Positions 1-64,000 of a stretch of DNA of 64,000 bases are shown here, piece by piece. A model generated the notes under the pieces. The model worked only from the letters and a program-made list of their open reading frames with translations. It ran no database searches and had not been told where the DNA came from. How positions within the stretch are numbered: position 1 is the first letter of the stretch; every line of letters starts with the position of its first letter. A program made the translations under genes and the position numbers. This DNA is from Archangium violaceum (GTDB lineage Bacteria > Myxococcota > Myxococcia > Myxococcales > Myxococcaceae): assembly GCF_016859125.1 (NCBI RefSeq), contig NZ_CP069338.1, forward strand, positions 11,969,501 through 12,033,500. The letters are read 5' to 3'.

Positions 1-38
1 GGTCGCAGATCGACCATGACCCGGCGAGAGGTGCACGC

Positions 39-998
39 ATGTTGTCGGTCCCCCACTTCCGACCCGCCCGACTGGTGCGGTCATCGCGGTCCCGCCGCTC
101 CCACCGCGGGGAGCTGACGCCCGATGATCGCATGCTGCTCGAGCCGTGGCTGGCGGAGGTGAGGCGCCATCCCCTGCTGTCCCGGGAGGAGGAAGCGACG
201 CTCGCCCGGCGGGCCCGGAGGGACGGCGACGCGAAGGCTCGCGGCCGGCTGGTGGCCTCGAACCTCCGGCTGGTGGTGAAGCTGGCACGCGAGCACCACC
301 GCGCCCCCCTCCTCCTGATGGACCTCATCCAGGAGGGCAACCTCGGCCTCGTCATCGCCGTGGAGCGCTTCGAACCGGAGCGCGGCGTGCGGCTGTGCAC
401 CTACGCGGCCTGGTGGATCCGCGCCTACCTGCTGCGCTTCATCATCGAGAACTGGCGGCTGGTGAAGCTGGGGACCACGGACGTGCAGCGCAAGCTCTTC
501 TTCCGGATGAGGGAAGAAGAGGGCCGCCTGCTCGCCGCGGGGCAGGAGGCGACCCCCCGGCAACTGGCCGCTCGCCTGGGCGTCTCCGAGGAGGACGTCG
601 TCGAGATGGACCAGCGGCTGCGGCACGACGAGGTCCGGCTCGATGTCTCCCCCGAGGACGACAACGGCCGCCCCACTCCGGGACGTGCGCTGCCCTCGGG
701 AACGCCCGCCGTGGATGAGGAGCTCGGACGACGGGAGCTCACGCACTGGTTCCAGGAAAAGGTCCACTCGTTCGCCCACGAGCTGCACGACGAGCGGGAG
801 CGCTACATCCTGGAGCACCGGCTGCTGGCCGAGGAGCCCGAGACGTTGCGGACCATCGGCCAACACTTCCACGTCAGCCGCGAGCGGGCCCGCCAGGTGG
901 AGGCGGGGCTGATCTCGAGCATGCGGGAGTACCTGCACGAGCGGATGCCGGACTTCACGTGGCTGGGCGCGGAGCCCGGGCTGCATGCACCGGCCTGA
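39..998 (+). CDS. RpoH-like alternative sigma factor (sigma-70 family)
   Basis: Directs RNA polymerase to a subset of promoters. The 319-aa protein has sigma region 2 (LIQEGNLGLV, then TYAAWWIRAYLL) at about residues 75-135. QRKLFF follows at about 150, the RpoH-box signature of heat-shock type sigma factors. Region 4 carries the helix-turn-helix TIGQHFHVSRERARQVE near 275-290. There is no long region 1.1. The ATG at 39 follows GAGAGGTG at good spacing, and an internal ATG at 129 is less likely. Myxobacteria carry several RpoH paralogues (SigB, SigC and others). Which one this is cannot be told from sequence alone. A CBS-domain gene follows 35 bases downstream and may share the transcript. 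Confidence 0.9.
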   Translation: MLSVPHFRPARLVRSSRSRRSHRGELTPDDRMLLEPWLAEVRRHPLLSREEEATLARRARRDGDAKARGRLVASNLRLVVKLAREHHRAPLLLMDLIQEGNLGLVIAVERFEPERGVRLCTYAAWWIRAYLLRFIIENWRLVKLGTTDVQRKLFFRMREEEGRLLAAGQEATPRQLAARLGVSEEDVVEMDQRLRHDEVRLDVSPEDDNGRPTPGRALPSGTPAVDEELGRRELTHWFQEKVHSFAHELHDERERYILEHRLLAEEPETLRTIGQHFHVSRERARQVEAGLISSMREYLHERMPDFTWLGAEPGLHAPA

Positions 999-1033
999 GC
1001 CGGGACGGGACACACAGGGTGGAGGACTCGCAC

Positions 1034-1504
1034 GTGAGCATGAAGGAACACACGGAGACCCGGAGCGCACCGAGGCGGCACCAGATGCGGATCAGCGACC
1101 TGATGACGAAGAGCCTGGAGACCATCGAGGCGAGTGAATCCCTGCGCGAGGCGGCCGAGCGGATGCGCTCGTATGGCATCGGCGCCCTGCCCGTCATGGA
1201 CGGAGAGCAGCTCGTGGGGATGCTGACGGACCGGGACATCACCGTGCGCGCGACGGCCGCGGGCAAGGATCCCAACCGGACCCTGGTGCGAGAGGCGATG
1301 ACCCACGCCGTCATCACCTGCGACGCGGATGCCCCCCTCTCCGAGGCCGAGCACCTGATGGAGGAGAAGGCGGTGCGGCGTCTGGTGGTGCTCGATGGCT
1401 ACAAGAAGCCGGTGGGCCTCATCAGCCTGGACGATCTGGCCATGGTGCCGGGAGAAGCGAGGCACGCGGGCGAGGTCCTCAAGGAGCTCAACACCCCGTT
1501 GTAG
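1034..1504 (+). CDS. CBS-domain pair protein
   Basis: A protein of 156 aa made almost wholly of two CBS motifs, at about residues 18-75 (ISDLMTKSLETI, then GIGALPVMDGEQLVGMLTDRDI) and 80-140 (VREAMTHAVITC, then LVVLDGYKKPVGLISLDDLA). CBS pairs bind adenine nucleotides and sense energy state. Free-standing ones like this have no catalytic domain, so the partner is unknown. I chose the GTG at 1034 because GGTGGAGG lies 8 bases before it. An ATG at 1040 is the alternative. The 3' end overlaps the convergent YkgJ-type gene by 17 bases. Co-transcription with the upstream sigma gene is plausible. Confidence 0.85.
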   Translation: MSMKEHTETRSAPRRHQMRISDLMTKSLETIEASESLREAAERMRSYGIGALPVMDGEQLVGMLTDRDITVRATAAGKDPNRTLVREAMTHAVITCDADAPLSEAEHLMEEKAVRRLVVLDGYKKPVGLISLDDLAMVPGEARHAGEVLKELNTPL

Positions 1505-2015
1505 GCGGAGCCTCGAACCACTCGAAGAGCGAGAGGGTGGCGCCCCCCAGGCGCGCCAGGATCTCCTCCAGCGTGTCCTGGTTTCCCCACACGATGTCTC
1601 CGTCCCCGTGCTGCTCGAGCAGCCCCTGGATGAGCTGGCACCAGTTGCCCGTACCCCGGCTCATGTAGAAGCCATAGGAGCGGCAGACCAGGGGCCGGTG
1701 CGCGTACACCCGGCAGCCGCCGGACTCGCGCTCGAGGAATGGGCAGGTATAGGGCCGCTGCGTGCCGTGCAGCTCCGTCACGCGAGCCCGGACTTCCGCT
1801 CGCGCCTCGGCGGACAGCGCCTGGAAACCCTCCCAGAGGTACGTCCACTCCATCCGGGTGACGGTCAGCGGCGCCGCCAGGTGGCGGCAGCAGTGATCGC
1901 ACCCCTTCCGACAGGGCCACCAGGCATGGCTCCCGGTGATGGACGACACCCGCTCGTCGATGCGCCGGTAGAGGGCTTCCAACGTCTTCCGCTGCTCTTC
2001 GGAGAGTGGTTCCAT
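1488..2015 (-). CDS. YkgJ-family cysteine cluster protein
   Basis: A protein of 175 aa carrying the conserved cysteine cluster of the YkgJ (zinc/iron-chelating, UPF0153) family. The visible cysteines are CRKGCDHCC near residue 36, then CPFL, GCRVY and the C in PLVCRSYGF. Members are small cytoplasmic metal-binding proteins of unknown biochemical role. The ATG at 2015 (MEPLSEEQRK) starts the conserved part. The in-frame extension to 2126 has atypical composition and is probably not translated. No strong ribosome site is visible before 2015. The gene converges on and overlaps the CBS gene. Confidence 0.8.
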   Translation of the reverse strand: MEPLSEEQRKTLEALYRRIDERVSSITGSHAWWPCRKGCDHCCRHLAAPLTVTRMEWTYLWEGFQALSAEARAEVRARVTELHGTQRPYTCPFLERESGGCRVYAHRPLVCRSYGFYMSRGTGNWCQLIQGLLEQHGDGDIVWGNQDTLEEILARLGGATLSLFEWFEAPPTTGC

Positions 2016-2204
2016 GCACGAGACATCTTGCTGCGTTCCGCCCGCTGCTCGGAGCCGGTGACCGAGCCGGACCCCGAGGCGAAGCCCAGACACACCGGGG
2101 ATGTGACGCGCCACGCCATCCGCCATGGAAAACCCGAGTTTGACGTCTGACCTGATTTGACCTTACATCCCGGCCATTCTCGTATCATGAGAAACGGAGA
2201 AATC

Positions 2205-2610
2205 ATGAGGGGAACGGTCGGAGCAAACATCGTTCCGGGGCTGCTCGTGTCGATGGCGTGGAGCAACTCCGCTGGGGCGCAAACCCTGAACAGTTTCACG
2301 GCGACGTACCTGGGCGGCAGTTCCTCCTGCAACACGACATACAACATCCGGGGCAAGGAGCCGGCTTCGACGGGCACCTACCCGGTCTTCGTCTACCTGG
2401 TGGGCACCTCGGAGTCGTATGACAATGCCTCGGCGCTGAACGCGGTCGACAAGATGGCGAGCCGCGGCTACGTCGCGGCGACCATGCTACATGCGTCAGG
2501 GCGGATGCCTTGCCAGCCAGAACATGCTGGACCAGAAGTGGCTCGCCGGGACCTATTCGTGGTCGATCGATCCCAACCTGCAATGGCTGACGACGTTCAC
2601 CCAGAAGTAG
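2205..2610 (+). pseudogene. Secreted hydrolase-like pseudogene with internal deletion
   Basis: The first part has a good ribosome site (GGAG, 6 bases before ATG 2205), a signal peptide ending near NSAGAQ, and a mature start such as LNSFTATYLGGSSSCNTTYN. It runs on with YPVFVYLVGTSESYDNASA, as in secreted alpha/beta hydrolase-like proteins. At about 2485, after ASRGYVAATM, sense coding stops in this frame. The next frame (about 2490-2610) then reads YMRQGGCLASQNMLDQKWL and ends TFTQK-stop, which looks like a genuine C-terminus. The middle, with any GxSxG nucleophile, is missing. I infer an internal deletion with frameshift in a formerly longer gene. The family assignment is weak. Confidence 0.6.
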
Positions 2611-2650
2611 AACGAAAACGGCGCGGGGGCCCTGTTGCCGCCCCGCGCCG
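2611..2650 (-). terminator. Rho-independent terminator after the S8 protease gene
   Basis: A perfect 10-bp stem (arms 2619-2628 CGGCGCGGGG and 2641-2650 CCCCGCGCCG) has a 12-base loop. Read on the minus strand it is followed by TTTTCGTT. It sits between the convergent protease gene and the hydrolase pseudogene. Confidence 0.75.
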
Positions 2651-2679
2651 CTGGGAACCTCGAGCCCTGGAGCGGGCGA

Positions 2680-4689
2680 CTACCGGGTAATGCTCAACTC
2701 GGTGTCATCGATGAGGAAGCTCGTCTTCAGCGAGGAATCCTCCACGCCCTTGAAGTAGACGCGGATGGTCTGGCCCTTGTACGCGCTCAGGTCGAACGAC
2801 TTCTGCACGTAGGCCGAGGACTTGTTCAGATTGCTGTAGGTGGCCAGCGTCGCCAGAGCCGTGCCCGAGCCGTTCTGCACCTGCACCGTCAGCGTGTCAT
2901 ACGCGGTGGTGGCCGTGGTCTCCGAGGTGGTGATCTTCAGCCAGAAGCTGAACGTGGCGCCGCAGGCCGTGGAGGGGATGGTCACCTGCTGGTAGAGGGT
3001 GTCGGTGTGGACCGAGCCGTAGCCATCCAGCCACGCCTTGTAGCTGCCGGTGCGCGGCGCGCTGCCCGAGGTGGAGCCGTCGATGACGCTCGAGGAGCCC
3101 GTCCAGCCCGTGTTGCCACTCTCGAAGCCAGGGTTGGCCAGGAGTTGCTCGGTGGTGCCACAGTTACCGTTCGTTCCGTTGCTCACGGAGACGGACACCG
3201 CGGACGAGGTGCCCACGTTGTTGGCGGCGTCATAGGCCTTGGTGGTCAGCGAGTAGTTGCCGTTGGCCACGCTCGAGGTGTTCCACTCCAAGCTGTATGG
3301 CGAGGTGGTGTCGACGCCAATGATGTTGGCATTCAGGTAGAACTCCACCTTGCTCACGCCCACGTCGTCGGAGGCGTTGGCGCTGATGGTGGTGGTCCCA
3401 CTCACCGTGGAGCCCGCCGCCGGAGCGGTGATGGACGTGCTGGGAGGCGTGGTGTCACCGCCGCCGCCTCCTCCGGTGATGAACATCGTGTAGAGCAGCT
3501 TGTTGGGCGAGCCGGTGCCCGGGCTCGTCACCTTGCCCGTGACGGCGCCGCCGGTGAGCGCCGCCGTCACCTGGGCCGGGGTGGCCGAGGGGTTGGCGCT
3601 CAGGTACAGGGCCGCCGCGCCCGCCACGTGCGGCGAGGCCATGGAGGTGCCGCTCATGGACGTGCTGCCGGTGTCGCTGGAGTTCGAGGCCGAGGTGATG
3701 CTCGAGCCCGGCGCGAAGATGTCCAGGCAGGTGCCGTAGTTGGAGAAGTACGAGCGCGCGTCGCTGCTGGTCGTGGAGCCCACGGTGATGGCGTTGGGCG
3801 TGCGCGCCGGCGAATAGTCGCAGGCGCTCGAGCTGTCATTGCCCGCTGCCACGGCGACCACCACGCCCGCGGCGATGGTGCGCTCCACCGCGTCATCCAA
3901 CGCCTGCGACGCGTCTCCCCCCAGGCTCATGTTGGCCACGGCCGGCTTGATGTGGTTGGCCGTCACCCAGTCCAGGCCGGCGATGACCTGGGCGTCCGAG
4001 CCGTAACCCGAGCAGTCGAGCACGCGCACCGGGTGCAGCGTCACGTTCTTCGCCACGCCCCAGGTCGTGCCGCCCACCGTGCCCGCCACGTGCGTGCCGT
4101 GGCCGTGGCAGTCCGCTCCGGTGCCTCCGGTGGTGATGGAGTCGAAGCCGGCGCCCACCCGCCCGGCGAACTGCGAGTGCGTCAGCCGCATGCCGGTATC
4201 AATGATGTACGCGTGCACCCCCGTCCCATCGAAGTCGTAGGTGTAGGTCTTGCTGAGCGGCAGGCTCTGCTGATCAATCCGATCAATGCCCCACGTCGCA
4301 CTCGTCTGGGTGGCCGACACCGACACGATGCCGTTCTCCTCGATGTACGCCACCCGCGGATCCGCCAGCAGCTCGCGAACCTGGGCCGGAGGCATCTTCA
4401 CCCAGAAGCCCTTGAGCGTCCGCTCGAACGTGTGCAGCACCTGGCCACCGCGCGCGACCACCATCTCACGCGCCATGTCCGCGGAGCCGCGCAGCGCCAC
4501 GTCCTTCATGTCCTCGCGCAGCACGACGATGTACTCGTCCGGCACCGACTTCGCCTTGCGCAGGAGCTGGGCCACCTGCCCCACCTCCTTGGACGGGAGA
4601 AGGCCCTCCTCCTCGGGCAGCGGGCCACCACACGCGGCCACACCCAGCAACGAGCAGGTGAACAGGGCCTGAGTCAGCTTCAACTTCAT
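2680..4689 (-). CDS. Subtilisin-like (S8) serine protease lipoprotein with Ig-like and C-terminal binding domains
   Basis: An exported protease of 669 aa. The signal peptide ends in a lipobox (LLGVAAC, Cys20). An I9-type propeptide spans about 50-125. The S8 catalytic domain spans about 130-405, with Asp164 (YIIDTG), His197 (HGTHVAG), the oxyanion Asn in AAGND and Ser349 (GTSMASPHVAG), as in proteinase K/aqualysin enzymes. A Gly linker leads to an Ig-like domain (about 413-500) and a domain beginning LLANPGFESGNTGWTG that resembles carbohydrate-binding or jelly-roll modules. The start at 4689 has GGAGG 6 bases upstream. A longer in-frame start at 4761 would bury the signal peptide. The likely role is extracellular proteolysis during predation or scavenging, which is an inference. 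Confidence 0.93.
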   Translation of the reverse strand: MKLKLTQALFTCSLLGVAACGGPLPEEEGLLPSKEVGQVAQLLRKAKSVPDEYIVVLREDMKDVALRGSADMAREMVVARGGQVLHTFERTLKGFWVKMPPAQVRELLADPRVAYIEENGIVSVSATQTSATWGIDRIDQQSLPLSKTYTYDFDGTGVHAYIIDTGMRLTHSQFAGRVGAGFDSITTGGTGADCHGHGTHVAGTVGGTTWGVAKNVTLHPVRVLDCSGYGSDAQVIAGLDWVTANHIKPAVANMSLGGDASQALDDAVERTIAAGVVVAVAAGNDSSSACDYSPARTPNAITVGSTTSSDARSYFSNYGTCLDIFAPGSSITSASNSSDTGSTSMSGTSMASPHVAGAAALYLSANPSATPAQVTAALTGGAVTGKVTSPGTGSPNKLLYTMFITGGGGGGDTTPPSTSITAPAAGSTVSGTTTISANASDDVGVSKVEFYLNANIIGVDTTSPYSLEWNTSSVANGNYSLTTKAYDAANNVGTSSAVSVSVSNGTNGNCGTTEQLLANPGFESGNTGWTGSSSVIDGSTSGSAPRTGSYKAWLDGYGSVHTDTLYQQVTIPSTACGATFSFWLKITTSETTATTAYDTLTVQVQNGSGTALATLATYSNLNKSSAYVQKSFDLSAYKGQTIRVYFKGVEDSSLKTSFLIDDTELSITR

Positions 4690-4827
4690 GCAAACCTCCG
4701 AGGCGATAACGGGGAGTGAAGAAAACGAGGGCACTCCGTGGAATAAGTCCTCGGAGACCAAGCGGTCAAGCCCGCTAAACTCGTTTTCTCTGAATCCGAT
4801 CGTCCTCGGAAGTCCTTCCCCTGGAGC

Positions 4828-6471
4828 TCACGCCCCGAGCGCGGTGGACCGCGCGACGGCTTCCGTTTTCTCGGTCCCGGCGTCCACCTGCTGGCGGGCG
4901 GGGATGAAGGTCATGGCGCGCTCGGCGAGCGCGGTGATGGTGAGCGAGGGGTTCACGCCCGGGTTGGCGGAAATGGCCGAGCCGTCGACGACGTACAGGC
5001 CGTCGTAGCCAAAGAGGCGGTGCCGCGGGTCGATGACACCCGTCTCGGGCGAGTCCCCCATGCAGCAACCCCCGAGGATGTGAGCGGTGGTGGGGATGCC
5101 CATCAGCGTCTCGGTGGCCATGGTCATGGGCATGCCGTCCAGCTTCTCCGCCACCCGGTGGGCCAGCTCGGAGGCCTCGGGGATGTTCGCGGTGGGCGCG
5201 GGACCCTCCTGCAGGCCTGTGGTGAGCCCCTTGGTTCCCGCGGTGAAGAGCCCACGTCCGCGCCGCATCTTCAGGTGCCCGTCCAGCGTGCGCATGTAGA
5301 GGAGGATCATCGACCGCCGGGCGAAGTCACGGGTGAACCAGGAGCCGATCATCTTGAGCGGGTGGCGCAGGAAGAGCCCCGCCACGTTCGCCAGGCGCGA
5401 GAAGACGGTGGCGCCGCCCACGTGGGGCGCCATCAGGGTGCGGAAGAAGTCGGAGCCCGCGGAGTAGCGCACCGGCTCCAGGTGGGAGTGCGCGTCGGTG
5501 TGGAGGATGGAGCCAATGGCGATGCCCCTGGACAAATCCTTGTCGCGGAAGCGCTTGCCGGCCACCACGCCAATCAGCGCCTCCGAGTTGGTGCGCACGC
5601 CATCGCCGAGCCGGTCCGACAACCGGGGCAACCCGTCCGGGTGGGCCTTCAGCTTGAGCAGCAGGTCCACCGTCCCCAGCACACCGCCCGAGAAGATGAC
5701 CTGGCGCGCGGTGAAGCGCCGCTCGCGGCGCGAGAAGCTCGAGGTGCCCTCGAGTGCCTCCACCTCGTAGCCGCCACCGGGCAACGGGCGCACCCACGTG
5801 GCCTCGGTGTCCGCGTGGATGACGAGGCCTCGTTTCTCGGCGAGGTAGAGGTAGTTCTTGTCCAGGCTGTTCTTGGCGTTGAAGCGGCAGCCCGTCATGC
5901 AGCCGCCACACGAGTTGCAGCCCGTGCGCTCGGGGCCCTCGCCGCCGAAGTACGGGTCCGGCACCGTCACCCCGGGCTGACCGAAGTAGACGGCCACCAT
6001 GGTGGACTGGAAGTCCTCGCGGCCCATGTCCTTGCCCACCTGCTGGATGATCTCATCCGGCAGGGTGCGCAGCGGGTTCACCGTGGCCCCCAGCATCTTG
6101 CGCGCGGTGGCGTAATGCGGCGCCAGCTCCGTCTTCCAGTCCGCCAGTCCTCCCCAGGAGCGGGCCTGGAAGAAGTCATCCTTGGGAATGGGCAGCGTAT
6201 TGGCATACACCAGCGAGCCGCCTCCGACGCCCACGCCGGACAGCACGGTGACGTGGCGGAAGAAGGTCATCTTGAACAGACCACGCCACCCGAGCCGCGG
6301 CATCCACAGCCATCGCTTCAGGTTCCAGTTCGTCCTGGGGAAGTCCTTCGCCCGCAGGCGCCGGCCCTTCTCCAGCATCACCACGCGGTAGCCCTTCTCC
6401 GTCAGTCGCAGGGCGCTCACGCTGCCGCCAAAGCCCGAGCCGATGATGAGCCAGTCGCAGTCGAAGTCCAT
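4828..6471 (-). CDS. GMC-family FAD oxidoreductase (cholesterol-oxidase-like)
   Basis: A 547-aa flavoenzyme. The N-terminus carries the FAD-binding motif IIGSGFGGSVSALRL, followed by VGGGSLVYAN. A cysteine cluster, CNSCGGCMTGC, lies near residue 190 and is typical of this bacterial GMC branch. The C-terminus has the expected His (TTAHILGGC) and Asn (ANPGVNPSLTI) of the cholesterol oxidase active site, plus VVDGSAI. The substrate is probably a sterol or other alcohol but is not determined. No signal peptide is seen. The ATG at 6471 follows GGGGAGGACACG. A 14-bp palindrome lies about 65 bases upstream of the start (6535-6548). Confidence 0.9.
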   Translation of the reverse strand: MDFDCDWLIIGSGFGGSVSALRLTEKGYRVVMLEKGRRLRAKDFPRTNWNLKRWLWMPRLGWRGLFKMTFFRHVTVLSGVGVGGGSLVYANTLPIPKDDFFQARSWGGLADWKTELAPHYATARKMLGATVNPLRTLPDEIIQQVGKDMGREDFQSTMVAVYFGQPGVTVPDPYFGGEGPERTGCNSCGGCMTGCRFNAKNSLDKNYLYLAEKRGLVIHADTEATWVRPLPGGGYEVEALEGTSSFSRRERRFTARQVIFSGGVLGTVDLLLKLKAHPDGLPRLSDRLGDGVRTNSEALIGVVAGKRFRDKDLSRGIAIGSILHTDAHSHLEPVRYSAGSDFFRTLMAPHVGGATVFSRLANVAGLFLRHPLKMIGSWFTRDFARRSMILLYMRTLDGHLKMRRGRGLFTAGTKGLTTGLQEGPAPTANIPEASELAHRVAEKLDGMPMTMATETLMGIPTTAHILGGCCMGDSPETGVIDPRHRLFGYDGLYVVDGSAISANPGVNPSLTITALAERAMTFIPARQQVDAGTEKTEAVARSTALGA

Positions 6472-6863
6472 CGTGTCCTCCCCCCCCACCGGGGATACTT
6501 CACAGAGTACAAGGACCGCGCTGGATGCGCTCCCCTCCTCGCGAGGAGAGCTCACGGACTGCCCCGGACCCGGCCATTCCGGGGGGCGCGAGGGACAGCG
6601 GCGATAGCCTGGATGCTCGGCGGCCAGGCCCTGTTCCCGGGCGAGAACCGGGTCCTGGCGCCGCGTCACAATACCCGGGCGACGAGCAGGGGACGCAGGA
6701 CCTGCCCGCCGTCCATCACCTCCTGGGTTACCTGCCAATGAGAGGAGCGCCTCGCGGGAGCATCATCCTCTCAGAGACGGACTACCACGCCAGGCAGGCC
6801 CGGTTGCCGGACGAGCTGAAGGAGCGGACGGCGCCCTACTTCAGCGACGCGCTGTCCGCGGGC
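6472..6863. other. Intergenic stretch upstream of the GMC gene
   Basis: About 390 bases with no convincing gene. It holds a perfect 14-bp palindrome (CTCCTCGCGAGGAG, 6535-6548), a candidate operator for the GMC gene. On the plus strand, from ATG 6738, a peptide beginning MRGAPRGSIILSETDYHARQ has coding-like composition for about 40 codons before running antisense into the ParB-like gene. It may be a gene remnant, and I cannot name it. Confidence 0.35.
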
Positions 6864-7625
6864 TCAGCCAACCCACTGCGAGCCCTTCTGGAAATCGGCG
6901 TACGTGCACTTCTGCCAGTCAGAGTGCAGCGCGGGCAGACCCATTCCTGGCATCTTCACGAGGTGGAGATCCATGGGGTAGCCGCCCTTCATCGCGGCGA
7001 CGAACGTGTGGTGTCCGTCACCGGCGATCGTCAACTTGCCCGTGTTCGGCGCGACGTACACCGGCACGGAGATCGGCTGAGGCACCCCGTTCGCCTTCCA
7101 GGAATCGAGCTTCTGCTGAACGATCTGATTACTGACGTGCTGCTGCGACGGGTTGATGTGGTCGAACCGGGTGCCAGGGATGTCCTGCTTGGGGGGATTG
7201 TACGTATGAATACCGATGACCGGCCGGTTCGTGTTCTTGAACGGCCTGGCGGGCGGCGTGAAATCAGCCGCCGTGGGTGGCCCGAGCGGAGTGGTTGGCC
7301 TCGTGACCGGCCCCTGGGTCACCTGCGGACCGGAGGGGCTCGCGAACGGATTCGGCGCGCCGGGGCGAAGGTTGGCGGGCTTGGGCGGAACCGGAGGCGC
7401 GGAGAGTTTGGCGGGCTTGGGCGGAACAGGGGGCGGAGACCTGAGACCACCGGGCGCGTCCATCCCTGACTTGCCCTTCCAGACGTCAGGAGGATTCGGG
7501 CTCGGCGTGCGCGGCGCGGGGGCCGGCTTGCTGAACACGGAGGGCTTCGGCGGCGGTGTGGGGCTCCTGGTCAAGGGGTTGTTGGTAGGCAGGGAGAACT
7601 TCGGGGACTTGAATCCGGCCTTCAT
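6864..7625 (-). CDS. Proline-rich protein with ParB/sulfiredoxin-like C-terminal domain
   Basis: A protein of 253 aa in two parts. Residues 1-125 are a low-complexity Pro/Lys-rich region (PPPKPSVFSKPAPAPRTP, repeated PPVPPKPA). The C-terminal part (about 130-253) reads HINPSQQHVSNQIVQQKLDS, then PISVPVYV, GKLTIAGDGHHTFVAA, which fits the ParB/Srx fold with its GxGHH-type core. ParB-like domains behind flexible N-termini occur as nuclease modules in polymorphic toxins. That is one reading here, not shown. No signal peptide is seen. Start 7625 has AGGTGG just upstream. A short palindrome at 7675-7690 may be its operator. Confidence 0.65.
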   Translation of the reverse strand: MKAGFKSPKFSLPTNNPLTRSPTPPPKPSVFSKPAPAPRTPSPNPPDVWKGKSGMDAPGGLRSPPPVPPKPAKLSAPPVPPKPANLRPGAPNPFASPSGPQVTQGPVTRPTTPLGPPTAADFTPPARPFKNTNRPVIGIHTYNPPKQDIPGTRFDHINPSQQHVSNQIVQQKLDSWKANGVPQPISVPVYVAPNTGKLTIAGDGHHTFVAAMKGGYPMDLHLVKMPGMGLPALHSDWQKCTYADFQKGSQWVG

Positions 7626-7929
7626 AGGTCCACCTTCTCGAGTCAGATTGCGCGAGTCCTGTCGATAGCAGGAGACATGCCAGGGCATGTGGGGCGCTCC
7701 CGGAAAATCCCAAGTGCCGGATGTTCTTGAACCTCGGCATCGCGGAGCCATCGACCAGGGTCGAATCCGGGCGAGGCCGAGGCCCGGCCCCCTGGTGACT
7801 CCTGTCATCACCTGGGAAGCCATCACAGACCAAGGAAGAAGGTCGTCATCCATGGATCCCCCCGTGAACAGGTCGGTTTGATGCCCGTGCCAGGGGCTCT
7901 CACCGCTTCTTCGGGGGTGGTGTCAGTTG
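7626..7929. promoter_or_regulatory. Upstream region of the ParB-like gene with a palindrome
   Basis: About 300 bases without a supported gene. At 7675-7690 there is a perfect inverted repeat, ACATGCC-AG-GGCATGT, about 50 bases before the ParB-like start. This is a good size and place for an operator. I saw nothing else I can support. Confidence 0.4.
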
Positions 7930-9197
7930 TCACCAGGGGGGTGAATGGAGCCGCCATGCCCTGCGGTACACCCTGAAGGCCTCGACCACCCGCCGACGCT
8001 CGACGGGCTCGAGGCCTTCGCATCGTTCGAGTTCCCGGATGAGCTCGTCCAGGCCCTGCTTCGAATCATTGCCCAGCCGACGCAGCACCTCTCCCGACGA
8101 CAGCCCCGGCGCCCCCATGACGCACACCAGCAGCGTGATGGATGATGGCCAGATATGGTCCCGATTCGCGCTCGCCGCGAACGAAACGTGCGTACTCCTC
8201 GAGCGTCGTGGAGGCCTTGAGCAGGCGGTAGGTATTGAGGAGCCGCTTCACCCGTCGGGGCGAGTTTGGAATGAGCCCCACCAGGCGCTGCATGTACTGG
8301 ACCTCGAGAGCGTCGATCTCCAGGGCATCCGACTGCGCGGACACCTCGGGAGGAGCAGACGGCCCGGACGCTCGGAGCGACTCTCGCACCGGAGAGGTGC
8401 CTTCATTTGTTGGGGAGGAGAACGGCCGACGGGGCGCGCCAGTCCCGTCCATGGGGCACGCGAGGGACAGAGGTCCTCGATCAATTCCTTGCACCCAGCC
8501 ACATCCATCGGAGGGAGCCAGAACGGTATCTGGAAGATCTTCTCGAGATAGTCATGGACGGTCGCGCCAGAGCCTGGACGTCGGCCATCGCCCAGGTAGT
8601 CGAACCTCTTCGAGAGCGCCTCGCCCCCCCAGTGCGCATCGACAGCCACGACCACGACGAAGAGCTTGAAGGCGAGCAGCAGGTGGACGGCCTCGATGAC
8701 CTGGACGACCCGCTCGGGAGGGCAGCGGTCGAGGTCGTCGATGTAGAGGACAGTCCGCCCAGACCCGGCTGCCCGCCAGGCTGATTCCTTCGCGAACCCT
8801 CTCGATGCTCCAGGATGTACCGGGACAGGCGTTCGAAGTCACGGCGCACCAGATGGAGGACCCCCAACTCCCGCCGGTATTCATTGGAGGTGATGCGCTC
8901 CTCGATGAAGCGGGCGATCCGCTCGGCCGTCCTGGGAGCACTCACCGCAGCCTCGGCCACCGCGACCCGCTGCCGCGCCTTCTCTGCCCGCGTCGTCGCG
9001 GCTTCGAGGGCGGCCCGAGCGGCCTCCAGCTGACTCCGGGCCTTCGTCGCTGGAAACACCTGGAGCACGGAGTCCACTGCCGGACGGGGCTCACCCCTGG
9101 CGCCGTCCTGTACGTCGTCCGGGCCTGAGGTCCGTCGCCTGCCGGTGAGAGTCCCGAGCCGCTTCGTCGTTTCGCTGGACACCGCGCGGAAGTTCAT
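7930..9197 (-). pseudogene. KAP-family P-loop NTPase remnant, frameshifted and 5'-truncated
   Basis: Pieces of one protein occur in successive frames on the minus strand. From 9197 a coiled-coil stretch leads to ERIARFIEERITSNEYRREL and [14 protein letters not shown]. Next, near 8740-8600, come [20 protein letters not shown] (Walker B, KAP signature) and [10 protein letters not shown], then [17 protein letters not shown]. Near 8300-8150 comes [19 protein letters not shown]. Near 8090-7930 come LDELIRELERC and a stop. At least three frame changes are needed, and the Walker A region is missing at the 5' end, where the TetR gene begins. KAP NTPases are membrane-associated and often tied to phage defence. 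This copy looks dead. Confidence 0.75.
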
Positions 9198-9219
9198 TAA
9201 ACATGTTCATTGAACATGT
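9193..9219. promoter_or_regulatory. TetR operator: tandem 13-mers and a 19-bp palindrome over the start codon
   Basis: Two head-to-tail 13-mers, TTCATTAAACATG (9193-9205) and TTCATTGAACATG (9206-9218), differ by one base. Together they contain a perfect palindrome, ACATGTTCA-T-TGAACATGT (9201-9219). The site covers the initiation codon of the TetR gene (9216), which points to autorepression. Confidence 0.75.
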
Positions 9220-9857
9220 CCAACGAGCCCAGGAAGCAGGGCGGAAGCCGAGCCACCCAGAAGGAAGCCACCGGCAAGGCGGTCCTCGAGGCGGCGCGTG
9301 CGGAGTTCGAGAGCGTGGGCTTCGAAGCGGCGAACCTGCGGGCGATCGCGGCGCGCGCGGGGGTGTCCGCCGGGACGGTGCTCCACCACTATGGAGACAA
9401 GCGGGAGTTGCTCCACGCCGCGCTATTCGATGACCTCGAGGAGACGCTGCGGAGCGCGGTCGCCGGGCTCGGCACGGGCTCGCTGGAGACGCAGCTCTCC
9501 GAGCTGACCCGCACCGTGTTCCGGTACTACCAGCGGCGCCCCAAGCTGTCGCGAACCCTGCTCAAGGAGTCGCTCTTCGCGGACGAGCCGTGGGCGCGCA
9601 AGTTCAACGCCCAGGTCCACGGGGTTCATGGGGCCATCGTCCGGCTGACCGAGGAGGCGAGCGCGCGGGGAGAGCTCCGGCCCGGCGTGGACGGCGCGGT
9701 GTTCGCCGTCGCGTACTTCTCGTTCTTCTACTTCGCCCTCATCTCGTGGGTGCAGGGCGCGCATGACTCACCGGTGACGCTGGTCGAGCGTCTGGTCCAC
9801 CAGCACCTCGAGGGCCTGCGTCCGGGTGAGAAGCCACCCAGAAGGAGGAAGCCATGA
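9216..9857 (+). CDS. TetR/AcrR-family transcriptional regulator
   Basis: A repressor of 213 aa. The N-terminal helix-turn-helix is NLRAIAARAGVSAGTVLHHY, followed by GDKRELLHAALFDDL, then a helical ligand-binding domain. ATG 9216 is the only plausible start. It has no ribosome site and lies inside the operator palindrome, so the mRNA may be leaderless or nearly so. The stop overlaps the start of the alpha/beta hydrolase by 4 bases (ATGA), so the two are co-translated. The regulator probably controls both, and its ligand may be the hydrolase substrate (inference). Confidence 0.9.
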   Translation: MSNEPRKQGGSRATQKEATGKAVLEAARAEFESVGFEAANLRAIAARAGVSAGTVLHHYGDKRELLHAALFDDLEETLRSAVAGLGTGSLETQLSELTRTVFRYYQRRPKLSRTLLKESLFADEPWARKFNAQVHGVHGAIVRLTEEASARGELRPGVDGAVFAVAYFSFFYFALISWVQGAHDSPVTLVERLVHQHLEGLRPGEKPPRRRKP

Positions 9858-10729
9858 AGTCCGCGTTCAGAGGCGAGCAGGCGAAGGCCGTGCTCCTGCA
9901 ATGGTTCGACCGCTTCCGGGAGCGGCTGGAGGTGCCCACCGAGAGCAGGTGGGTGAAGACGCGACTGGGAGACACCCATGTCCTCGTCGGAGGGCCGGAG
10001 GGGGCACCGCCCGTGGTCGTGCTCCACGGAGCGATGGCGAGCTCGGCGCACGTGCTGAGGGAGCTGGAGCCGCTGCTCGAGCGATTCCGGGTCCATGCCG
10101 TCGACGTCATCGGCCAGTCGGTGAAGAGCGTGGACGCACGGCCCTCCGTCTCCAACAACGAGTACGGCGAGTGGCTCTCGGACGTCCTGGATGGGCTCTC
10201 GCTGAAACGGACGCACGTGGTGGGGGTGAGTTGGGGCGGCTTCGTCTCCATCCGCCTCGCGGCGTTCGCGCCGGAGCGCATCGATCGGCTCGTGCTCCTC
10301 GTCCCGGCGGGTGTGGTGAGGGGCTCATCGTGGGAGGGATTCACCAAGATAGGCCTCCCGATGATGCTGTATCGCCTGTCACCCTCCGAGCGGCGGCTGA
10401 AGGCCTTCGTCCGTCACCTGCTCACGACCCCGGATGACGACTGGGTCCCCTACCTGGGCGACGCCCTCCGCTCGTTCAACATGGACATGCGGGTACCGGC
10501 GCTCGCGAAGCCGGAGGAGCTCGAGGGATTGAAAGCGCCCACGCTCGTGCTGGGCGCGGACACGGATGTGAGCTTCCCGGGACAGCAACTCCTCGCACGC
10601 GCGCCAGAGCTCTTTCCGACGCTCGCTGGCACGGAGCTCATCGAGAATTGCAGGCACTGCCCCCCCACGACGGATGCATTCCGACGCTGGCTGTCGGAGC
10701 GCATCAGTGGATTCCTGCTCGCGAGCTGA
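9854..10729 (+). CDS. Alpha/beta-hydrolase
   Basis: A cytoplasmic protein of 291 aa with the full alpha/beta-hydrolase triad. The oxyanion loop is [11 protein letters not shown] (near 54-64), the nucleophile elbow GVSWGG has Ser126, the acid is at Asp238 (GADTDVSFP), and His268 lies in ENCRHCPPT. Only a lid-like helical insert separates the strands. No cofactor domain is seen. The substrate is unknown; the family includes esterases, C-C hydrolases and haloalkane dehalogenase relatives. It is the second gene of the TetR operon, overlapping by ATGA, so its expression should follow release of that repressor. Confidence 0.88.
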
Positions 10730-10905
10730 CGCGGGCGAGGGGCCCCTCTGGAGCGTGGAGCGCTTCGTCTCACTGCTGATGGGAGAGATTCCGCGACTCC
10801 ACGATGATGAAGCGGGCGATGGCCCGAGGACCTCCTGGAGACCTACCGCCGGCTCCTGCCCACCCTCGGGACCTGGGTCCGGAAGCCCGGCTGACGGGGA
10901 CTCCG

Positions 10906-11976
10906 TCAGAGCGAGGGCCGGCCCGGCTTGCGCGCCGGCAACACGCCACAGTGCACGAGGGTCGGGACCACCGCGCCGGGCTCGAGGCCCGCCTCTCGCA
11001 GCCAGGACCGGTACTCCGCCGTGCTGTAGGCCCGCCCCTCGGTGAGGGTGAAGAGCACGGCCGAATAGAGCGCCACCGGAAGCGGTCCATCGAGCGCATC
11101 ATTCAGGAACACGTCGTGCACGAGCAGGCTCCCCCCGGGAGGCAGGGCCTCGGCGCAGCGCCGGATGAGGGTGCGGTTCTGGGGAACGTCCCAGTCGTGC
11201 AGCACGTTCGACAGCAGGATCACGTCGGCCTCGGGCACCGGGTCGGCGAACATGTCCCCGGGTACACACGTGAGCCGCTCCACCACTCCGTGAGCCGTGG
11301 CGATTTCGGTGGCCACCTTGAGCACCTCGGGGCGGTCCCACACGATGGCCCGGAGCGTCGGGTGGCGCAGGAGCCAGGCGATGGCGTAGATGCCCGTGCC
11401 CCCGCCCACGTCGAGGAGGACGCGAGCCTCCGGAAGGGGGTGGCGGGCCGCGAGCACCGGAGCGACGTTCTTCGCTCGCCCCGCGAGAGCCAGGGTCAGC
11501 ATCCGGGCGCTCTGCTCCTTCTCCATCGCCGATTCGAGCCCCTGCCTGTAGATGAAGGCGGCCCCCTCCTGGGAGGGCCCGCTGCCGGCCGGGCGGTTCG
11601 TCTTCAACCGCTCGACCATCTCCAGGACCCCGGGCGCCTTGGCGGAGAGCCCGATGTACCCGCTGATATCGAAGGGCGAACCCGGCACCAGGTGCTCGCG
11701 GGCCTGCGGCGTCAGGGACAGCCGTCCTTCCGCATCGAGCGAGATCAGCCCCATGGCGCGCAGGGCCGTCACCAGCACCACCGCGGGCCGCTCGGCGAGG
11801 TGGAGATCGGCGCGCAGTGCCTCGAAGCGGCGCGGCTCACGTGCCAGACGCTCGAAGACACCGAAATGCGAAACCGAGGCCGTGAGCAACTCGGTGCCGG
11901 CACTGCCCCGGTAGAAATCGAAGATCGGGGTCGGGTCTGTGATGGGTGGCCGGGTCGCGTCGATCATGGGATGCAT
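10906..11976 (-). CDS. SAM-dependent O-methyltransferase (acetylserotonin/plant-type family)
   Basis: A protein of 356 aa. The N-terminal dimerisation helices are recognisable ([20 protein letters not shown]). The SAM-binding motif is [18 protein letters not shown], followed by VWDRPEV and the acidic motif [16 protein letters not shown], where the His is the expected general base of this family. Such enzymes methylate hydroxyls on small aromatic or polyketide substrates. No biosynthetic cluster is seen next to it. AGGAAGGAG precedes two close ATGs, 11976 and 11967, and either could be used. The gene is divergent from the esterase lipoprotein gene at 12174, with about 200 less GC-rich bases between them. 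Confidence 0.88.
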
Positions 11977-12173
11977 GCTCCTTCCTAGGTGTGGCGTCCT
12001 TGTACATCGGGAATGTGTCACGAGCGGAACCCGATTGTGACAAGCACCAGAGGAGGGAGAACGCGAATTGCTGGATTTTTCCCGATATAGCGGTTTGCTT
12101 TGTAAGCGGATTGAAGAATGGTCAAATGGAGTCCTCCCATTGACCGCTGTCGCTCCCCCAGGAGGTCGTTGCC

Positions 12174-13082
12174 ATGAAGAGAGTTCTTGCCGCCGTGCTC
12201 GTCGCGACCGTTTCCGCATGTGGTGGTGAAGAGGATTTCGAGAGGAGTGGCGCGGAAGACAGACACACCGAAACACTTTCAAGCAGCGGCGCCAGCCTGG
12301 CCCAGCCCTCTCCGACCTACATTCCGAAACCCACCGGCCCCTGTCCCGAGTTCAAGGAGGGGACGCTGACCTTCCAGCCGTCGGGAATCAAGGCACGCAA
12401 CGTTCGCATCTGGATGTCGGACGCGGCCAGGACTCTGGATGGCCCGCTCGTCTTCTACTGGCACGGCACGGGCAGCTCTCCGACGGAGGCCACCACGGGC
12501 ATCGGCACGACGCAGATCAACGCCATCAAGGCCCTGGGCGGTATCGTCGCGGCGCCGGAGCGGGATCCCGCCGCGGGGACCTTCCCCTGGTTCTATGTCT
12601 CGTCCAACTCACGCGACGATGACTTCCGCGTGGCGGACGAAGTGCTGGCCTGTGCCATCCAGAAGGTCGGCATCGACGTGAGCCGTATCCACAGCATGGG
12701 CTTTAGCGCGGGTGGCCTGAACACGACGCACATGAGCTATCGCCGCTCCGGCTACATCGCGAGCGTGGCGACGTACTCGGGCGGAAGGACGTCCACGATC
12801 CCCACGCAGTACCCGGCGAACAAGTTCGCCAGCATGATCTTCCATGGAGGGCCGTCCGACCAGGTCTTCATCAACTTCCAGACGATGAGCCAGAACTACT
12901 ACAACGATCTGAAGTCGAAGTCCCAGTTCGCCATGCTCTGCAACCACGGCAACGGGCATTCGATCCCCACGGACGCGCGCGCGGCGGTCTGGCAGTTCTT
13001 CCAGGCGCATCCCTACGGCACCGTGCCGTCGCCCTACGCGGGAGGCCTCCCGAGCAGCATGCCGAGCTACTGCCAGCGCTGA
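12174..13082 (+). CDS. Secreted esterase lipoprotein (PHB-depolymerase/feruloyl-esterase-like)
   Basis: A protein of 302 aa starting with a lipoprotein signal (VATVSAC, Cys16). The mature part is an alpha/beta hydrolase: oxyanion region VFYWHGTGSSP, nucleophile GFSAGGLNTTHM, catalytic Asp probably in GGPSDQVFIN and His in NHGNGHSIP. This arrangement resembles secreted LpqC-type esterases and polyhydroxybutyrate depolymerases. The natural substrate is not determined. AGGAGGT lies 8 bases before the ATG. It stands alone, divergent from the O-methyltransferase and convergent with the FecR-type gene just 6 bases away. Confidence 0.85.
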   Translation: MKRVLAAVLVATVSACGGEEDFERSGAEDRHTETLSSSGASLAQPSPTYIPKPTGPCPEFKEGTLTFQPSGIKARNVRIWMSDAARTLDGPLVFYWHGTGSSPTEATTGIGTTQINAIKALGGIVAAPERDPAAGTFPWFYVSSNSRDDDFRVADEVLACAIQKVGIDVSRIHSMGFSAGGLNTTHMSYRRSGYIASVATYSGGRTSTIPTQYPANKFASMIFHGGPSDQVFINFQTMSQNYYNDLKSKSQFAMLCNHGNGHSIPTDARAAVWQFFQAHPYGTVPSPYAGGLPSSMPSYCQR

Positions 13083-13088
13083 AGCCCC

Positions 13089-14432
13089 TCACGGCGACAG
13101 CGAGCCGCGGGCCTCCTCGGACCAGCGGCCGTGGGGGAATTCCTTCAGGTAGAGGCGATATTCGGCCGTAGCCTGGGCCGGGGAGAGTCGGGCCTCGAAG
13201 CAGCGGGCGCGCAGGTAGCGCGCCTCCTCACGCAACGGGCGCTCCCGGCTCTCCTCGGCGATTTCCTCGAGCCCCACGAGGAAGCTCTCACACCCGCGGG
13301 TGTCCACCGCCGTGCGGGCATGAGAGAGAAAGCGCTCCTCCACCTCGCGCGGCGCCGGGAAGCGCTGCCATTCCTGCTCGGCCGTGAGCGAGCCTCCCTC
13401 CGATAGGAGAGGAGATGTCCGCGGGGGCTCCGCGGCATCCTTCGTACCGGCGGGCGAGGACCGCGTCTCGGGCTCCCCAGGAGCAACCGGGGTGGGCGTG
13501 GACACGGGCTTCTTCCGGGGAGCCGTCGTGGAGCGCTCGGGAGCCGGAGGATCCGGTGGCGCCGGGGGCTCGGCGATGGCGGGAGGCGTTACCTGGACGC
13601 CGAGCGCCTCGAAGGCCCGCTGGTCCTCGATGGACAGCGGAAGCTGCCTCCACGTGCGCTCGTTGGAGTGGAGCTCCACGCGCTGACCCGCGGTGGCGAA
13701 ACCGGGCCGCAAGCCCTCTGCCTCCACCCTCACCCTGCCCTCCAGCACGGAGACGGCGGGCCCCGCGGGCGTGCGCTCCACGGAGAAGACGGTGCCCACC
13801 ACGAAGACGCGCAGGCCTTCCGCTTCCACGATGAAGCCGCGCCGCTCGGCGTGCGAGGCCCGCACCGCGACGCGCCCCCGCATCACCCGCAGGTGCACGT
13901 CATCCGCCGAGACGCGGGAGAGCACCACCTCCGAGTCGGCCGACACCAGCATGCCGCTCGCGTCGGGAAGTCGCAGCCGGGCGCTTCCCCGAGCGGGAGT
14001 CTTCACGGTGCTGCCAGCCCGCAGGCCCGAGTCCGCCTGGAGCGCTCGTTCCGTGCCGTCCGCCTCGCGAACCCAGGGCGTGGGAGGCCCGACCTCCACC
14101 CGGGGCGCCGTGCCGGGACCCAGCATCAGCAGCGACAGCGTCGTCACGCAGGCCCCCATCGCGGCCAGCATCCACAGCCCGCGTGACCGGTGCTCGCGCT
14201 GGCCGAAGCGCCGGGCGGCCATCGACAGGACTCGGTCATCCACCTTCGCCCACCGCACCGTGGTTGGCTCTTCCCGCGCCACTCGCAGCAGGTTCCGCGT
14301 CTCCCCTACCTCCACGAGCCGTTGCGCGCACGCTCCGCAGCTGGCGACGTGCGCCTCCACCCGGGCGCGAGCCTCCGCGTCCAGCTCTCCCGAGGCCAGG
14401 GCCCACAGCGCCTCCACCTCATGGCGAGCCAT
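13089..14432 (-). CDS. FecR-type anti-sigma factor with zinc finger and TPR-like tail
   Basis: A protein of 447 aa. The N-terminus has an anti-sigma zinc finger (HVASCGACAQRL, HxxxCxxC). One membrane segment (LWMLAAMGACVTTLSLLML) lies near 85-104. A FecR domain follows (about 130-270, with GSTVKTPARGSARLRLPDAS and FVVGTVFSVERTP), then a Pro-rich linker. The last ~90 residues look like TolA-binding/TPR helices (EEARYLRARCFEARLSPAQA). It would hold the ECF sigma factor at the membrane and release it on an envelope signal. Its start overlaps the sigma gene by 14 bases, with GGAGG before ATG 14432. No TonB receptor gene is nearby, unlike classic FecR systems. Confidence 0.9.
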   Translation of the reverse strand: MARHEVEALWALASGELDAEARARVEAHVASCGACAQRLVEVGETRNLLRVAREEPTTVRWAKVDDRVLSMAARRFGQREHRSRGLWMLAAMGACVTTLSLLMLGPGTAPRVEVGPPTPWVREADGTERALQADSGLRAGSTVKTPARGSARLRLPDASGMLVSADSEVVLSRVSADDVHLRVMRGRVAVRASHAERRGFIVEAEGLRVFVVGTVFSVERTPAGPAVSVLEGRVRVEAEGLRPGFATAGQRVELHSNERTWRQLPLSIEDQRAFEALGVQVTPPAIAEPPAPPDPPAPERSTTAPRKKPVSTPTPVAPGEPETRSSPAGTKDAAEPPRTSPLLSEGGSLTAEQEWQRFPAPREVEERFLSHARTAVDTRGCESFLVGLEEIAEESRERPLREEARYLRARCFEARLSPAQATAEYRLYLKEFPHGRWSEEARGSLSP

Positions 14433-15066
14433 GGGGACCTCCAGCGCGAGTCTCGAGCAGTCGCCGCATGGCCTCGTTGAACTCCAGCCGCGCATGGTGG
14501 AGGCGGCTGCGAACGGTGTTGGGTGAGCTTCCCACGGCCTGGGCGATCTCCTCCGGGCTCATGCCGCACAGCTCGTAATACACGAAGACGATCCGCTTCT
14601 TGGGCTTGAGCCGCTCCAGCGCCAGCTCCACCAGCTTCGCCGCCTGGCGCCGGGCCACCGCGCGCTCCGGGTCCTCCCCGGGATGGATGGATTCGGGCGG
14701 TTGCGCGAAGGGGTCCTCTGGCCGGCGCCTCCTCCACCGCAGGTGCGAAAGCGCCACGTTGGCACAGACCCGGTAGAAGAAGGTCCGGAAGCGGGACTCG
14801 CCCCGAAAGCCCTTCAGCGCGGTCAGCAGCCGCAGGTAGGTCTCCTGGAGCAGGTCCTCCAGCTCGGTGCGGTTGCCCACCAGGTGACGCAGGATGCGGG
14901 CCGCGTCGGTTCGGGTGAGATGATAGAGCCGGTCGAAGGAGGTGAGGTCTCCCTCCCTCACGCGCTGCACGAGCATCAGGAGTTGGGCCTCGTCCACCGG
15001 AGGAAGGGCGGTGGACGGCCCGTCTCGGAGCGAGGGGCCCAACGACATCTCCACTGTCCCCTCCAT
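14419..15066 (-). CDS. ECF-type RNA polymerase sigma factor
   Basis: A protein of 215 aa with region 2 (DLTSFDRLYHLTRTDAARIL, then ELEDLLQETYLRLL and RTFFYRVCANVALSHLRW) and region 4 (LCGMSPEEIAQAVGSSPNTV, followed by RSRLHHARLEF). There is no region 1 or 3. It is co-translated with the FecR-type anti-sigma factor (14-base overlap), so its activity is probably set by that protein. ATG 15066 has GAGGGGAG upstream, and an ATG at 15048 is an alternative. ECF sigma factors of this type usually activate their own operon. I could not pick out a matching promoter. Confidence 0.92.
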   Translation of the reverse strand: MEGTVEMSLGPSLRDGPSTALPPVDEAQLLMLVQRVREGDLTSFDRLYHLTRTDAARILRHLVGNRTELEDLLQETYLRLLTALKGFRGESRFRTFFYRVCANVALSHLRWRRRRPEDPFAQPPESIHPGEDPERAVARRQAAKLVELALERLKPKKRIVFVYYELCGMSPEEIAQAVGSSPNTVRSRLHHARLEFNEAMRRLLETRAGGPHGSP

Positions 15067-15168
15067 GCCGGCTGCTCCCCTCGTCGACGCGAAAGGCTGG
15101 AAACCCGGGTGTCCGGGTACCACGAGGAGCGTGACTGGAAGATGACTGGGAGGGGCCGCGCCCGAGCT

Positions 15169-16191
15169 TCAGCGGTCCGAGCGGATGGGGCCGTACTCCA
15201 CCGGCACCCAGGCGTAGTTCTTCGCCTCGGCGCGCACATGGCCGATGCCCGGGAAGGGCAGGTGCGCCCCGGCGACCCAGAGCTTGTTCTTCGCCGCGTC
15301 CGCGAACACCTTCTTCCGGGAGGCGATCGCCTGCTTGCTATCGAGGTCGAACTCGATGGCGATCTCCGGCCGGGCGAACTGCGTCGCATGGCTGTGGACC
15401 AGATCGCCCCACACCAGGAGGCTCTGATCCTTCGAGGTGAACAGGTAGCCACTGTGGCCGGGCGTATGGCCCGGGGACGGGGAGACGACGACCCCGGGGA
15501 CCGGCGCCTCGCCCTCGGCGAAGGTCTTGAATTTGCCCGCGGCCACGTAGGGCGCGACCGCCTCGCGGGCCAGTTTGAACATGGGCTGAACGTCCGCCGG
15601 TGCCTTGGCGGCGATCTGCTCGTCGAGCCAATAGGCCGCTTCGGCCTTCGCGACACGCACCTCGGCGTTCGGGAAGGCGGCCTTGCCGTCGGCGGTCAAC
15701 AGGCCGCGGGAGTGGTCCGCATGCAGGTGCGTCAACAGAACCGTGTCGATCTGCGCGGGGTCGTACCCGGCGGCGCGGATGTTGCCCAGCATGGCGCCAA
15801 CGGTCGGGCCAAAGGCAGTGGCCGCTCCGGTGTCGACGAGGATCAGATGATCTCCCGTGTGCACCAGGAAGCCGTTGACCGCGGTCTGCACGCCCGGCGT
15901 GGTGGCGAGGAACATCCGCGCGAGCAGGTTCTGGATGTCCTTGGCGCTCGCGCCCTTGAGGATCTTCGGGTCGAGGTCGAAGTAACCGTCGTACAGCGCG
16001 GTGACCTCGAAGTCTCCCAGCTTCATGCGGAAGAAGCCCGGCACCTGCGTCTTCTGCTGCGCGGGCGGTGCCGCGTCCGCCACCGTCGGCATCATCGCCG
16101 TGCACACGGCGGCGCCCGTGAACGACAAGGTGAACAGCGCGCGGCGGAGCGCCTGGTGCGAACGTGAACGGCTCTGCGTTTTGTTGAACAT
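15169..16191 (-). CDS. Exported MBL-fold metallo-hydrolase
   Basis: A protein of 340 aa with a signal peptide (cleavage likely after TVADA, about residue 40). The metal-binding motif is HLHADH (His155, His157, Asp159, His160), with further ligands in SPGHTPGH and GDLVHSH. The overall form is that of the periplasmic MBL-fold family that includes quorum-quenching lactonases and related hydrolases. The ending GAHLPFPGIGHV is typical of that group. The substrate is not determined. It stands 22 bases from the acyl-CoA dehydrogenase-like gene, same strand, and may be co-transcribed with it. Confidence 0.9.
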   Translation of the reverse strand: MFNKTQSRSRSHQALRRALFTLSFTGAAVCTAMMPTVADAAPPAQQKTQVPGFFRMKLGDFEVTALYDGYFDLDPKILKGASAKDIQNLLARMFLATTPGVQTAVNGFLVHTGDHLILVDTGAATAFGPTVGAMLGNIRAAGYDPAQIDTVLLTHLHADHSRGLLTADGKAAFPNAEVRVAKAEAAYWLDEQIAAKAPADVQPMFKLAREAVAPYVAAGKFKTFAEGEAPVPGVVVSPSPGHTPGHSGYLFTSKDQSLLVWGDLVHSHATQFARPEIAIEFDLDSKQAIASRKKVFADAAKNKLWVAGAHLPFPGIGHVRAEAKNYAWVPVEYGPIRSDR

Positions 16192-16212
16192 GAGACGCTT
16201 ATACCGCCTCGC

Positions 16213-17142
16213 TCACCCGGGGGTGATCAACTTCTGGCGGGCCGTTTCCCGGCGCTTCGCGCGCACCTTGCCCGCCACATTGAGCAGCAATCGATCCCGC
16301 TCCCAGCGTTCACACGTGGGTGCATCCACCCGCTCCCAGAGAGTTCCCAGACCGTCCACCCTCGCGCGGAACAGATCGAGCGCCCCAGACAGGGCCAGGT
16401 GCACCGCGGGTGAAGCCGGCTCCGACTGCGCGAGTCCTCGCATCGTCACCGCGAGTGCGAGCAATTCCTCTCGTACCTCGTCCGGCCAGCCCGAGCGCCG
16501 GGCCACCTGGATCAGCCACCCGAGCACCGCCGCGAACACGTGACAGTCTTCCACCGTGCGGAACGGTTTGACGTAGCGCTCGTAGCCATCGCCGGGCAGC
16601 ACTTCCGCGGGCGCCACCTCCACCTCGTGCAGCCGCAGCTCCGCATGAGGTACCTCCGGGACGAACGGAGTCGGCGGCAACTCGGTGAGCGTCACCCCCG
16701 GACGGCGTGAGTCGATCCGCACCAGCCGCAGCCGGTTGCGTCCCTGGACGTCCTGCCCCTCGCTCGCCACCACCAGCAGCTCGTCCGCCGCGGTGCCCAG
16801 GGTGATGAAGGCCTTGGTGCCCTCGAGGCGCAGTGGGCCATCGCCCGCGCCGGTGAGCCGGGTGTCCATCGCCGAGGGGTGTCCTCCCCGCGCCTCGGTC
16901 ACGCACAGCGCGTACCGGCGCTCAAAAGGCAGCGCGGGGAACAGGGAGCGCAGGGCCGAGTGGTAGCCCGAGGCGAAGGCGTAACCCAGCCGGTCGGCCG
17001 CGAAGCCTCCGGCGAACGCCACGTCCACCGGGAGGGAGAAGCGCGAGGCCAGCCGCAGGTGCTGCGTCCACCAGTCCTCGATGGAGCCGAGGGACACCGG
17101 AGCGGGGGACTCGGTGAGGAGGAATCGCAGCAGCTCGTCCAT
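16213..17142 (-). CDS. Acyl-CoA dehydrogenase-like protein, short form
   Basis: A protein of 309 aa related to acyl-CoA dehydrogenases but shorter than the usual ~380. The flavin-binding beta domain is visible (YALCVTEARGGHPSAMDTRL, then LRLEGTKAFITLGTAADELL). The later helical part is less conserved (CHVFAAVLGWLIQVARR), and I cannot identify the catalytic glutamate. It may be a divergent or non-catalytic member. It has a good internal reading frame with no sign of damage. It lies 30 bases downstream of exonuclease III on the same strand. Confidence 0.7.
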   Translation of the reverse strand: MDELLRFLLTESPAPVSLGSIEDWWTQHLRLASRFSLPVDVAFAGGFAADRLGYAFASGYHSALRSLFPALPFERRYALCVTEARGGHPSAMDTRLTGAGDGPLRLEGTKAFITLGTAADELLVVASEGQDVQGRNRLRLVRIDSRRPGVTLTELPPTPFVPEVPHAELRLHEVEVAPAEVLPGDGYERYVKPFRTVEDCHVFAAVLGWLIQVARRSGWPDEVREELLALAVTMRGLAQSEPASPAVHLALSGALDLFRARVDGLGTLWERVDAPTCERWERDRLLLNVAGKVRAKRRETARQKLITPG

Positions 17143-17172
17143 GGCGGGGGCACCTCCGTCTACGACAGTGAC

Positions 17173-17943
17173 TCAGTCCTTGAACTCGGCCCACACCGGT
17201 GCGTGATCCGAGGGCTGCTTGCCCTTGCGCGCCTCGCGGTCCACGTCCGCCGCCACCAGCCGCTCCGCCAGCGGCGCCGTCGCGAAGATGTGGTCGATGC
17301 GCAGTCCCTGGTTCTTCGGGAACGCCAGCATCCGGTAGTCCCACCAACTGAAGCGCTGCTCGTTCGGGTGCAGCTTGCGGAACGTGTCCGTCAGCCCGAA
17401 CGCGCACAGCTCCTTCAGCGCCTCCCGCTCCTTCGCCGTGCAGAGCGTCTGCCCTTCCCACAGCGCCACGTCCCACACGTCGATGTCCTCGGGCGCCACG
17501 TTCCAGTCGCCACACAGCACCAGCGGCTCACCCGGCTTGTGCCGCGTGTCCAGGTAGCGCCTCAGCCGCCCGTACCACTGCAGCTTGTACTTGTATTGAT
17601 CCGAGTCCACCGCCTGCCCGTTCGGCGCGTACACGCTCAGCACCCGCACCCCGTTCACCGTCGCGGCGATCACCCGCGCGTGCGTGTCGTCCACCCCGTC
17701 CGACAGGCCTCGCACCACGTCCGTGGGCTCCGTCTTCGCCAGGATGGCCACCCCGTTGTACGTCTTCTGCCCGTGCACCGCGGCGTGGTAGCCCGCCGCT
17801 CGCACGGCCTCCATCGGAAACTCGGTGTCCTGGCACTTCAGCTCCTGCAGGCACACCACGTCCGGTTGAGCGCTCTTCAGCCAGTCCACCAGCCTGTCCA
17901 GGCGGGCTCGGACCGAGTTCACGTTCCAGGCAGCGATCTTCAT
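17173..17943 (-). CDS. xth: Exodeoxyribonuclease III
   Basis: DNA repair nuclease of 256 aa that cuts at abasic sites and has 3'-5' exonuclease activity. All catalytic motifs of the ExoIII/AP-endonuclease family are present: WNVNSVRAR at the start, QELK (Glu34), YAPNG, GDWNVAPEDIDV (Asp146, Asn148) and the C-terminal SDHAPVW (Asp246, His247). The length matches the family. ATG 17943 (MKIAAWNVNS) is the conserved start, and an ATG 9 bases earlier is possible. Confidence 0.96.
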   Translation of the reverse strand: MKIAAWNVNSVRARLDRLVDWLKSAQPDVVCLQELKCQDTEFPMEAVRAAGYHAAVHGQKTYNGVAILAKTEPTDVVRGLSDGVDDTHARVIAATVNGVRVLSVYAPNGQAVDSDQYKYKLQWYGRLRRYLDTRHKPGEPLVLCGDWNVAPEDIDVWDVALWEGQTLCTAKEREALKELCAFGLTDTFRKLHPNEQRFSWWDYRMLAFPKNQGLRIDHIFATAPLAERLVAADVDREARKGKQPSDHAPVWAEFKD

Positions 17944-18160
17944 CCCGCCCAACGTCGCACGTCACCTCCTCCCCCGCCACGGTTTTTCCCCTCCTCCTCG
18001 GGCGTATTCCCTTGTGGGTCCTGGTCTCCGTACGTCTTTCCGTGACCTTGGCCGTGGCACGGTGGCCCTTGGGGTTTCCGGATAGCTCGGGTGTGGCCCT
18101 CGGGCCGCACGGAGCCCGCCCGGGGAGCGGGGAGGCGTCCTCGTAGACCCTCACCCCCCG

Positions 18161-18181
18161 CCCTCTCCCAGAGGGAGAGGG
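18161..18181. repeat. 21-bp palindromic intergenic repeat, copy 1
   Basis: Perfect inverted repeat with 9-bp arms CCCTCTCCC and GGGAGAGGG around AGA. The same 21 bases recur exactly at 51204-51224. It lies about 50 bases before the TPR lipoprotein gene, in an otherwise featureless 286-base gap. It looks like a dispersed REP-like hairpin. Confidence 0.7.
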
Positions 18182-18184
18182 GGC

Positions 18185-18199
18185 TGGCACGCGCATCGC
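18185..18199 (+). promoter_or_regulatory. Possible sigma-54 promoter
   Basis: TGGCAC (18185-18190), five bases, then TCGC (18196-18199) is one mismatch from the -24/-12 consensus TGGCAC-N5-TTGC. It lies about 30 bases upstream of the TPR gene start. No enhancer-binding site was recognised. Confidence 0.3.
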
Positions 18200-18229
18200 A
18201 GTGGGCTCCTCCCGACAAGGAGCCACACC

Positions 18230-19222
18230 ATGAGGAACACCATCCTGTCCGCCTGCCTCGCCGCCCTCTCCCTCGCTGCCTGCGATGCCGGCCAGCTCCG
18301 GCGGCCCCGCGCGCTCCTCCCCTCCTCCCCGACCCGGCTCGAGAACCGGGTGCTCCCCTCCTCCGAGCCCACTCCCGTCACCCCCGTGGCGCTCCTCCCC
18401 GAGGGGGGTGAGGGTCTCCCCGAGACCGCCGAGGACCTCGCCCCCGCCGGGCCCGTGGACACGCTCTCGCTCCCCCATGAGGAGCACCTCTTCCCCGTGG
18501 ACCACCTCGCTCGCGCTCGCTCGCTGCGCGACGAGGGTGACCTCTCCGGTGCCCTCACCGAGGCCCGCCGCGCCGTCCATGACGCCGCGGAGGATGTCGA
18601 TGCAGCCGAGAAGGCCCTCGACACCCTCATCCACCTGGCCCTCCGCTCCGGGAACAAGCAGCTCGCCGCCGATGCGCATGGGGAGCTCGCCGTCCTCTTC
18701 CCGGATGGCCCCGAGCCCTTCGTCCAGCGGGCCCGCCTCCTCCTGGAGCTCGGCGACCTCGAGGGCGCCTTCCGCTCCGCCGAGGCCGCGCTCGAGCTCG
18801 ACCCCGAGTATCCCGAGATCTACCAGGTGCTCGGCCGCGCCCACCTCTCCGCTGGCCAGCTCGACGAGGCCATCATCCGGTTCAAACAGGCCGTGCACCT
18901 CGACCCGTACCATGGGTATGCCCTCAACAACCTCGGGCTCGCCTACCTGCGGTCCGGCCAGGATGCGCTCGCCGCCGAGGCCCTCGCCCAGGCCGCCTAC
19001 CTGCTTCCCCATGTGGGCTTCGTCCACAACAACCTGGGGCTCGCCTACGAGCGGATTGGCCGTTACGAGGAGGCCCGCATGGCCTTCGACACCGCCACGC
19101 GCCTCTCACCCGGGGACAGCAAGGCCCGCCTCAACCTCGGCCGGCTGAATCGCGAGGCCCGTGCCTCCGTCGATGTGCGGGCACTCCTGGGAGACAAGCG
19201 CTCCCCGGGGTGCCCGGAATAG
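18230..19222 (+). CDS. TPR-repeat lipoprotein
   Basis: A protein of 330 aa. The signal peptide ends LAALSLAAC (Cys18), so it is a lipoprotein. After a Pro-rich linker, about six tetratricopeptide repeats fill residues 90-320. Clear ones include YQVLGRAHLSAGQLDEAIIR and GYALNNLGLAYLRSGQDAL, then NNLGLAYERIGRYEEARMAF. TPR lipoproteins act as scaffolds for envelope complexes; a partner cannot be named. AAGGAG lies 7 bases before the ATG. The PBP1A operon follows 105 bases downstream on the same strand. Confidence 0.88.
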   Translation: MRNTILSACLAALSLAACDAGQLRRPRALLPSSPTRLENRVLPSSEPTPVTPVALLPEGGEGLPETAEDLAPAGPVDTLSLPHEEHLFPVDHLARARSLRDEGDLSGALTEARRAVHDAAEDVDAAEKALDTLIHLALRSGNKQLAADAHGELAVLFPDGPEPFVQRARLLLELGDLEGAFRSAEAALELDPEYPEIYQVLGRAHLSAGQLDEAIIRFKQAVHLDPYHGYALNNLGLAYLRSGQDALAAEALAQAAYLLPHVGFVHNNLGLAYERIGRYEEARMAFDTATRLSPGDSKARLNLGRLNREARASVDVRALLGDKRSPGCPE

Positions 19223-19327
19223 CCGGTGCTCGTCAGCCGTCTCGCGAGCCACCCGGCCACCAGCCCCATTCCGGTTCCCCGCCCGGCGGTTTAACGTCCG
19301 CCCACCTTTTCGTTGTCACCGCGCCCC

Positions 19328-21943
19328 ATGAACCCGGCCCGCGAGATGAGCTCCCAGCCCCAATCCCCGACTCCCGCCACTCCTCCGGCGCCCCCGGTTC
19401 CTCCGGCGCCCCCGGCCCGTCCCGGCCTGGGTGCCCTCCTGTGGCACTGGACGAAGCGGCTCCTCGTCCTCGCCGCCGTGGGACTGGTGCTGCTCGTGCT
19501 CACCGTCACGGGCGCCTACTTCTACTTCAGCCGCGGCCTGCCCTCGCCCGAGGCCCTGCGCAACTACACCCTGCCCCAGGTCACCAAGGTGCGCTGCGCC
19601 GACGGCTCCGTGTGCGCCGAGTTCTTCATGCCCCAGGGGCGCCGCACCGTGGTGGACATCCAGGAGCTGCCACCCCACGTGCGCAACGCCTTCCTCGGCG
19701 CCGAGGACGCGGATTTCTACAAGCACGAGGGCCTCGACTTCTTCGGCATCACCCGCGCCGCCGTGAAGAACCTCATCCCCGGCAGCCGCAAGTCCGGTGC
19801 CTCCACGCTCACGCAGCAGGTGGTGAAGAACATGCTGCTGTCGCCCGAGCGCAGCCTCTCGCGCAAGATTCGCGAGTGGATCCTCACCCCGCGCGTGGAG
19901 CAGACGCTCACCAAGGATCAGATCCTCAGCCTCTACATCAACCAGGTCTATTACGGGCAGGGGCGCAGCGGCATCGAGGAGGCCGCCCTCTACTACTTCG
20001 GCAAGCACGCCAAGGACCTGAGCCTCGGCGAGGCCGCGGTGCTCGCGGGCACGGTGCAGTCGCCCAACCGCATCAACCCGGAGAAGAACATCGTCAAGGC
20101 CAAGCAGCGCCAGGGCTATGTGTTGGAGCAGATGGCGCAGCACGGCTTCGCGCCCAGGGCGCAGGTGGACAAGGAGAAGGAGAAGCCCATCGTGCTCGCC
20201 CCCCGGCCGCCCCCCGAAGTGGGCCCCTACTACGCCGAGGAGATGCGCCGCACGCTCGTCGCCCGCTATGGCGAGCAGGCCGTGCTCACCGGGGGCCTGC
20301 GCGTGGACATCGCCATGGACCCGAAGCTCCAGGCCATCGCCGACGAGGCGGTGCGCAAGGGGCTGGAGGCCGTGGACCGTCGGCAGGGCTACCGCGGCGC
20401 GCTGGGCACGCTGGAGGCCGCGCGCTTCGAGCGCCTCAAGCCCCTCATCGCCCGGCAGATCGAAGAGGCCGGCCGGCGTCAGAAGGAAGGCGCGTACGTG
20501 GCCGACCTCGCCTCGCTCGCGCAGACGGGCGCGCCGCAGCCCAACCCCGTCGAGGAGCCGGTGGTGACCACCGACGCCGAGCAGGAGGAGGACGAGAAGC
20601 TCTCCGCCGACGAGAAGCTCGCGCAGGATGTGCAGCTCGCGCCCCTCAAGGAGGGCCTGCGCGTGGCCGGCTTCGTCACCCAGGTGGATGACCCGGGCAA
20701 GAAGGCCCGCGTGGACCTGGTGGGCCGCACCGCGGAGATTCCCTTCTCCTCCGTCACCTGGGCACGCATGAAGGGCAAGAGCGCGCCCTCGAAGATGTCG
20801 GACGTGATGAAGCCCGGGGACATCGTGCTCGTGCGCATCACTCGCGTCACGCCCGCCCCCGCGCTGCTCGAGGCCACGCTGGACCAGGTGCCACTCGTGC
20901 AGGGCGGCCTCGTCGTCATCAACCCCCAGAACCGCCACGTGGTGGCCATGGTGGGCGGCTATGACTTCAAGGTCTCGCCCTTCAACCGCGCCACGCAGGC
21001 CCGGCGCCAGCCCGGCTCGTCCTTCAAGCCCTTCCTGTATGGCGCCGCGCTCGGCAGCGGGCGCTACACCACCATCAGCACGGTGAACGACGCCCCCGAG
21101 GCCATCCGCGATCCGTACACCGGCAAGGCGTGGAAGCCGCAGAACTACGACCGCACCTTCGAGGGCCCCATGACGCTGCGCGAGGCCCTCACCAAGTCCA
21201 AGAACACCGTGTCCGTGCGCCTCATCGAGGCCATCACCCCCGCCACCGCCATCGACTTCGCCCGCCGCGCCGGCATCCGCTCGCCGCTGCCGGAGAACCT
21301 CACCCTGGCGCTGGGCACCGGTGAGGTGTCCATCCTGGAGGCCGCCAACGCCTACGCCACGCTGCAGGCCAACGGCCGCTACGCCGAGCCGCTGACGCTG
21401 CTGAAGGTGGCGGACGCGCAGGGCAAGGTGCTCGAGGAGCACCAGCCGGCCTTCGAGGAGACGCTGCCCCCGGCGGTGGCCTACCTCACCACGTCGCTGA
21501 TGCGCAGCGTGGTGGAGGAGGGCACGGCCCGCGCCGTGACGGAGCTCAACCGCCCCGCCGCCGGCAAGACGGGCACCGCCAGCGAGAACCGCGACGCCTG
21601 GTTCTCCGGCTTCACCGCGGACTGGGTCGCCAGCGCGTGGGTGGGTTTCGACGACCACTCGCCCCTGGGCAGCTCCGAGACGGGTGGCCGCGCGCCCCTC
21701 CCCATCTGGCTGGAGTTCATGCGCGCCGCCCACCAGGGTCTGCCCGCGCGCGAGTTCGAGGTGCCCCCCGGCGTGGTGCAGGTGCGCATCGACCCCGCCA
21801 CCGGACTGCTCGCGGGCAACGCCGTGCCCGGCCGGCTCGAGTCCTTCCTCGACGGCACCCAGCCCACCGCCGAGGCGCCCCCGCCCGGCCACGTCACCCC
21901 GAGCGACTTCTTCCTCCAGGAAGGTAGCCGGGGGGGTCTGTGA
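19328..21943 (+). CDS. Penicillin-binding protein 1A (bifunctional peptidoglycan synthase)
   Basis: An 871-aa class A PBP. It has a short Pro-rich cytoplasmic tail, one membrane anchor (about 44-66) and a GT51 glycosyltransferase domain with EDADFYKHEG (Glu126). There is an OB-like insert (about 420-520, rich in charged residues). The transpeptidase has SSFK (Ser564, Lys567), SKN and KTGT (Lys747). It polymerises and cross-links lipid II outside the inner membrane. ATG 19328 is the first ATG and lacks a good ribosome site; ATG 19346 is an alternative. The stop overlaps the next gene by GTGA. It heads four overlapping genes ending in a histidine kinase, an unusual setting for a PBP. Confidence 0.94.
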   Translation: MNPAREMSSQPQSPTPATPPAPPVPPAPPARPGLGALLWHWTKRLLVLAAVGLVLLVLTVTGAYFYFSRGLPSPEALRNYTLPQVTKVRCADGSVCAEFFMPQGRRTVVDIQELPPHVRNAFLGAEDADFYKHEGLDFFGITRAAVKNLIPGSRKSGASTLTQQVVKNMLLSPERSLSRKIREWILTPRVEQTLTKDQILSLYINQVYYGQGRSGIEEAALYYFGKHAKDLSLGEAAVLAGTVQSPNRINPEKNIVKAKQRQGYVLEQMAQHGFAPRAQVDKEKEKPIVLAPRPPPEVGPYYAEEMRRTLVARYGEQAVLTGGLRVDIAMDPKLQAIADEAVRKGLEAVDRRQGYRGALGTLEAARFERLKPLIARQIEEAGRRQKEGAYVADLASLAQTGAPQPNPVEEPVVTTDAEQEEDEKLSADEKLAQDVQLAPLKEGLRVAGFVTQVDDPGKKARVDLVGRTAEIPFSSVTWARMKGKSAPSKMSDVMKPGDIVLVRITRVTPAPALLEATLDQVPLVQGGLVVINPQNRHVVAMVGGYDFKVSPFNRATQARRQPGSSFKPFLYGAALGSGRYTTISTVNDAPEAIRDPYTGKAWKPQNYDRTFEGPMTLREALTKSKNTVSVRLIEAITPATAIDFARRAGIRSPLPENLTLALGTGEVSILEAANAYATLQANGRYAEPLTLLKVADAQGKVLEEHQPAFEETLPPAVAYLTTSLMRSVVEEGTARAVTELNRPAAGKTGTASENRDAWFSGFTADWVASAWVGFDDHSPLGSSETGGRAPLPIWLEFMRAAHQGLPAREFEVPPGVVQVRIDPATGLLAGNAVPGRLESFLDGTQPTAEAPPPGHVTPSDFFLQEGSRGGL

Positions 21944-23328
21944 GCCGAGCCCTCGCCGCCGCGCTCCTCCTGGCCGCGCACCCCTCTCCGGCCGCGAAGC
22001 CCACGCAGCGGCCTCCCGCCCCGGCCGCGCGGCCCGCCCAGGAGGCCGCGGTCACTCCGGCCCTCGAGCGGCTCGCCCAGGCCGTGGCCTCGGATGTCCG
22101 CGAGGTGAAGCCCGAGCCCCCCGTGGCCCTGTACCTCTCCGGGGGAGCCCCTGAGTTGCGGCGCGCCTTCGGGACGTTGCTCGCCTCGCGCCTCGCCTCC
22201 GCCGGGCTCGCCCCCGTGGTGCTGGAGGCCCCCTCCCCCGAGGCCGCCGAGTCGCTCGCCCGCGAGCAGGGCACCCGCGCCCTGCTGCGGCTCACCCTCG
22301 GCGTGGAGGCCGGTGAGCTGCGCGCGCATGGCGACCTGTTCGGCACCTGGGTGAACTTCTGGTCCGGCCGCACCGCCACCCGCGCGCCGTCTCCCGCCGC
22401 CGCCATCGCCCAGTCCGTGGAGGCGGATGCCGCGGTGCTCGCGCTCGCCGCCGTGGAGCCTCCGCGCACGCCCGCCACCCCTTCCGAGGAGCCGCTTCCC
22501 CTGCTCCTGCTGGGCGCCGTGCTGGCACATCTGCCCTCCCCGCCCGCCGCGCTCGCCGCGGGGGACCTCGATGGGGACGGCAAGGACGAGGTGGTCGCGC
22601 TCACCGAGCGGGCCGTCCACGTCTTCGCCGCGGATGGGCAGCTCGTCGCCGAGCGCTCGCTGGAGGCGCTGCCCCCCAGCTCCGCTCCCACCCGCGAGCC
22701 CTTCGGCGCACTGGCCATCCTCTCCGGGCCACCACGCATCGCCGCCTTCTCCACCCGCTTCGCCCACGGCGAGGTGCTCTCCCTGGAGGGAGGCGCGCTG
22801 CGAGGCGTGTCCCGGCTCGAGTCCGCGCCCCTGGCCCCGGACGCGCGCGGCGCCTTCGTGCCGGGCCAGACGGCCTTCGCTCCCGAGGTGCGGCTCGGCA
22901 ACGGCGAGCAGCGCCTGGCGGGTGTGCAGTCCCGCTTCACCACCTTCAGCTCCGCCAACGCTCGCCTCCTCCTCGTCCACCCGGATGGCTCGGCCTCCTT
23001 CTTCTCCCGGCCCTCGGTGGCCCCCCTGCCGCTCTCCGGCCTCGGCGCCGGCAGCGCGCTCGGGGACCTGGACGGGGATGGGACGCCGGAGCTGCTCACC
23101 ACCTCGCCTGAAATCCAACCGTCGCCGGACGTGCTGCGCGTCTTCAAGACGAACGGTGGCGATCCCACCCTCCACGAGCCTCTCTGGCAGGGGCCCCTTC
23201 CCGCTGGCCGCGCCCTCCAGGTGGTGACGGCCAACCTGGACGGGGACAAACGCCGCGAGGTGGTGGTGGGCCTCTCACAACCGGATGGTACCGGCGTGCT
23301 CTTCCTCCTGCGCCAGGGTGCGCCATGA
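21940..23328 (+). CDS. Exported FG-GAP/VCBS-repeat protein of unknown function
   Basis: A protein of 462 aa from a GTG start that overlaps the PBP1A stop. The N-terminus is signal-peptide-like (ALAAALLLAAHPSPAA). The first ~190 residues are Ala/Pro-rich. The rest holds beta-propeller-type repeats with Asp-rich calcium loops: GDLDGDGKDEVVAL, GDLDGDGTPELLTT and NLDGDKRREVVVG. Such repeats usually mediate protein or ligand binding outside the cytoplasm. No enzymatic motif is seen. Its 4-base overlaps with PBP1A before it and the solute-binding protein after it argue that the products work together. I do not recognise a named family. Confidence 0.8.
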   Translation: MSRALAAALLLAAHPSPAAKPTQRPPAPAARPAQEAAVTPALERLAQAVASDVREVKPEPPVALYLSGGAPELRRAFGTLLASRLASAGLAPVVLEAPSPEAAESLAREQGTRALLRLTLGVEAGELRAHGDLFGTWVNFWSGRTATRAPSPAAAIAQSVEADAAVLALAAVEPPRTPATPSEEPLPLLLLGAVLAHLPSPPAALAAGDLDGDGKDEVVALTERAVHVFAADGQLVAERSLEALPPSSAPTREPFGALAILSGPPRIAAFSTRFAHGEVLSLEGGALRGVSRLESAPLAPDARGAFVPGQTAFAPEVRLGNGEQRLAGVQSRFTTFSSANARLLLVHPDGSASFFSRPSVAPLPLSGLGAGSALGDLDGDGTPELLTTSPEIQPSPDVLRVFKTNGGDPTLHEPLWQGPLPAGRALQVVTANLDGDKRREVVVGLSQPDGTGVLFLLRQGAP

Positions 23329-24698
23329 CGCTCCGCCACGCCCTCGTCAGCCTCCTCCTGCTCGGCGCCATGCCGTCGCTCGCCGCCGGCCGCGTCCCCT
23401 ACGGAGGCGAGCTGCGCGTCGCCCACACCGGCCCCGCCGAGCCTGGAGAGCCGGCCCTCGCCGACTCCCCCACCGAGGCCACCGTGCTCGGGCTCCTCTC
23501 GCGGCCCCCCTGTCACCTGACCCCGGACGGGCACCTCGCGCCCGCGCTCGCACGGGAGCTGTCGCGCCCCTCCGCGCAGGTGGTGCGCCTGAGCCTGCCC
23601 TCTCCCGCGCAGGCCACCGCGCTCGTCCGCGCCTGGGCCCGGCTCACCGGCTCCGAGGCGCCCTCGCCCTACCGCGCCCTGCTCTTCCCGCTGCGCGGCG
23701 AGGGCCGGCAGCTCTCCGCCACCGGCGACACGCTGGAGCTCGCGCTCGCCTTCCCGTGGCCGGACCTGGAGCGAGCCCTGTGCCACCCGGCGCTCGCCCC
23801 GCCACGCTCCGTGCCCGCCGCGCTCGGCCCGTTCTCCGCCGCTGGCACCCACACCGTGGAAGCACGGCTCGCCTGGAGCCAGGGCCGGCCGTACGTGGAC
23901 AGAGTGCGCCTGATGCCCACCGACGAGCGCGGCCTCTCGCGCCTGTGGTCGACGCAGGAGGCCCAGGTGGCGCTCGGCGTCCTCTCCGACTCGGGAACCG
24001 TTTCGGGCACGGCGCTATACGCCACCTACCTGGCCTGGTCACCGAGGCGCGTGCCTCCGGACTTCCGGCGAGCGGTGGAGAGCGCCATCGATCGCGAGGA
24101 CCTCACGCGCCTCTTCGTGCGAGGACCGGCCGTGCCCATGCCGCACCTGCTGCCGCCCGCGCACCTCTCCCAGTCCGCGGGCCCACGCCCCTCGCCGCCG
24201 CCCGCCCAGGCCGGGCGCAAGGTGACGCTGCTCTACGACGCGAGCAGCGAGGACCAGCGCGCGGTGGCCGAGCGCCTCCAGGTGAGGCTGCACGATCGAG
24301 GCTACGCCGTGGCCCTGGAGCGCCTGCCGCGCGCCGAGCTGCGCGCCCGCTGGGCGAAGGGCGACTACGAGCTGATGCTCCACTCGCTGCTGCTGCCGCC
24401 CGTGCCCGGCCCGGCCCTGGCCGTGGTGCTGGACGCCGCGGGCCGGAAGGATCTGCTCGGGGTGGAGCTGCCGCGCATCGGCGCCCTGCCGGACGCGGCG
24501 GCGCGCGACACGAGGGCTCGTGAGCGGGCCCTGGCACTCGCCCCGTCCGTGCCGCTTCTGCCGCTATATGCGCAGGGGCTGGCACTGCGCGCGGCACCGG
24601 AGGTGGGAGGGCTCGTGTTCGACGCCCAGGGGCTGCCCATGCTGGACGGCGCCTGGCTGCACCCCACCGTGCCGGGTGTCCCGGGAGCGCGGAGATGA
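23325..24698 (+). CDS. Family-5 (peptide-type) solute-binding protein without a transporter
   Basis: A protein of 457 aa with a signal peptide (LLLLGAMPSLAAG). It resembles extracellular solute-binding protein family 5 (oligopeptide/nickel type): YGGELRVAHTG near the start, a domain boundary around VPPDFRRAVESAIDREDLTR, and a C-terminal lobe ending FDAQGLPMLDGAW. The residues that grip ligands are not obvious, and parts are degenerate. No permease or ATPase gene is nearby. It overlaps the FG-GAP gene and the histidine kinase gene by ATGA, which suggests it hands a ligand to the kinase or PBP rather than to an importer (inference). Confidence 0.78.
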   Translation: MTLRHALVSLLLLGAMPSLAAGRVPYGGELRVAHTGPAEPGEPALADSPTEATVLGLLSRPPCHLTPDGHLAPALARELSRPSAQVVRLSLPSPAQATALVRAWARLTGSEAPSPYRALLFPLRGEGRQLSATGDTLELALAFPWPDLERALCHPALAPPRSVPAALGPFSAAGTHTVEARLAWSQGRPYVDRVRLMPTDERGLSRLWSTQEAQVALGVLSDSGTVSGTALYATYLAWSPRRVPPDFRRAVESAIDREDLTRLFVRGPAVPMPHLLPPAHLSQSAGPRPSPPPAQAGRKVTLLYDASSEDQRAVAERLQVRLHDRGYAVALERLPRAELRARWAKGDYELMLHSLLLPPVPGPALAVVLDAAGRKDLLGVELPRIGALPDAAARDTRARERALALAPSVPLLPLYAQGLALRAAPEVGGLVFDAQGLPMLDGAWLHPTVPGVPGARR

Positions 24699-26344
24699 GG
24701 TTGAGGACGCGGCTGGCGCTCGCCTTCGCCCTGCTGGCGCTGGTGCCGCTGACGGTGATGGTGCCCTTCACCCTGACGCAGCTGCGCGCCACGCTGTCGC
24801 GAGGGCTGGACGCGCGCATGGACGGGGCCACCGCCTCCGCGCAGGAGGCCCTCGAGCGAGCCGCCGCCAACGCACGCCGGGCGGTGGAGGAGTTGGTGGA
24901 GAGCTCCGCCATGGAGGACCTGGCGCGCGAGGCCCGCGAGTCCCCCGCCCGAGCCATCCGCGCCGACACCGCCCAGCCGCTGATGAAGAGCCGGGGTCTC
25001 ACGGTGCTGTCCCTGTTCGACCGGAAGGGCACCACGCTGTCCTCGGGGCACCTGCCCGCGCGCCGGGGAGATCCGGACCCGGTGCTCTTCGCGGTGACGC
25101 GGGAGAAGTCCTCCAAGCCCGTACCGGTGAAGGTGTCGGTCCGAGGAGACCAGGGCCTGCGCGAGGTGCCCGCGCTCGTCACCGCGAGACCGGTGGACTA
25201 CGGGGACTCGCGGCTGTGGGTGGTGGGAGGGGTGCTGCTGGACCAGGGGCTGGCGGCGCACCTGTCGCGGCTCACGGGGGCGGAGGTGTCCCTGCTGTCC
25301 GGGGACACGGAGGTGGCGAGGGCGGGAAGCGTCACGGCGCCCACGGTGGCGCGAGTGCTGCCACTGGGCGAGGTCGCCACGGTGCGGCTCGTCTTCAGCC
25401 GCGCGGCCGAGCGGGAGGCCACGGTGGGCGTGTTCCGCTCCTTCCTGCTGCTGGCCGGGTTGGGGCTGAGCTTCGCGGTGCTGCTGGGGCTGCTGATGGC
25501 CCGGCGGATCACCCAGCCAGTGGAGGCGCTCACCTCGGGCGCGAGACGGGTGGGAGAGGGCGCGCTGGACGTGCAGGTGCAGGTGAAGGCCACGGGCGAG
25601 GTGGGCGAGCTGGTGAAGACGTTCAACCACATGACGACGGAGCTGCGCTCCACCACCGAGCGGCTGGTGGCCAGCGAGCGGGTCGCCGCGTGGCAGGAGG
25701 TGGCGAGGCGGCTGGCGCATGAGATCAAGAATCCGCTGACGCCCATCCGCATGTCGCTGGAGACGCTGATGGCGGTGCAGGACGCGCAGGACGCGCGCTT
25801 CCCCGCGCTCTTCCGGGACAGCGCGGGCGTCATCCTGGAAGAGGTGGATCGGCTGCGGCGGATCGTCGACGAGTTCAGCCGCTTCGCGCGCCTGCCCAAG
25901 CCGCAGCTGGAGCCGGTGGACCTGGGGGAGCTCGCGCAGAACGTGCTGTCGCTCTACGCCACACCGCCGGAGGGCATCCACATCCACTCAGAGATACAGC
26001 CCGGGGTGGTGGCGAAGGCGGACCGGGACCAGCTCACGCAGGTGCTGGTGAACCTGGTGAAGAACGCCGAGGAGGCGATGGCGAAGGGAGGCGGGGACCT
26101 GCGCGTGCGCGTGCGAGGCGACGAGCGGGAGGCGGTGGTGGAGGTGCAGGACAGCGGCCCGGGGATTCCACCCGAGCACCGGGCACGCATCTTCGAGCCC
26201 TACTTCACGACGAAGGACGGCGGCACGGGCCTGGGACTGGCGATTGCGGCGCGCATCCTCCAGGAGCACGGCGGCAAGCTGGACGTGGGCGGCGAGCCTG
26301 GCCAGGGCGCCTGCTTCACCCTCTCCCTGCCGCGCGAGCACTGA
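24695..26344 (+). CDS. NtrY-like sensor histidine kinase
   Basis: A membrane kinase of 549 aa. TM1 is near 7-27. A periplasmic sensor domain of about 215 residues follows, then TM2 (about 248-269) and a HAMP segment (RRITQPVEALTSGARRVGEG). The HisKA box is RRLAHEIKNPLTPIR (His342). The HATPase has NLVKNAEEAM, DSGPGIPPEH, FTTKDGGTGLGLAIA. It would sense an envelope signal and phosphorylate a response regulator. No regulator gene is adjacent; the next genes run on the other strand in the accessory island. It starts by ATGA overlap with the solute-binding gene. Confidence 0.93.
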   Translation: MRLRTRLALAFALLALVPLTVMVPFTLTQLRATLSRGLDARMDGATASAQEALERAAANARRAVEELVESSAMEDLAREARESPARAIRADTAQPLMKSRGLTVLSLFDRKGTTLSSGHLPARRGDPDPVLFAVTREKSSKPVPVKVSVRGDQGLREVPALVTARPVDYGDSRLWVVGGVLLDQGLAAHLSRLTGAEVSLLSGDTEVARAGSVTAPTVARVLPLGEVATVRLVFSRAAEREATVGVFRSFLLLAGLGLSFAVLLGLLMARRITQPVEALTSGARRVGEGALDVQVQVKATGEVGELVKTFNHMTTELRSTTERLVASERVAAWQEVARRLAHEIKNPLTPIRMSLETLMAVQDAQDARFPALFRDSAGVILEEVDRLRRIVDEFSRFARLPKPQLEPVDLGELAQNVLSLYATPPEGIHIHSEIQPGVVAKADRDQLTQVLVNLVKNAEEAMAKGGGDLRVRVRGDEREAVVEVQDSGPGIPPEHRARIFEPYFTTKDGGTGLGLAIAARILQEHGGKLDVGGEPGQGACFTLSLPREH

Positions 26345-26361
26345 CGGAAATCAGGTTCGAA

Positions 26362-27267
26362 TCACTCTCGACTACCGGACCGCAAGTCTGGCACACACGT
26401 CCATGGCTCTTCGGGACGGCGCTTGCAGGTGAAGCCAGATCCGCAGGCCGAGGAATCCTCGGGAGTACAGGACCTACGACAGCTGTGGAAGTAACAGACG
26501 GTCCCATCGGGGCAGGAGCGATCCGCAAGGGAGCCGCAGGGTTGCAGGCACTGCATCCACACCTCGTCCACACGTTGTGGATAGTCGTCGACCGAGCAGA
26601 ATTGTCCCTGAGGACAGGGAGTTTGCTGACAGTTCGGACCGTGAACCCTGGCGCAAATGGAAATGCGCTCTCCACGGTAGACGCACTGTTGGCCCGCAGG
26701 GCAGGAGCGACCTTCACAAGTGGGCTGGCAGGTGGGCCCCTCTGGGGCCTCTTCACAAAAGTAGCCATTGGGGCAGTCCGCGGGCTCGAGCGGGTTGCAC
26801 GGCCGGCCACACCGGCCCCGGCAGAGCAGGTCCTTCCGACAGCCATCCGATGGCTCGCGAGGCAGTGGTTCGCATACCTCCCCCTCACCGCGCACTCCCA
26901 CCAGCGAGCAGGCACGAAGAAGATCCTCTCCACTCTGAGTGTCCATGATGCGGCAGGCAAACCCCTCAGGGCATTGCCGGTCCGTCATGCACATGCTGTC
27001 CGTGCAGTAGCTACGAACGGTACGCATGTTGAAGAAGCAGCGCAGTTGCGGATCGCAATCGGCATCCGAGTCGCAGTCCCGCTCATACGTGGGCAAACCC
27101 AAGCGCTCCTCGAGCGTGAGCATGGGAAGGATGCGCGGGCTTTGAGCTTGCAACAGAGATGAACGCTCCTCACCCGTGTGCCCAAGAAGGGAGGTGTGCA
27201 GCAACCACGCCAGCGGTAGCGGAAGAGAGAGGCCGAACAGGACGGTCAGGAGCGTTCGCCACTTCAT
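26362..27267 (-). CDS. Cysteine-rich secreted or membrane-anchored protein
   Basis: A protein of 301 aa with an N-terminal hydrophobic segment (LLTVLFGLSLPLPLAWLLH). The rest is dominated by repeated Cys motifs: DCDSDADCDPQLRC, CMTDRQCPEGFAC, ADCPNGYFC, RSCPAGQQC, TPCPQGQFC, RSCPDGTVC, SSACGSGFTC. The regular CPxGxxC spacing suggests a chain of small disulfide-bonded modules exposed outside the cell. No enzyme motif is seen. The ribosome site is weak. It lies 14 bases after the small lipoprotein gene on the same strand. The function is unknown. Confidence 0.75.
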   Translation of the reverse strand: MKWRTLLTVLFGLSLPLPLAWLLHTSLLGHTGEERSSLLQAQSPRILPMLTLEERLGLPTYERDCDSDADCDPQLRCFFNMRTVRSYCTDSMCMTDRQCPEGFACRIMDTQSGEDLLRACSLVGVRGEGEVCEPLPREPSDGCRKDLLCRGRCGRPCNPLEPADCPNGYFCEEAPEGPTCQPTCEGRSCPAGQQCVYRGERISICARVHGPNCQQTPCPQGQFCSVDDYPQRVDEVWMQCLQPCGSLADRSCPDGTVCYFHSCRRSCTPEDSSACGSGFTCKRRPEEPWTCVPDLRSGSRE

Positions 27268-27281
27268 GCTGTGCCCGCGCC

Positions 27282-27521
27282 TCAATCGACCTCGGGGGGA
27301 GAGCGACACTCCTTCGGGCACTTGGGTGAGGTCTCTTTAGGACCCCGGTTGTCACAAATCTCCAGCCATCGGCTTTCAGACATGTGGCAGGTCCGATTCG
27401 CCTGATACTGCGTCATGTCCCTACGTACGGCCATCTCGATGGTACCTCCTCGACCCCATGCATGCGGACAACCCGTTTCCACGGCGAGCACCAACAACAG
27501 CGTCAGCAGTCTCTTTGGCAT
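27282..27521 (-). CDS. Small cysteine-containing lipoprotein-like protein
   Basis: A protein of 79 aa from ATG 27521. A hydrophobic leader (LLTLLLVLAVETGC) ends at a Cys that could be lipidated. The mature part has four more Cys (CHM, ICDN, KCPKEC) and no recognised domain. An in-frame ATG at 27599 would hide the leader and is less likely. It ends 14 bases before the Cys-rich gene, with which it probably shares a transcript. I do not recognise it. Confidence 0.55.
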   Translation of the reverse strand: MPKRLLTLLLVLAVETGCPHAWGRGGTIEMAVRRDMTQYQANRTCHMSESRWLEICDNRGPKETSPKCPKECRSPPEVD

Positions 27522-27622
27522 GGAGCGGCCCCTGTGTACGGGTAGGATATCAGGCGAGGAGCTCGGACGCAGAAGGGCGAGCACTCCTTTCTTGCCCATC
27601 TACGCTGGCTCGCGGTACCGAT

Positions 27623-28206
27623 TCACCCGAAGTGGTACGAGGAAGGGCGACGCTCCACCCCTGACTGGATGGCGCGAAGACCTGCGGGCATGGCCCAGAT
27701 GTCGGCATGAGGCTCGAACAGCGGCCCGTCGCGAGTCACCCGTACCGAGCGGCGCCGTACCCAATCCCCGAAGCGCCGCCACCAGCGGCGGGTGGAAGAG
27801 GAGAAACGCCCGTCATTCGCCCGTACCATCCGAGGCCCGACACCGGGATGGAATCACGTGGCATCCCCCGCCAGCCCGGAGGGAAGAGACTCAGCAGCAG
27901 CGCCGAGGGACAGCTCGGGCCGAAGTACGGCACGGTCCTATCGCGACCCGCACGGCGCTCCGTCCAACCCACGAAGGGATCTTCGATGAACGTGTCTCCC
28001 TCTGCTCCGTGTCCGAGCAGAGGCAACGGGCCGCCCGGTACATGCCAGAGCATCGTCTGCCCCTGGGCATCATCGATCCGCCAGGCCGCACGCCAGCGGC
28101 CCTGTCCTTCGGGGAGAATGAAGGCAATCTCTGGATCATCATTGAGATGTTCCCGCAGCAACTCGATATCGGGTTCATCCACGTAGAGACCAATCCATCC
28201 CGCCAT
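27623..28206 (-). pseudogene. Toxin-partner (immunity-like) gene with a frameshift
   Basis: From ATG 28206 (MAGWIGLYVDEPDIELLREH) one frame reads well through TMLWHVPGG, DPFVGWTERR and FPPGWRGMPRD to about GLGWYG near 27825. The sensible continuation is in another frame: DGRFSSSTRRWWRRFGDWV, then DIWAMPAGLRAIQSGVERR, stop at 27623. One extra C in the CCC run at 27820-27822 would join them into a protein of about 194 aa. It starts 4 bases after the nuclease-like gene, the usual order for a toxin and its immunity protein. I cannot assign a named family. The break may be real decay or a sequencing error. Confidence 0.5.
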
Positions 28207-28210
28207 CGGC

Positions 28211-29055
28211 TTACTTCCTTTCCGGATCCAACTGCTCTGGCTCGGAGGCGAGCTCGAATCGGGGTGGAACATCCGCAAAACGGGTAAGTTGGTGGAAGGG
28301 GCCGACCACCAACCAACCTTCCTTCTCCAGGACGATGGATTGGTAGAGGGCGACATTGCGCTTCGCAGCTTCCCAAACCAGATCCTTGTTCACCTTCGCA
28401 TCCTCCGTCGTCACAAGCAGCAGTGCTGGGCGTGGCGCTTGGCCCCCAATAGAGAACTGGAGGGTTTGCGTATCAGAGCAAGTGCGTCGACGAGGCCCAG
28501 GAGCTGTCCATGAGCCGTCGAGAGATTGAGGGGACCGTCTCGACCCTTCACCTCAAGGAAGTCCGGGCCGACGACCTCCAGGAACGCCCCCTGGGGATTG
28601 AATGACACACCACCGGGCAGGTGGAGGCAGCCAGCCAGCAACAACCCGTCCGGCACGACACTGGAGAACCGGCTACGTGCAACGGTCGGAAACCGTTGGA
28701 AGTTCTCTGGGATGTTGAGGCTCCGTCCTACGGCGAGTTGAAGAGCACGTCCGATTTCGCGGTTGCGCGTCACTGATGCGCCAAAAATACCGATTCCCCG
28801 ACTCCAGGCCAATTGCCGCAATAGGACCATCGTGAGTGGCCTGGCCCCGAGCATGGAGGGACTGCCCGACTTGCTCCGCCCCCCAGCCAGAATCACCTGC
28901 GGACAGGACCCGGCTGGCACCAGATCGGATACGACCTCACTGCGATCAGGCGATTCCGTGGAGGCACCATACCCCTGCGGCGCTACCGGTCTCGACCGCC
29001 CAGAAGCACATGCCAGCAGAAGTGACAGTAGAACAAACCACCACAGCCGTCGCAA
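28211..29055 (-). pseudogene. Nuclease-toxin-like lipoprotein gene with a homopolymer frameshift
   Basis: Start TTG 29055, with GGGGAGG 5 bases upstream. The leader LLSLLLAC makes a lipoprotein. The middle contains GPDFLEVKGRDG, an (E)xK element like that of PD-(D/E)xK nucleases. The frame stops at 28411 after KRHAQHCCL. Adding one base to the five-C run at 28443-28447 gives LLGGQAPRPALLLVTTEDAK, running on in frame to 28211 (NKDLVWEAAKRNVALYQS), about 281 aa in all. The resemblance to restriction-endonuclease-fold toxins is inferred from this motif and from the small downstream partner. Confidence 0.5.
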
Positions 29056-29160
29056 AAGATCCTCCCCACGCCCGTGGTCTTCGTTATAGCGAGGGGACAA
29101 CCGGAGCAACGAGATTTCCTCTGTTCCACTCACGGCTACGGCCAACTGAAGAGCCCCAAT

Positions 29161-29366
29161 GTCCACAGGATAGCGGCCAGGGGATTCCGCTCGAACACCG
29201 GACCACGTATCTTCGAGCCCTGCTCCACGACGAAGGACGGAGGCACGCACTCCCGGGACTGGCGATTGCCGAGCAAATCATCCAAGAGCACGGCAGCAAG
29301 CAGGACGTGGGTGGTGAGCCAGACAGCGGCACCTGCATCAATCTGTCGCGACCTCTCGAGCGATGA
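29161..29366 (+). pseudogene. Decayed histidine-kinase 3' end (HATPase tail)
   Basis: About 205 bases align with the last part of the kinase gene at 26138-26344. Matching pieces are AGCGGCC..GGGGATTCC, ATCTTCGAGCCCT, ACGACGAAGGACGG, GGGACTGGCGATTG, GAGCACGGC and GACGTGGG, ending in TGA. The reading frame is broken (RIFEPCSTTKDGGT, then a shift to LAIAEQIIQEHGS). It is either an eroded partial duplicate of that kinase gene or a remnant of a relative. Confidence 0.7.
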
Positions 29367-29387
29367 CCGTTCCTCACATCACCCTGA

Positions 29388-29483
29388 CTATTGTGGCAAA
29401 CCTGCCTGGAATCTCCTCCAGCGGGATGCCAGAGCATCCTTGCTCAGCAGGCGCGAATCACAGGCAAGCACAGCGCCTGCAAA
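29388..29483 (-). pseudogene. Severed 3' end of the HNH nuclease gene
   Basis: Read on the minus strand from the left end of the insertion sequence, the frame of the HNH gene continues as F, AGAVLACDSRLLSKDALASR, WRRFQAGLPQ, stop TAG (29388-29390). That is 30 residues beyond the Phe shared by both 3-base target copies. It fits the usual HNH C-terminus (LSxxAL..RW..F). Confidence 0.8.
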
Positions 29484-29508
29484 GGAGGCTCGGAAAAATA
29501 AATGTTCC
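29484..29508. repeat. IS left terminal inverted repeat
   Basis: 25 bases identical to the reverse complement of 30780-30804. Outside lies the AAA target copy. Confidence 0.93.
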
Positions 29509-29550
29509 ACACGGCGTGTTGAGTGTCTGAACTCAGCAAACGGGTGACAG

Positions 29551-30765
29551 ATGAACGTAACGCCATCGATAGAGGCTGTTCAACGCAAATTCGAGGCGCT
29601 GCGTGCGGGAATGAACGAGGTGGTTCGTCGGCGCTGGGCGGCTGCGGAGGCCAGGTCCTTGGGAAGGGGAGGCATCAGTTTGGTGGCAAAGGCCACAGGA
29701 CTGTCCCGGTCGGCAATACGGCGGGGGTTGAAAGAGCTTGAACAGGGGGTGACTCTCGACATCCACCGCGCACGCCGCCATGGTGGAGGCCGGAAGAAAG
29801 CGACAGAGAAAGACACAACGTTGCTGTCGGACCTCGAGGTGTTGGTGGAGCCAGCCACGCGCGGCGATCCGATGTCGCCCTTGCGCTGGACTTGCAAGAG
29901 CACCGTGAAACTGGCCGCTGAGTTGAGTCATCGAGGCCATGCCATCGATCCCAGCACCGTGGGGAGACTTCTGCGCCAGACGGGCTACAGCCTCCAGAGT
30001 AACCGCAAAACGCGTGAGGGCGGCAAGCATCCCGACCGAAACGCACAATTCGAGCACATCAACGCGCTGGTGCGGGCCTTCCACCGGCGCGGAGAGCCTG
30101 TCATCTCGGTGGATGCCAAGAAAAAGGAGTTGGTGGGGGACTTCAAGAACGCAGGAAGGGAGTGGCACCCGAAAGCCAAGCCGTCCGAGGTTCGGGTATA
30201 CGACTTCGTAGATAAGGAGTTGGGTAAAGTCCTGCCGTACGGCGTCTATGACGTGGGCGCCAATGAGGGATGGGTGAGCGTAGGGGTGACACACGACACG
30301 CCCGCCTTCGCCACGTCCACCATCCGAACCTGGTGGTTGGAGATGGGCCGAGAGCGCTACGCGCGAGCGAAGGAGTTGCTCATCATCGCAGACAGCGGTG
30401 GCAGCAACAGCGCTCGTGCTCGGTTGTGGAAAGTGGAGTTGCAGCACCTGGCGGACGAGATGGGGCTGCGAATCAGCGTCAGCCACCTACCGCCCGGAAC
30501 GAGCAAGTGGAACAAGATAGAGCATCGGATGTTCTGCCATATCACCCACAACTGGAGAGGGCGTCCCCTGGAGAGTCGAGAGATCGTCGTCAACCTCATC
30601 GGGAGCACGACTACCGAAAAGGGCCTACACATTCAGGCAGCACTCGATACGGACGACTACCCTCTTGGCATAAAGGTAACCAACCATGAGATGGAGTCGC
30701 TCCGAATAAAAAGGAACAAGTTCCATGGGGAATGGAACTACGTATTCATACCCAACGTGGTTTGA
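29551..30765 (+). CDS. ISAzo13-family transposase
   Basis: A protein of 404 aa. The N-terminus has a helix-turn-helix (LVAKATGLSRSAIRRGLKEL) and a GGGRKK linker. It continues DPMSPLRWTCKSTVKLAAEL and GYSLQSNRKTREGGKHPDRN. The RNase H-like catalytic core shows VISVDAKKKELVG (first Asp), LLIIADSGGSN (second Asp) and PPGTSKWNKIEHRMF (Glu). These motifs are those of the ISAzo13 family. The gene is full length with no frameshift and fills the element between its inverted repeats, so the IS is probably active. Confidence 0.95.
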   Translation: MNVTPSIEAVQRKFEALRAGMNEVVRRRWAAAEARSLGRGGISLVAKATGLSRSAIRRGLKELEQGVTLDIHRARRHGGGRKKATEKDTTLLSDLEVLVEPATRGDPMSPLRWTCKSTVKLAAELSHRGHAIDPSTVGRLLRQTGYSLQSNRKTREGGKHPDRNAQFEHINALVRAFHRRGEPVISVDAKKKELVGDFKNAGREWHPKAKPSEVRVYDFVDKELGKVLPYGVYDVGANEGWVSVGVTHDTPAFATSTIRTWWLEMGRERYARAKELLIIADSGGSNSARARLWKVELQHLADEMGLRISVSHLPPGTSKWNKIEHRMFCHITHNWRGRPLESREIVVNLIGSTTTEKGLHIQAALDTDDYPLGIKVTNHEMESLRIKRNKFHGEWNYVFIPNVV

Positions 30766-30779
30766 ATTTCACGCACAAT

Positions 30780-30804
30780 GGAACATTTATTTTTCCGAGC
30801 CTCC
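30780..30804. repeat. IS right terminal inverted repeat
   Basis: Perfect partner of 29484-29508. Its first codons on the minus strand (GGA GGC TCG GAA AAA TAA) supply a new ending, GGSEK-stop, to the interrupted HNH gene. Confidence 0.93.
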
Positions 30805-31698
30805 AAAGTCTTCGTACCCCATGCCACTCAATCTGGGATGCAGGCTGACTTGGAGCGTCTCCGGATTGATCCCAAGCAGGTCCAAGTCAAAGAGCGTGTG
30901 GATGTCCGCACGGAGCAGTAGCCCATTCGAGGGATGGTTGTCCTTCTCTCCCCGATAGGGAGAAATGTGAGCCGCTTCGAGCAGGTCAGGAAGCCTGCAC
31001 CGGGTCACCAAGCAGGTGTCACCGAAACGCTCACGAAGCTCCTGACGGAATAGCCCCTGTCCTCGGCGCTCGCGGATCTGACGTGCGATGCGCCTCCTTT
31101 CATCCCTCTCATCAAGAACATACGGCTCTTCTGACGAATCCTCTGCCATGAGACCAAGGCCCAGGATTGCCTCGGGCAACGCTTCCGCCAAGCGAAGCAA
31201 GAGCTTCGCTGGCCCCTCTTCCAAATGCTCCAATTCCACCTTCTGCATGGAAAGCTGCGGGTTGTAATTCGGACAAGCCCGGCGAACCGCCTGTACGGGG
31301 ATGTGCCCAGGAACTCTTTGGAAAACCCCATCATAATGAGCCTCGTACTTGACGATCGGCATCTCATCCGGCACTGGCTCATCGAACTCATGGCCATCCC
31401 TGCACCTGAACGACGGGCGCTTCTTTTTGCGCTCCTTTATGGTCGCGATCCTGCATTCTGGACAACGCCTCAACTTCTTGAGTTCCTCCGAGGAAGAAAT
31501 CCTGGAGATCCTGGCGATGCCCAAGACGGCCTTTCGGTCGCAGAGGATCAGCAGATCCCCCTTCGCCACTTGTAGGTGGTTCGGAACATAGTCGTCGTAG
31601 CGATAGACCGTGTCCAACTCATCGTCATATCCCACGTTCCCTGCGTACTCGCGCTCTGCCCCCAGAGAGAGCGCCAACCAGGCACGTCGTGTCTCCAT
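30787..31698 (-). CDS. HNH endonuclease, C-terminus replaced by IS sequence
   Basis: A protein of 303 aa from ATG 31698. The first ~70 residues resemble a PUA/EVE-like reader (PNHLQVAKGDLLILCDRKAV). A zinc ribbon follows (CPEC, then CRDGHEF). The HNH domain near 240-280 is LLEAAHISPYRGEKDNHPSN, GLLLRADIHTLFDLDLLGI. The coding frame ends GMGYEDF, after which GGSEK-stop comes from the IS right end, so the last 30 native residues are lost. The HNH core itself is intact, and activity is uncertain. Reader plus HNH suggests a modification-dependent restriction enzyme, which is inferred, not shown. Confidence 0.85.
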   Translation of the reverse strand: METRRAWLALSLGAEREYAGNVGYDDELDTVYRYDDYVPNHLQVAKGDLLILCDRKAVLGIARISRISSSEELKKLRRCPECRIATIKERKKKRPSFRCRDGHEFDEPVPDEMPIVKYEAHYDGVFQRVPGHIPVQAVRRACPNYNPQLSMQKVELEHLEEGPAKLLLRLAEALPEAILGLGLMAEDSSEEPYVLDERDERRRIARQIRERRGQGLFRQELRERFGDTCLVTRCRLPDLLEAAHISPYRGEKDNHPSNGLLLRADIHTLFDLDLLGINPETLQVSLHPRLSGMGYEDFGGSEK

Positions 31699-31817
31699 GC
31701 CCGCAGTGGAGGGTCTCGAGCCAGAGACAGTGAAGGACTCAGCGAATGGGGTGGACCCACCTCATCTCAGAGGGCACGTGGGATCCGCCAGGTCGGCTTC
31801 GCTCCTGAACCTGAGCG

Positions 31818-33113
31818 TCACTCCTTCGCTGGGCCCGAGCGCGGGCCCTTTCCGTGCGACCTCGCGTGCCGCCCTGGGGCCTGTCCCGGAGCCTTCTTTG
31901 ACACCCCATGGTCCTTCTGCGGCGGGCCCGGGTCTCGCTGCGCGGCCTGGTGGCGCTCCCACTCCGCCTGGAAGACGGGGTCCTCGCGCGGCACCGTCAC
32001 GCGGGGAATCCCTCCCCGCATGAGCTTTTCAATCTGCTCGACCATCTGCCGGTCCTTCGCCGTCGCGAACGTCGAGGCCACGCCACTCGCGGAGGCTCGT
32101 GCCGTGCGGCCAATCCGGTGCACGTAGTCCTCCGGCACGTGCGGCAGGTCGTAGTTGATGACGTGCCCCACGTCCTCCACGTCCAGCCCTCGCGCCGCGA
32201 TGTCCGTGGCCACCAGGCACCGGTACCTGCCCTCGCGGAAGGCCTTCATCGTCTGGTTTCGCTCGTTCTGCGTCCGGTCCGCGTGCAGCACCCCGCTCCG
32301 GTACCCCGCTCGCTCCAGCCCCCGGTGCACCTTGTCCGCCCGCTCCTTCGTCCGCGTGAAGACGAGCGCCGTCGCCTCGTCCCTCGCCAGCAGCGTGAGC
32401 AGCAGCGCCGACTTCTCCTCGGGCTTCACCACGTACAGCCGTTGCTCGGCGCGCTCGGCGGGCGTCCCACTCCTCGTCACCTCCACGCGCACCGGCCGGT
32501 GCAGCTCCTCGCGGGCGAAGCGGCTCACGTCCGGGCCCAGCGTCGCGGAGAACAGCAGCGTCTGCCGGCGGCGGGGCAGCGCCGCGAGGATGGCCTCCAG
32601 CTGCGGCTGGAAGCCCATGTCCAGCATCCGGTCCGCCTCGTCCAGCACCAGCGCCTCCAGCTGCGGGAACGACGCGACCCTCGACTCCAGCAGGTCCACC
32701 AGCCGCCCCGGCGTGGCCAGCACCAGCGTGGGCTTCCGCTTCAGCGCCTCGGCCTGTGCCGCCATGTCCTCGCCGCCGATGACCACCGCGTGCAAGACAC
32801 CTCGCGGTCCTCCGAAGAACTCCACCGGTCCGGCGATCTGCTGCACCAGCTCGCGAGTGGGCGCCAACACCAACCCCAGTGTCCCCTTCCGGCCGGCGAA
32901 CCGCTCCACCAGGGGCAGCACGTACGCCGCCGTCTTCCCCGTCCCCGTGGCGGCGCAGCCGATGACGTCCTTGCCCGCGAGCGCCGGAGGTATGGCCCGC
33001 GCCTGGATGGGCGTCGGCCTCTCGAACCGAGCGCGGCGCAGCGCCTCGAGGGATTCCGGGGACAGGCCGAGTTGGTCGAAGGTGTCGCTCACGGCACGGG
33101 GGTACCACGCCAT
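31818..33113 (-). CDS. DEAD-box ATP-dependent RNA helicase (RhlE-like)
   Basis: A 431-aa RNA helicase. The Q motif is FDQLGLSPESLEALRRARFE, followed by PTPIQARAIP. Next are motif I AATGTGKTAAY, DEAD in LDEADRMLDMGF, FSATL, ATDIAARGLDV and HRIGRTAR. The C-terminal tail is short, basic and Pro/Gly-rich (KKAPGQAPGRHARSHG), as in RhlE proteins that act in ribosome assembly and RNA turnover. The start is uncertain between ATG 33113 and GTG 33092, and neither has a clear ribosome site. A 23-bp perfect palindrome lies 50-72 bases upstream. Confidence 0.93.
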   Translation of the reverse strand: MAWYPRAVSDTFDQLGLSPESLEALRRARFERPTPIQARAIPPALAGKDVIGCAATGTGKTAAYVLPLVERFAGRKGTLGLVLAPTRELVQQIAGPVEFFGGPRGVLHAVVIGGEDMAAQAEALKRKPTLVLATPGRLVDLLESRVASFPQLEALVLDEADRMLDMGFQPQLEAILAALPRRRQTLLFSATLGPDVSRFAREELHRPVRVEVTRSGTPAERAEQRLYVVKPEEKSALLLTLLARDEATALVFTRTKERADKVHRGLERAGYRSGVLHADRTQNERNQTMKAFREGRYRCLVATDIAARGLDVEDVGHVINYDLPHVPEDYVHRIGRTARASASGVASTFATAKDRQMVEQIEKLMRGGIPRVTVPREDPVFQAEWERHQAAQRDPGPPQKDHGVSKKAPGQAPGRHARSHGKGPRSGPAKE

Positions 33114-33162
33114 GACGGTGAGAACCACGAGCCAGAAGGCCTCCCGGGCACGTTTCGCGCGA

Positions 33163-33185
33163 ACTTGTCCGACTGTCGGACAAGT
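33163..33185. promoter_or_regulatory. 23-bp perfect palindrome upstream of the helicase gene
   Basis: Arms ACTTGTCCGAC (33163-33173) and GTCGGACAAGT (33175-33185) flank a single T. It sits in the 112-base gap between the membrane-protein gene and the helicase gene, in a good position to be an operator. The outer half-sites (ACTTGTC, GACAAG) also occur at 49988-50005. Confidence 0.55.
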
Positions 33186-33225
33186 CGCCGGAGATCGCGC
33201 CCGGCGGGCTCCCCTCCGCCGTGGT

Positions 33226-33927
33226 TCAGAACCGGCCGGCCAATACCAGGGCCTGACGCTCCGTGGACACGACGACAGCCGGTTGCACCTCGAGTCCCCT
33301 GGCCTTCTTCCGGAGGCCGGAGGAGACCTCGTATCCGAGGAACGCCCCCACCACGGGCAGGGGGATGGCCACTCCCTTGAGGACACTGGAGAGCGGCTGG
33401 CTCGCGGGCTCCGAGAGGGCCCACAACCCCGCCGCCGCGAGCCCCCCCACGGCGTAGCCCCCGAGTGTCGCGAGCAGGCTCCCGTTTCCCATCATCAGCT
33501 CGCCGCCCCACCAGACGCCCAGGGGGAAACCGATGGCCATGCCCGCCAGCGCGAAGGGAAGCACCGTCAGGCCGTCACCGGGCACGAGGAGTTGAATTCC
33601 GCGCCCCAGCATGAACACCCCCACGCCCACGAGGGCTCCCGCCAGTCCTGTCCCCACTCCCGCCACGCCCTCGACGAGCAGCCGTTGCCCCAAGGGATGC
33701 ACGGGGGGCGGCACCCGCACGACATCCGGCAAGAGCCTCGGCGAGTCCACCACCGGCTCCTGCACGAGCCTCAGTTCCCCATGGCTCCTCTCCGCCCCTC
33801 GGCTGGGGACATCCCAGCGCATCCCCTCCCCGGCCCGAGCCACGACGGGGAGCAGGAACAGGAGCGCCAACAGCCACCGCACGGCCACGCATGTCGACAC
33901 GGCGAGCCTCCGCTCGGTGTGGTTCAT
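33226..33927 (-). CDS. Membrane protein of unknown function
   Basis: A protein of 233 aa. A signal peptide or first membrane segment (VAVRWLLALLFLLPVVARA) precedes a soluble stretch. Two or three Gly/Ala-rich hydrophobic segments follow (GVGTGLAGALVGVGVFMLG, LPFALAGMAIGFPLGVWW, TLGGYAVGGLAAAGLWAL). The C-terminus is a short hydrophilic domain. The start at ATG 33927 lacks a clear ribosome site. I do not recognise the family; similar small Gly-rich membrane proteins are common in myxobacteria. It is upstream of the helicase on the same strand but separated by the large palindrome. Confidence 0.6.
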   Translation of the reverse strand: MNHTERRLAVSTCVAVRWLLALLFLLPVVARAGEGMRWDVPSRGAERSHGELRLVQEPVVDSPRLLPDVVRVPPPVHPLGQRLLVEGVAGVGTGLAGALVGVGVFMLGRGIQLLVPGDGLTVLPFALAGMAIGFPLGVWWGGELMMGNGSLLATLGGYAVGGLAAAGLWALSEPASQPLSSVLKGVAIPLPVVGAFLGYEVSSGLRKKARGLEVQPAVVVSTERQALVLAGRF

Positions 33928-34013
33928 CCGTGGCCTTAGCACACGTGTTGCTTCCCGGGTGCTCGCAGTCCCACCTTAGCGAGCGACACTTCGTAGAAGT
34001 CACCATCTGTCGG

Positions 34014-34170
34014 GCGGCACGGGGGCGCTTCTCCCTGCTGCCGGCGGACGACGCCTCGGGCAACTTCGTGAAGGTGGTCCAGCGCATCCCCGTGCGCATC
34101 ACCTGGGTGGAGCCGCCCAGGGAGCTCCAGCTGCCCGCCCGCTCGGTGGATGAACCACGCACCGGTGCCT
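34014..34170 (+). pseudogene. HlyD/EmrA-type membrane-fusion protein remnant
   Basis: A short coding stretch reads FSLLPADDASGNFVKVVQRI, then PVRITWVEPPRELQLPARSV. This is the conserved C-terminal element of HlyD/EmrA efflux adaptors (GNFVKVVQR-PVRI). The rest of such a gene is absent on both sides. It lies in the 527-base gap between the membrane protein and tuf. Confidence 0.6.
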
Positions 34171-34330
34171 CCGCGCCGGGGCGTGTCAGTTCCGGCGGCC
34201 CGGTGCGTCAGTGCTCCCTGGATTCATCTTCCTTCCGACGGCCATGACCTCCTTCGCGCCCACGTCATCAGTCTCAGTCTCAGCGGCGACCCGCTCGTCG
34301 CGAGGCCCGCGTGTGCGGCGCGAGGAGGCG

Positions 34331-34406
34331 CCCTGACCGGCTGAGTCCGTCAGGGTCTTCCCCGTCCGACCCCTCGGGCCCGCGTGGCTCGAGGGGTTTT
34401 TCTTTT
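34331..34406 (+). terminator. Two hairpins and a T-tract in the tuf leader: terminator or attenuator
   Basis: Hairpin 1 has arms CCCTGAC (34331-34337) and GTCAGGG (34349-34355). Hairpin 2 has arms CCCCTCG (34370-34376) and CGAGGGG (34390-34396) followed by TTTTTCTTTT. The second is a textbook Rho-independent terminator pointing at the tuf gene, which starts 48 bases later. No intact gene precedes it, so a regulated leader is possible. Confidence 0.7.
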
Positions 34407-34454
34407 CCAGCGCCTTCAACCGGGCCGGCCCGGCCCACCACCAGGAGCAATCCC

Positions 34455-35630
34455 ATGGGCACCAAGACGCACGTCAACGTTGGCACCATCGGCCACGTGG
34501 ATCACGGTAAGACGACCCTCACCGCCGCCCTCACCCAGGTGATGGCCGCACTGCATGGCGGGAAGGGTCTCGGCTACGACCAGATCGACAGCGCGCCCGA
34601 GGAGAAGGCCCGCGGCATCACCATCAACATCACCCACGTCGAGTACGAGTCGGCCACGCGTCACTACGCCCATATCGACTGCCCCGGTCACGCGGACTAC
34701 GTGAAGAACATGATCACCGGCGCCTCGCAGATGGATGGCGCCATCCTGCTGGTGGACGGCTCGCAGGGGCCGCAGCCCCAGACGCGTGAGCACCTCCTCC
34801 TGGCCCGCCAGGTGGGCGTGGAGCACATGGTCGTGTTCATCAACAAGGTGGACGTGGCGGACCCGGAGCTGCTCGGGCTGGTGGAGCTGGAGACGCAGGA
34901 GTTGCTGGCGGCGCACGGCTACGCGGACGTGCCGATGGTGAAGGGCTCGGCCCTCAAGGCGCTCGAGGCCGTCACCGCCGGGCGCGTGCGGGACGAGGCC
35001 ACCCGGTGCATCCGGGAGCTGGTGGACGCGCTCGACAGGCACATCCCGGAGCCGGTGCGGGACTACACCTCGCCGTTCCTGATGCCCATCGAGGACGTCT
35101 TCACCATCTCGGGGCGCGGCACGGTGGTGACGGGCCGCATCCAGCGCGGGGTTCTCACGGCGGGGTCGGCGGTGGAACTGGTGGGGACGGGCGGCCCGGA
35201 CACCCGGGAGGTGGTGGTCACCAGCATCGAGTCCTTCCACCGGCAGCGGCCGGAGGCTCGTGCGGGTGAAAACGTGGGGTTGCTGCTGCGCGGTCTCAAG
35301 CGCGAGGAGGTGGCTCGCGGCCAGGTGCTCTGCGCGCCGGGCTCCATCCACCCGCACAACGCCGGGGAGGCCGAGCTGTACGTGCTCTCCGCCAACGAGG
35401 GTGGCCGCCATACGGCGTTCGGCACCGGCTACACGCCGCAGTTCTTCTTCGGGAGCACGGACGTGACGGGGACGATCGAGGTGAAGGGCGAGGGGCTCGT
35501 GCAGCCGGGGGGCCGGGCCCAGGTGGGCTTCCGCCTGATCCACCCCATCGGCGTGGAGCCCGGCATGCGCTTCGCCATCCGTGAGGGTGGGAAGACGATC
35601 GGCGCCGGGGTCGTCACCGCCGTGAGGTGA
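34455..35630 (+). CDS. tuf: Elongation factor Tu, divergent stand-alone copy
   Basis: Carries aminoacyl-tRNA to the ribosome. 391 aa with all GTPase motifs: GHVDHGKT (13-20), the switch I element [15 protein letters not shown], and NKVD in place of the usual NKCD. Domains 2 and 3 are complete ([11 protein letters not shown], and [11 protein letters not shown] where QFYFRTTDVTG is usual). It lacks the usual first residues around KPHVNIG, starting [10 protein letters not shown], and has many substitutions, so it is a diverged paralogue. It is not next to fusA or ribosomal protein genes. AGGAG precedes ATG 34455. Two hairpins upstream may control it. Confidence 0.93.
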
Positions 35631-35633
35631 CTC

Positions 35634-35671
35634 GAGGAGCGCCGCTTCCGGAGACGGAGGCGGCGCTCCTC
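35634..35671. terminator. Terminator hairpin between tuf and the kinase gene
   Basis: Perfect 12-bp stem (GAGGAGCGCCGC 35634-35645, GCGGCGCTCCTC 35660-35671). It lies just after the tuf stop and before the convergent kinase gene end, so it may serve both. Confidence 0.7.
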
Positions 35672-35690
35672 CCTTTCCGGGGACACGCGC

Positions 35691-38549
35691 CTACGGGCGA
35701 GCGAGGCGCCCCGGGCCCTTCTTCTTCCGCATCTGGGCCGCGGCCTTGGAGCGCGAGCGCTTCGGCTTCTCCTCCGGCACGGGATGGGACTGGAGCCACG
35801 CGTCCACCTCGGCCACGCGCTCCTTCTCGCCTATCTGGGCGAAGCGCTCGCGGGCCTTGGCGGCCACGGCGTGGGCCTGGAGGGGCTCCTTCCCCGCCTG
35901 CCAGAGCGCCCGCGCCAGCGCGAAACCACTCTCCGCCAGCGGCTCCGGCTCCACGTCCTCGAAGGAGAGCGCCTTCTCCAGCGGAGCGATGGCCTCCTCC
36001 GCGCGGTCCGCCGCCAGCAACGCCTGGCCGATGCCATCGTACGAGAAGGACAGGTCCGGGCTGTCGGGCCCCAGGGCCTTCTCCTTCATCGCCAGCGCGG
36101 TCTCGAAGGTCTTCCGCGCCTCGTCGTGGCGCTTCATCGCGAGCAGGCTCATCCCCACGGCATCCAGCGCATCCGCCACGGCCGGGTGCTCCTCGCCGAA
36201 CGAGGCCCGCTGGATGGCCACCGCCGCCCGCGCGTGCTCCAGCGACGGCTCCATGCGGCCCAGCTCCCGGTTCGTCCAGGCGAGCATGGAGTGGCAGTCC
36301 GCCACCTGGGGGTGGCCCTCGCCCAGGGTGGCCTCCATCCGTCCGAGCGCCTCGGTCAGCAACTCCAGGGCGCGCTCGCGCTCGTGCAGCATCAGGGCGG
36401 CCACGCCCAGGTTGTACGTCGTCTTCGTCCGCCGGGGATCTTCCGGCGCCAGCACCTGCTGCTGCAGCTCGCGCGTCTTCTCGAAGTGGCGCCTGGCCTC
36501 GGCGTAGTTGCCCTGGCGCAGGGCCACGTTGCCCAGGTTGCCCTCCAGCTCGCTGGCCAGGAGCGTGTCGCCGCCCAGGCGGCTCAGCACCGAGCCCGAC
36601 AGCCGAGCCCACTGCTCCGCCTGCTCCTGGCGGCCCTGGATGCCTCGGATGAACACCAGCCGGTTGAGCGCCTCGACCTTCAGACGATCCGCCCTCCCCG
36701 CCTCCGCGTCGTTGAGCGCCTGCTCCACGTGGGCCGCCCCGGCGTCGGCATCGCCCGTGAGCTGCTGGTACCACCCCAGGCTGGCGCGCAGCTCGGCCTG
36801 GAGCGGGAGGTAGCCGGTGGCCACGACCCTGGGCTCGAGCTCCTTCGCCCGGCTCAGCGCGTCCTTGTAGCGCCCCGCCCTGCCGAGCGCCTTCGCCTCG
36901 GACAGCTCCTTGCCGAGCTGATCGATCCGTCCACGCAGGGCCGGGTCCGTCGGCATGCCGACCTGGTTGGACAGCGAGACGATGTCCTGGCACTCCCGAG
37001 GCGAGGGCAGGCCGTTGACCGCGTCCACCGAGCGCTCCATCAGCTTGCGGTCCGCCTCCGTGAGCAGGTGGGCCAGCGCCTGGAAGTCCTGGCGGTGCCG
37101 CTCCAGACACACCACCTGGAGCGACAGCAGCTCCTCGGTCTGCACGCCGCGCACCCGCGTGGCCTCGCACGCCTCGGTGTGCTGGCGCACCCACTCGCCC
37201 GCGTACGTATCGAGCACCCGGCTCACGCTGTGGGCCACCTCCGGAGCGAAGGCCCGGCCCGTCGCCGTGAACGCCGCCTCCACCTTGCGTCGCACGTCCG
37301 GGTTCCACACCTGGGCCATGAGCTGATCCGACCCGGCGCACACCTGGCTCTGCTGATGGATCTGCACACCCGCGGCGATGCTCCCCGCGAGCACCAGGCC
37401 CGCCGTCACCAGCAGCCCCTGCCGTCTCGCCGCCCGCCGGGGCTCCTGCGACAGCGCCGTCAGCAGCTCCGTCATGGAGCCGAAGCGATCCTCCGCGTGG
37501 AGCGACAGCCCCTTGAGCACCGCGCGCCGCACCCATGCGGGCACCTTCGTGTTGGAGGGAGGCTCATGGATGACACCCTGGAGCTCCGAATCCCCACGCA
37601 CCCGGGAGGTCAACGAGCGCGGCGCCGTGGTGTGGTCGCCCAGCTTCTCGGCGGCCTGGGCCACCTTCGAGGGCTCGAAGGGACGCTTTCCGTAGAGAGC
37701 CCAGAAGAGCGCCGCGCAGAAGCTGAACTGGTCCGAGCGCGCATCCGGCATCTGCCCCAGGTACTGCTCGGGAGGCATGTAGTTGGGAGTCCCCACCACC
37801 ACTCCGGCCTGGGTGACGGACGCGGCGGCCCCGGGCATGCTCCCGGACACCGAGCCCGGCGGCGGAGCGAGCGCGACGGAGGGCTCATCCTCCTCGGGGG
37901 AGGACACCAGCCGGGCCAGGCCGAAGTCCGTCACGTACGCGCGCTCGCCCTTGCCGAGCAGCACGTTGGCCGGCTTGAAGTCGCGGTGCACCAGTCCCAC
38001 CGCGTGCGCCGCCTCGAGCCCCCGGCCCGCCTGGAGGAACACCCGCAGGATGTCCCGCCACGAGTGCTCCTGCTTCATCCACTGGTGCAGCGTGGAGCCG
38101 GAGATGAACTCCATGGTGATGAAGACCTGATCGCCGAACGTCCCCACGTCGTACACGGAGCACACGTTGGGGTGCGAGACGCGCGCCATGGCCTGCGCCT
38201 CGCGCAGCAACCGGGCCCGTCCGTTCTCCACATCGCTCGTCTCCAGGCGCAGGAGCTTGAGCGCCACCTTGCGATCCAGCTCCGGATCATAGGCGGCATA
38301 CACCACGCCCATGCCGCCTTCGCCCACGGACTTGAGGACGACGTAGCGGTCGACGCGCGCCCCCCGCAGCAGCTCTCCCCCCGGCGAGGCCTCACCGTCG
38401 ATCGGATAGGGAGTCCGGGCCTGCCTCGCACGCGGGCCCGCGGCGATCGTGGCCTCCCTCACCGGCACGGGAGTCAGGGGTTGGGTCTCCTCCGTCTCCT
38501 CCTCGTGCTGCTCGGAATCTCTACCTTCTGGGGGCCATGAGCGAGACAT
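35691..38549 (-). CDS. Ser/Thr protein kinase with TPR sensor region
   Basis: A protein of 952 aa. The eukaryotic-type kinase domain covers about 69-365: Gly loop SVGEGGMGVVY, Lys98 (VALKLL), catalytic Asp190 (HRDFKPANVLL), Asp208 (DFGLARL), GTPNYMPPEQ. One membrane segment lies near 378-396. The outer part, about 550 residues, holds a helical region then tetratricopeptide repeats (for example RTKTTYNLGVAALMLHERER and SFSYDGIGQALLAADRAEEA), ending in a basic tail. This is the common myxobacterial kinase-TPR architecture, thought to couple protein contacts to phosphorylation. The ribosome site before ATG 38549 is weak. No target is evident from the neighbours. Confidence 0.92.
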   Translation of the reverse strand: MSRSWPPEGRDSEQHEEETEETQPLTPVPVREATIAAGPRARQARTPYPIDGEASPGGELLRGARVDRYVVLKSVGEGGMGVVYAAYDPELDRKVALKLLRLETSDVENGRARLLREAQAMARVSHPNVCSVYDVGTFGDQVFITMEFISGSTLHQWMKQEHSWRDILRVFLQAGRGLEAAHAVGLVHRDFKPANVLLGKGERAYVTDFGLARLVSSPEEDEPSVALAPPPGSVSGSMPGAAASVTQAGVVVGTPNYMPPEQYLGQMPDARSDQFSFCAALFWALYGKRPFEPSKVAQAAEKLGDHTTAPRSLTSRVRGDSELQGVIHEPPSNTKVPAWVRRAVLKGLSLHAEDRFGSMTELLTALSQEPRRAARRQGLLVTAGLVLAGSIAAGVQIHQQSQVCAGSDQLMAQVWNPDVRRKVEAAFTATGRAFAPEVAHSVSRVLDTYAGEWVRQHTEACEATRVRGVQTEELLSLQVVCLERHRQDFQALAHLLTEADRKLMERSVDAVNGLPSPRECQDIVSLSNQVGMPTDPALRGRIDQLGKELSEAKALGRAGRYKDALSRAKELEPRVVATGYLPLQAELRASLGWYQQLTGDADAGAAHVEQALNDAEAGRADRLKVEALNRLVFIRGIQGRQEQAEQWARLSGSVLSRLGGDTLLASELEGNLGNVALRQGNYAEARRHFEKTRELQQQVLAPEDPRRTKTTYNLGVAALMLHERERALELLTEALGRMEATLGEGHPQVADCHSMLAWTNRELGRMEPSLEHARAAVAIQRASFGEEHPAVADALDAVGMSLLAMKRHDEARKTFETALAMKEKALGPDSPDLSFSYDGIGQALLAADRAEEAIAPLEKALSFEDVEPEPLAESGFALARALWQAGKEPLQAHAVAAKARERFAQIGEKERVAEVDAWLQSHPVPEEKPKRSRSKAAAQMRKKKGPGRLARP

Positions 38550-38585
38550 GTGGGCACTCTAGACCGACCCGCTCACGGGGGCACG

Positions 38586-39728
38586 TCAGTCGCCGTAGCC
38601 GTTGTACTTCACCTTCTGGCCGATGCCCGGCTGCTTCGCGAACTCGGCCAGGATCACCTCGCTGGCCGCCTTGTCCACGGGGTTGCCGCTCATCTTGAGG
38701 TCCGCGTACAGCGCCTGCCCCTGCTCCTTCAGCGCCAGGTCCTCGCTGTTCAACATGCCCAGCACGGACTGCGCGTAGCTCTCTGGCGACATACCCGGAG
38801 TGACCTTCTGCGGGGCCTCGTTCACCGTCGGAGCCTGGGGCTTGAAGTCGGACGTGTCCTGAGGCTTGAGCTCGACGGGGGCCGGGGGCGTGTAGTCCTG
38901 GAAGCTGTCCGTCAGGTACGGCTTGAAGGTCGTCTCCTTCCCCGCCACCTTGCTGTTGTCGGTCTTGAAGGGCTCGGGGGCGACCGGTTTCTTGGCCTCC
39001 CTGACTTCCTTGGCGGACTTCTCCGCCACCTTGGCGATGCCCTCATCGGCCGGCTTGATGGGGATGAGCACGCCTCCGGCACCCGGCGCGTGATTGACGG
39101 CCGTGCGCAACTGCTGCGCGGTCGCCGAGTAGGTGCCCTTGATCGGATCCTTGATGATGTAGTTGCCGTTCTTGAGCTTGCCGTCGACGAGGACGTAGTG
39201 CGGGTCGTACTTGCCGGTGCTCTCGTTGCGCACGCCCACCTGGGCGACGACCTTGTCACCCTTGGCCAGGAGCGAATCCAGCCGGTTGTCCGTGTAGCGC
39301 CCGGTGATGACCTTGCCGTCGACCTTCGCCCCCACTTCCTTCAGCATGGAGACCATGTTCGCGGCGGTGGTGCCCTTGCTCGACGTGCGATCCCTCGACA
39401 GGTCGTTGATGAGGTCCGCGTCCGACTGGCCCTCCCTCGTCCCCAGCGCGCGCGCCACCGTCGCGGCCACCGCTCCCGCGCAGTTGTAGACGCCGTTGCG
39501 GTAGGTCTGGGGAGTGGCTCCCTCGGGATTGAGCTGATCGACGACCCGGACGTCCTTCCATCGGGACTTCTGGACTTCCTCCGTCAGTACCTTCTGGATT
39601 TCCTCCGTCAGTGCCTTCTGGAGCTCCTCCGTCAGTGCCTTCTGGACTTCCTCCGTCAGTGCCTTCCGGACTGACTCGGTCGCGATAGGGGAACGGGTGT
39701 AGTTCGTCCTGTTGACATTCGACCCCAT
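38586..39728 (-). CDS. C39-peptidase-like protein with N-terminal octapeptide repeats
   Basis: A protein of 380 aa from ATG 39728 (GGGAGAG upstream). Residues about 15-55 hold four near-identical octads of the type KALTEEVQ, predicted helical. The middle (about 75-240) looks like a papain/C39-fold domain with a likely Cys in VYNCAGAVAATVAR and His in DPHYVLVDGKL, next to YIIKDPIKGTYS. The last ~140 residues are Lys/Pro-rich and end in a small helical domain. No signal peptide is seen. C39-like domains cleave leader peptides or act as toxins and crosslinkers; the role here is unknown. Confidence 0.6.
   Translation of the reverse strand: MGSNVNRTNYTRSPIATESVRKALTEEVQKALTEELQKALTEEIQKVLTEEVQKSRWKDVRVVDQLNPEGATPQTYRNGVYNCAGAVAATVARALGTREGQSDADLINDLSRDRTSSKGTTAANMVSMLKEVGAKVDGKVITGRYTDNRLDSLLAKGDKVVAQVGVRNESTGKYDPHYVLVDGKLKNGNYIIKDPIKGTYSATAQQLRTAVNHAPGAGGVLIPIKPADEGIAKVAEKSAKEVREAKKPVAPEPFKTDNSKVAGKETTFKPYLTDSFQDYTPPAPVELKPQDTSDFKPQAPTVNEAPQKVTPGMSPESYAQSVLGMLNSEDLALKEQGQALYADLKMSGNPVDKAASEVILAEFAKQPGIGQKVKYNGYGD
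39568..39663. repeat. Four tandem 24-bp repeats inside the C39-like gene
   Basis: Units start at 39568, 39592, 39616 and 39640, each beginning TTCTGGA and containing TCCTCCGTCAGT, with one to three differences. They encode the KALTEE(V/L/I)Q octads. A fifth, degenerate unit follows. Confidence 0.85.
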
Positions 39729-39927
39729 GGCTCTCTCCCAGCATCTGAGCAACCCCGGTCCCCGGCGATACAGGAGAAGACCGGAAGGATGGCGAAATTC
39801 GGTTCTCGGGATCATTGTCGCCGAAAACGGCGAGAAGTTGCGTGAAAAAGGCGCGGCTTCCTTACCTTAATGCAGCTCCAAGCGATTTTTCTTGGCTCTC
39901 GGGAAATCGAGAGTTCGAGCACCGCCC

Positions 39928-40815
39928 TCACTTCCCGTCCAGGCCCGCCCGCTCCGCCGCCAGCGCCCCCAGCGCCGACCAGTCGAGGTCCCCCCTCCCC
40001 TGGGCCACCCCCTCGAGGAAGTGGTCACGCAGGAGGCTGGCCAGCGGCATCGGCACCGCCGCCGTGTCAGCGGCCTCCAGCGCCAGCTTCACGTCCTTGA
40101 GCCCCAGCCGCAGCTTGAAGCCCGCCGGCGCGTACTGCTCCTGGGCGATCAGCGCCGCGTAGCGCTCGAAGATGGGCGAGCGCGCGAACACGGACTGGAA
40201 CACCTCCAGGAACACCTTCGGCTCGATGCCGGACTTGCGCGTGAGCGCGAACGACTCGCCGAGCGCCTCCATCATCGAGGCGATCAGGAAGTTACCCGAC
40301 AGCTTCACCACGTTCGCCGCGGAGGCCTTCTCCCCGAGCACCGTGAGACCGCGCCCGAGGGACTCCAGCAGGGGCCGGCATCGCTCCACGTCGTCCCGCG
40401 CGCCCGCGGCCAGCACCCAGAGCTGCCTCGCCTCCGCCGCGTCCGGCCTGCCGAACACCGGTGCCGCCACGTACCGCTGCCCGGCCTCCGCGTGCGCCCG
40501 GGCCAGGCGATCCGAGAGCGCCACGGAGATGGTGCTCGACGAGACGTGGAGGGCGCCCCGCTCCAGTCCGGCCAGCAGGCCCGAGCCGCCGAAGACGACC
40601 GCCTCCACGGCGGGATCATCCGCGAGCATGGAGAAGACAACCTCCGCCCCGCGCGCCGCGTCCGCGGGCGAGTCCGCGACCCGGGCGCCCTGCTGGCGCA
40701 GCGACTCGGCCTTCCCGGCCGTGCGGTTGTAGACCGCGAGCTCATGCCCCGCCGCGCGCAGGTTCCTCGCCATGGCGTGGCCCATGTTCCCCAGACCGAT
40801 GAAGCCAACCTTCAT
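39928..40815 (-). CDS. NAD(P)-dependent beta-hydroxyacid dehydrogenase
   Basis: A protein of 295 aa of the 6-phosphogluconate/3-hydroxyisobutyrate dehydrogenase family. The N-terminal Rossmann motif is VGFIGLGNMGHAMARNL. The substrate motif is seen as ALHVSSSTISVALS. The catalytic Lys lies in VVKLSGNFLIASMMEALGE, where the family has GxxGxGxxxK-N. The substrate may be 3-hydroxyisobutyrate, glyoxylate/succinic semialdehyde or a related acid, and the sequence does not decide. GAGGAGG lies 6 bases before ATG 40815. It stands after the MXAN_5187-like gene but is separated from it by a terminator. Confidence 0.9.
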   Translation of the reverse strand: MKVGFIGLGNMGHAMARNLRAAGHELAVYNRTAGKAESLRQQGARVADSPADAARGAEVVFSMLADDPAVEAVVFGGSGLLAGLERGALHVSSSTISVALSDRLARAHAEAGQRYVAAPVFGRPDAAEARQLWVLAAGARDDVERCRPLLESLGRGLTVLGEKASAANVVKLSGNFLIASMMEALGESFALTRKSGIEPKVFLEVFQSVFARSPIFERYAALIAQEQYAPAGFKLRLGLKDVKLALEAADTAAVPMPLASLLRDHFLEGVAQGRGDLDWSALGALAAERAGLDGK

Positions 40816-40854
40816 GTGCTTCCTCCTCGAGAGCGAGGCGCCAGAGCTAACAGG

Positions 40855-40896
40855 AAAAAGCACGAGGGCCCCAGGCCATGGAGACCTGGAGCCCTC
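40855..40896 (-). terminator. Rho-independent terminator after the MXAN_5187-like gene
   Basis: A 12-bp stem with one mismatch (40864-40875 and 40885-40896), followed on the minus strand by GTGCTTTTTCC. Confidence 0.75.
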
Positions 40897-40924
40897 TGGA
40901 TAACAGTGTCCGTGCCCGCGCGCG

Positions 40925-42883
40925 TCAGTCCTTGACGGGCGTGGCCTTGAGGGCGGCCTTGCCCTCCTTCACGTACACCTGGAAGCGCACCGTCTTGCAG
41001 GCGTACTTCTGGACGAGCTGCTCCTTGTTCTTGCGCAGCTTGGCCACGAACTTGTCGTAGGTCAGGCCGTCGTTGGGCTCACCGCACTGATCCCTCGTGG
41101 CCACGAACTCGCGGAAGACGTCCTGGAAGTGGCTCTCCTCGGACAGGACGTTGGCGCCGCCGGTGGGAGGAGGCGGGGGCGGCGGAAGGCCCTGCGAGGA
41201 GGGAGCGGCCACGCCCGGGTGACCCGGCAGCGGGACCTCGGCCGTGTTGGGACGGGCCGAGCGCGCGAGCAGCTCCTGCGGGATGGCGGCCACGCGCGTC
41301 GTCTCGGGAGCCGTCTCCGCACCGAAGCCCGAGGGCGGGAGGCCCGCCTGCGCGGCGGCGGCCGCGAAGGGATCCGCCGCCTGCTTCAGCGAGTAGGCCG
41401 CCGTGGGCTGATCCTCGAAGGCGAACGCGCCGCGAGGCGACGCCGTGGCCACGCCGACGCCCTGTTCCGACGAGGGGAAGGGGAAGGCATCCCCCGCCGA
41501 GGCCCGCGCGGCGAACGGATCCTTGCCCGGGACCGTGGGCGATCCATACGGATCCGCGCCCGGAGCCGGAGCCGCCGGGAACGGGAAGGCATCTCCCCCC
41601 GAAGCCGGAGCCGCCGCGTACGAATCCACGCCCGGCACCGGAGGCGGCGGGAACGGGAAGTCGGAGTCGGGAGCGGCCCGCGTGGGAGTGGGAGCGGGAG
41701 ACGCGGGGAAGGGGAAGTCGTCCGGACCGGGCACGGGCGGCTCCTGCACGGGCGCCACCGGGAGCGGCGCCGCGGCCACGGGAGCGGGCACCGGGGCCTC
41801 GGCCTCCTGACCCTTCTTGCCCTTCTTCTTCTTGTCCTTCTTCTCCTTCGCGGGAGCCTGGGCCGGAGCGGCGGCACCGCGGCTGGAGCCCATCACCAGC
41901 GTCCACACCAGGGAGAAGCCCAGCAGGCACATCAGCCCGAGGAGGGCGATCTGCTGGTAGTCCGCCAGCGCCGTCATGAAGGGCTGCAGGCTGACCACGG
42001 CCACGACCTCGAGGCCCTCCTCGAGCGCCCGGCGCGAGCCGACCGCGAGCGGAGCATCGCCGCCCCGGGTGTCATCGAGGTGGGTGAGCACGGGCAGCTT
42101 CACCTGCGGCACCTGGGGGAGCCACCCGCGCACGCTGCCGCGCTGCACCACGCGACCGGACTGGCCCGCGGACAACTTCTCGAGACCCTCGGCGGCGAGC
42201 TGTGGCTGCGAGCCGGCGGTGCCCAGCACCTTGTCCCCCTTCACCAGCGCGACCGCGGCGACACCGGAAGCCAGGGCCGCGGACTCCAGGGCCTTGCCAT
42301 CCACCAGCGGGGCGCCCACCACGAGGGTCGCGACCACCTGCGAGGGGCCTCCCTCGGCGTTCCACAGCACCGGCACGGAGTAGAAGACGTGGGGCGCGTC
42401 GAAGGCGTCCACCACCAGGCCCTCGTTCCCCGCCTTCACCAACGCCCGCACGTCGAGCTGCTCGTCCGAGGCGGGCTCTCCGCCGGCGCGCGCGTACAGC
42501 GAGCCGTCGTTCGTGGCGAGCGCGAGGATGAGCGAGCCCTCGAGTGACTCGGGCACCAGGCCCCGGGCGGCGGCGCGCAGACCGGAGAAACGCTCGCCCA
42601 TGGGCGGCTCCACGATGCGCACGCCCTTGCCCTTGGGCAGGGGCACCACCTGGGGATGCACCGCGGTGGCCACATCCGGGCTCGCCGCCAGCTTCAGCGC
42701 CACGCCCTGCACGGCGAGCCGCCGCGTCACCAGGGAGCGCGCCATCTCGGAGATGGCCGCCGTGGCGGGCGCGGATGCTCCTTCCGTGGCCCGGACACTC
42801 AGCGGTCCGGAAACCAGGGGGAGATGAGCCAACCCCAGTCCGAGGACCAGGAGCGCGAAGAGGAAGAACTTGAAGCGGACCAT
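40925..42883 (-). CDS. MXAN_5187-like membrane protein
   Basis: A protein of 652 aa. TM1 is near 5-27. An outer region of about 280 residues with a double-Cache-like look (FYSVPVLWNAEGG, LVVGAPLVDGKALES) precedes TM2 (QIALLGLMCLLGFSLVWTLV). A basic run (KKDKKKKGKK) leads into a long Pro-rich linker with repeated FPFP motifs (DDFPFPAS, SDFPFPPPP, DAFPFPAA, DAFPFPSS). The last ~70 residues form a conserved domain (ESHFQDVFREFVATRDQC, then LTYDKFVAKLRKNKEQLV) that I recognise as the C-terminal module of the MXAN_5187 family, known from myxobacteria. Its function is unknown. The layout suggests a sensor or scaffold spanning the inner membrane. Confidence 0.72.
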   Translation of the reverse strand: MVRFKFFLFALLVLGLGLAHLPLVSGPLSVRATEGASAPATAAISEMARSLVTRRLAVQGVALKLAASPDVATAVHPQVVPLPKGKGVRIVEPPMGERFSGLRAAARGLVPESLEGSLILALATNDGSLYARAGGEPASDEQLDVRALVKAGNEGLVVDAFDAPHVFYSVPVLWNAEGGPSQVVATLVVGAPLVDGKALESAALASGVAAVALVKGDKVLGTAGSQPQLAAEGLEKLSAGQSGRVVQRGSVRGWLPQVPQVKLPVLTHLDDTRGGDAPLAVGSRRALEEGLEVVAVVSLQPFMTALADYQQIALLGLMCLLGFSLVWTLVMGSSRGAAAPAQAPAKEKKDKKKKGKKGQEAEAPVPAPVAAAPLPVAPVQEPPVPGPDDFPFPASPAPTPTRAAPDSDFPFPPPPVPGVDSYAAAPASGGDAFPFPAAPAPGADPYGSPTVPGKDPFAARASAGDAFPFPSSEQGVGVATASPRGAFAFEDQPTAAYSLKQAADPFAAAAAQAGLPPSGFGAETAPETTRVAAIPQELLARSARPNTAEVPLPGHPGVAAPSSQGLPPPPPPPTGGANVLSEESHFQDVFREFVATRDQCGEPNDGLTYDKFVAKLRKNKEQLVQKYACKTVRFQVYVKEGKAALKATPVKD

Positions 42884-42966
42884 CGCCGACCTTTAGCCCG
42901 GGGTGAAGGGTCCCGCTTATAGCGTCCACCGCTCGGGGCCAGCAAGAATCGGACGAGATCCGCCTG

Positions 42967-43000
42967 GGAGCCCGGACACCAGGCAGGGGGTCCGGGCTCC
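42967..43000 (-). terminator. Hairpin after the hpf gene
   Basis: Perfect 11-bp stem (GGAGCCCGGAC 42967-42977, GTCCGGGCTCC 42990-43000), 10 bases past the hpf stop. It has no T-tract, so its terminator function is uncertain. Confidence 0.5.
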
Positions 43001-43009
43001 GCTCGCGAG

Positions 43010-43354
43010 CTAGAAGCGCACGTCGTCGGGGAGGCCCTGGCTGCTCGCCTCCCGCCGCTTCTCCACGGTCCGCTTGATGGTCCTCTCCAGACGGTCACGC
43101 ATCGCGTCGATCGCCTGGAACATGGTCTCCGCCGTCTCCGTGATGTGAATACCCGCGAAGCCGGGCATGCGCACGGTCACCCGACACTCCTGGTCCACGC
43201 CCCCCTTGGTCCCGTTGATGTCCACCAGGGCGATCTCGATCTCGCTCGCCTCGTCTTCGATGTACCTGGCGATGGGCTCCACCAGATGCTGGGTGGCGTA
43301 ATCCCGAAGCGAATCCGACAGATCCAGGTGGACTCCTCGCAGCAACACCTTCAT
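43010..43354 (-). CDS. hpf: Ribosome hibernation promoting factor (HPF/RaiA)
   Basis: A protein of 114 aa of the short HPF/YfiA class, which binds the 30S subunit and silences ribosomes under stress. Seen are the start KVLLRGVHLDLSDSLRDYAT, ECRVTVRMPGFAGIHITETA and AIDAMRDRLERTIKRTVEKR, matching the beta-alpha-beta-beta-beta-alpha fold. It lacks the C-terminal dimerisation domain of long HPFs. GGGAGG lies 7 bases before the ATG. It is divergent from a receiver-only regulator. Confidence 0.92.
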   Translation of the reverse strand: MKVLLRGVHLDLSDSLRDYATQHLVEPIARYIEDEASEIEIALVDINGTKGGVDQECRVTVRMPGFAGIHITETAETMFQAIDAMRDRLERTIKRTVEKRREASSQGLPDDVRF

Positions 43355-43505
43355 GGCGTCACCTCCCTTGGCCCCTCAAAATGGGCAGCCCGGTGACATT
43401 CGGTGAGCCGTCATCGCGCAGGCTCCCTCGTCCGCTCCCCTGGCGAGGGGCGGAGTGCACGACCCGCGCGGACGTTTTGTCGTCGCTCCCGGGTTGCCCA
43501 CTCGC

Positions 43506-43862
43506 ATGGGAGAGCGAATCAAGGTGCTGCTGGTCGAGGACGATGGCGACAGTCGTGAGCTCCTCGCGGAGCTACTCGAGCTCGACTTCGACGTCATCAC
43601 GGCGGCGGACGGGGTCTCGGGATTACAGGCTTTCGAGGCGGACCACCCGGATGTGGTCGTCACGGACGAGTCACTACCCGGCATGTGTGGCACGGCACTC
43701 GCACAGGAAGTGAAACACCGTCAACCCAAGGCGGGGGTCATCCTCGTTTCCGGCTACACGAACGTGGATTCCACCAGTTGTGACGTGGTGCTGCGCAAGC
43801 CCATCGATGTCGAGCGGCTGTCAGCGGCCGTGGGGAGCCTGGGGGAAGCAGCCAGGCACTGA
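43506..43862 (+). CDS. Single-domain response regulator
   Basis: A receiver-only protein of 118 aa. The acidic pair is in LLVEDDGDSRELL, the phospho-acceptor Asp in VVVTDESLPGMCG, the Ser/Thr in VILVSGYT and the Lys in LRKPIDVE. No output domain is present, so it would act by protein contact in a phosphorelay, as many myxobacterial regulators do. The partner kinase is unknown. ATG 43506 gives the correct N-terminus but has no strong ribosome site. An in-frame earlier start (43455) would add 17 unusual residues. Confidence 0.88.
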   Translation: MGERIKVLLVEDDGDSRELLAELLELDFDVITAADGVSGLQAFEADHPDVVVTDESLPGMCGTALAQEVKHRQPKAGVILVSGYTNVDSTSCDVVLRKPIDVERLSAAVGSLGEAARH

Positions 43863-43921
43863 AGCGGGACGTGCTAACTTCGTGCTCGGTTGCCAGGGTG
43901 TTGTTCCTGGAGGGAGGCACG

Positions 43922-44365
43922 ATGAAGTACTGCATGCAGTGCGGTTCCGAATACCAGGATGGCGTGAAGGAGTGCGCGGACTGTCCTGGCAGCGCGCTGG
44001 TGGACGCGGAGACCATGCGCGAGCACCACATCCCCCTGCCCGGCGAGGGGGACACCCGCAAGTTCGTCCGGGCGGCCACCGCGGAGGATCCATTCACCGC
44101 GGAGGACTACGCCCGCCTGCTCCAACTCCAACACATCCCCGTGTTCGTCCGGCCGCGTCGCACCGGCACCGTGGACGTGCTCACCACCGGGAGCCTGGAG
44201 CCCTGGTGGGAGATCATGGTCGGCGAGGAGTTCCTGGAGCGCGCCACCCAGCTGCTGACCCGGGAGAAGGCCCAGCTGGACGCCACCGCCGAGGAGGCCG
44301 CCCGTGCCGCCGAGGAGGAGGAGCGTGAGACGGAGGGCTCCGCCCCACCGGCGGGCACCCTCTGA
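43922..44365 (+). CDS. Zinc-ribbon protein (DUF2007-like)
   Basis: A protein of 147 aa. The N-terminus is a zinc ribbon (YCMQCGSEYQDGVKECADC). The middle resembles small DUF2007-type domains (YARLLQLQHIPVFVRP, then WWEIMVGEEFLERATQLL). The tail is a Glu/Ala-rich helix. Such proteins are common in myxobacteria and have no assigned function. GGAGGGAGG lies just before the ATG. It follows the receiver gene by 59 bases on the same strand. Confidence 0.75.
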   Translation: MKYCMQCGSEYQDGVKECADCPGSALVDAETMREHHIPLPGEGDTRKFVRAATAEDPFTAEDYARLLQLQHIPVFVRPRRTGTVDVLTTGSLEPWWEIMVGEEFLERATQLLTREKAQLDATAEEAARAAEEEERETEGSAPPAGTL

Positions 44366-44383
44366 ACCATCCCGGGAGGGCCG

Positions 44384-44407
44384 CCCCCCGAGACATCCGC
44401 CGGGGGG
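44384..44407. terminator. Hairpin between convergent genes
   Basis: Stem CCCCCCG (44384-44390) and CGGGGGG (44401-44407), with further partial pairing outside. It sits between the zinc-ribbon gene end and the amidase-like gene end. There is no T-tract. Confidence 0.45.
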
Positions 44408-44435
44408 CCGCTCGGGCCGGACGCGAGGACTCCGC

Positions 44436-45359
44436 CTACGGAGAGCGCACGAGCTCGTCACCGCTCGAGTCGGGCTGGTGGGGCTCGTAGAGGCTCACGC
44501 CGGAGACCCGCCATTTGTCGTACTTCGCGTTGCGCGCGAGGAACGTCTCCAGATCCTCGTCCACCACCCGGCCGTTGCCGTCCGCGCCGCGCCGCGCATG
44601 GCGCAACCAGGTGCGCTTGCCCTTCTGCACCACGAAGCCCAGGTGCGTCACCCGCGTGGCCTTCAGCGGCAGATCTTCCCGCAGGACCACGAGGATGGTG
44701 CCCGAGGGCACCAGACGCGCGTGCTCCAGCACCCGGTCCAGGGGTATCATGTCGAGGCTGTAGGTGCCCCGCGGCTGATGTGTCTTGGGTAACCCCAGCG
44801 CCATCGAGGAGCGCGACGTCCAGGTGAGCGCGGTGAGCGTCTTCTGCACGCGCACCGTGTCCGCGCCGCCGTAGCGCCGCGTCACGTCCACCAGGAAGCC
44901 CTTGCGCTGGTTGTTGGGCAACCACTGGGCCTCCATCAGGTGGTTGCGATCCTCGTAGCGGGGAGTGCTCGCGTAGCGCAGGCGCTCGAGAATCCCCGGC
45001 ACCTCCGACTCCGAGTGGGCCAGGCTCATGGCCAGCGCCTGCTCCACGAAGGTGAGGCAGTCCACCGCGTCCAGCCGGAAGGTCGGATCCGGATCCACCC
45101 CGCTCCCCTCCCCCAGCGGAGAGTGGACATAGGGCGTACCCAGGAAGCGCTCGCTCACACGCAGCAGCCGATCCTTCAGCGGAAGCGCCGCCGCGCCGGT
45201 GATGAAGGCGGCGCGCTCCTGCGGGCTGAGCGAGGCCCACACCACCACCGGCTCCGTGATCTTGTTGCGCACCGGCGAGCCGGGTTTGACCGCGGCCGGA
45301 GCGGCCCCGGGGGCCGGCGTGTGGGCGAGCAGCGTGGAGATCAGGGCGAATGCCTTCAT
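44436..45359 (-). CDS. DUF1460 family protein, N-acetylmuramoyl-L-alanine amidase-like
   Basis: A protein of 307 aa with an N-terminal signal segment (ALISTLLAHTPAPGAA). It matches the DUF1460 (NlpC/P60-related) family: RVSERFLGTPYVHSPLGEG, catalytic Cys in DAVDCLTFVEQALAM, and His in VTHLGFVVQKG with RHARRG. These enzymes cut peptides or amide bonds in peptidoglycan fragments. It overlaps the HEAT-protein gene upstream by 4 bases (ATGA), so the two are co-translated. Confidence 0.87.
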   Translation of the reverse strand: MKAFALISTLLAHTPAPGAAPAAVKPGSPVRNKITEPVVVWASLSPQERAAFITGAAALPLKDRLLRVSERFLGTPYVHSPLGEGSGVDPDPTFRLDAVDCLTFVEQALAMSLAHSESEVPGILERLRYASTPRYEDRNHLMEAQWLPNNQRKGFLVDVTRRYGGADTVRVQKTLTALTWTSRSSMALGLPKTHQPRGTYSLDMIPLDRVLEHARLVPSGTILVVLREDLPLKATRVTHLGFVVQKGKRTWLRHARRGADGNGRVVDEDLETFLARNAKYDKWRVSGVSLYEPHQPDSSGDELVRSP

Positions 45360-46360
45360 TTCACCAGTCCCGCCTTCCGGAGGATGGCCTTGCGCTCGTC
45401 ATCCGCGAGCTGGAGCGTCTCCAGTTCCTTCTCGTAGGTGAGCTTCTCCTCGCCCTGGGCATTCCACGAGGCGAGCACCAGCCACGACTTCATCGTCTTG
45501 TCACCCCCCTGGTGGAGCACGCGGGCCGCGCCGGCCGCGAGCGTCCTGTCCTTGTCCTCCAGCAGCGGCCGGAGCGCGGTCCCGGTCTGCTTCACGGGCA
45601 GCCCTTCGTAGAGGGCCAGGCCCTGGCGGCGCACCAGCTTGTCCTCCGAGGCCAGCAGCTTGCGCGCGAAGGCGAAGCCCTCGGGAGCACCCAGCAGGCA
45701 CAGCCCGCGAGCGGCGGCGAAGCGGGTGCTCTCCGAGCTGTCGTCGAGGAAGGCCTTCAGGGCGGGCGCCTGCTTCTTGTCACCCGAGGCCCCCACCGCC
45801 TCCAGCAGCAGGACACGCGTCTGGGGATCCGACTCCGTGCTCGCCGTGCTCAGGAGCGCCTTGCCCACCTTGGGGTTGTGGGTGGCCCCCAGGGCGCGCG
45901 CCACCTCCCGGCGCACCCCGAGCGACTTGTCCTCCAGGAGCGGCAGCAGCACGTCGACGCGCTGGCTGCGCAGCCTGCCCAGGCCCTGCACGGCGTACAT
46001 GCGCACCGCGCCGTCCTCGTGCCCGCTCAGCCGCAGGAGGGTGGGCTCGGCCACGCGCGTCTCCAGCCCGGCCAGCACCGCCGTCACGTCCCGCAGCCGC
46101 CGGGGCTCCAATACCGCGGGGAGCGCCTCGATGATGAGCCCCGCCGCGTAGGCCTCCTCACGCAGGATGCGCAGGCGGGAAGTGGCGGTGGGCACCGGCA
46201 GGTTCCCGTTCAGCAGCGCCTGGACGAGCCCGCGCGTCTCCCCCTGGCGCTCCATGCGCTTCTGGACGGAGGGGGGGGCGGCCAGGACGGCCGGAGAGGT
46301 CAGTGCGAGGACGAGTAGCAGGCAGGCGGGCAGGTTGCGCACGGTCGGCCACGATGACAA
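45356..46360 (-). CDS. Exported HEAT-repeat protein
   Basis: A protein of 334 aa. The signal peptide is LPACLLLVLALTSPAVLA. The rest is an array of about six HEAT-like helical repeats: LRLSGHEDGAVRMYAVQGLG, PLLEDKSLGVRREVARALGA, LDDSSESTRFAAARGLCLLG, LLASEDKLVRRQGLALYEG, LLEDKDRTLAAGAARVLHQG. This is a protein-binding scaffold with no enzymatic motif. The gene overlaps that of the amidase-like protein, so it probably regulates or positions that enzyme (inference). ATG 46360 has no clear ribosome site, and GTG 46342 is an alternative. Confidence 0.82.
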   Translation of the reverse strand: MSSWPTVRNLPACLLLVLALTSPAVLAAPPSVQKRMERQGETRGLVQALLNGNLPVPTATSRLRILREEAYAAGLIIEALPAVLEPRRLRDVTAVLAGLETRVAEPTLLRLSGHEDGAVRMYAVQGLGRLRSQRVDVLLPLLEDKSLGVRREVARALGATHNPKVGKALLSTASTESDPQTRVLLLEAVGASGDKKQAPALKAFLDDSSESTRFAAARGLCLLGAPEGFAFARKLLASEDKLVRRQGLALYEGLPVKQTGTALRPLLEDKDRTLAAGAARVLHQGGDKTMKSWLVLASWNAQGEEKLTYEKELETLQLADDERKAILRKAGLVK

Positions 46361-46502
46361 GGCTGGCGCGAGGCTGTCAAAACCCCGGCCGGGCCCGCTC
46401 CCTCCCTCGCGGATGTACGACTGCCCGATTCTTGACCCTCACCGACGTGATTGATACGACCGGGGCCCAGTGTCTTCCAGCCCTTATCCCGAGGCCCCTT
46501 CC

Positions 46503-46820
46503 ATGAAGCGACTCCTGGTTCTGGTGGCTGCGGCGGGAGCCCTCGCCGGATGCGGCCCCGTGAAGTCCACCTCGCACCTGCTGGACGCCGAAGTGCAGAT
46601 CCAGGCGGCCCGCACCGCCGGCGCCCCGAAACTGGCCCCCTACGAGTGGACGGCCGCCAACCTCTACATCCACAAGGCCCGGGAGGAGGTCAGCTACTCC
46701 GACTACCAGGCCGGCGTGGACTTCGCCGAGAAGGCAGCCCGCTTCGCCGCCGAGGCCCGTGAAAAGGCCATGGCCAACGCCAACGGCGACGAGTCCTCCT
46801 CCTCCAGTCCCAACCCCTGA
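46503..46820 (+). CDS. DUF4398 lipoprotein
   Basis: A protein of 105 aa with lipobox ALAGC (Cys17). The short mature part matches DUF4398: EVQIQAARTAGAPKLAPYEW, then LYIHKAREEVSYSDYQAGVD. The same domain forms the N-terminal part of the OmpA protein encoded 17 bases downstream, so the two are a pair. GAGG lies about 10 bases before the ATG. It probably sits in the outer membrane near the OmpA protein. Confidence 0.85.
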   Translation: MKRLLVLVAAAGALAGCGPVKSTSHLLDAEVQIQAARTAGAPKLAPYEWTAANLYIHKAREEVSYSDYQAGVDFAEKAARFAAEAREKAMANANGDESSSSSPNP

Positions 46821-46837
46821 CGCGAGAGTCCCCACCG

Positions 46838-48352
46838 ATGCGACGTCTCTTCGCCTCCTCGTTGCTCCTGCTCTCCGCCGCCTGCGTGAGCGGGAACAAG
46901 GTCCGCGCGGACTCCGAGGTCATCCAGGCCGATATCGAGCGCGCCCGCCGCAGTGGCGCCATGCGCTGCGCCCCGGTGGAGCTCGCCACCGCCGAGGCCA
47001 ACCTCGACTTCGCCCGCGGCGAGCTCAGCCAGGGCACCAGCTACCGTGCCTCCGAGCACATCCGCACCGCCGAGACCGCCATCAAGAAGGCGCTGGAGCT
47101 CTCCAAGAGCTGCGCGCCCCAGAAGGTCCTGGTCAAGGACAAGCGGGACGCGCCCACCACGCAGGAGCCCGGTCCGCAGACCCAGGTGGAGATCACCCCC
47201 AAGCCGCCCCAGCAGGTCGTGGTGCAGATCGAGGAGCGGGACTCCGACGGGGACGGCATCCTCGACAAGGATGACCCCTGCCCGGACCGCGCGGAGGATC
47301 GCGACGGCTTCGAGGACTCGGACGGCTGCCCCGAGACGGACAACGACAAGGACGGGGTGCTGGACGGCAACGACAAGTGCCCGCTGACGCCCGGTCCGCT
47401 CTCCAACCAGGGCTGCCCCGAGGAGGCGCCCGCGGACACCGACGGGGACGGCATCCCCGACAACGTGGACAAGTGCCGCGACCAGCCCGAGGACAAGGAC
47501 GGCTTCCAGGACGAGGACGGCTGCCCGGATCCCGACAATGACCAGGACGGCCTGATCGACAGCGCGGACAAGTGCCCCGACGCCGCTGGCGCCATCCAGA
47601 ACCTGGGCTGCCCCCGCACCGACAAGGACGGGGACAACATCGAGGACTCGCAGGACAAGTGCCCCGATGAGCCCGAGGACAAGGACGGCTTCCAGGACGA
47701 GGACGGCTGCCCGGACCTCGACAACGACGGCGACGGCATCCCGGATGGCCTGGATCGCTGCCCACTGCAGTCCGGCCCGCTCGAGAACGCGGGCTGCCCC
47801 GACGAGGACAAGGACGGCGACGGCCTGGTGGACCGGATGGACGTGTGCCCGGATCAGGCCGGCCCGAAGGAGATGCGCGGCTGCCCGGATCCCGACACGG
47901 ACCAGGACGGCATCCCGGATCGCGTGGACGTGTGCCCGGATGAGCCCGGCGTGAAGGACGAGCGCGGGTGCGCCAAGAAGTACAAGATGGTCGTCGTCAA
48001 GAAGCAGAAGATCGAGATCAAGAAGCAGATCAAGTTCGCGGCCGGCTCCTCGAAGATCATCGGCAAGGAGAGCTTCACCATCCTCGACGACGTGGCTCAG
48101 GTGATGCGCGACATGCCCAACATCAAGAAGCTCCGCATCGAGGGCCACACGGACTCGCTGGGCAAGGATCTGACGAATCTGAAGCTGTCGCAGGCGCGCG
48201 CGGACGCGGTGATGGCGCAGCTCATCAAGCGCGGCGTCGACCCGGGCCGGATGCAGGCCATCGGCTACGGTGAGGAGAAGCCGATCGCCACCAACGGGAC
48301 GGCGAAGGGGCGCGCGGAGAACCGCCGCACCGAGTTCAACATCGCCGAGTAG
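46838..48352 (+). CDS. OmpA-family lipoprotein with DUF4398 and thrombospondin-type-3 repeats
   Basis: A protein of 504 aa. Lipobox LLSAAC (Cys16). A DUF4398-like helical domain lies at about 25-95 (APVELATAEANLDFARGELS). Seven or eight calcium-type repeats (DSDGDGILDKDDPCPD, DNDKDGVLDGNDKCP, DTDGDGIPDNVDKC) cover about 135-380, with paired Cys. The C-terminal OmpA domain (about 400-504) binds peptidoglycan: IEGHTDSLGKDLTNLKLSQA, RADAVMAQLIKRG, GRAENRRTEF. It ties the outer membrane to the wall and may be stiffened by calcium. It shares a transcript with the DUF4398 lipoprotein. Confidence 0.93.
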   Translation: MRRLFASSLLLLSAACVSGNKVRADSEVIQADIERARRSGAMRCAPVELATAEANLDFARGELSQGTSYRASEHIRTAETAIKKALELSKSCAPQKVLVKDKRDAPTTQEPGPQTQVEITPKPPQQVVVQIEERDSDGDGILDKDDPCPDRAEDRDGFEDSDGCPETDNDKDGVLDGNDKCPLTPGPLSNQGCPEEAPADTDGDGIPDNVDKCRDQPEDKDGFQDEDGCPDPDNDQDGLIDSADKCPDAAGAIQNLGCPRTDKDGDNIEDSQDKCPDEPEDKDGFQDEDGCPDLDNDGDGIPDGLDRCPLQSGPLENAGCPDEDKDGDGLVDRMDVCPDQAGPKEMRGCPDPDTDQDGIPDRVDVCPDEPGVKDERGCAKKYKMVVVKKQKIEIKKQIKFAAGSSKIIGKESFTILDDVAQVMRDMPNIKKLRIEGHTDSLGKDLTNLKLSQARADAVMAQLIKRGVDPGRMQAIGYGEEKPIATNGTAKGRAENRRTEFNIAE

Positions 48353-48356
48353 TCAT

Positions 48357-48377
48357 CCCCTCCTCCACCGGGAGGGG
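48357..48377 (+). terminator. Hairpin after the OmpA gene
   Basis: Stem CCCCTCC (48357-48363) and GGAGGGG (48371-48377), starting 4 bases after the stop. It has no T-tract. Confidence 0.45.
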
Positions 48378-48428
48378 ACGAGGAGAGGGTGCCGCGCGCC
48401 ACCGGGCCGCGAGCACCCTCTTCCAGAC

Positions 48429-49748
48429 TCAGGCCCAGAGTTCCCGCTCGAGCGAGTCCACCAGGGAAGCGGCGACCTCGGGCGCGGGCATGCCGGCCTC
48501 CGTGACGAGCGCGGCGTCCAGCGGCGAGGCCACCTCCTCCCGCAGCATCGCGATGGCCTCACGCTGGGCTTCGCGAAGGGCCTCGCGCTCGGCGGTGGGG
48601 AGCTGCTCCCGCGCCCAGCGATCGATGGCCCAGGACAGCTCGGCGTGCCGGGTCTCGTCCTCGGCGATGCGCGCCATGGCCTCGCGCACCTCCGCGTCGC
48701 GCGCGTGCAGCGCCTGGTGGTGCGCCACCAGCGCCCCGAACGTCTCGCGCACACAGCCCTCCACGGCGTTGTCCAGCGCCACCTCTCGGAGCGAGCGCAG
48801 CGGCAGCGTCTCGACCTCGGGCCGCGGCGGCGTCGCGCCGAAGCGGCGGGCGAGCCGCGTGCTGACGTCCGTGTGCACCACCTCCTCCAGTGCGCTCACC
48901 AGCGCCGCGTCCCGCAGGGAGACATCCGCCCCATGCAACGCGAGCTCCTCGCGCAGCCGCAGGAAGGCATTGATGGAGGCCGCCTCCAGGTGCGCGGCCC
49001 GAGCGAAGTGGAGACCCAGCGCGTCCTCGCACGTAACCCGGCCCGCGACGCGCAACCCCACCGGCCGCCGGCCGATGGCACAACCCCCACTGCCACGCTC
49101 GACCACGTCGCGGTGCGCCTCCCTCACGTCGCCCGAGGCGGATACCTCCAGGACGAAGCGCGTCACCGCCGTGTTCTCCCCACAGGCAAAACCCCGGGTG
49201 GCGACGACGTTGAAGCTGCCGTCGGCGTTCGCCCTCACCGCGCCACGCTGCAGGTTGCCACAGCTCAGGTCGTAGCCTTCCGCGAAGGCGAGCAGCGCGG
49301 CCTCCTGCTGCGTTTCGATGGTACCCAGGAAGCTCCTGAGCGACTCCAACGTCGTGAGGGCCGCCACCTCGTCGCCCCGTGTCACCGCGAGGTAGTACGC
49401 AGTGCACGCATCCACGCAGGAGGAATTGAAGCCGCTGCGCGAGGACAGGGCGCTCAGGGCCGACTCACAAGCCCCCCGGTCCGAGGCTGTCGCGCAGGCC
49501 GTGCCCGAGGATGACGTCGCCACCTCATTCCTCTCATCGGCTCCCGGGGAGAAGTAGATGCGCCGCAGCTGCACGAAGTCCGTCCGCGACGCGGGTGACA
49601 ATCCGCTCACCGCGAGCGACCCGCCCTCGCAGACGGGCGCGGAGTAATCTGACAGGTCCAGGTGCCCACATCCAGCCAGCACCAACGGCGAAGCGAGTGA
49701 CGCACGCAGGGCGCGAGAGAAGATACGGCGAAGCAGAGGCGATTCCAT
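48429..49748 (-). CDS. Exported ferritin-like lipoprotein
   Basis: A protein of 439 aa. The leader ends PLVLAGC (Cys27), a clear lipobox. The N-terminal half has many Cys (ATASDRGACESALSAL, SSCVDACTAYY) and no named domain. The C-terminal ~190 residues are a four-helix ferritin-like domain: HLEAASINAFLRLREEL, LEEVVHTDVSTRLARRFG, ETFGALVAHHQALHARD, IAEDETRHAELSWAIDRW. The ExxH pairs (EVVH, ETRH) are the expected di-metal ligands. An iron- or manganese-dependent redox or storage role outside the cytoplasm is inferred. ATG 49748 has GGAG 8 bases upstream. Confidence 0.82.
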   Translation of the reverse strand: MESPLLRRIFSRALRASLASPLVLAGCGHLDLSDYSAPVCEGGSLAVSGLSPASRTDFVQLRRIYFSPGADERNEVATSSSGTACATASDRGACESALSALSSRSGFNSSCVDACTAYYLAVTRGDEVAALTTLESLRSFLGTIETQQEAALLAFAEGYDLSCGNLQRGAVRANADGSFNVVATRGFACGENTAVTRFVLEVSASGDVREAHRDVVERGSGGCAIGRRPVGLRVAGRVTCEDALGLHFARAAHLEAASINAFLRLREELALHGADVSLRDAALVSALEEVVHTDVSTRLARRFGATPPRPEVETLPLRSLREVALDNAVEGCVRETFGALVAHHQALHARDAEVREAMARIAEDETRHAELSWAIDRWAREQLPTAEREALREAQREAIAMLREEVASPLDAALVTEAGMPAPEVAASLVDSLERELWA

Positions 49749-50069
49749 GAAGGACTCCAAAAGAGAGACGCTCCTCATGAAGCAACCCGGATGCCATGGC
49801 CACCCCGTCCGGTGCTCCAGAGGAACGGACCCCGGAAGCGCCCGCCCACCGAGCCCTGTCGAACTCAAAAACCTGAGGGTCAAAGGTAGAAATGATGTGT
49901 CAATGCCAGCGTGACGCATCCCGCCAAAGCCAGAGACAGAAGTTTGCAGCGGAGTTGCATCCCTGGGTGCCGCATGAACACAGAGAAACTTGTCGCATCG
50001 ACAAGGAGAATCACAGGATGAGCCCCGGTCCCATGAAGGGATCTTCTCATCGGAGAAGGACGGGTGGAC
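49749..50069. promoter_or_regulatory. Divergent promoter region with an operator-like palindrome
   Basis: About 320 bases between the ferritin-like gene (minus) and the sugar-binding gene (plus), less GC-rich than the surroundings. A perfect inverted repeat, CTTGTCG-CAT-CGACAAG, lies at 49989-50005, 65 bases before the sugar-binding start. It is a candidate LacI-type operator. No gene is seen here. Confidence 0.5.
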
Positions 50070-51194
50070 ATGCATTCATCGACGTCTCGTATTCGCACCG
50101 TGGGGGTGCTCACCGCGCTGATGTTCCTCGCACCGGCCTGCAAGCGTGACAACACGGAGGCGAAGGGAAACGCGGCCCCGGCCGCGGAGAAGGCCGCCTC
50201 CGGCGGGAAGATCGCCCTGCTGCTGCCGGAATCGAAGACCGCGCGTTATGAGACCCAGGACCGCCCGCACTTCGAGCGCAAGGTCAAGGAGCTGTGTCCG
50301 GACTGCCAGATTCTCTATAGCAACGCGGAGCAGGACGCCTCGAAGCAGCAGAACCAGGCCGAGGCGGCCCTGACCAACGGCGCCCAGGTGCTCGTGTTGG
50401 ATCCGGTGGACTCGGCCTCGGCGGCCGCCATCGTGGCGCGCGCCAAACAAGCCAAGGTGCCGGTCCTCAGCTACGAGCGTCTCATCCTCAACGCGGACGT
50501 GGACTACTACATCTCCTTCGACAACGAGCAGGTGGGCAAGCTCCAGGGCCAGGCATTGGTCGACAAGCTGAAGGCGGACGGCAAGGGCACCGGCACCATC
50601 GTGATGATCCACGGCTCGCCCACCGACAACAACGCGAAGCTCTACAAGTCCGGCTCGCACAGCGTGATCGACGGCAGCGGCCTGAAGGTGGGCGTCGAGT
50701 ACGACACCCCCGACTGGAGCCCGGACAAGGCGCAGCAGCAGATGGAGCAGGCGCTCACCCGGCTCGGCAAGGACACGATCGTCGGCGTGTACGCGGCCAA
50801 CGACGGTACGGCCAGCGGGGCCATCTCGGCCATGAAGGCCGCCGGCATCAACCCGCTGCCGCCCGTCACGGGTCAGGACGCCGAGCTGGCCGCCATCCAG
50901 CGCATCATCACCGGCGAGCAGTACATGACCGTCTACAAGGCCATCAAGAAGGAGGGAGAGATCGCCGCCGAGGTCGCGGTGGCGCTGATGCGCGGGGGCC
51001 AGCCGCCCGAGGGCCGGGTGAACGGCAAGGTGAACAATGGCACCAAGGACGTGCCGTCCATCCTCCTGCCCGCCCAGATCGTGACGAAGGACAACGTGAA
51101 GAGCACCGTCATCGCGGACGGATTCTGGACGGCCGCGCAGATCTGCGAGGGTGCCTACGCGAGCGCCTGCGCCACGGCGCAGCTCCAGCCCTGA
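50070..51194 (+). CDS. XylF-like sugar-binding lipoprotein of an ABC importer
   Basis: A protein of 374 aa with a lipoprotein-like leader (LMFLAPAC, Cys24). It is a periplasmic-binding-protein-1 fold of the xylose type: GGKIALLLPESKTARYETQD, ASKQQNQAEAALTNGAQVLV, DADYY-type site in NADVDYYISFDNE, GSPTDNNAKLYKSG, YAANDGTASGAISAMKAAGI, TGQDAELAAIQRI. It should bind an aldopentose or similar sugar. No ATPase or permease gene follows directly. The AraGH pair 2.3 kb downstream may serve it, or its own partners lie elsewhere. AAGGA lies 9 bases before ATG 50070. Confidence 0.88.
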   Translation: MHSSTSRIRTVGVLTALMFLAPACKRDNTEAKGNAAPAAEKAASGGKIALLLPESKTARYETQDRPHFERKVKELCPDCQILYSNAEQDASKQQNQAEAALTNGAQVLVLDPVDSASAAAIVARAKQAKVPVLSYERLILNADVDYYISFDNEQVGKLQGQALVDKLKADGKGTGTIVMIHGSPTDNNAKLYKSGSHSVIDGSGLKVGVEYDTPDWSPDKAQQQMEQALTRLGKDTIVGVYAANDGTASGAISAMKAAGINPLPPVTGQDAELAAIQRIITGEQYMTVYKAIKKEGEIAAEVAVALMRGGQPPEGRVNGKVNNGTKDVPSILLPAQIVTKDNVKSTVIADGFWTAAQICEGAYASACATAQLQP

Positions 51195-51203
51195 GGCGAG
51201 CTC

Positions 51204-51224
51204 CCCTCTCCCAGAGGGAGAGGG
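51204..51224. repeat. 21-bp palindromic intergenic repeat, copy 2
   Basis: Identical to 18161-18181 (9-bp arms CCCTCTCCC and GGGAGAGGG around AGA). It lies 10 bases after the XylF-like stop and may work as a terminator hairpin between convergent genes. Confidence 0.7.
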
Positions 51225-51239
51225 AGCATGCGCGCTCCC

Positions 51240-52154
51240 CTACCTCGTGGGGGCTGGGGAGGAGAGCCCGGCGCGAGCCAACGCGAGGGCCCCCAACACC
51301 CCGGAGCGCTCCGCCAGGGCGGGCGGGACGATGTACGACTCGATGTGCTCGAGGATGGCGGGAGACTGGATGTAGCCGTTGAGCAGTCTCCGCACCTCGG
51401 CGCGCACCAGCGGGAAGAGGTGCTGCTGGGCCATCACCCCTCCGCCGAGGATGAGGCGCTGGGGTGAGAGCGTGCAGATGTAGCTGGTCAGGGCGAGCGC
51501 GATGTAGTGCGCCTCGAGCGCCCAGACCGGATGGTCGACCGGCAGGGACTCGGCGCGCTGGCCCAGGCGCTTCTCCAGGGCCGGACCGGAGGCCAGTCCC
51601 TCGAAGCAGTCGCCGTGGAAGGGACAGCCGCCCGGGAAGGGATCCGCTTTCGGGTCTCGCGGCAGGCGGATGTGGCCCATCTCCGGATGGATGAGGCCGT
51701 GCATCAACCGGCCGTTGAGCAGACCTCCCCCGCCAATGCCGGTGCCGATCGTCAGGTAGACGAACGTGTCGAGCCCCTGGGCCGCGCCCCAGTGATGCTC
51801 GCCCAGGGCCGCGCCATTCACGTCGGTGTCGAAGCCGACCGGAATCCCCAGGGCCCGCCGGAACGGACCGGCCACGTCGGCGTTCCTCCAGCCCGGCTTG
51901 GGCGTGGAGGTGATGAAGCCGTACTGGAGTGAACCCGGGTGGAGCTCCACGGGGCCGAAGGACGCGATGCCGAGGGCGGCCAGAGGACCCCGCTGGCGCG
52001 TCTGCTCCTGGAAGAACGCCAGGGCCTGACCGATCGTCTCCTCGGGCGTCGTGGTGGGGATGCGCACCATGGCCCGGATGTCATCCGGACCCGTTCCCAC
52101 CGCGCACACGAACTTGGTCCCACCCGCTTCGATGCCACCCAACAGTGTCGTCAC
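51240..52154 (-). CDS. ROK-family sugar kinase (fructokinase/glucokinase type)
   Basis: A protein of 304 aa. The phosphate-binding motif is [15 protein letters not shown], the substrate Asp lies in [13 protein letters not shown], and the second ATP motif is [16 protein letters not shown]. The ROK zinc motif is [12 protein letters not shown] with [17 protein letters not shown]. The form is closest to ROK fructokinases (ScrK-like), though glucose is possible. The GTG at 52154 has AGGAGG 5 bases upstream. The longer frame to 52286 reads through unlikely sequence. It is convergent with the XylF-like gene and divergent from araF, so it belongs to the sugar module. Confidence 0.9.
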
Positions 52155-52519
52155 ATCACCCTCCTGAGTGAGACCACCCCCTACTCCGTGATGAAGCCTC
52201 TTTCCAGGCTCCATTCGGACCGCTGAAAATCCATACATCCACAAGTGTCTGTACTTGCCCGCATCAAAAACACAGACACCCACCACCGCCCGCCCTCGAG
52301 CACTCTGTCCAATACCTCACACGGGAAGGCCCGTCCCGAGGATGACGCCTCGCGTTACAGACGAGCGTTGCGCGGCGCGAATCGCGCTCCACGGGTACAG
52401 CCCCTTGGTTTGTATTGACTCATACCGTCCGTACACTACGCTCGTCGTACGATTGATCCCCGCCAATCGTGGACCACACAACACCCAGGCGTCAGAGATT
52501 GACAGCTCAGGGAGGAAAA
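52155..52519. promoter_or_regulatory. araF / sugar kinase divergent control region
   Basis: 365 bases with no gene. A possible promoter for araF is TTGTAT (52410-52415), 16 bases, TACACT (52432-52437). Just downstream is a 7-bp inverted repeat, ACGATTG (52449-52455) and CAATCGT (52464-52470), placed to act as an operator. The ara operon ribosome site, GGGAGG, ends at about 52515. Confidence 0.5.
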
Positions 52520-53506
52520 ATGCGCCTCTGGAAGAATCTGCTCATGGCTGGTGCCATGTCCGTGCTCGTGGTGTCGGCCGTGGCGGCTGCCGCCGACGTG
52601 AAGATCGGCTTCGTCGTCAAGCAGCCCGAGGAGCCGTGGTTCCAGGATGAGTGGAAGTTCGCGGACATCGCCGCCAAGGAGAAGGGTTTCACCCTGGTAA
52701 AGATTGCCGCCGAGGACGGAGAGAAGGCCCTTTCCGCACTCGACAACCTGGGTGTCCAGGGCGCGCAGGGGGTCATCATCTGCACCCCTGACGTCAAGCT
52801 TGGCCCGGGGCTGGTGGCCCGGGCCAACGCCAACCAGCTCAAGCTCATGACGGTCGATGACCGCCTGGTGAACAGCAAGGGCAAGCCGCTCGAGAACGTG
52901 CCCCACATGGGCATCTCCGCCACCAGGATTGGCGAGACCGTTGGCCAGGCCATCGTGGATCAGATCAAGGCGCGTGGCTGGAACATGAAGGAAGTCGGAG
53001 CCATCCGCGTGTCCTACGATCAGCTCCCCACCGCGAAGGACCGGGTCGAGGGCGCCATCTCCGTGCTGAAGCGGAATGGCTTCCTGGCGCAGAACATCTT
53101 CGACGCGCCGCAGAGCAAGACGGACACCGAGGCGGCGCTCAACGCCGCCACCGTCGTCCTCAACAAGAATCCCGGCATCAAGAAGTGGGTGGCGTTCGGC
53201 CTCAACGACGAGGCCGTGCTGGGCGCCGTCCGCGCGACCGAGGTGGCCGGCCTGAAGGCCACGGACGTGGTGGCCGTGGGCATCGGCGGCTCGGACGCGG
53301 CCATCAACGAGTTCAAGAAGCCCTCTCCCACCGGCTTCTACGGCAGCGTGATCATCTCGCCGAAGCGTCACGGCTACGAGACCACGCTCAACATGTACAA
53401 CTGGGTGACCGCCAACAAGGAGCCGGAGAGGCTCATCCTCACCTCCGGCAAGCTCGCCACCCGCGACACGTACAAGGACGTCCGCAAGGAGCTCGGCCTG
53501 CAGTAG
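52520..53506 (+). CDS. araF: L-arabinose-binding periplasmic protein
   Basis: A protein of 328 aa, the length of known AraF. The signal peptide ends VSAVAAAA. The family pattern is clear: VKIGFVVKQPEEPWFQDEW, FTLVKIAAEDGEKALSALDN, IICTPDVKLGPGLVARA, VDDRLVN, VSYDQLPTAKDRVEGAI, AFGLNDEAVLGAVRATE, GIGGSDAAINEF. It delivers arabinose (or galactose) to the AraGH importer encoded next. GGGAGG lies just before ATG 52520. Candidate promoter and operator are in the region upstream. Confidence 0.93.
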   Translation: MRLWKNLLMAGAMSVLVVSAVAAAADVKIGFVVKQPEEPWFQDEWKFADIAAKEKGFTLVKIAAEDGEKALSALDNLGVQGAQGVIICTPDVKLGPGLVARANANQLKLMTVDDRLVNSKGKPLENVPHMGISATRIGETVGQAIVDQIKARGWNMKEVGAIRVSYDQLPTAKDRVEGAISVLKRNGFLAQNIFDAPQSKTDTEAALNAATVVLNKNPGIKKWVAFGLNDEAVLGAVRATEVAGLKATDVVAVGIGGSDAAINEFKKPSPTGFYGSVIISPKRHGYETTLNMYNWVTANKEPERLILTSGKLATRDTYKDVRKELGLQ

Positions 53507-53534
53507 CAGTGGTCCCGGAACGTGGCGAGGGTGC

Positions 53535-55049
53535 ATGACGGCCTTTCTCGAATTCACGAACATCTCCAAGAGCTTCCCTGGCGTCAGAGCCCTCAAGGAT
53601 CTGAGCTTCACGGTTCCAGCCGGACGCGTCATCGGTCTGTTGGGTGAGAACGGAGCGGGCAAGTCCACGCTCATCAAGATCCTCGGCGGCGACCATCTGC
53701 CCGATACCGGGGAGATCCGCATCGCCGGCAAGGTCCACCGCTTCGCCTCGACGCGCGCGTCGATCACCGCGGGGGTCTCGGTCGTGCACCAGGAGCTGCA
53801 ACTGGTGCCCGAGCTGACGGTGGCCGAGAACCTCATGCTGGGCCGTTTCCCGAAGCGGTTCGGCGTCATCAACTATCGGGAGCTGTTCTCCAAGGTGGGC
53901 GCGGTGCTGCGGGACCTCGGCATCGACGTGGATCCGCGCACCAAGGTCGTGGACCTGTCGATTGGCGCCCGCCAGATGGTGGAGATCGCCAAGGCCGCCA
54001 TGTTCGACGCCTCGGTCATCGCCCTGGACGAGCCGACCTCGTCGCTCTCCGCGCACGAGAGCGAGATCCTCTTCCGGCTGGTCGACCGTCTCCGGAAGGC
54101 TGGCAAGGTCATCCTCTACGTCTCGCACCGTCTGGACGAGCTCTTCCGCCTGTGTGACGGCTGCGTCGTCCTGCGCGATGGCCGGCTCGTCGCCTGGCAC
54201 GAGACCATGGAGGGCCTGACGCGCCAGACATTGGTGCGCGAGATGGTGGGACGGGAGATCCAGAACATCTGGGGCTGGAGGCCCCGGACCCTGGGCCCGG
54301 TGCGCCTCTCCGTGTCGGGAGTGAGCGGCGCGCGGCTGTCGGCCCCCGCGAGCTTCGAGGTCCGCGCCGGGGAGATCCTCGGCTTCTTCGGGTTGGTGGG
54401 AGCGGGACGCAGCGAGCTGGCGCGACTGCTCTACGGAGCCGACGAGCGCCATGCGGGGGAGCTCCGGATCGACGGTCGGGTGGTGCGGATCGACAACCCC
54501 CGGCAGGCGGTGCGCGCCGGGCTCGTCCTCTGCCCCGAGGACCGGAAGAGCGACGGCATCCTCCAGGGCCGGTCCGTCGAGGAGAACATCAACATCTCCT
54601 GCCGGCGACACTTCTCGCCTCTCGGCGTGCTGAACATGGCCCGGGAAGCCGAAACGGCGAACGACTTCATCAAGGGGATGGGGGTGAGGACCCCCTCGCG
54701 CCACCAGGACATCGTCAACCTGTCGGGCGGCAACCAGCAGAAGGTCATCCTGTCACGCTGGCTGGCCGAGCGCGGCATCAAGGTCCTCATCATCGACGAG
54801 CCGACCCGAGGCATCGACGTCGGCGCCAAGAGCGAAATCTACGAGGTGCTCTACGGGCTGGCCGAGCAGGGCATCGCCCTCATCGTCATCTCGAGCGAAC
54901 TGCCCGAGGTCATGGGCATCTGCGACCGCGTTCTCGTGATGTGCGGCGGCCGCATCGCCGCGGAATTCCAACGCCCCGACTTCGCCGAGGAGAAACTCCT
55001 GGCGGCGGCACTGCCCGACCGCTCGGCGGCTCAAGAGGATTTGCAATGA
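53535..55049 (+). CDS. araG: L-arabinose ABC transporter ATP-binding protein
   Basis: A protein of 504 aa with two ABC domains. The first has Walker A GLLGENGAGKSTLIKIL, signature LSIGARQMVEIAKA and Walker B VIALDEPTSSLS. The second has a degenerate Walker A (GFFGLVGAGRSELARLL), signature LSGGNQQKVILSRWL and VLIIDEPTRGIDVGAKSEIY. This is the normal sugar-importer (RbsA/AraG) layout. It powers uptake through AraH. It starts 28 bases after araF and overlaps araH by 4 bases. Confidence 0.95.
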   Translation: MTAFLEFTNISKSFPGVRALKDLSFTVPAGRVIGLLGENGAGKSTLIKILGGDHLPDTGEIRIAGKVHRFASTRASITAGVSVVHQELQLVPELTVAENLMLGRFPKRFGVINYRELFSKVGAVLRDLGIDVDPRTKVVDLSIGARQMVEIAKAAMFDASVIALDEPTSSLSAHESEILFRLVDRLRKAGKVILYVSHRLDELFRLCDGCVVLRDGRLVAWHETMEGLTRQTLVREMVGREIQNIWGWRPRTLGPVRLSVSGVSGARLSAPASFEVRAGEILGFFGLVGAGRSELARLLYGADERHAGELRIDGRVVRIDNPRQAVRAGLVLCPEDRKSDGILQGRSVEENINISCRRHFSPLGVLNMAREAETANDFIKGMGVRTPSRHQDIVNLSGGNQQKVILSRWLAERGIKVLIIDEPTRGIDVGAKSEIYEVLYGLAEQGIALIVISSELPEVMGICDRVLVMCGGRIAAEFQRPDFAEEKLLAAALPDRSAAQEDLQ

Positions 55050-55996
55050 ATCGCCTGAAACGAGTCGTGCTCGGAGAACAGGGGCTGGTCATCCTGTTCC
55101 TGCTGGCCCTCGTGATCGTCTCCGTCACCGTCCCCAACTTCATGACCCAGCGCAACGTGCTGGGTCTGCTGCAATCGGTGGTGACCATCGGCATCGTCGC
55201 CTGCACGATGATGCTCTGTCTGGCGTCGCGTGACTTCGATCTCTCCGTCGGCTCGACGGTGGCCTTCTCCGGAATGATCGCCGTGATGGTGTCCAACCAC
55301 ACGGAGAACATCGGGCTGGGCCTGTTGGCCGCCCTGCTGTCCGGAGTGGTGGTCGGCGCCATCAATGGCCTGGTGATTGCCCGGCTGCGGATCAACGCCC
55401 TCATCACGACGCTGGCGACGATGCAGATCGTCCGCGGTCTGGCGCTGATCTCCTCGGATGGGCGCGCCGTCGGCGTCGACGACCCGGCGTATTTCGACAT
55501 CGCGCAGACGGCCCTGTTCGGCATCCCGCGGCCCATCGTCGTGATGGGGCTCTTCTTCCTGATCTTCGGCTTCGTGCTGAACCGCACGGTCTTCGGGCGC
55601 AACACGTTGGCGATCGGCGGCAATCCGGACGCCTCGCGGCTGGCCGGCGTCAACGTCGGCACCATCCGCATCTGGATCTTCACCCTCCAGGGACTGGCCT
55701 GCGCGGTCGCGGGCATCCTGCTGTCCTCACGCATCACCAGCGGTCAGCCGAACGCGGCACAGGGACTCGAGCTGTCCGTGATCTCCGCCTGCGTCCTGGG
55801 TGGTGTGTCGCTGGCCGGCGGGCGGGCCGCGATCTCCGGCGTGCTGGTGGGCGTGCTCATCATGGGCATCGCCGAGAACGTGATGAACCTGATGAACATC
55901 CAGGCCTTCTACCAATACGTCGTTCGCGGCGTGATCCTGCTGCTCGCGGTGCTGCTCGACAATCTCCGCACGCGCGCGACAGGAAAGCGCACCTAG
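55046..55996 (+). CDS. araH: L-arabinose ABC transporter permease
   Basis: A protein of 316 aa with eight to ten membrane segments, among them LVILFLLALVIVSVTVPNFM, GLGLLAALLSGVVVGAINGL and VMGLFFLIFGFVLNRTVFG. The family motif ALASRDFDLSVGS appears as CLASRDFDLSVGSTVAFSGM, along with TLATMQIVRGLALI, NTLAIGGNPDASRLAGV and CVLGGVSLAGGRA. ATG 55046 overlaps the araG stop (ATGA). It forms the channel of the importer. Confidence 0.95.
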   Translation: MNRLKRVVLGEQGLVILFLLALVIVSVTVPNFMTQRNVLGLLQSVVTIGIVACTMMLCLASRDFDLSVGSTVAFSGMIAVMVSNHTENIGLGLLAALLSGVVVGAINGLVIARLRINALITTLATMQIVRGLALISSDGRAVGVDDPAYFDIAQTALFGIPRPIVVMGLFFLIFGFVLNRTVFGRNTLAIGGNPDASRLAGVNVGTIRIWIFTLQGLACAVAGILLSSRITSGQPNAAQGLELSVISACVLGGVSLAGGRAAISGVLVGVLIMGIAENVMNLMNIQAFYQYVVRGVILLLAVLLDNLRTRATGKRT

Positions 55997-56024
55997 CCGT
56001 GTAACTCGTAGCGCGGGGGGTACC

Positions 56025-58229
56025 ATGGAAACACAAGAGGACAGGCATTGCGGACAACGGACGGGGATGGCGGGTTGGCTCGCGGGCTTGCTCGTCATCA
56101 TGGCCCTTCCCGCCTTCGCGCAGCAGAACCCGGCCGTGACCGTGAACGTGGACGTGAGCGCCGGCAGGCATCCCATCAGCCCCTTCATCTACGGCGTGGC
56201 CCATGCGAGCCAGGCCGATCTGGATGAGCTCAATGCTCCACTCAACCGCAGCGGAGGGAACGCCACCACCCGTTACAACTGGCGGTTGAACGCCACCAGT
56301 CGGGCCAGGGATTGGTACTTCGAGAGCCTCCCCCTCTCCTCCGGCACGCAACCTGGCGCGGAGGTGGATGCCTTCATCGCCAGCACCCGGGCCGCGGGTG
56401 CCGAGCCCCTCATCACCGTGCCCATGATAGGGTGGGTGGCACGGCTCGGAGCCAACCGCTCCGGCCTGGCCAGCTTCTCCATCGCCAAATATGGCCCGCA
56501 GCAGGATCGCGACGTGCAGTGGTTCCCCGACGCGGGCAATGGCATCCGGACCAATGGGCAGTACATCACCAACAACGACCCCAACGACGCCAACATGCCG
56601 GTGGATCAGCTCTTCCAGCGGGATTGGGTGCTCCACCTCCTCGCGCGCTGGGGCTCGCCAGTCTCCGGTGGGGTGAGACTCTTCACGATGGATAACGAAC
56701 CGAGCATCTGGCACGTCACCCACCGCGACGTCCATCCCACGGGAGCCACCATGGAGGAGGTGCGCAACCGGTTGCTGAACCATGCGGCCATGGTGAAGGA
56801 CACGGCTCCGGGGGCGCTCGTGCTCGGACCCGAGGAGTGGGGGTGGAGCGGCTATATCTACAGCGGGTATGACCAGCAATATGGCGCCGCGAACGGGTGG
56901 GGCTGGCTTCCGGATCGCATCGCCCATGGCGGTTGGGATTACCTGCCGTGGCTGCTCGACCAGTTCCGCCAGAACGAGCAGTCCACCGGGCGGCGGCTGT
57001 TGGACATCTTCACCGTCCACTACTACCCCCAGGGCGGCGAATTCAGCAGCGACACCACCACCGCCATGCAGCTGCGGCGCAACCGCTCGACGCGTGCGCT
57101 GTGGGATCCCAGCTACACGGACGAGTCGTGGATCCAGGACGAGGTCATGCTGATTCCCCGTCTGAAGAGCTGGGTCCAGAGCTACTACCCCGGGACGAGG
57201 ATTGGCATCACCGAATACAACTGGGGCGCGGATGCCCACATCAACGGAGCCACCGCGCAGGCCGACATCCTGGGCCTCTTCGGGCGCGAGGGGCTCGACT
57301 ATGGTGTCCGGTGGGAGTCGCCAGCCGCCTCCACGCCCACCTTCAAGGCGATGAAGCTGTACCGCAACTATGACGGTCTCAACTCGACCTTCGGGGACGT
57401 GAGCGTCTCGTGCACCGTGCCCAACCCGGACACGCTCTCGGCGTTCGCCTCCGAGCGCTCCAGCGATGGAGCCCTCACCGTCATGGTCATCAACAAGGTG
57501 CTGACGGGAGAGACCCCCGTCACGTTGAGCCTGCCGGGCTTCACCCATGCGGGGGGGGCGCAGCGCTGGCAGCTCACGTCGGCCAACACGATCACCCGAC
57601 TGCCGGATGTCGCCGTCTCGGCTGGGAAGGTGACCACCCGCGTGCCTCCGCAGAGCGTCACGCTCTTCGTCATCGCGGCCGGCCGCGTCAACCAGCCCCC
57701 GGTGGCGAACGCCACGGCGACCCCCGCTTCGGGCCCGGCGCCACTCACGGTGGGCTTCAGCGGTGCGGGTTCGGTGGACTCGGACGGAACGATCGTGTCG
57801 TACGCCTGGAGCTTTGGCGATGGCCAGTCGGGCACGGGCTCCACGGTGAGCCATACCTATACACAGCCGGGTACCTATACCGCGACGCTCACGGTGACGG
57901 ACAATGAGGGAGCCTCCGCCTCCGACACCGTGACGATCTCGGTGCTCACCCCCATCCCACTGGCGGCACCGACCGGTTTCTACACCCAGTACACCAGCCC
58001 GACGGTGACGCTGCGCTGGACGGACAATTCCCTGACGGAAGAGGGCTTCATCCTCGAGCGTTCACCCGACACCTGGCCTCCACAGTTCGTGGAGATCGGG
58101 CGGGTGAGCACCAACGTCACGACGTATGTGGACACGGTGGTCCCGGGCAGTTACCTGTACCGGGCCAAGGCCTTCCAGGGGGCGACGTCTTCCGCCTACT
58201 CGAACATGGACAGCGTCACGGTGAGATAG
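56025..58229 (+). CDS. Secreted GH44 endoglucanase/xyloglucanase with PKD and Fn3 domains
   Basis: A protein of 734 aa with a signal peptide (GLLVIMALPAFA, to about residue 32). The GH44 catalytic domain spans about 35-540. The acid/base is Glu225 in TMDNEPSIWHVTHRDVHP, the nucleophile Glu397 in RIGITEYNWGAD. A PKD domain (about 560-635: VSYAWSFGDGQSGTGSTVSH) and an Fn3-like domain (about 640-734) follow and probably aid substrate or surface binding. It cuts beta-glucan or xyloglucan outside the cell. It lies 28 bases downstream of araH and may be in the same transcript, linking degradation to uptake. A 9-bp-stem hairpin follows at 58234-58259. Confidence 0.93.
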   Translation: METQEDRHCGQRTGMAGWLAGLLVIMALPAFAQQNPAVTVNVDVSAGRHPISPFIYGVAHASQADLDELNAPLNRSGGNATTRYNWRLNATSRARDWYFESLPLSSGTQPGAEVDAFIASTRAAGAEPLITVPMIGWVARLGANRSGLASFSIAKYGPQQDRDVQWFPDAGNGIRTNGQYITNNDPNDANMPVDQLFQRDWVLHLLARWGSPVSGGVRLFTMDNEPSIWHVTHRDVHPTGATMEEVRNRLLNHAAMVKDTAPGALVLGPEEWGWSGYIYSGYDQQYGAANGWGWLPDRIAHGGWDYLPWLLDQFRQNEQSTGRRLLDIFTVHYYPQGGEFSSDTTTAMQLRRNRSTRALWDPSYTDESWIQDEVMLIPRLKSWVQSYYPGTRIGITEYNWGADAHINGATAQADILGLFGREGLDYGVRWESPAASTPTFKAMKLYRNYDGLNSTFGDVSVSCTVPNPDTLSAFASERSSDGALTVMVINKVLTGETPVTLSLPGFTHAGGAQRWQLTSANTITRLPDVAVSAGKVTTRVPPQSVTLFVIAAGRVNQPPVANATATPASGPAPLTVGFSGAGSVDSDGTIVSYAWSFGDGQSGTGSTVSHTYTQPGTYTATLTVTDNEGASASDTVTISVLTPIPLAAPTGFYTQYTSPTVTLRWTDNSLTEEGFILERSPDTWPPQFVEIGRVSTNVTTYVDTVVPGSYLYRAKAFQGATSSAYSNMDSVTVR

Positions 58230-58233
58230 CGAC

Positions 58234-58259
58234 TCTCGAGCGCGCCGCCTCGCTCGAGA
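58234..58259. terminator. Hairpin after the GH44 gene
   Basis: Perfect 9-bp stem, TCTCGAGCG (58234-58242) and CGCTCGAGA (58251-58259), just past the stop codon. It has no T-tract. Confidence 0.5.
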
Positions 58260-58351
58260 CATCCATCCACTACTCAACCAAACGTCACGTTTTCATGGAC
58301 CTCCTCGGGGAATACGGGGACATCCCGTCTTTCCCGCTTAAAGGATAGGTC

Positions 58352-59335
58352 ATGAATCGTCACGTTGGAGCCACGAACGTCGGCGGGCGTCTCCTGGTGC
58401 TGCTACCGCTGCTGGGCGGGTTGTTCTCGCCCGGGGGCTCACTCGCGGGCCTGGGCGCCCAAGACGCCTCCGCTGTCGACGCCTCGGACTGCCCAGGTTT
58501 CCCCCAGCAACGCGTTGCCGGAGTACCCGCGCCCGCAGATGGTGCGGGCCCATTGGTTGAACCTCAATGGTGAGTGGCAGTTCGCCAATGCCACCGCGGG
58601 CCAGACACCGCCCTTCGGCCAGAACCTGGCGGAGAGTGTGCTGGTCCCATTTCCCATCGAGTCGGCGCTCTCCGGCATCCAGCGTCACCAGGATCGCATG
58701 TGGTACCGGCGCACCTTCACCGTTCCGTGATCACCGACGTGGAGAATGAGATCAACGGCATCCTGACCTACGATCGGGCCGTGGTGAAGCCAGACGCCGC
58801 CCAGGTGCGCGCGGTCCACGACACCCTGATCGCCGCGTCGCGACAGCTCAACAACCAGGGTCCCCTGCCCCTCAACCAGTACCGCTCGCTCCAGGTGGTG
58901 ACACCGGGCTACACCGACCGCTGCTACGTGCGCCACGCCGACAGTCTGGGCGCCACCGCGCTCGTCAGCGCCACGAGCAGTGGCACGCTCAAGCAGGACG
59001 CGACCTTCAAGATCGTGGCCGGCCTGGCAGAAGGGAGCTGCTACTCCTTCGAGTCGCGCAACTACCCCGGCCGCTACCTGCGGCATGCCAACTCCCGTAT
59101 CCGCAACGATGCGCGCGATGGCTCGGCGCTGTTCGATCAGGACGCCACGTTCTGTGCCCAGCCGGGTCGCGCCGGTAGCGGCGTCTCGTTCGAGTCCTAC
59201 AACTACCCCGGCCGTTTCATCCGCCACTACAGCGCGGAGCTGTGGAGCACCGAAGGCGCGGGGAGCACCTGGAACAGCCCCACCAGCTTCAACCAGGACG
59301 TGAGCTGGAGCGTGGCCGCCCCCTGGGCGCCCTGA
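58352..59335 (+). pseudogene. GH2 glycosidase / AbfB pseudogene with frameshift and internal deletion
   Basis: ATG 58352 has AAGGATAGG upstream and a signal peptide (LLVLLPLLGGLFSPGGSLAG). Near 58490 the frame changes to NALPEYPRPQMVRAHWLNLN, GEWQFANATAG, RMWYRRTFTVP, the N-terminus of a GH2 glycosidase. At about 58730 this stops. A third frame gives ITDVENEINGILTYDRAVVK, then an AbfB arabinose-binding beta-trefoil (DRCYVRHADSLGAT, SFESRNYPGRYLRH, SFESYNYPGRFIRHYSAELW), ending at 59335. The GH2 catalytic core is missing. The residual AbfB frame (58574-59335) is open but probably not exported. Confidence 0.8.
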
Positions 59336-59350
59336 CTCGAGCCCGGCGGG

Positions 59351-59388
59351 GATGCCGGAGAACCCGCTCGACTCCGTTCTCCGGCATC
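59351..59388. terminator. Strong hairpin between convergent genes
   Basis: Perfect 13-bp stem, GATGCCGGAGAAC (59351-59363) and GTTCTCCGGCATC (59376-59388), between the GH2/AbfB pseudogene end and the lipoprotein gene end. It is probably a two-way terminator. Confidence 0.65.
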
Positions 59389-59395
59389 CGATCGG

Positions 59396-59794
59396 CTACT
59401 GAGGCTCCTGCGTGGTTGAGGAGTCGTCTTCCTCGGCGCCGGCACCGCCGGTGCCCAGGTCGTCCTGCGAGCGGGGCTCGAGCCTGGAGCCACTCGTATC
59501 GATGGCATCCGGGTCGGTCACGGGGTCCTCGTAACCGGAGCCGCCCGTGCTTCCCCGGTCCTCCTGAGGCACCGTGTAGCCCTTATAGATGCCAGGGGTA
59601 CGCTCCTCGGTGCCGGCGCCGCCCGTGCCTCCGGGACTGGTGGAGTCCGGAGTGGTGCCGCCCTGGTTCTCGGCCGGGGTCTGCGCCGGATCCGTGGACG
59701 AACCCCGCTGCGCGGCGCTGTCCGACTTGCACGCGGTACCGAAGGCCATGGCGCCAGCGAGGAGGCCGGTCAGAAGAAGCCTGGTCCTGGACAT
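59396..59794 (-). CDS. Small disordered lipoprotein
   Basis: A protein of 132 aa. Lipobox FGTAC (Cys22) after a standard leader (LLLTGLLAGAMA). The mature part is low complexity, rich in Gly, Ser, Thr, Asp and Gln (TPAENQGGTTPDSTSPGGTG, GSTGGSGYEDPVTDPD), without a recognisable domain. AAGGAG lies 7 bases before ATG 59794. It is probably an outer-surface or periplasmic lipoprotein of unknown role. Confidence 0.75.
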   Translation of the reverse strand: MSRTRLLLTGLLAGAMAFGTACKSDSAAQRGSSTDPAQTPAENQGGTTPDSTSPGGTGGAGTEERTPGIYKGYTVPQEDRGSTGGSGYEDPVTDPDAIDTSGSRLEPRSQDDLGTGGAGAEEDDSSTTQEPQ

Positions 59795-59932
59795 GGTGTC
59801 TCTCCTTGAGAGGAAGCGATGTGAGCCAGAAAGCTGCTCAGCAGGTCCATTCCCGTCAGGGAGCGCCTGGTTGATCTCCTGCTCCACGGGACGGCTGGCG
59901 GGAGGGCTCGCCAGCAATCCGCTGTCGCTTCC

Positions 59933-60952
59933 TCACCCGTCCTTCAGCAGCTCGTGGAGGACCTCGGTGGCGTAGGCCCCCTTGGGCAGCTCGAAGGTGA
60001 GCACCAGGTCCTCCCCTTCCACCTCCAGCGAGGGGTTCCCGAGCCGCACCCGGTAGGGCCTGCGCCCGCCCTGGGTCTCGTCGCCTCCACGTCTGAAGTC
60101 ATCCAGCGTCACGCCCTCGTCGGCGAGCAGCTTCGCCTCGGCCTCGGCCACGGCGTGAGCGGCCGAGGTCATCTTCGGCCCGAAGAGGGGCCCGGCGGGG
60201 CTCACCTCGAAGGCGGCCACGCGAGGCCCATCCACCTCGGGGGACTCGCAGACGAAGAGGCCCCCCGAGTCCTCGCGGCGCAGCACGTCACCGAGGAGCG
60301 CCTTGTCGAAGGTGCCCGCGCGCAGCCGGTCCACCAGGGCGCGGTTGAAGAGGCGGGACTGGAAGGCCGAGAGGTACAGCTTGCGCTGGAACTTGTCGGG
60401 GCGGCGCGGCAGCCGCTGGCCCAGCACCAGCAGCCGGCCGAAGTCCGCGTTGTCGCCCTCGCGCCCGAAGCGCTGGTCGCCGAAGTAGTTGGGCACGCCC
60501 CCGGCGCTCAGCCGGGTGAAGCTCTCGCGAGCGGCCCCCAGGTCCTTCACGCCCCTCAGGCGCAGCCGGAAGCGGTTTCCCTTGAGGTGTCCGGTGCGCA
60601 GCTTGTTGCCATGGCGCCGCGTCCACAGCACGCGCACGCCATCCAGGGTGAAGTCCGCGACGCGCGCCTCGGCCCGAGCGGGCACGGAGAGGAGCTGCCG
60701 GGTGATGGCCTGCCGGTCCTTCATCCCCGCCACGCCCACGTCGCCCTCGTCCACGCCCAGCAGGGTGGCCAGGGCCCGCACCACCTCGCGGGTGTCCCGG
60801 CCGCGCTTCTCCACCCAGAGGTAGAGGTGCTCGCCCTCTCCCGAGGGCTCGTAGGCGGGCAGCTCCTCCACCTCGAAGTCCTCGGGGACGAGCTTGAAGG
60901 CGCCACCGCAGCCCGGCACGTCCTCCGTCAGCCGGGGTCTCTCGGTGCTCAT
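59933..60952 (-). CDS. truD: tRNA pseudouridine synthase D
   Basis: Makes pseudouridine 13 in tRNA. 339 aa with the TruD signature KRGRDTREVVRALA and catalytic Asp79 in GMKDRQAITRQ, then NRFRLRLRGV, GVPNYFGDQRFGREGDNADF, QSRLFNRALVDR. The length fits the family. The start at 60952 lies one base past the stop of the upstream DUF4388 gene, so the two are likely translationally coupled. The gene is third in a TruD-DUF4388-DsbA-like operon read on the minus strand. Confidence 0.95.
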   Translation of the reverse strand: MSTERPRLTEDVPGCGGAFKLVPEDFEVEELPAYEPSGEGEHLYLWVEKRGRDTREVVRALATLLGVDEGDVGVAGMKDRQAITRQLLSVPARAEARVADFTLDGVRVLWTRRHGNKLRTGHLKGNRFRLRLRGVKDLGAARESFTRLSAGGVPNYFGDQRFGREGDNADFGRLLVLGQRLPRRPDKFQRKLYLSAFQSRLFNRALVDRLRAGTFDKALLGDVLRREDSGGLFVCESPEVDGPRVAAFEVSPAGPLFGPKMTSAAHAVAEAEAKLLADEGVTLDDFRRGGDETQGGRRPYRVRLGNPSLEVEGEDLVLTFELPKGAYATEVLHELLKDG

Positions 60953-60953
60953 G

Positions 60954-62366
60954 TCAGGACCCGCCGAGCGCGGCGAGCATGTCCTTCACGCGCCGGGCGA
61001 GGTCCTCGTCCGCGCGCGACTCGAGCAGCTCCCCCGCCTGGAAGAGGAGGAAGAACATCACGTCGCTGAGCGCCTGCCGGAAGGCGACCAGCGGCTCCGT
61101 GCCCAACAGGGCGCGGTTCTGATCGTAGGCATCCAGCAGCTTCGCGTCCGGAAGGCTCCCGTCTGGCGCGAAGGCCAGCCCCGTCAGCACCGGCGACGAG
61201 GACAGCGCCTGTCCCGAGAGCGCGGCATTGGCCGAGGCGATGAACTCGCGCGCCAGGCCCTGCTTGGACACCTCGGTGGCGATCTCCCGGAAGATGCGGT
61301 TGAAGACGCGCACCACGTCGCGCACGTCCACCACCGGGGGCGGCACCGGAGGCGTGGTGATGGCGCGCAGCCCCGACTGCGAGTGGCGCACCGTGGGGAT
61401 GCCGGTGGAGGACGGCCGCACCACGGGAATCCCCATGAAGGTCTTCGGGCGCACCGCCGGAATGCCGGAGAGGGACTGCGCCGTGCCGCCCAGGGGCTTG
61501 TCGGAGAGTTGCACGAAGCCGCCCTCCAGCAGGCCGTAGACGACCTTGGTGACGTCGAACTCGGACAGCCGGGCGGCCTGCCCGAGGTCCAGCAGCGTGC
61601 GGCGGCCATCCACCAGGGCCAGCACCTTGTCCTCGTCCGGCTCCAGCTTGGCGTTCGCCATCCCCTTCTTCAGCACGTAGAGGCGGCTGTGGGGGATGCG
61701 TTTGCGGAAGTGCGCCAGCTCGTCGATCTTCCGGATGCTGTCCATCAGCAGGCTCTGCGTGGACAGCTGGATGTTGTGGCCGAGCTTGTCCTCCACCGGC
61801 TGGTCGACGAGGAAGAAGCTGCCCTCGCGGCACAGGACGATGGCGTGGAAGATCTCACTCACCTGGTGGGTGACGCACTTGAAGAGATCGTGCGCCTGGA
61901 GCAGGCCCCGCTCCACCAGGGCGCGGCCAATCTTGGAGGGCGGGTGCTCGCGCAGCACGGCCTCGAGCTGGGGACGATCCAGGTAGCCCAACCGGACGAG
62001 CACCTCGCCGAGCCGGTCCGCCGCCACGTCCGAGGTGGCTCCACGCACCTCGCCCTCGCGCAGGATGACCGAGCGCTCGCCTCCGGGCGAATGCACGCGC
62101 ACGACGCCGCTCCAGCGCGCCTGGCTGAGGAAGGCGATGAGGTCCGAGACAGGAAAGCCCGCCGCGTCACCGGAGAGCACCACGCGCGGGGTGGGAAGCG
62201 AGCCGCCCTCGGCGGGCGAACGCGAGAAGACGAGCAGGTCCGGAGAGGTCGGCTGCAGCACGTACGAGCCCGTGCGGCCCGCCAGCGCTGGTGGCTGCTG
62301 GGTTTGCGTCCCCGGCCGTTCGTCGGGAACGAGTTGGGTGCCGTCGATGCGGAAGCGCTGGCTCAT
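60954..62366 (-). CDS. DUF4388 domain protein
   Basis: A protein of 470 aa. Residues about 60-110 match DUF4388 (DLIAFLSQARWSGVVRVHSP, GGERSVILREGEVRGATSD). A second winged/helical stretch follows (RLGEVLVRLGYLDRPQLEAV, KIGRALVERGLLQAHDLF). A linker has three spaced motifs of the type GIPxVRP (GIPAVRPKTFMGIPVVRP, TGIPTVRHSQ). The C-terminus is helical (ALSDVMFFLLFQAGELLE). DUF4388 proteins are common in myxobacteria, often near signalling genes, and lack a defined biochemical role. It lies 7 bases after the DsbA-like gene and 1 base before truD. Confidence 0.85.
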   Translation of the reverse strand: MSQRFRIDGTQLVPDERPGTQTQQPPALAGRTGSYVLQPTSPDLLVFSRSPAEGGSLPTPRVVLSGDAAGFPVSDLIAFLSQARWSGVVRVHSPGGERSVILREGEVRGATSDVAADRLGEVLVRLGYLDRPQLEAVLREHPPSKIGRALVERGLLQAHDLFKCVTHQVSEIFHAIVLCREGSFFLVDQPVEDKLGHNIQLSTQSLLMDSIRKIDELAHFRKRIPHSRLYVLKKGMANAKLEPDEDKVLALVDGRRTLLDLGQAARLSEFDVTKVVYGLLEGGFVQLSDKPLGGTAQSLSGIPAVRPKTFMGIPVVRPSSTGIPTVRHSQSGLRAITTPPVPPPVVDVRDVVRVFNRIFREIATEVSKQGLAREFIASANAALSGQALSSSPVLTGLAFAPDGSLPDAKLLDAYDQNRALLGTEPLVAFRQALSDVMFFLLFQAGELLESRADEDLARRVKDMLAALGGS

Positions 62367-62373
62367 GTCACCG

Positions 62374-63354
62374 TCAGTCAGCGGCCCACGCGTTGTTGTT
62401 GGCGCGCCACTCGAGTTCGTCTTCCAGGGTGTGGTTGAGCGTCTCCTCGGAGAGGCCCATCTGCAGGTCGAAGAAACGGCCGTTGAAGAAGAGGCTGGGG
62501 GTGCCGCGGATGTTCGCCGCGTTGCCCATCGACTTGTACTTGTCCAGCTCCTTCGCGTAGGTGCCAGCCTGCAGCGCCTTCTGCAGCTCCGCGCCCTTCA
62601 GCCCGAGCTTGTTGGCCAGCCCCACGATGGTGGCCTGGGACAGGTTCTGCGCGTTCTCGAAGAGGGCGTCGTGCATCTCCCAGAACTTGCCCTGGTCTCG
62701 CGCCCAGAGGACGGCCTGGCCCGCGGGCACCGCGTTGGGGTGCATGGGGAGCGGGAACGGGATGTTGCAGAAGCGCACCTTGGTGGGGTTCTTCTTCGCG
62801 AAGGACTCGAGCACCGGGCGGGCCTTGCCGCAGTAGGGGCACTCGAAGTCGGAGAACTCCACCAGCGTCACCGGAGCCTTGGCGTCGCCCGTGCACATGC
62901 GCGGATCCACGTCGAACGTCTTCCGGGGCGCGCGAAAGGCGGAGTAGTACTCGGACAGGGCGACGATGATCTCCGAGGCCGGCACTCCGGCGGAGGCCTG
63001 ACGGGCGGCGAGCCGGGCCATGCGTTTGGCGTGCTGGCAGCCGGTGTGGCCCTTGAGGCACTGCCCCAGGGTGTGGGGGCAGCCGCAGTAGCAGAACTCA
63101 TCGGAGAAGACAGTGGACAGCTCGCGCTGCGCGGCGGGCGGCAGCGCGGAGAAATCCATGCCCGGGATGCCAGCGAGGGCGGAAGCTCCCGAGGAGGGCG
63201 CACCGGCCGGGGGCGGCTGGGCCGGGGCCGGAGTGGAGGGCTTCGGCGCGGCGGGCTGGGCGGGGCTGGCCGCCTCGGAGCTCTTGGAGCAGGCGAGGCC
63301 CGTCAGCGCCAGGGTGAGCGCGAGGAGGACACGGTTGCGGCGGTCGGGGAGCAC
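62374..63354 (-). CDS. DsbA-like thioredoxin-fold lipoprotein with a Cys-rich N-terminal domain
   Basis: A protein of 326 aa. Lipobox LTGLAC (Cys22), then a Pro/Ala linker. A small domain near 85-120 carries many Cys (DEFCYCGCPHTLGQCLKGH, then GCQHAKRMAR). The C-terminal DsbA/DSBA-like domain (about 160-326) has CPYC in EFSDFECPYCGKARPVLES, and the cis-Pro loop NIRGTPSLFFNG. It probably catalyses or repairs disulfides in the periplasm. The Cys cluster recalls CYCGC motifs of metal- or haem-handling proteins, which suggests a joined function. It is first in the operon with DUF4388 and truD. Confidence 0.85.
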   Translation of the reverse strand: MLPDRRNRVLLALTLALTGLACSKSSEAASPAQPAAPKPSTPAPAQPPPAGAPSSGASALAGIPGMDFSALPPAAQRELSTVFSDEFCYCGCPHTLGQCLKGHTGCQHAKRMARLAARQASAGVPASEIIVALSEYYSAFRAPRKTFDVDPRMCTGDAKAPVTLVEFSDFECPYCGKARPVLESFAKKNPTKVRFCNIPFPLPMHPNAVPAGQAVLWARDQGKFWEMHDALFENAQNLSQATIVGLANKLGLKGAELQKALQAGTYAKELDKYKSMGNAANIRGTPSLFFNGRFFDLQMGLSEETLNHTLEDELEWRANNNAWAAD

Positions 63355-63424
63355 GCGCCGGTCTTAGCCATGCGCGCGAGGCTTGTAAAGCAACCCCGGC
63401 TCTGCCAGGGAGGTGCCCCGCGAT

Positions 63425-64000
63425 ATGCCCAGAATCCTCTTGCTGCACACCGGCGGCACGCTGGGGATGGCCGGTGGCCGGCCGTCCGCGCTGCGCCCCG
63501 CGGCCTTCTTCAAGACGCTCAAGTCCCGCTGCCCGGAGCTCTTCCAGCTCGCCGACATCGAGCTGGAGCTCTTCTCCAACCTGGACAGCTCGGAGATGCA
63601 GCCGGAGCTGTGGAGCCGGCTGGCCGAGCACCTCTACCGCCGGCTGCCGGACTTCGACGGCGCGGTGGTGACGCACGGCACGGACACCCTCGCCCACACC
63701 GCGAGCGCCCTCTCCTTCATGCTGCCGGGGTTGCCCAAGCCGGTGGTGATGACGGGTTCGCAGCGGCCCCTGGGTGAAATCCGCACGGACGCCCGGCTCA
63801 ATCTCATCGACTCGGTGCTCTCCGCCCTCCAGGGCCCGCCCGAGGTGAGCATCTGCTTCGACTCCCACCTCTACCGCGGCAACCGCACCCGCAAGGTGAA
63901 GGTGTCCGAGTACGACGCCTTCGAGAGCCCCAACTTCCCCCTGCTGGGCACACTGGGAGTGGATGCCACCTTCGCTCCCGGTCTGAGACAGAAGGGCCCC
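63425..64000 (+). CDS. ansA: Type I L-asparaginase, 3' end outside the window
   Basis: The first 192 codons of a cytoplasmic L-asparaginase that turns asparagine into aspartate and ammonia. The first catalytic Thr is in LLHTGGTLGMAGG, and the second motif is VVTHGTDTLAHTASALSFML. TGSQRPLGEIRTDARLNLID and SHLYRGNRTRKVKVSEYDAF follow, as in the type I (AnsA) enzymes. The frame is open to the window edge. ATG 63425 is the likely start; GTG 63413 in the same frame is possible. GGGAGG lies upstream. It is divergent from the DsbA-like gene. Confidence 0.92.
   Translation, partial: MPRILLLHTGGTLGMAGGRPSALRPAAFFKTLKSRCPELFQLADIELELFSNLDSSEMQPELWSRLAEHLYRRLPDFDGAVVTHGTDTLAHTASALSFMLPGLPKPVVMTGSQRPLGEIRTDARLNLIDSVLSALQGPPEVSICFDSHLYRGNRTRKVKVSEYDAFESPNFPLLGTLGVDATFAPGLRQKGP

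Follow-up and report, generated by a model that had tools for sequence, protein, structure and literature searches.

The described signalling system closest to the locus analysed here is the CrdS-CrdA system of Myxococcus xanthus. In this bacterium CrdS both phosphorylates and dephosphorylates CrdA, which is a sigma-54-dependent factor homologous to NtrC; CrdS also cooperates with Che3 and sets the timing of aggregation and sporulation (PMC3510030). The published link of CrdS is to starvation and development and not to the cell wall; in the accessible part of the report the kinase is not placed in a PBP1A operon, nor is a sigma-54 site described there (PMC3510030). As far as its accessible text goes, the CrdS literature identifies CrdA as the target and the timing of development as the phenotype; apart from starvation, it names no molecular signal. 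Three class A PBPs occur in M. xanthus, among which only the loss of PBP1a1 slows early growth (PMC10475089). Raised MurA leads to less sporulation in the same species (PMC12265050), and wall synthesis therefore bears on the process that is timed by CrdS. In mycobacteria, the SBP5-fold lipoprotein LpqW regulates lipoglycan synthesis (PMC3229680).

The window, a stretch of 64,000 nucleotides, covers positions 11,969,501-12,033,500 of the 12.68 Mb single-contig genome of Archangium violaceum. It contains genes for a PBP1A, an FG-GAP protein, an SBP5-like protein and a sensor kinase, and the coordinates confirm that the four genes follow one another on the + strand and overlap by 4 bases at each of the three junctions, GTGA at 21940-21943, ATGA at 23325-23328 and ATGA at 24695-24698 (ORF coordinates). 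An earlier note on this DNA had treated these four genes as the unit. The order holds across genomes, as detailed below, but the unit was drawn too short: the operon begins one gene before PBP1A, at a TPR lipoprotein gene behind a sigma-54-type site (Table 1). The spacing between the TPR lipoprotein gene and PBP1A is 105 bases.

Table 1. Features of the crdS operon in the window
Feature	Position	Strand	Basis
Sigma-54-type (-24/-12) promoter element, TGGCACGCGCATCGCA	18185..18200	+	conserved 5′ of the TPR gene
TPR lipoprotein gene	18230..19222	+	TPR families in Pfam; lipobox-like LAAC at the N-terminus by eye
PBP1A, bifunctional class A peptidoglycan synthase	19328..21943	+	TIGR02074, Transgly, Transpeptidase; ORF opens at 19313
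FG-GAP protein	21940..23328	+	Pfam FG-GAP; signal-peptide-like start; alpha/beta N-domain and beta-propeller (AlphaFold)
SBP5-like protein	23325..24698	+	marginal Pfam match; SBP5 fold in model; canonical motifs lost; no permease nearby
CrdS ortholog, predicted bifunctional sensor histidine kinase	24695..26344	+	76% identity to M. xanthus ortholog

By composition, the first coding-like ORF 3′ of the kinase gene is that at 26362-27321, on the opposite strand, and no gene conserved 3′ of the kinase across loci was seen by eye. No sigma-70-type sites were found in the window between 18000 and 27500, and the two terminator-like sites in the same region are no more than occur in shuffles. Two ORFs at the 5′ side were set aside. 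The ORF 16879-18045 (+), conserved by tblastn, is probably the shadow of an opposite-strand gene; the loci L132 and L177 carry an ORF with MKIATWN, presumably exonuclease III. The ORF 17528-19027 (-) looks like a shadow too. We take the locus tags MXAN_5181 to 5184 to be the operon in M. xanthus.

The SBP5-like protein was matched in 114 of 195 genomes from the phylum. Its family profile matched in 164 of the 195, with the weaker matches mixed with ordinary SBP5s. A set of 80 loci was drawn from 80 of the 114 genomes; the counts across these loci are not independent because the loci are related. All four genes were present in order in 71 of the 80 loci by tblastn and in 73 after the addition of profiles, which were run on five of the nine loci that were incomplete by tblastn. 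The order is hence not limited to the strain studied. Six of the remaining loci end at a contig edge, and in one (L047 of genome G157) the SBP5-like gene is present with no kinase in the following 4.6 kb. The TPR gene precedes PBP1A in 55 of the 71 loci complete by tblastn. A second set of 46 loci, which partly repeats the genomes of the first and includes M. xanthus AM003 (L132), contains 40 loci with all four genes and 6 missing at least one. Overlaps of four bases are frequent in bacterial operons and are weak evidence when taken alone. In the 80-locus set, a start codon exactly at the 4-base overlap is available at 61 of 72 PBP1A/FG-GAP, 66 of 76 FG-GAP/SBP5 and 24 of 78 SBP5/kinase junctions, where availability does not prove use. 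It is the conservation of the order, and not the overlaps themselves, that goes beyond chance.

The kinase contains HAMP, HisKA and HATPase_c domains (Pfam). Its M. xanthus ortholog, read at L132:10232-11968, has 578 amino acids, the length of the published CrdS, and carries nine out of nine published CrdS residues (H371, E372, I373, K374, N375, P376, L377, I380 and N482). An ATG inside the same M. xanthus ORF gives 549 amino acids, the form common to most loci. Willett and Kirby (2012) worked with CrdS residues 346-578 and mutated the nine residues (PMC3510030). The assignment of the window kinase as a CrdS ortholog is well supported by these comparisons. With the kinase taken as CrdS, the seemingly missing response regulator is CrdA, and an unknown regulator was rejected as an explanation. 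Phosphotransfer from CrdS to CrdA is published for M. xanthus and is predicted from orthology for A. violaceum.

The link to CrdA is also reflected in the genome context. In Anaeromyxobacter-like loci (L060 and L061; family f3, a label assigned here), a gene for an NtrC-family regulator directly precedes PBP1A. The best relative of this regulator in the window's genome shares 64% identity with it, and the next ones 46-48%. The other genomes covered by this search gave a similar picture, with a small margin in G009 (55 vs 49%) and an ambiguous result in G017. The relative has receiver, sigma-54 activation and Fis HTH domains and is 87% identical to its sole M. xanthus match; crdA of M. xanthus is Mxan_5153 and NtrC-like (PMC8570273). 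That the f3 regulator and its relative in the window's genome are CrdA orthologs is well supported by identity and linkage. In 118 of the 195 genomes, CrdA has a single match at E up to 1e-140. Both crdA and the SBP5-like gene are carried by 109 genomes, on the same contig in 65 and on different contigs in 44, and in all 65 same-contig genomes crdA is encoded upstream and on the strand of the operon, at distances of 4,062 to 142,984 bases. For this count, G001, G002 and G007 were added from the family-profile search, and weak SBP5-like matches in G057, G180 and G185 (E 1e-5 or worse) as well as second fragments were left out; also excluded were profile matches of about E 1e-46 and worse without a direct SBP5-like match, among which ordinary SBP5s occur. 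In some genomes crdA and the operon are truly far apart: in G006 they are separated by at least 261 kb if they have the same orientation, and in G152 there is no crdA within 127 kb upstream of the operon. In the window's genome crdA is upstream with a gap of 65,072 bases. An integrase gene directly follows crdA there, so mobile DNA may have parted crdA and the operon. The earlier observation that no response regulator stands beside the four genes is thus true of the window; it does not extend to the f3 relatives, where the gene is adjacent to PBP1A.

The PBP1A of the window scores 564.4 bits against the TIGR02074 cut-off of 508.75, with both the Transgly and the Transpeptidase domain present. 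Which of the M. xanthus enzymes it corresponds to can be read from the numbering of the catalytic glutamate, which for PBP1a2 is published as E97 (PMC10475089). No start codon of the AM003 ortholog places the catalytic Glu at 97, and the other PBP1A has such a start codon (GTG). By the E117 numbering and the E97 of the paralog, the window PBP1A is the ortholog of PBP1a1.

The element 5′ of the TPR gene has the form TGGCAC-N5-TCGC[AT] and ends in the window 29 bases before the TPR start codon. The sigma-54 consensus has TTGC where the element has TCGC. Of 82 distinct loci, 47 carry the strict form at a distance of up to 700 bases; the background frequency is 0.0025 per kb and strand, or about 0.002 per locus. 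Among the 65 loci that have the TPR gene, 60 match at least 11 of the 12 scored positions. The same holds for 7 of 300 random windows of 660 bases, which came from the same loci, so that some may contain the true site. The 12.68 Mb genome has 13 matches to TGGCAC-N5-TCGCW (5 for the reversed control), one of which is the element in the window. In L039/L143, which represent one contig, no TPR gene was found and the element precedes PBP1A. The strict site was not found at the f3 operons, and none occurs near crdA in the 17 loci scanned, save the TPR-gene site itself in L176; the promoter link therefore holds for Myxococcaceae and a few others only. A putative sigma-54 promoter before the operon is moderately supported by this pattern. 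A site of this type before the TPR gene fits an NtrC-type regulator such as CrdA, and we infer that CrdA acts on the operon promoter.

We propose that the operon of CrdS is an autoregulated CrdS-CrdA circuit which reports the state of the wall or envelope, and estimate the probability of this reading at about 0.55. The accessory envelope proteins would accompany PBP1a1 and inform CrdS, through its input domain, of how wall synthesis or the envelope stands; CrdS would then shift between phosphatase and kinase activity towards CrdA. Phosphorylated CrdA would activate the promoter of the operon, resulting in feedback on the synthase supply, and would in M. xanthus also activate the genes that time aggregation and sporulation. 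The contacts of the accessory proteins with PBP1a1 or CrdS, and wall or envelope state as the signal, are the conjectural parts of this scheme. The position of crdS at the end of a conserved PBP1a1 operon, with the conserved sigma-54-type element in front, points to wall synthesis or the envelope as the source of the signal and to the operon promoter as a direct target, and suggests that wall state helps decide when these bacteria develop. The earlier note knew of no described system with this layout. For the operon this stands: no description of crdS within a PBP1A operon, or of its promoter, was found in the accessible literature on CrdS/CrdA, M. xanthus PBP1a and the locus tags, although the original 2011 CrdS and 2003 crdA reports may mention the neighbours. 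The signalling half, CrdS-CrdA with Che3, is known (PMC3510030), and what appears to be new is the operon context of crdS. A more detailed version of the circuit, which we put forward only tentatively, is a wall-synthesis checkpoint of multicellular development in which a periplasmic complex of an SBP5 scaffold that has abandoned transport, the propeller protein and the TPR lipoprotein on PBP1a1 would read synthase engagement and gate CrdS. Phosphorylated CrdA would reset the synthase supply via the sigma-54 promoter of the operon. The module would predate fruiting bodies, and in Myxococcaceae the Che3 genes would have been inserted later, as a second input, between crdB and the separate TPR lipoprotein gene next to crdB.

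The SBP5-like protein is 88% identical to that of an Archangium record. Its match to PF00496 barely passes (33.3 vs 32.4 bits, over profile positions 141-346 of 368). The AlphaFold model (pLDDT 88.9, pTM 0.88) has an intact two-lobed SBP5 fold. MppA, a murein-tripeptide binder, is the top Foldseek match (E 3.4e-25); VIA-align does not single it out and places many SBP5s close together, with Z of 24.8 to 28.9 over the best 50 rows. The W..DY(N)EP segment of MppA-type proteins belongs to the peptide site. The corresponding MppA segment, ASWVGDYNEP, has no counterpart in the profile alignment to MppA or in the family alignment, and the F.DG.P.TA.DV segment, kept in members of the distant family f11, is absent from the Myxococcaceae members of the family alignment. 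Of 30 genomes with the SBP5-like protein, 17, the window's own included, gave no match to the N-domain of Opp/Dpp permeases (PF19300). The other 13 genomes have 19 matches, none of them near the SBP5-like gene: each is either over 1 Mb distant or on a different contig. The earlier view of a binding protein that has no dedicated permease agrees with these data, and no such permease pairs with it elsewhere in this survey. By profile and fold the protein falls into SBP family 5, and by permease and peptide-site segment it appears not to be a transport protein of the Opp/Dpp/MppA type, with which it shares the overall fold. The earlier note had suggested that the protein senses a wall peptide; for the canonical SBP5 mode of binding, the motif loss and the absent permeases make this doubtful.

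That the SBP5-like protein is still a ligand sensor, as in the model of the earlier note, is a rather unlikely alternative to the circuit proposed above. LuxP docks on LuxQ when loaded, and the SBP5-like protein could in the same manner capture a wall fragment, a prey peptide or a nutrient peptide and dock in its loaded form on CrdS. The intact fold, the lead of MppA in Foldseek and the location of the gene directly 5′ of the kinase gene favour this. The missing segments, with the further loss in Myxococcaceae, argue against it, although an altered pocket might yet accommodate a different ligand. We rather read the protein as a former binding protein that now may act in regulation or as part of a sensor, much like LpqW. 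LpqW (PDB 2grv) is ranked 41 by VIA-align, with Z 25.8 and an rmsd of 3.2 over 409 residues. Both cases tie an SBP5 fold to envelope synthesis; LpqW is a lipoprotein of lipoglycan synthesis, whereas here a signal-peptide protein is encoded with PBP1A, and the likeness is one of fold that many SBP5s equal. In this operon, an ABC-type binding protein may have been converted into a regulator of wall synthesis.

The FG-GAP protein passes PF13517 and PF01839, and its domains in the AlphaFold model (pLDDT 86.4, pTM 0.61) resemble in their arrangement those of TolB, in which an alpha/beta N-domain is likewise followed by a propeller. TolB is ranked sixth by Foldseek (E 1.6e-7), but the superposition is poor (TMq 0.27, rmsd 14.9), and the profiles of the N-domain do not match: Pfam TolB_N had no match in 12 FG-GAP family members, and hhalign of the N-domain against TolB_N gave a probability of 3.7%. 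A separate TolB_N protein is present in 14 of the 14 genomes searched. Homology of the N-domain to TolB or Lpo proteins gained no support from sequence profiles; Pfam at E up to 10 yielded five families, each in one of the 12 members, and a PDB profile search just three matches, with E 0.57 to 1.3. The VIA list for the model is filled by propellers, so the absence of N-domain relatives there is uninformative. The TolB likeness stays a resemblance. LpoA, LpoB and CpoB are activators of the class A PBPs of E. coli. As in that system, envelope accessory proteins, one of them a TPR lipoprotein, are encoded here with a class A PBP; this is an analogy only, with no homology found and no Pfam or PDB profile match for the FG-GAP N-domain.

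It is improbable, though conceivable, that the operon does no more than group genes of the envelope and of development so that they are expressed together. CrdS could sense its signal alone through its periplasmic input domain, in which an SSGHLPAR.GD-like stretch is strongly conserved, with PBP1a1 and the accessory proteins serving the wall without informing CrdS; in the accessible text, CrdS is described with CrdA and Che3 and without an accessory protein (PMC3510030). Against this stands the depth of the conservation. In five distant genomes of family f11, the SBP5-like and FG-GAP proteins are just 24-26% identical to those of the window and the order is retained, and coupling this tight and lasting is beyond the usual need of shared expression. 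The neighbours differ in these genomes, with the TPR gene absent and crdA adjacent or far. The same comparison makes it very unlikely that the order is functionally meaningless leftover synteny: most loci are from Myxococcaceae, whose members agree in gene order over long stretches, but the order outlasts its neighbours in f11, only one real break occurs in the 80 loci, and genomes with scattered genes were not seen. The four-gene layout is old, and what the earlier note described is a real module of ancient origin, which brings a class A PBP together with an SBP5-derived protein and a kinase and has no dedicated permease.

The proposed circuit shares its kinase and the upstream regulator, both by orthology, with the CrdS-CrdA system of M. 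xanthus, and the Che3 genes adjoin crdB in the window's genome as well. An OmpA-family lipoprotein gene divergent from crdA is crdB by its position, and a second TPR lipoprotein gene adjoins it. In the window's genome, cheW, a second CheW-like ORF, two mcp genes, cheA, cheB and cheR lie exactly between crdB and this TPR lipoprotein gene. The same Che proteins are encoded beside crdB in the Myxococcaceae loci L175 and L177, whereas in L176 the interval separating the lipoprotein genes encodes just CheW and CheB (tblastn). In six loci outside Myxococcaceae with both lipoprotein genes near crdA (L179, L180, L181, L202, L203 and L204), tblastn detected no MCP, CheW or CheR, and the CheA and CheB queries matched short, receiver-sized stretches only. 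Neither lipoprotein gene is in reach in L178, and crdB alone is found in L182. From this distribution, Che3 was probably added within Myxococcaceae to a crdA-crdB locus that already existed, a possible case of a chemosensory system joining an older envelope locus. The TPR lipoprotein encoded next to crdB in f3 contains a TolA_bind_tri (CpoB/YbgF-like) stretch, which scores 31.6 bits against the cut-off of 30.1 in L060 and just under the cut-off in L203.

The locus L047 (genome G157) is the sole real break of the gene order among the 80 loci. The genes encoding the FG-GAP protein and the SBP5-like protein are present at this locus, and no kinase gene was found by profile search within 4.6 kb after the SBP5-like gene. 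The myxobacterial operon is present in L135, a locus whose source record bears the name Comamonas sp. KCTC 72670; the SBP5-like protein there is 68% identical. This record is probably mislabelled or contaminated.

A phage-type integrase gene (PF00589; L174:9277-10497, G000:C1) is located immediately 3′ of crdA in the window's own genome, and a ParA/AAA_31-like gene lies nearby at L174:13267-14361. Here crdA and the operon may be set apart by an inserted element.

In the SBP5-like protein, the cysteines C63 and C153 are near-invariant across alignment A4 and are missing from several distant family members; they possibly form a disulfide. Two SBP5 matches elsewhere in the genome, L002 and L003, have open frames far exceeding the length of usual SBP5s and are possible fusions.

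A relative of the cysteine-rich protein encoded downstream of the kinase gene was detected by tblastn in only one of the 80 loci taken from genomes with an SBP5-like protein match (L078). The further sigma-54-type pattern match in the window is one of 13 genome matches to the pattern TGGCAC-N5-TCGCW.

Coordinates of the additional features in the window and on the genome contig
Feature	Position	Strand	Details
SBP5-like protein C63 and C153	window 23511-23513 and 23781-23783		
Cysteine-rich protein, 3′ of kinase gene	window 26362-27321	-	
HNH_2 domain protein	window 30787-31698	-	PF13391, 4.8e-13
Further sigma-54-type pattern match, TGGCACGGCACTCGCA	window 43688-43703	+	pattern search of genome
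L002, SBP5 match	G000:C1:1298312-1299376		open frame 1127 aa
L003, SBP5 match	G000:C1:4291922-4292989		open frame 1074 aa
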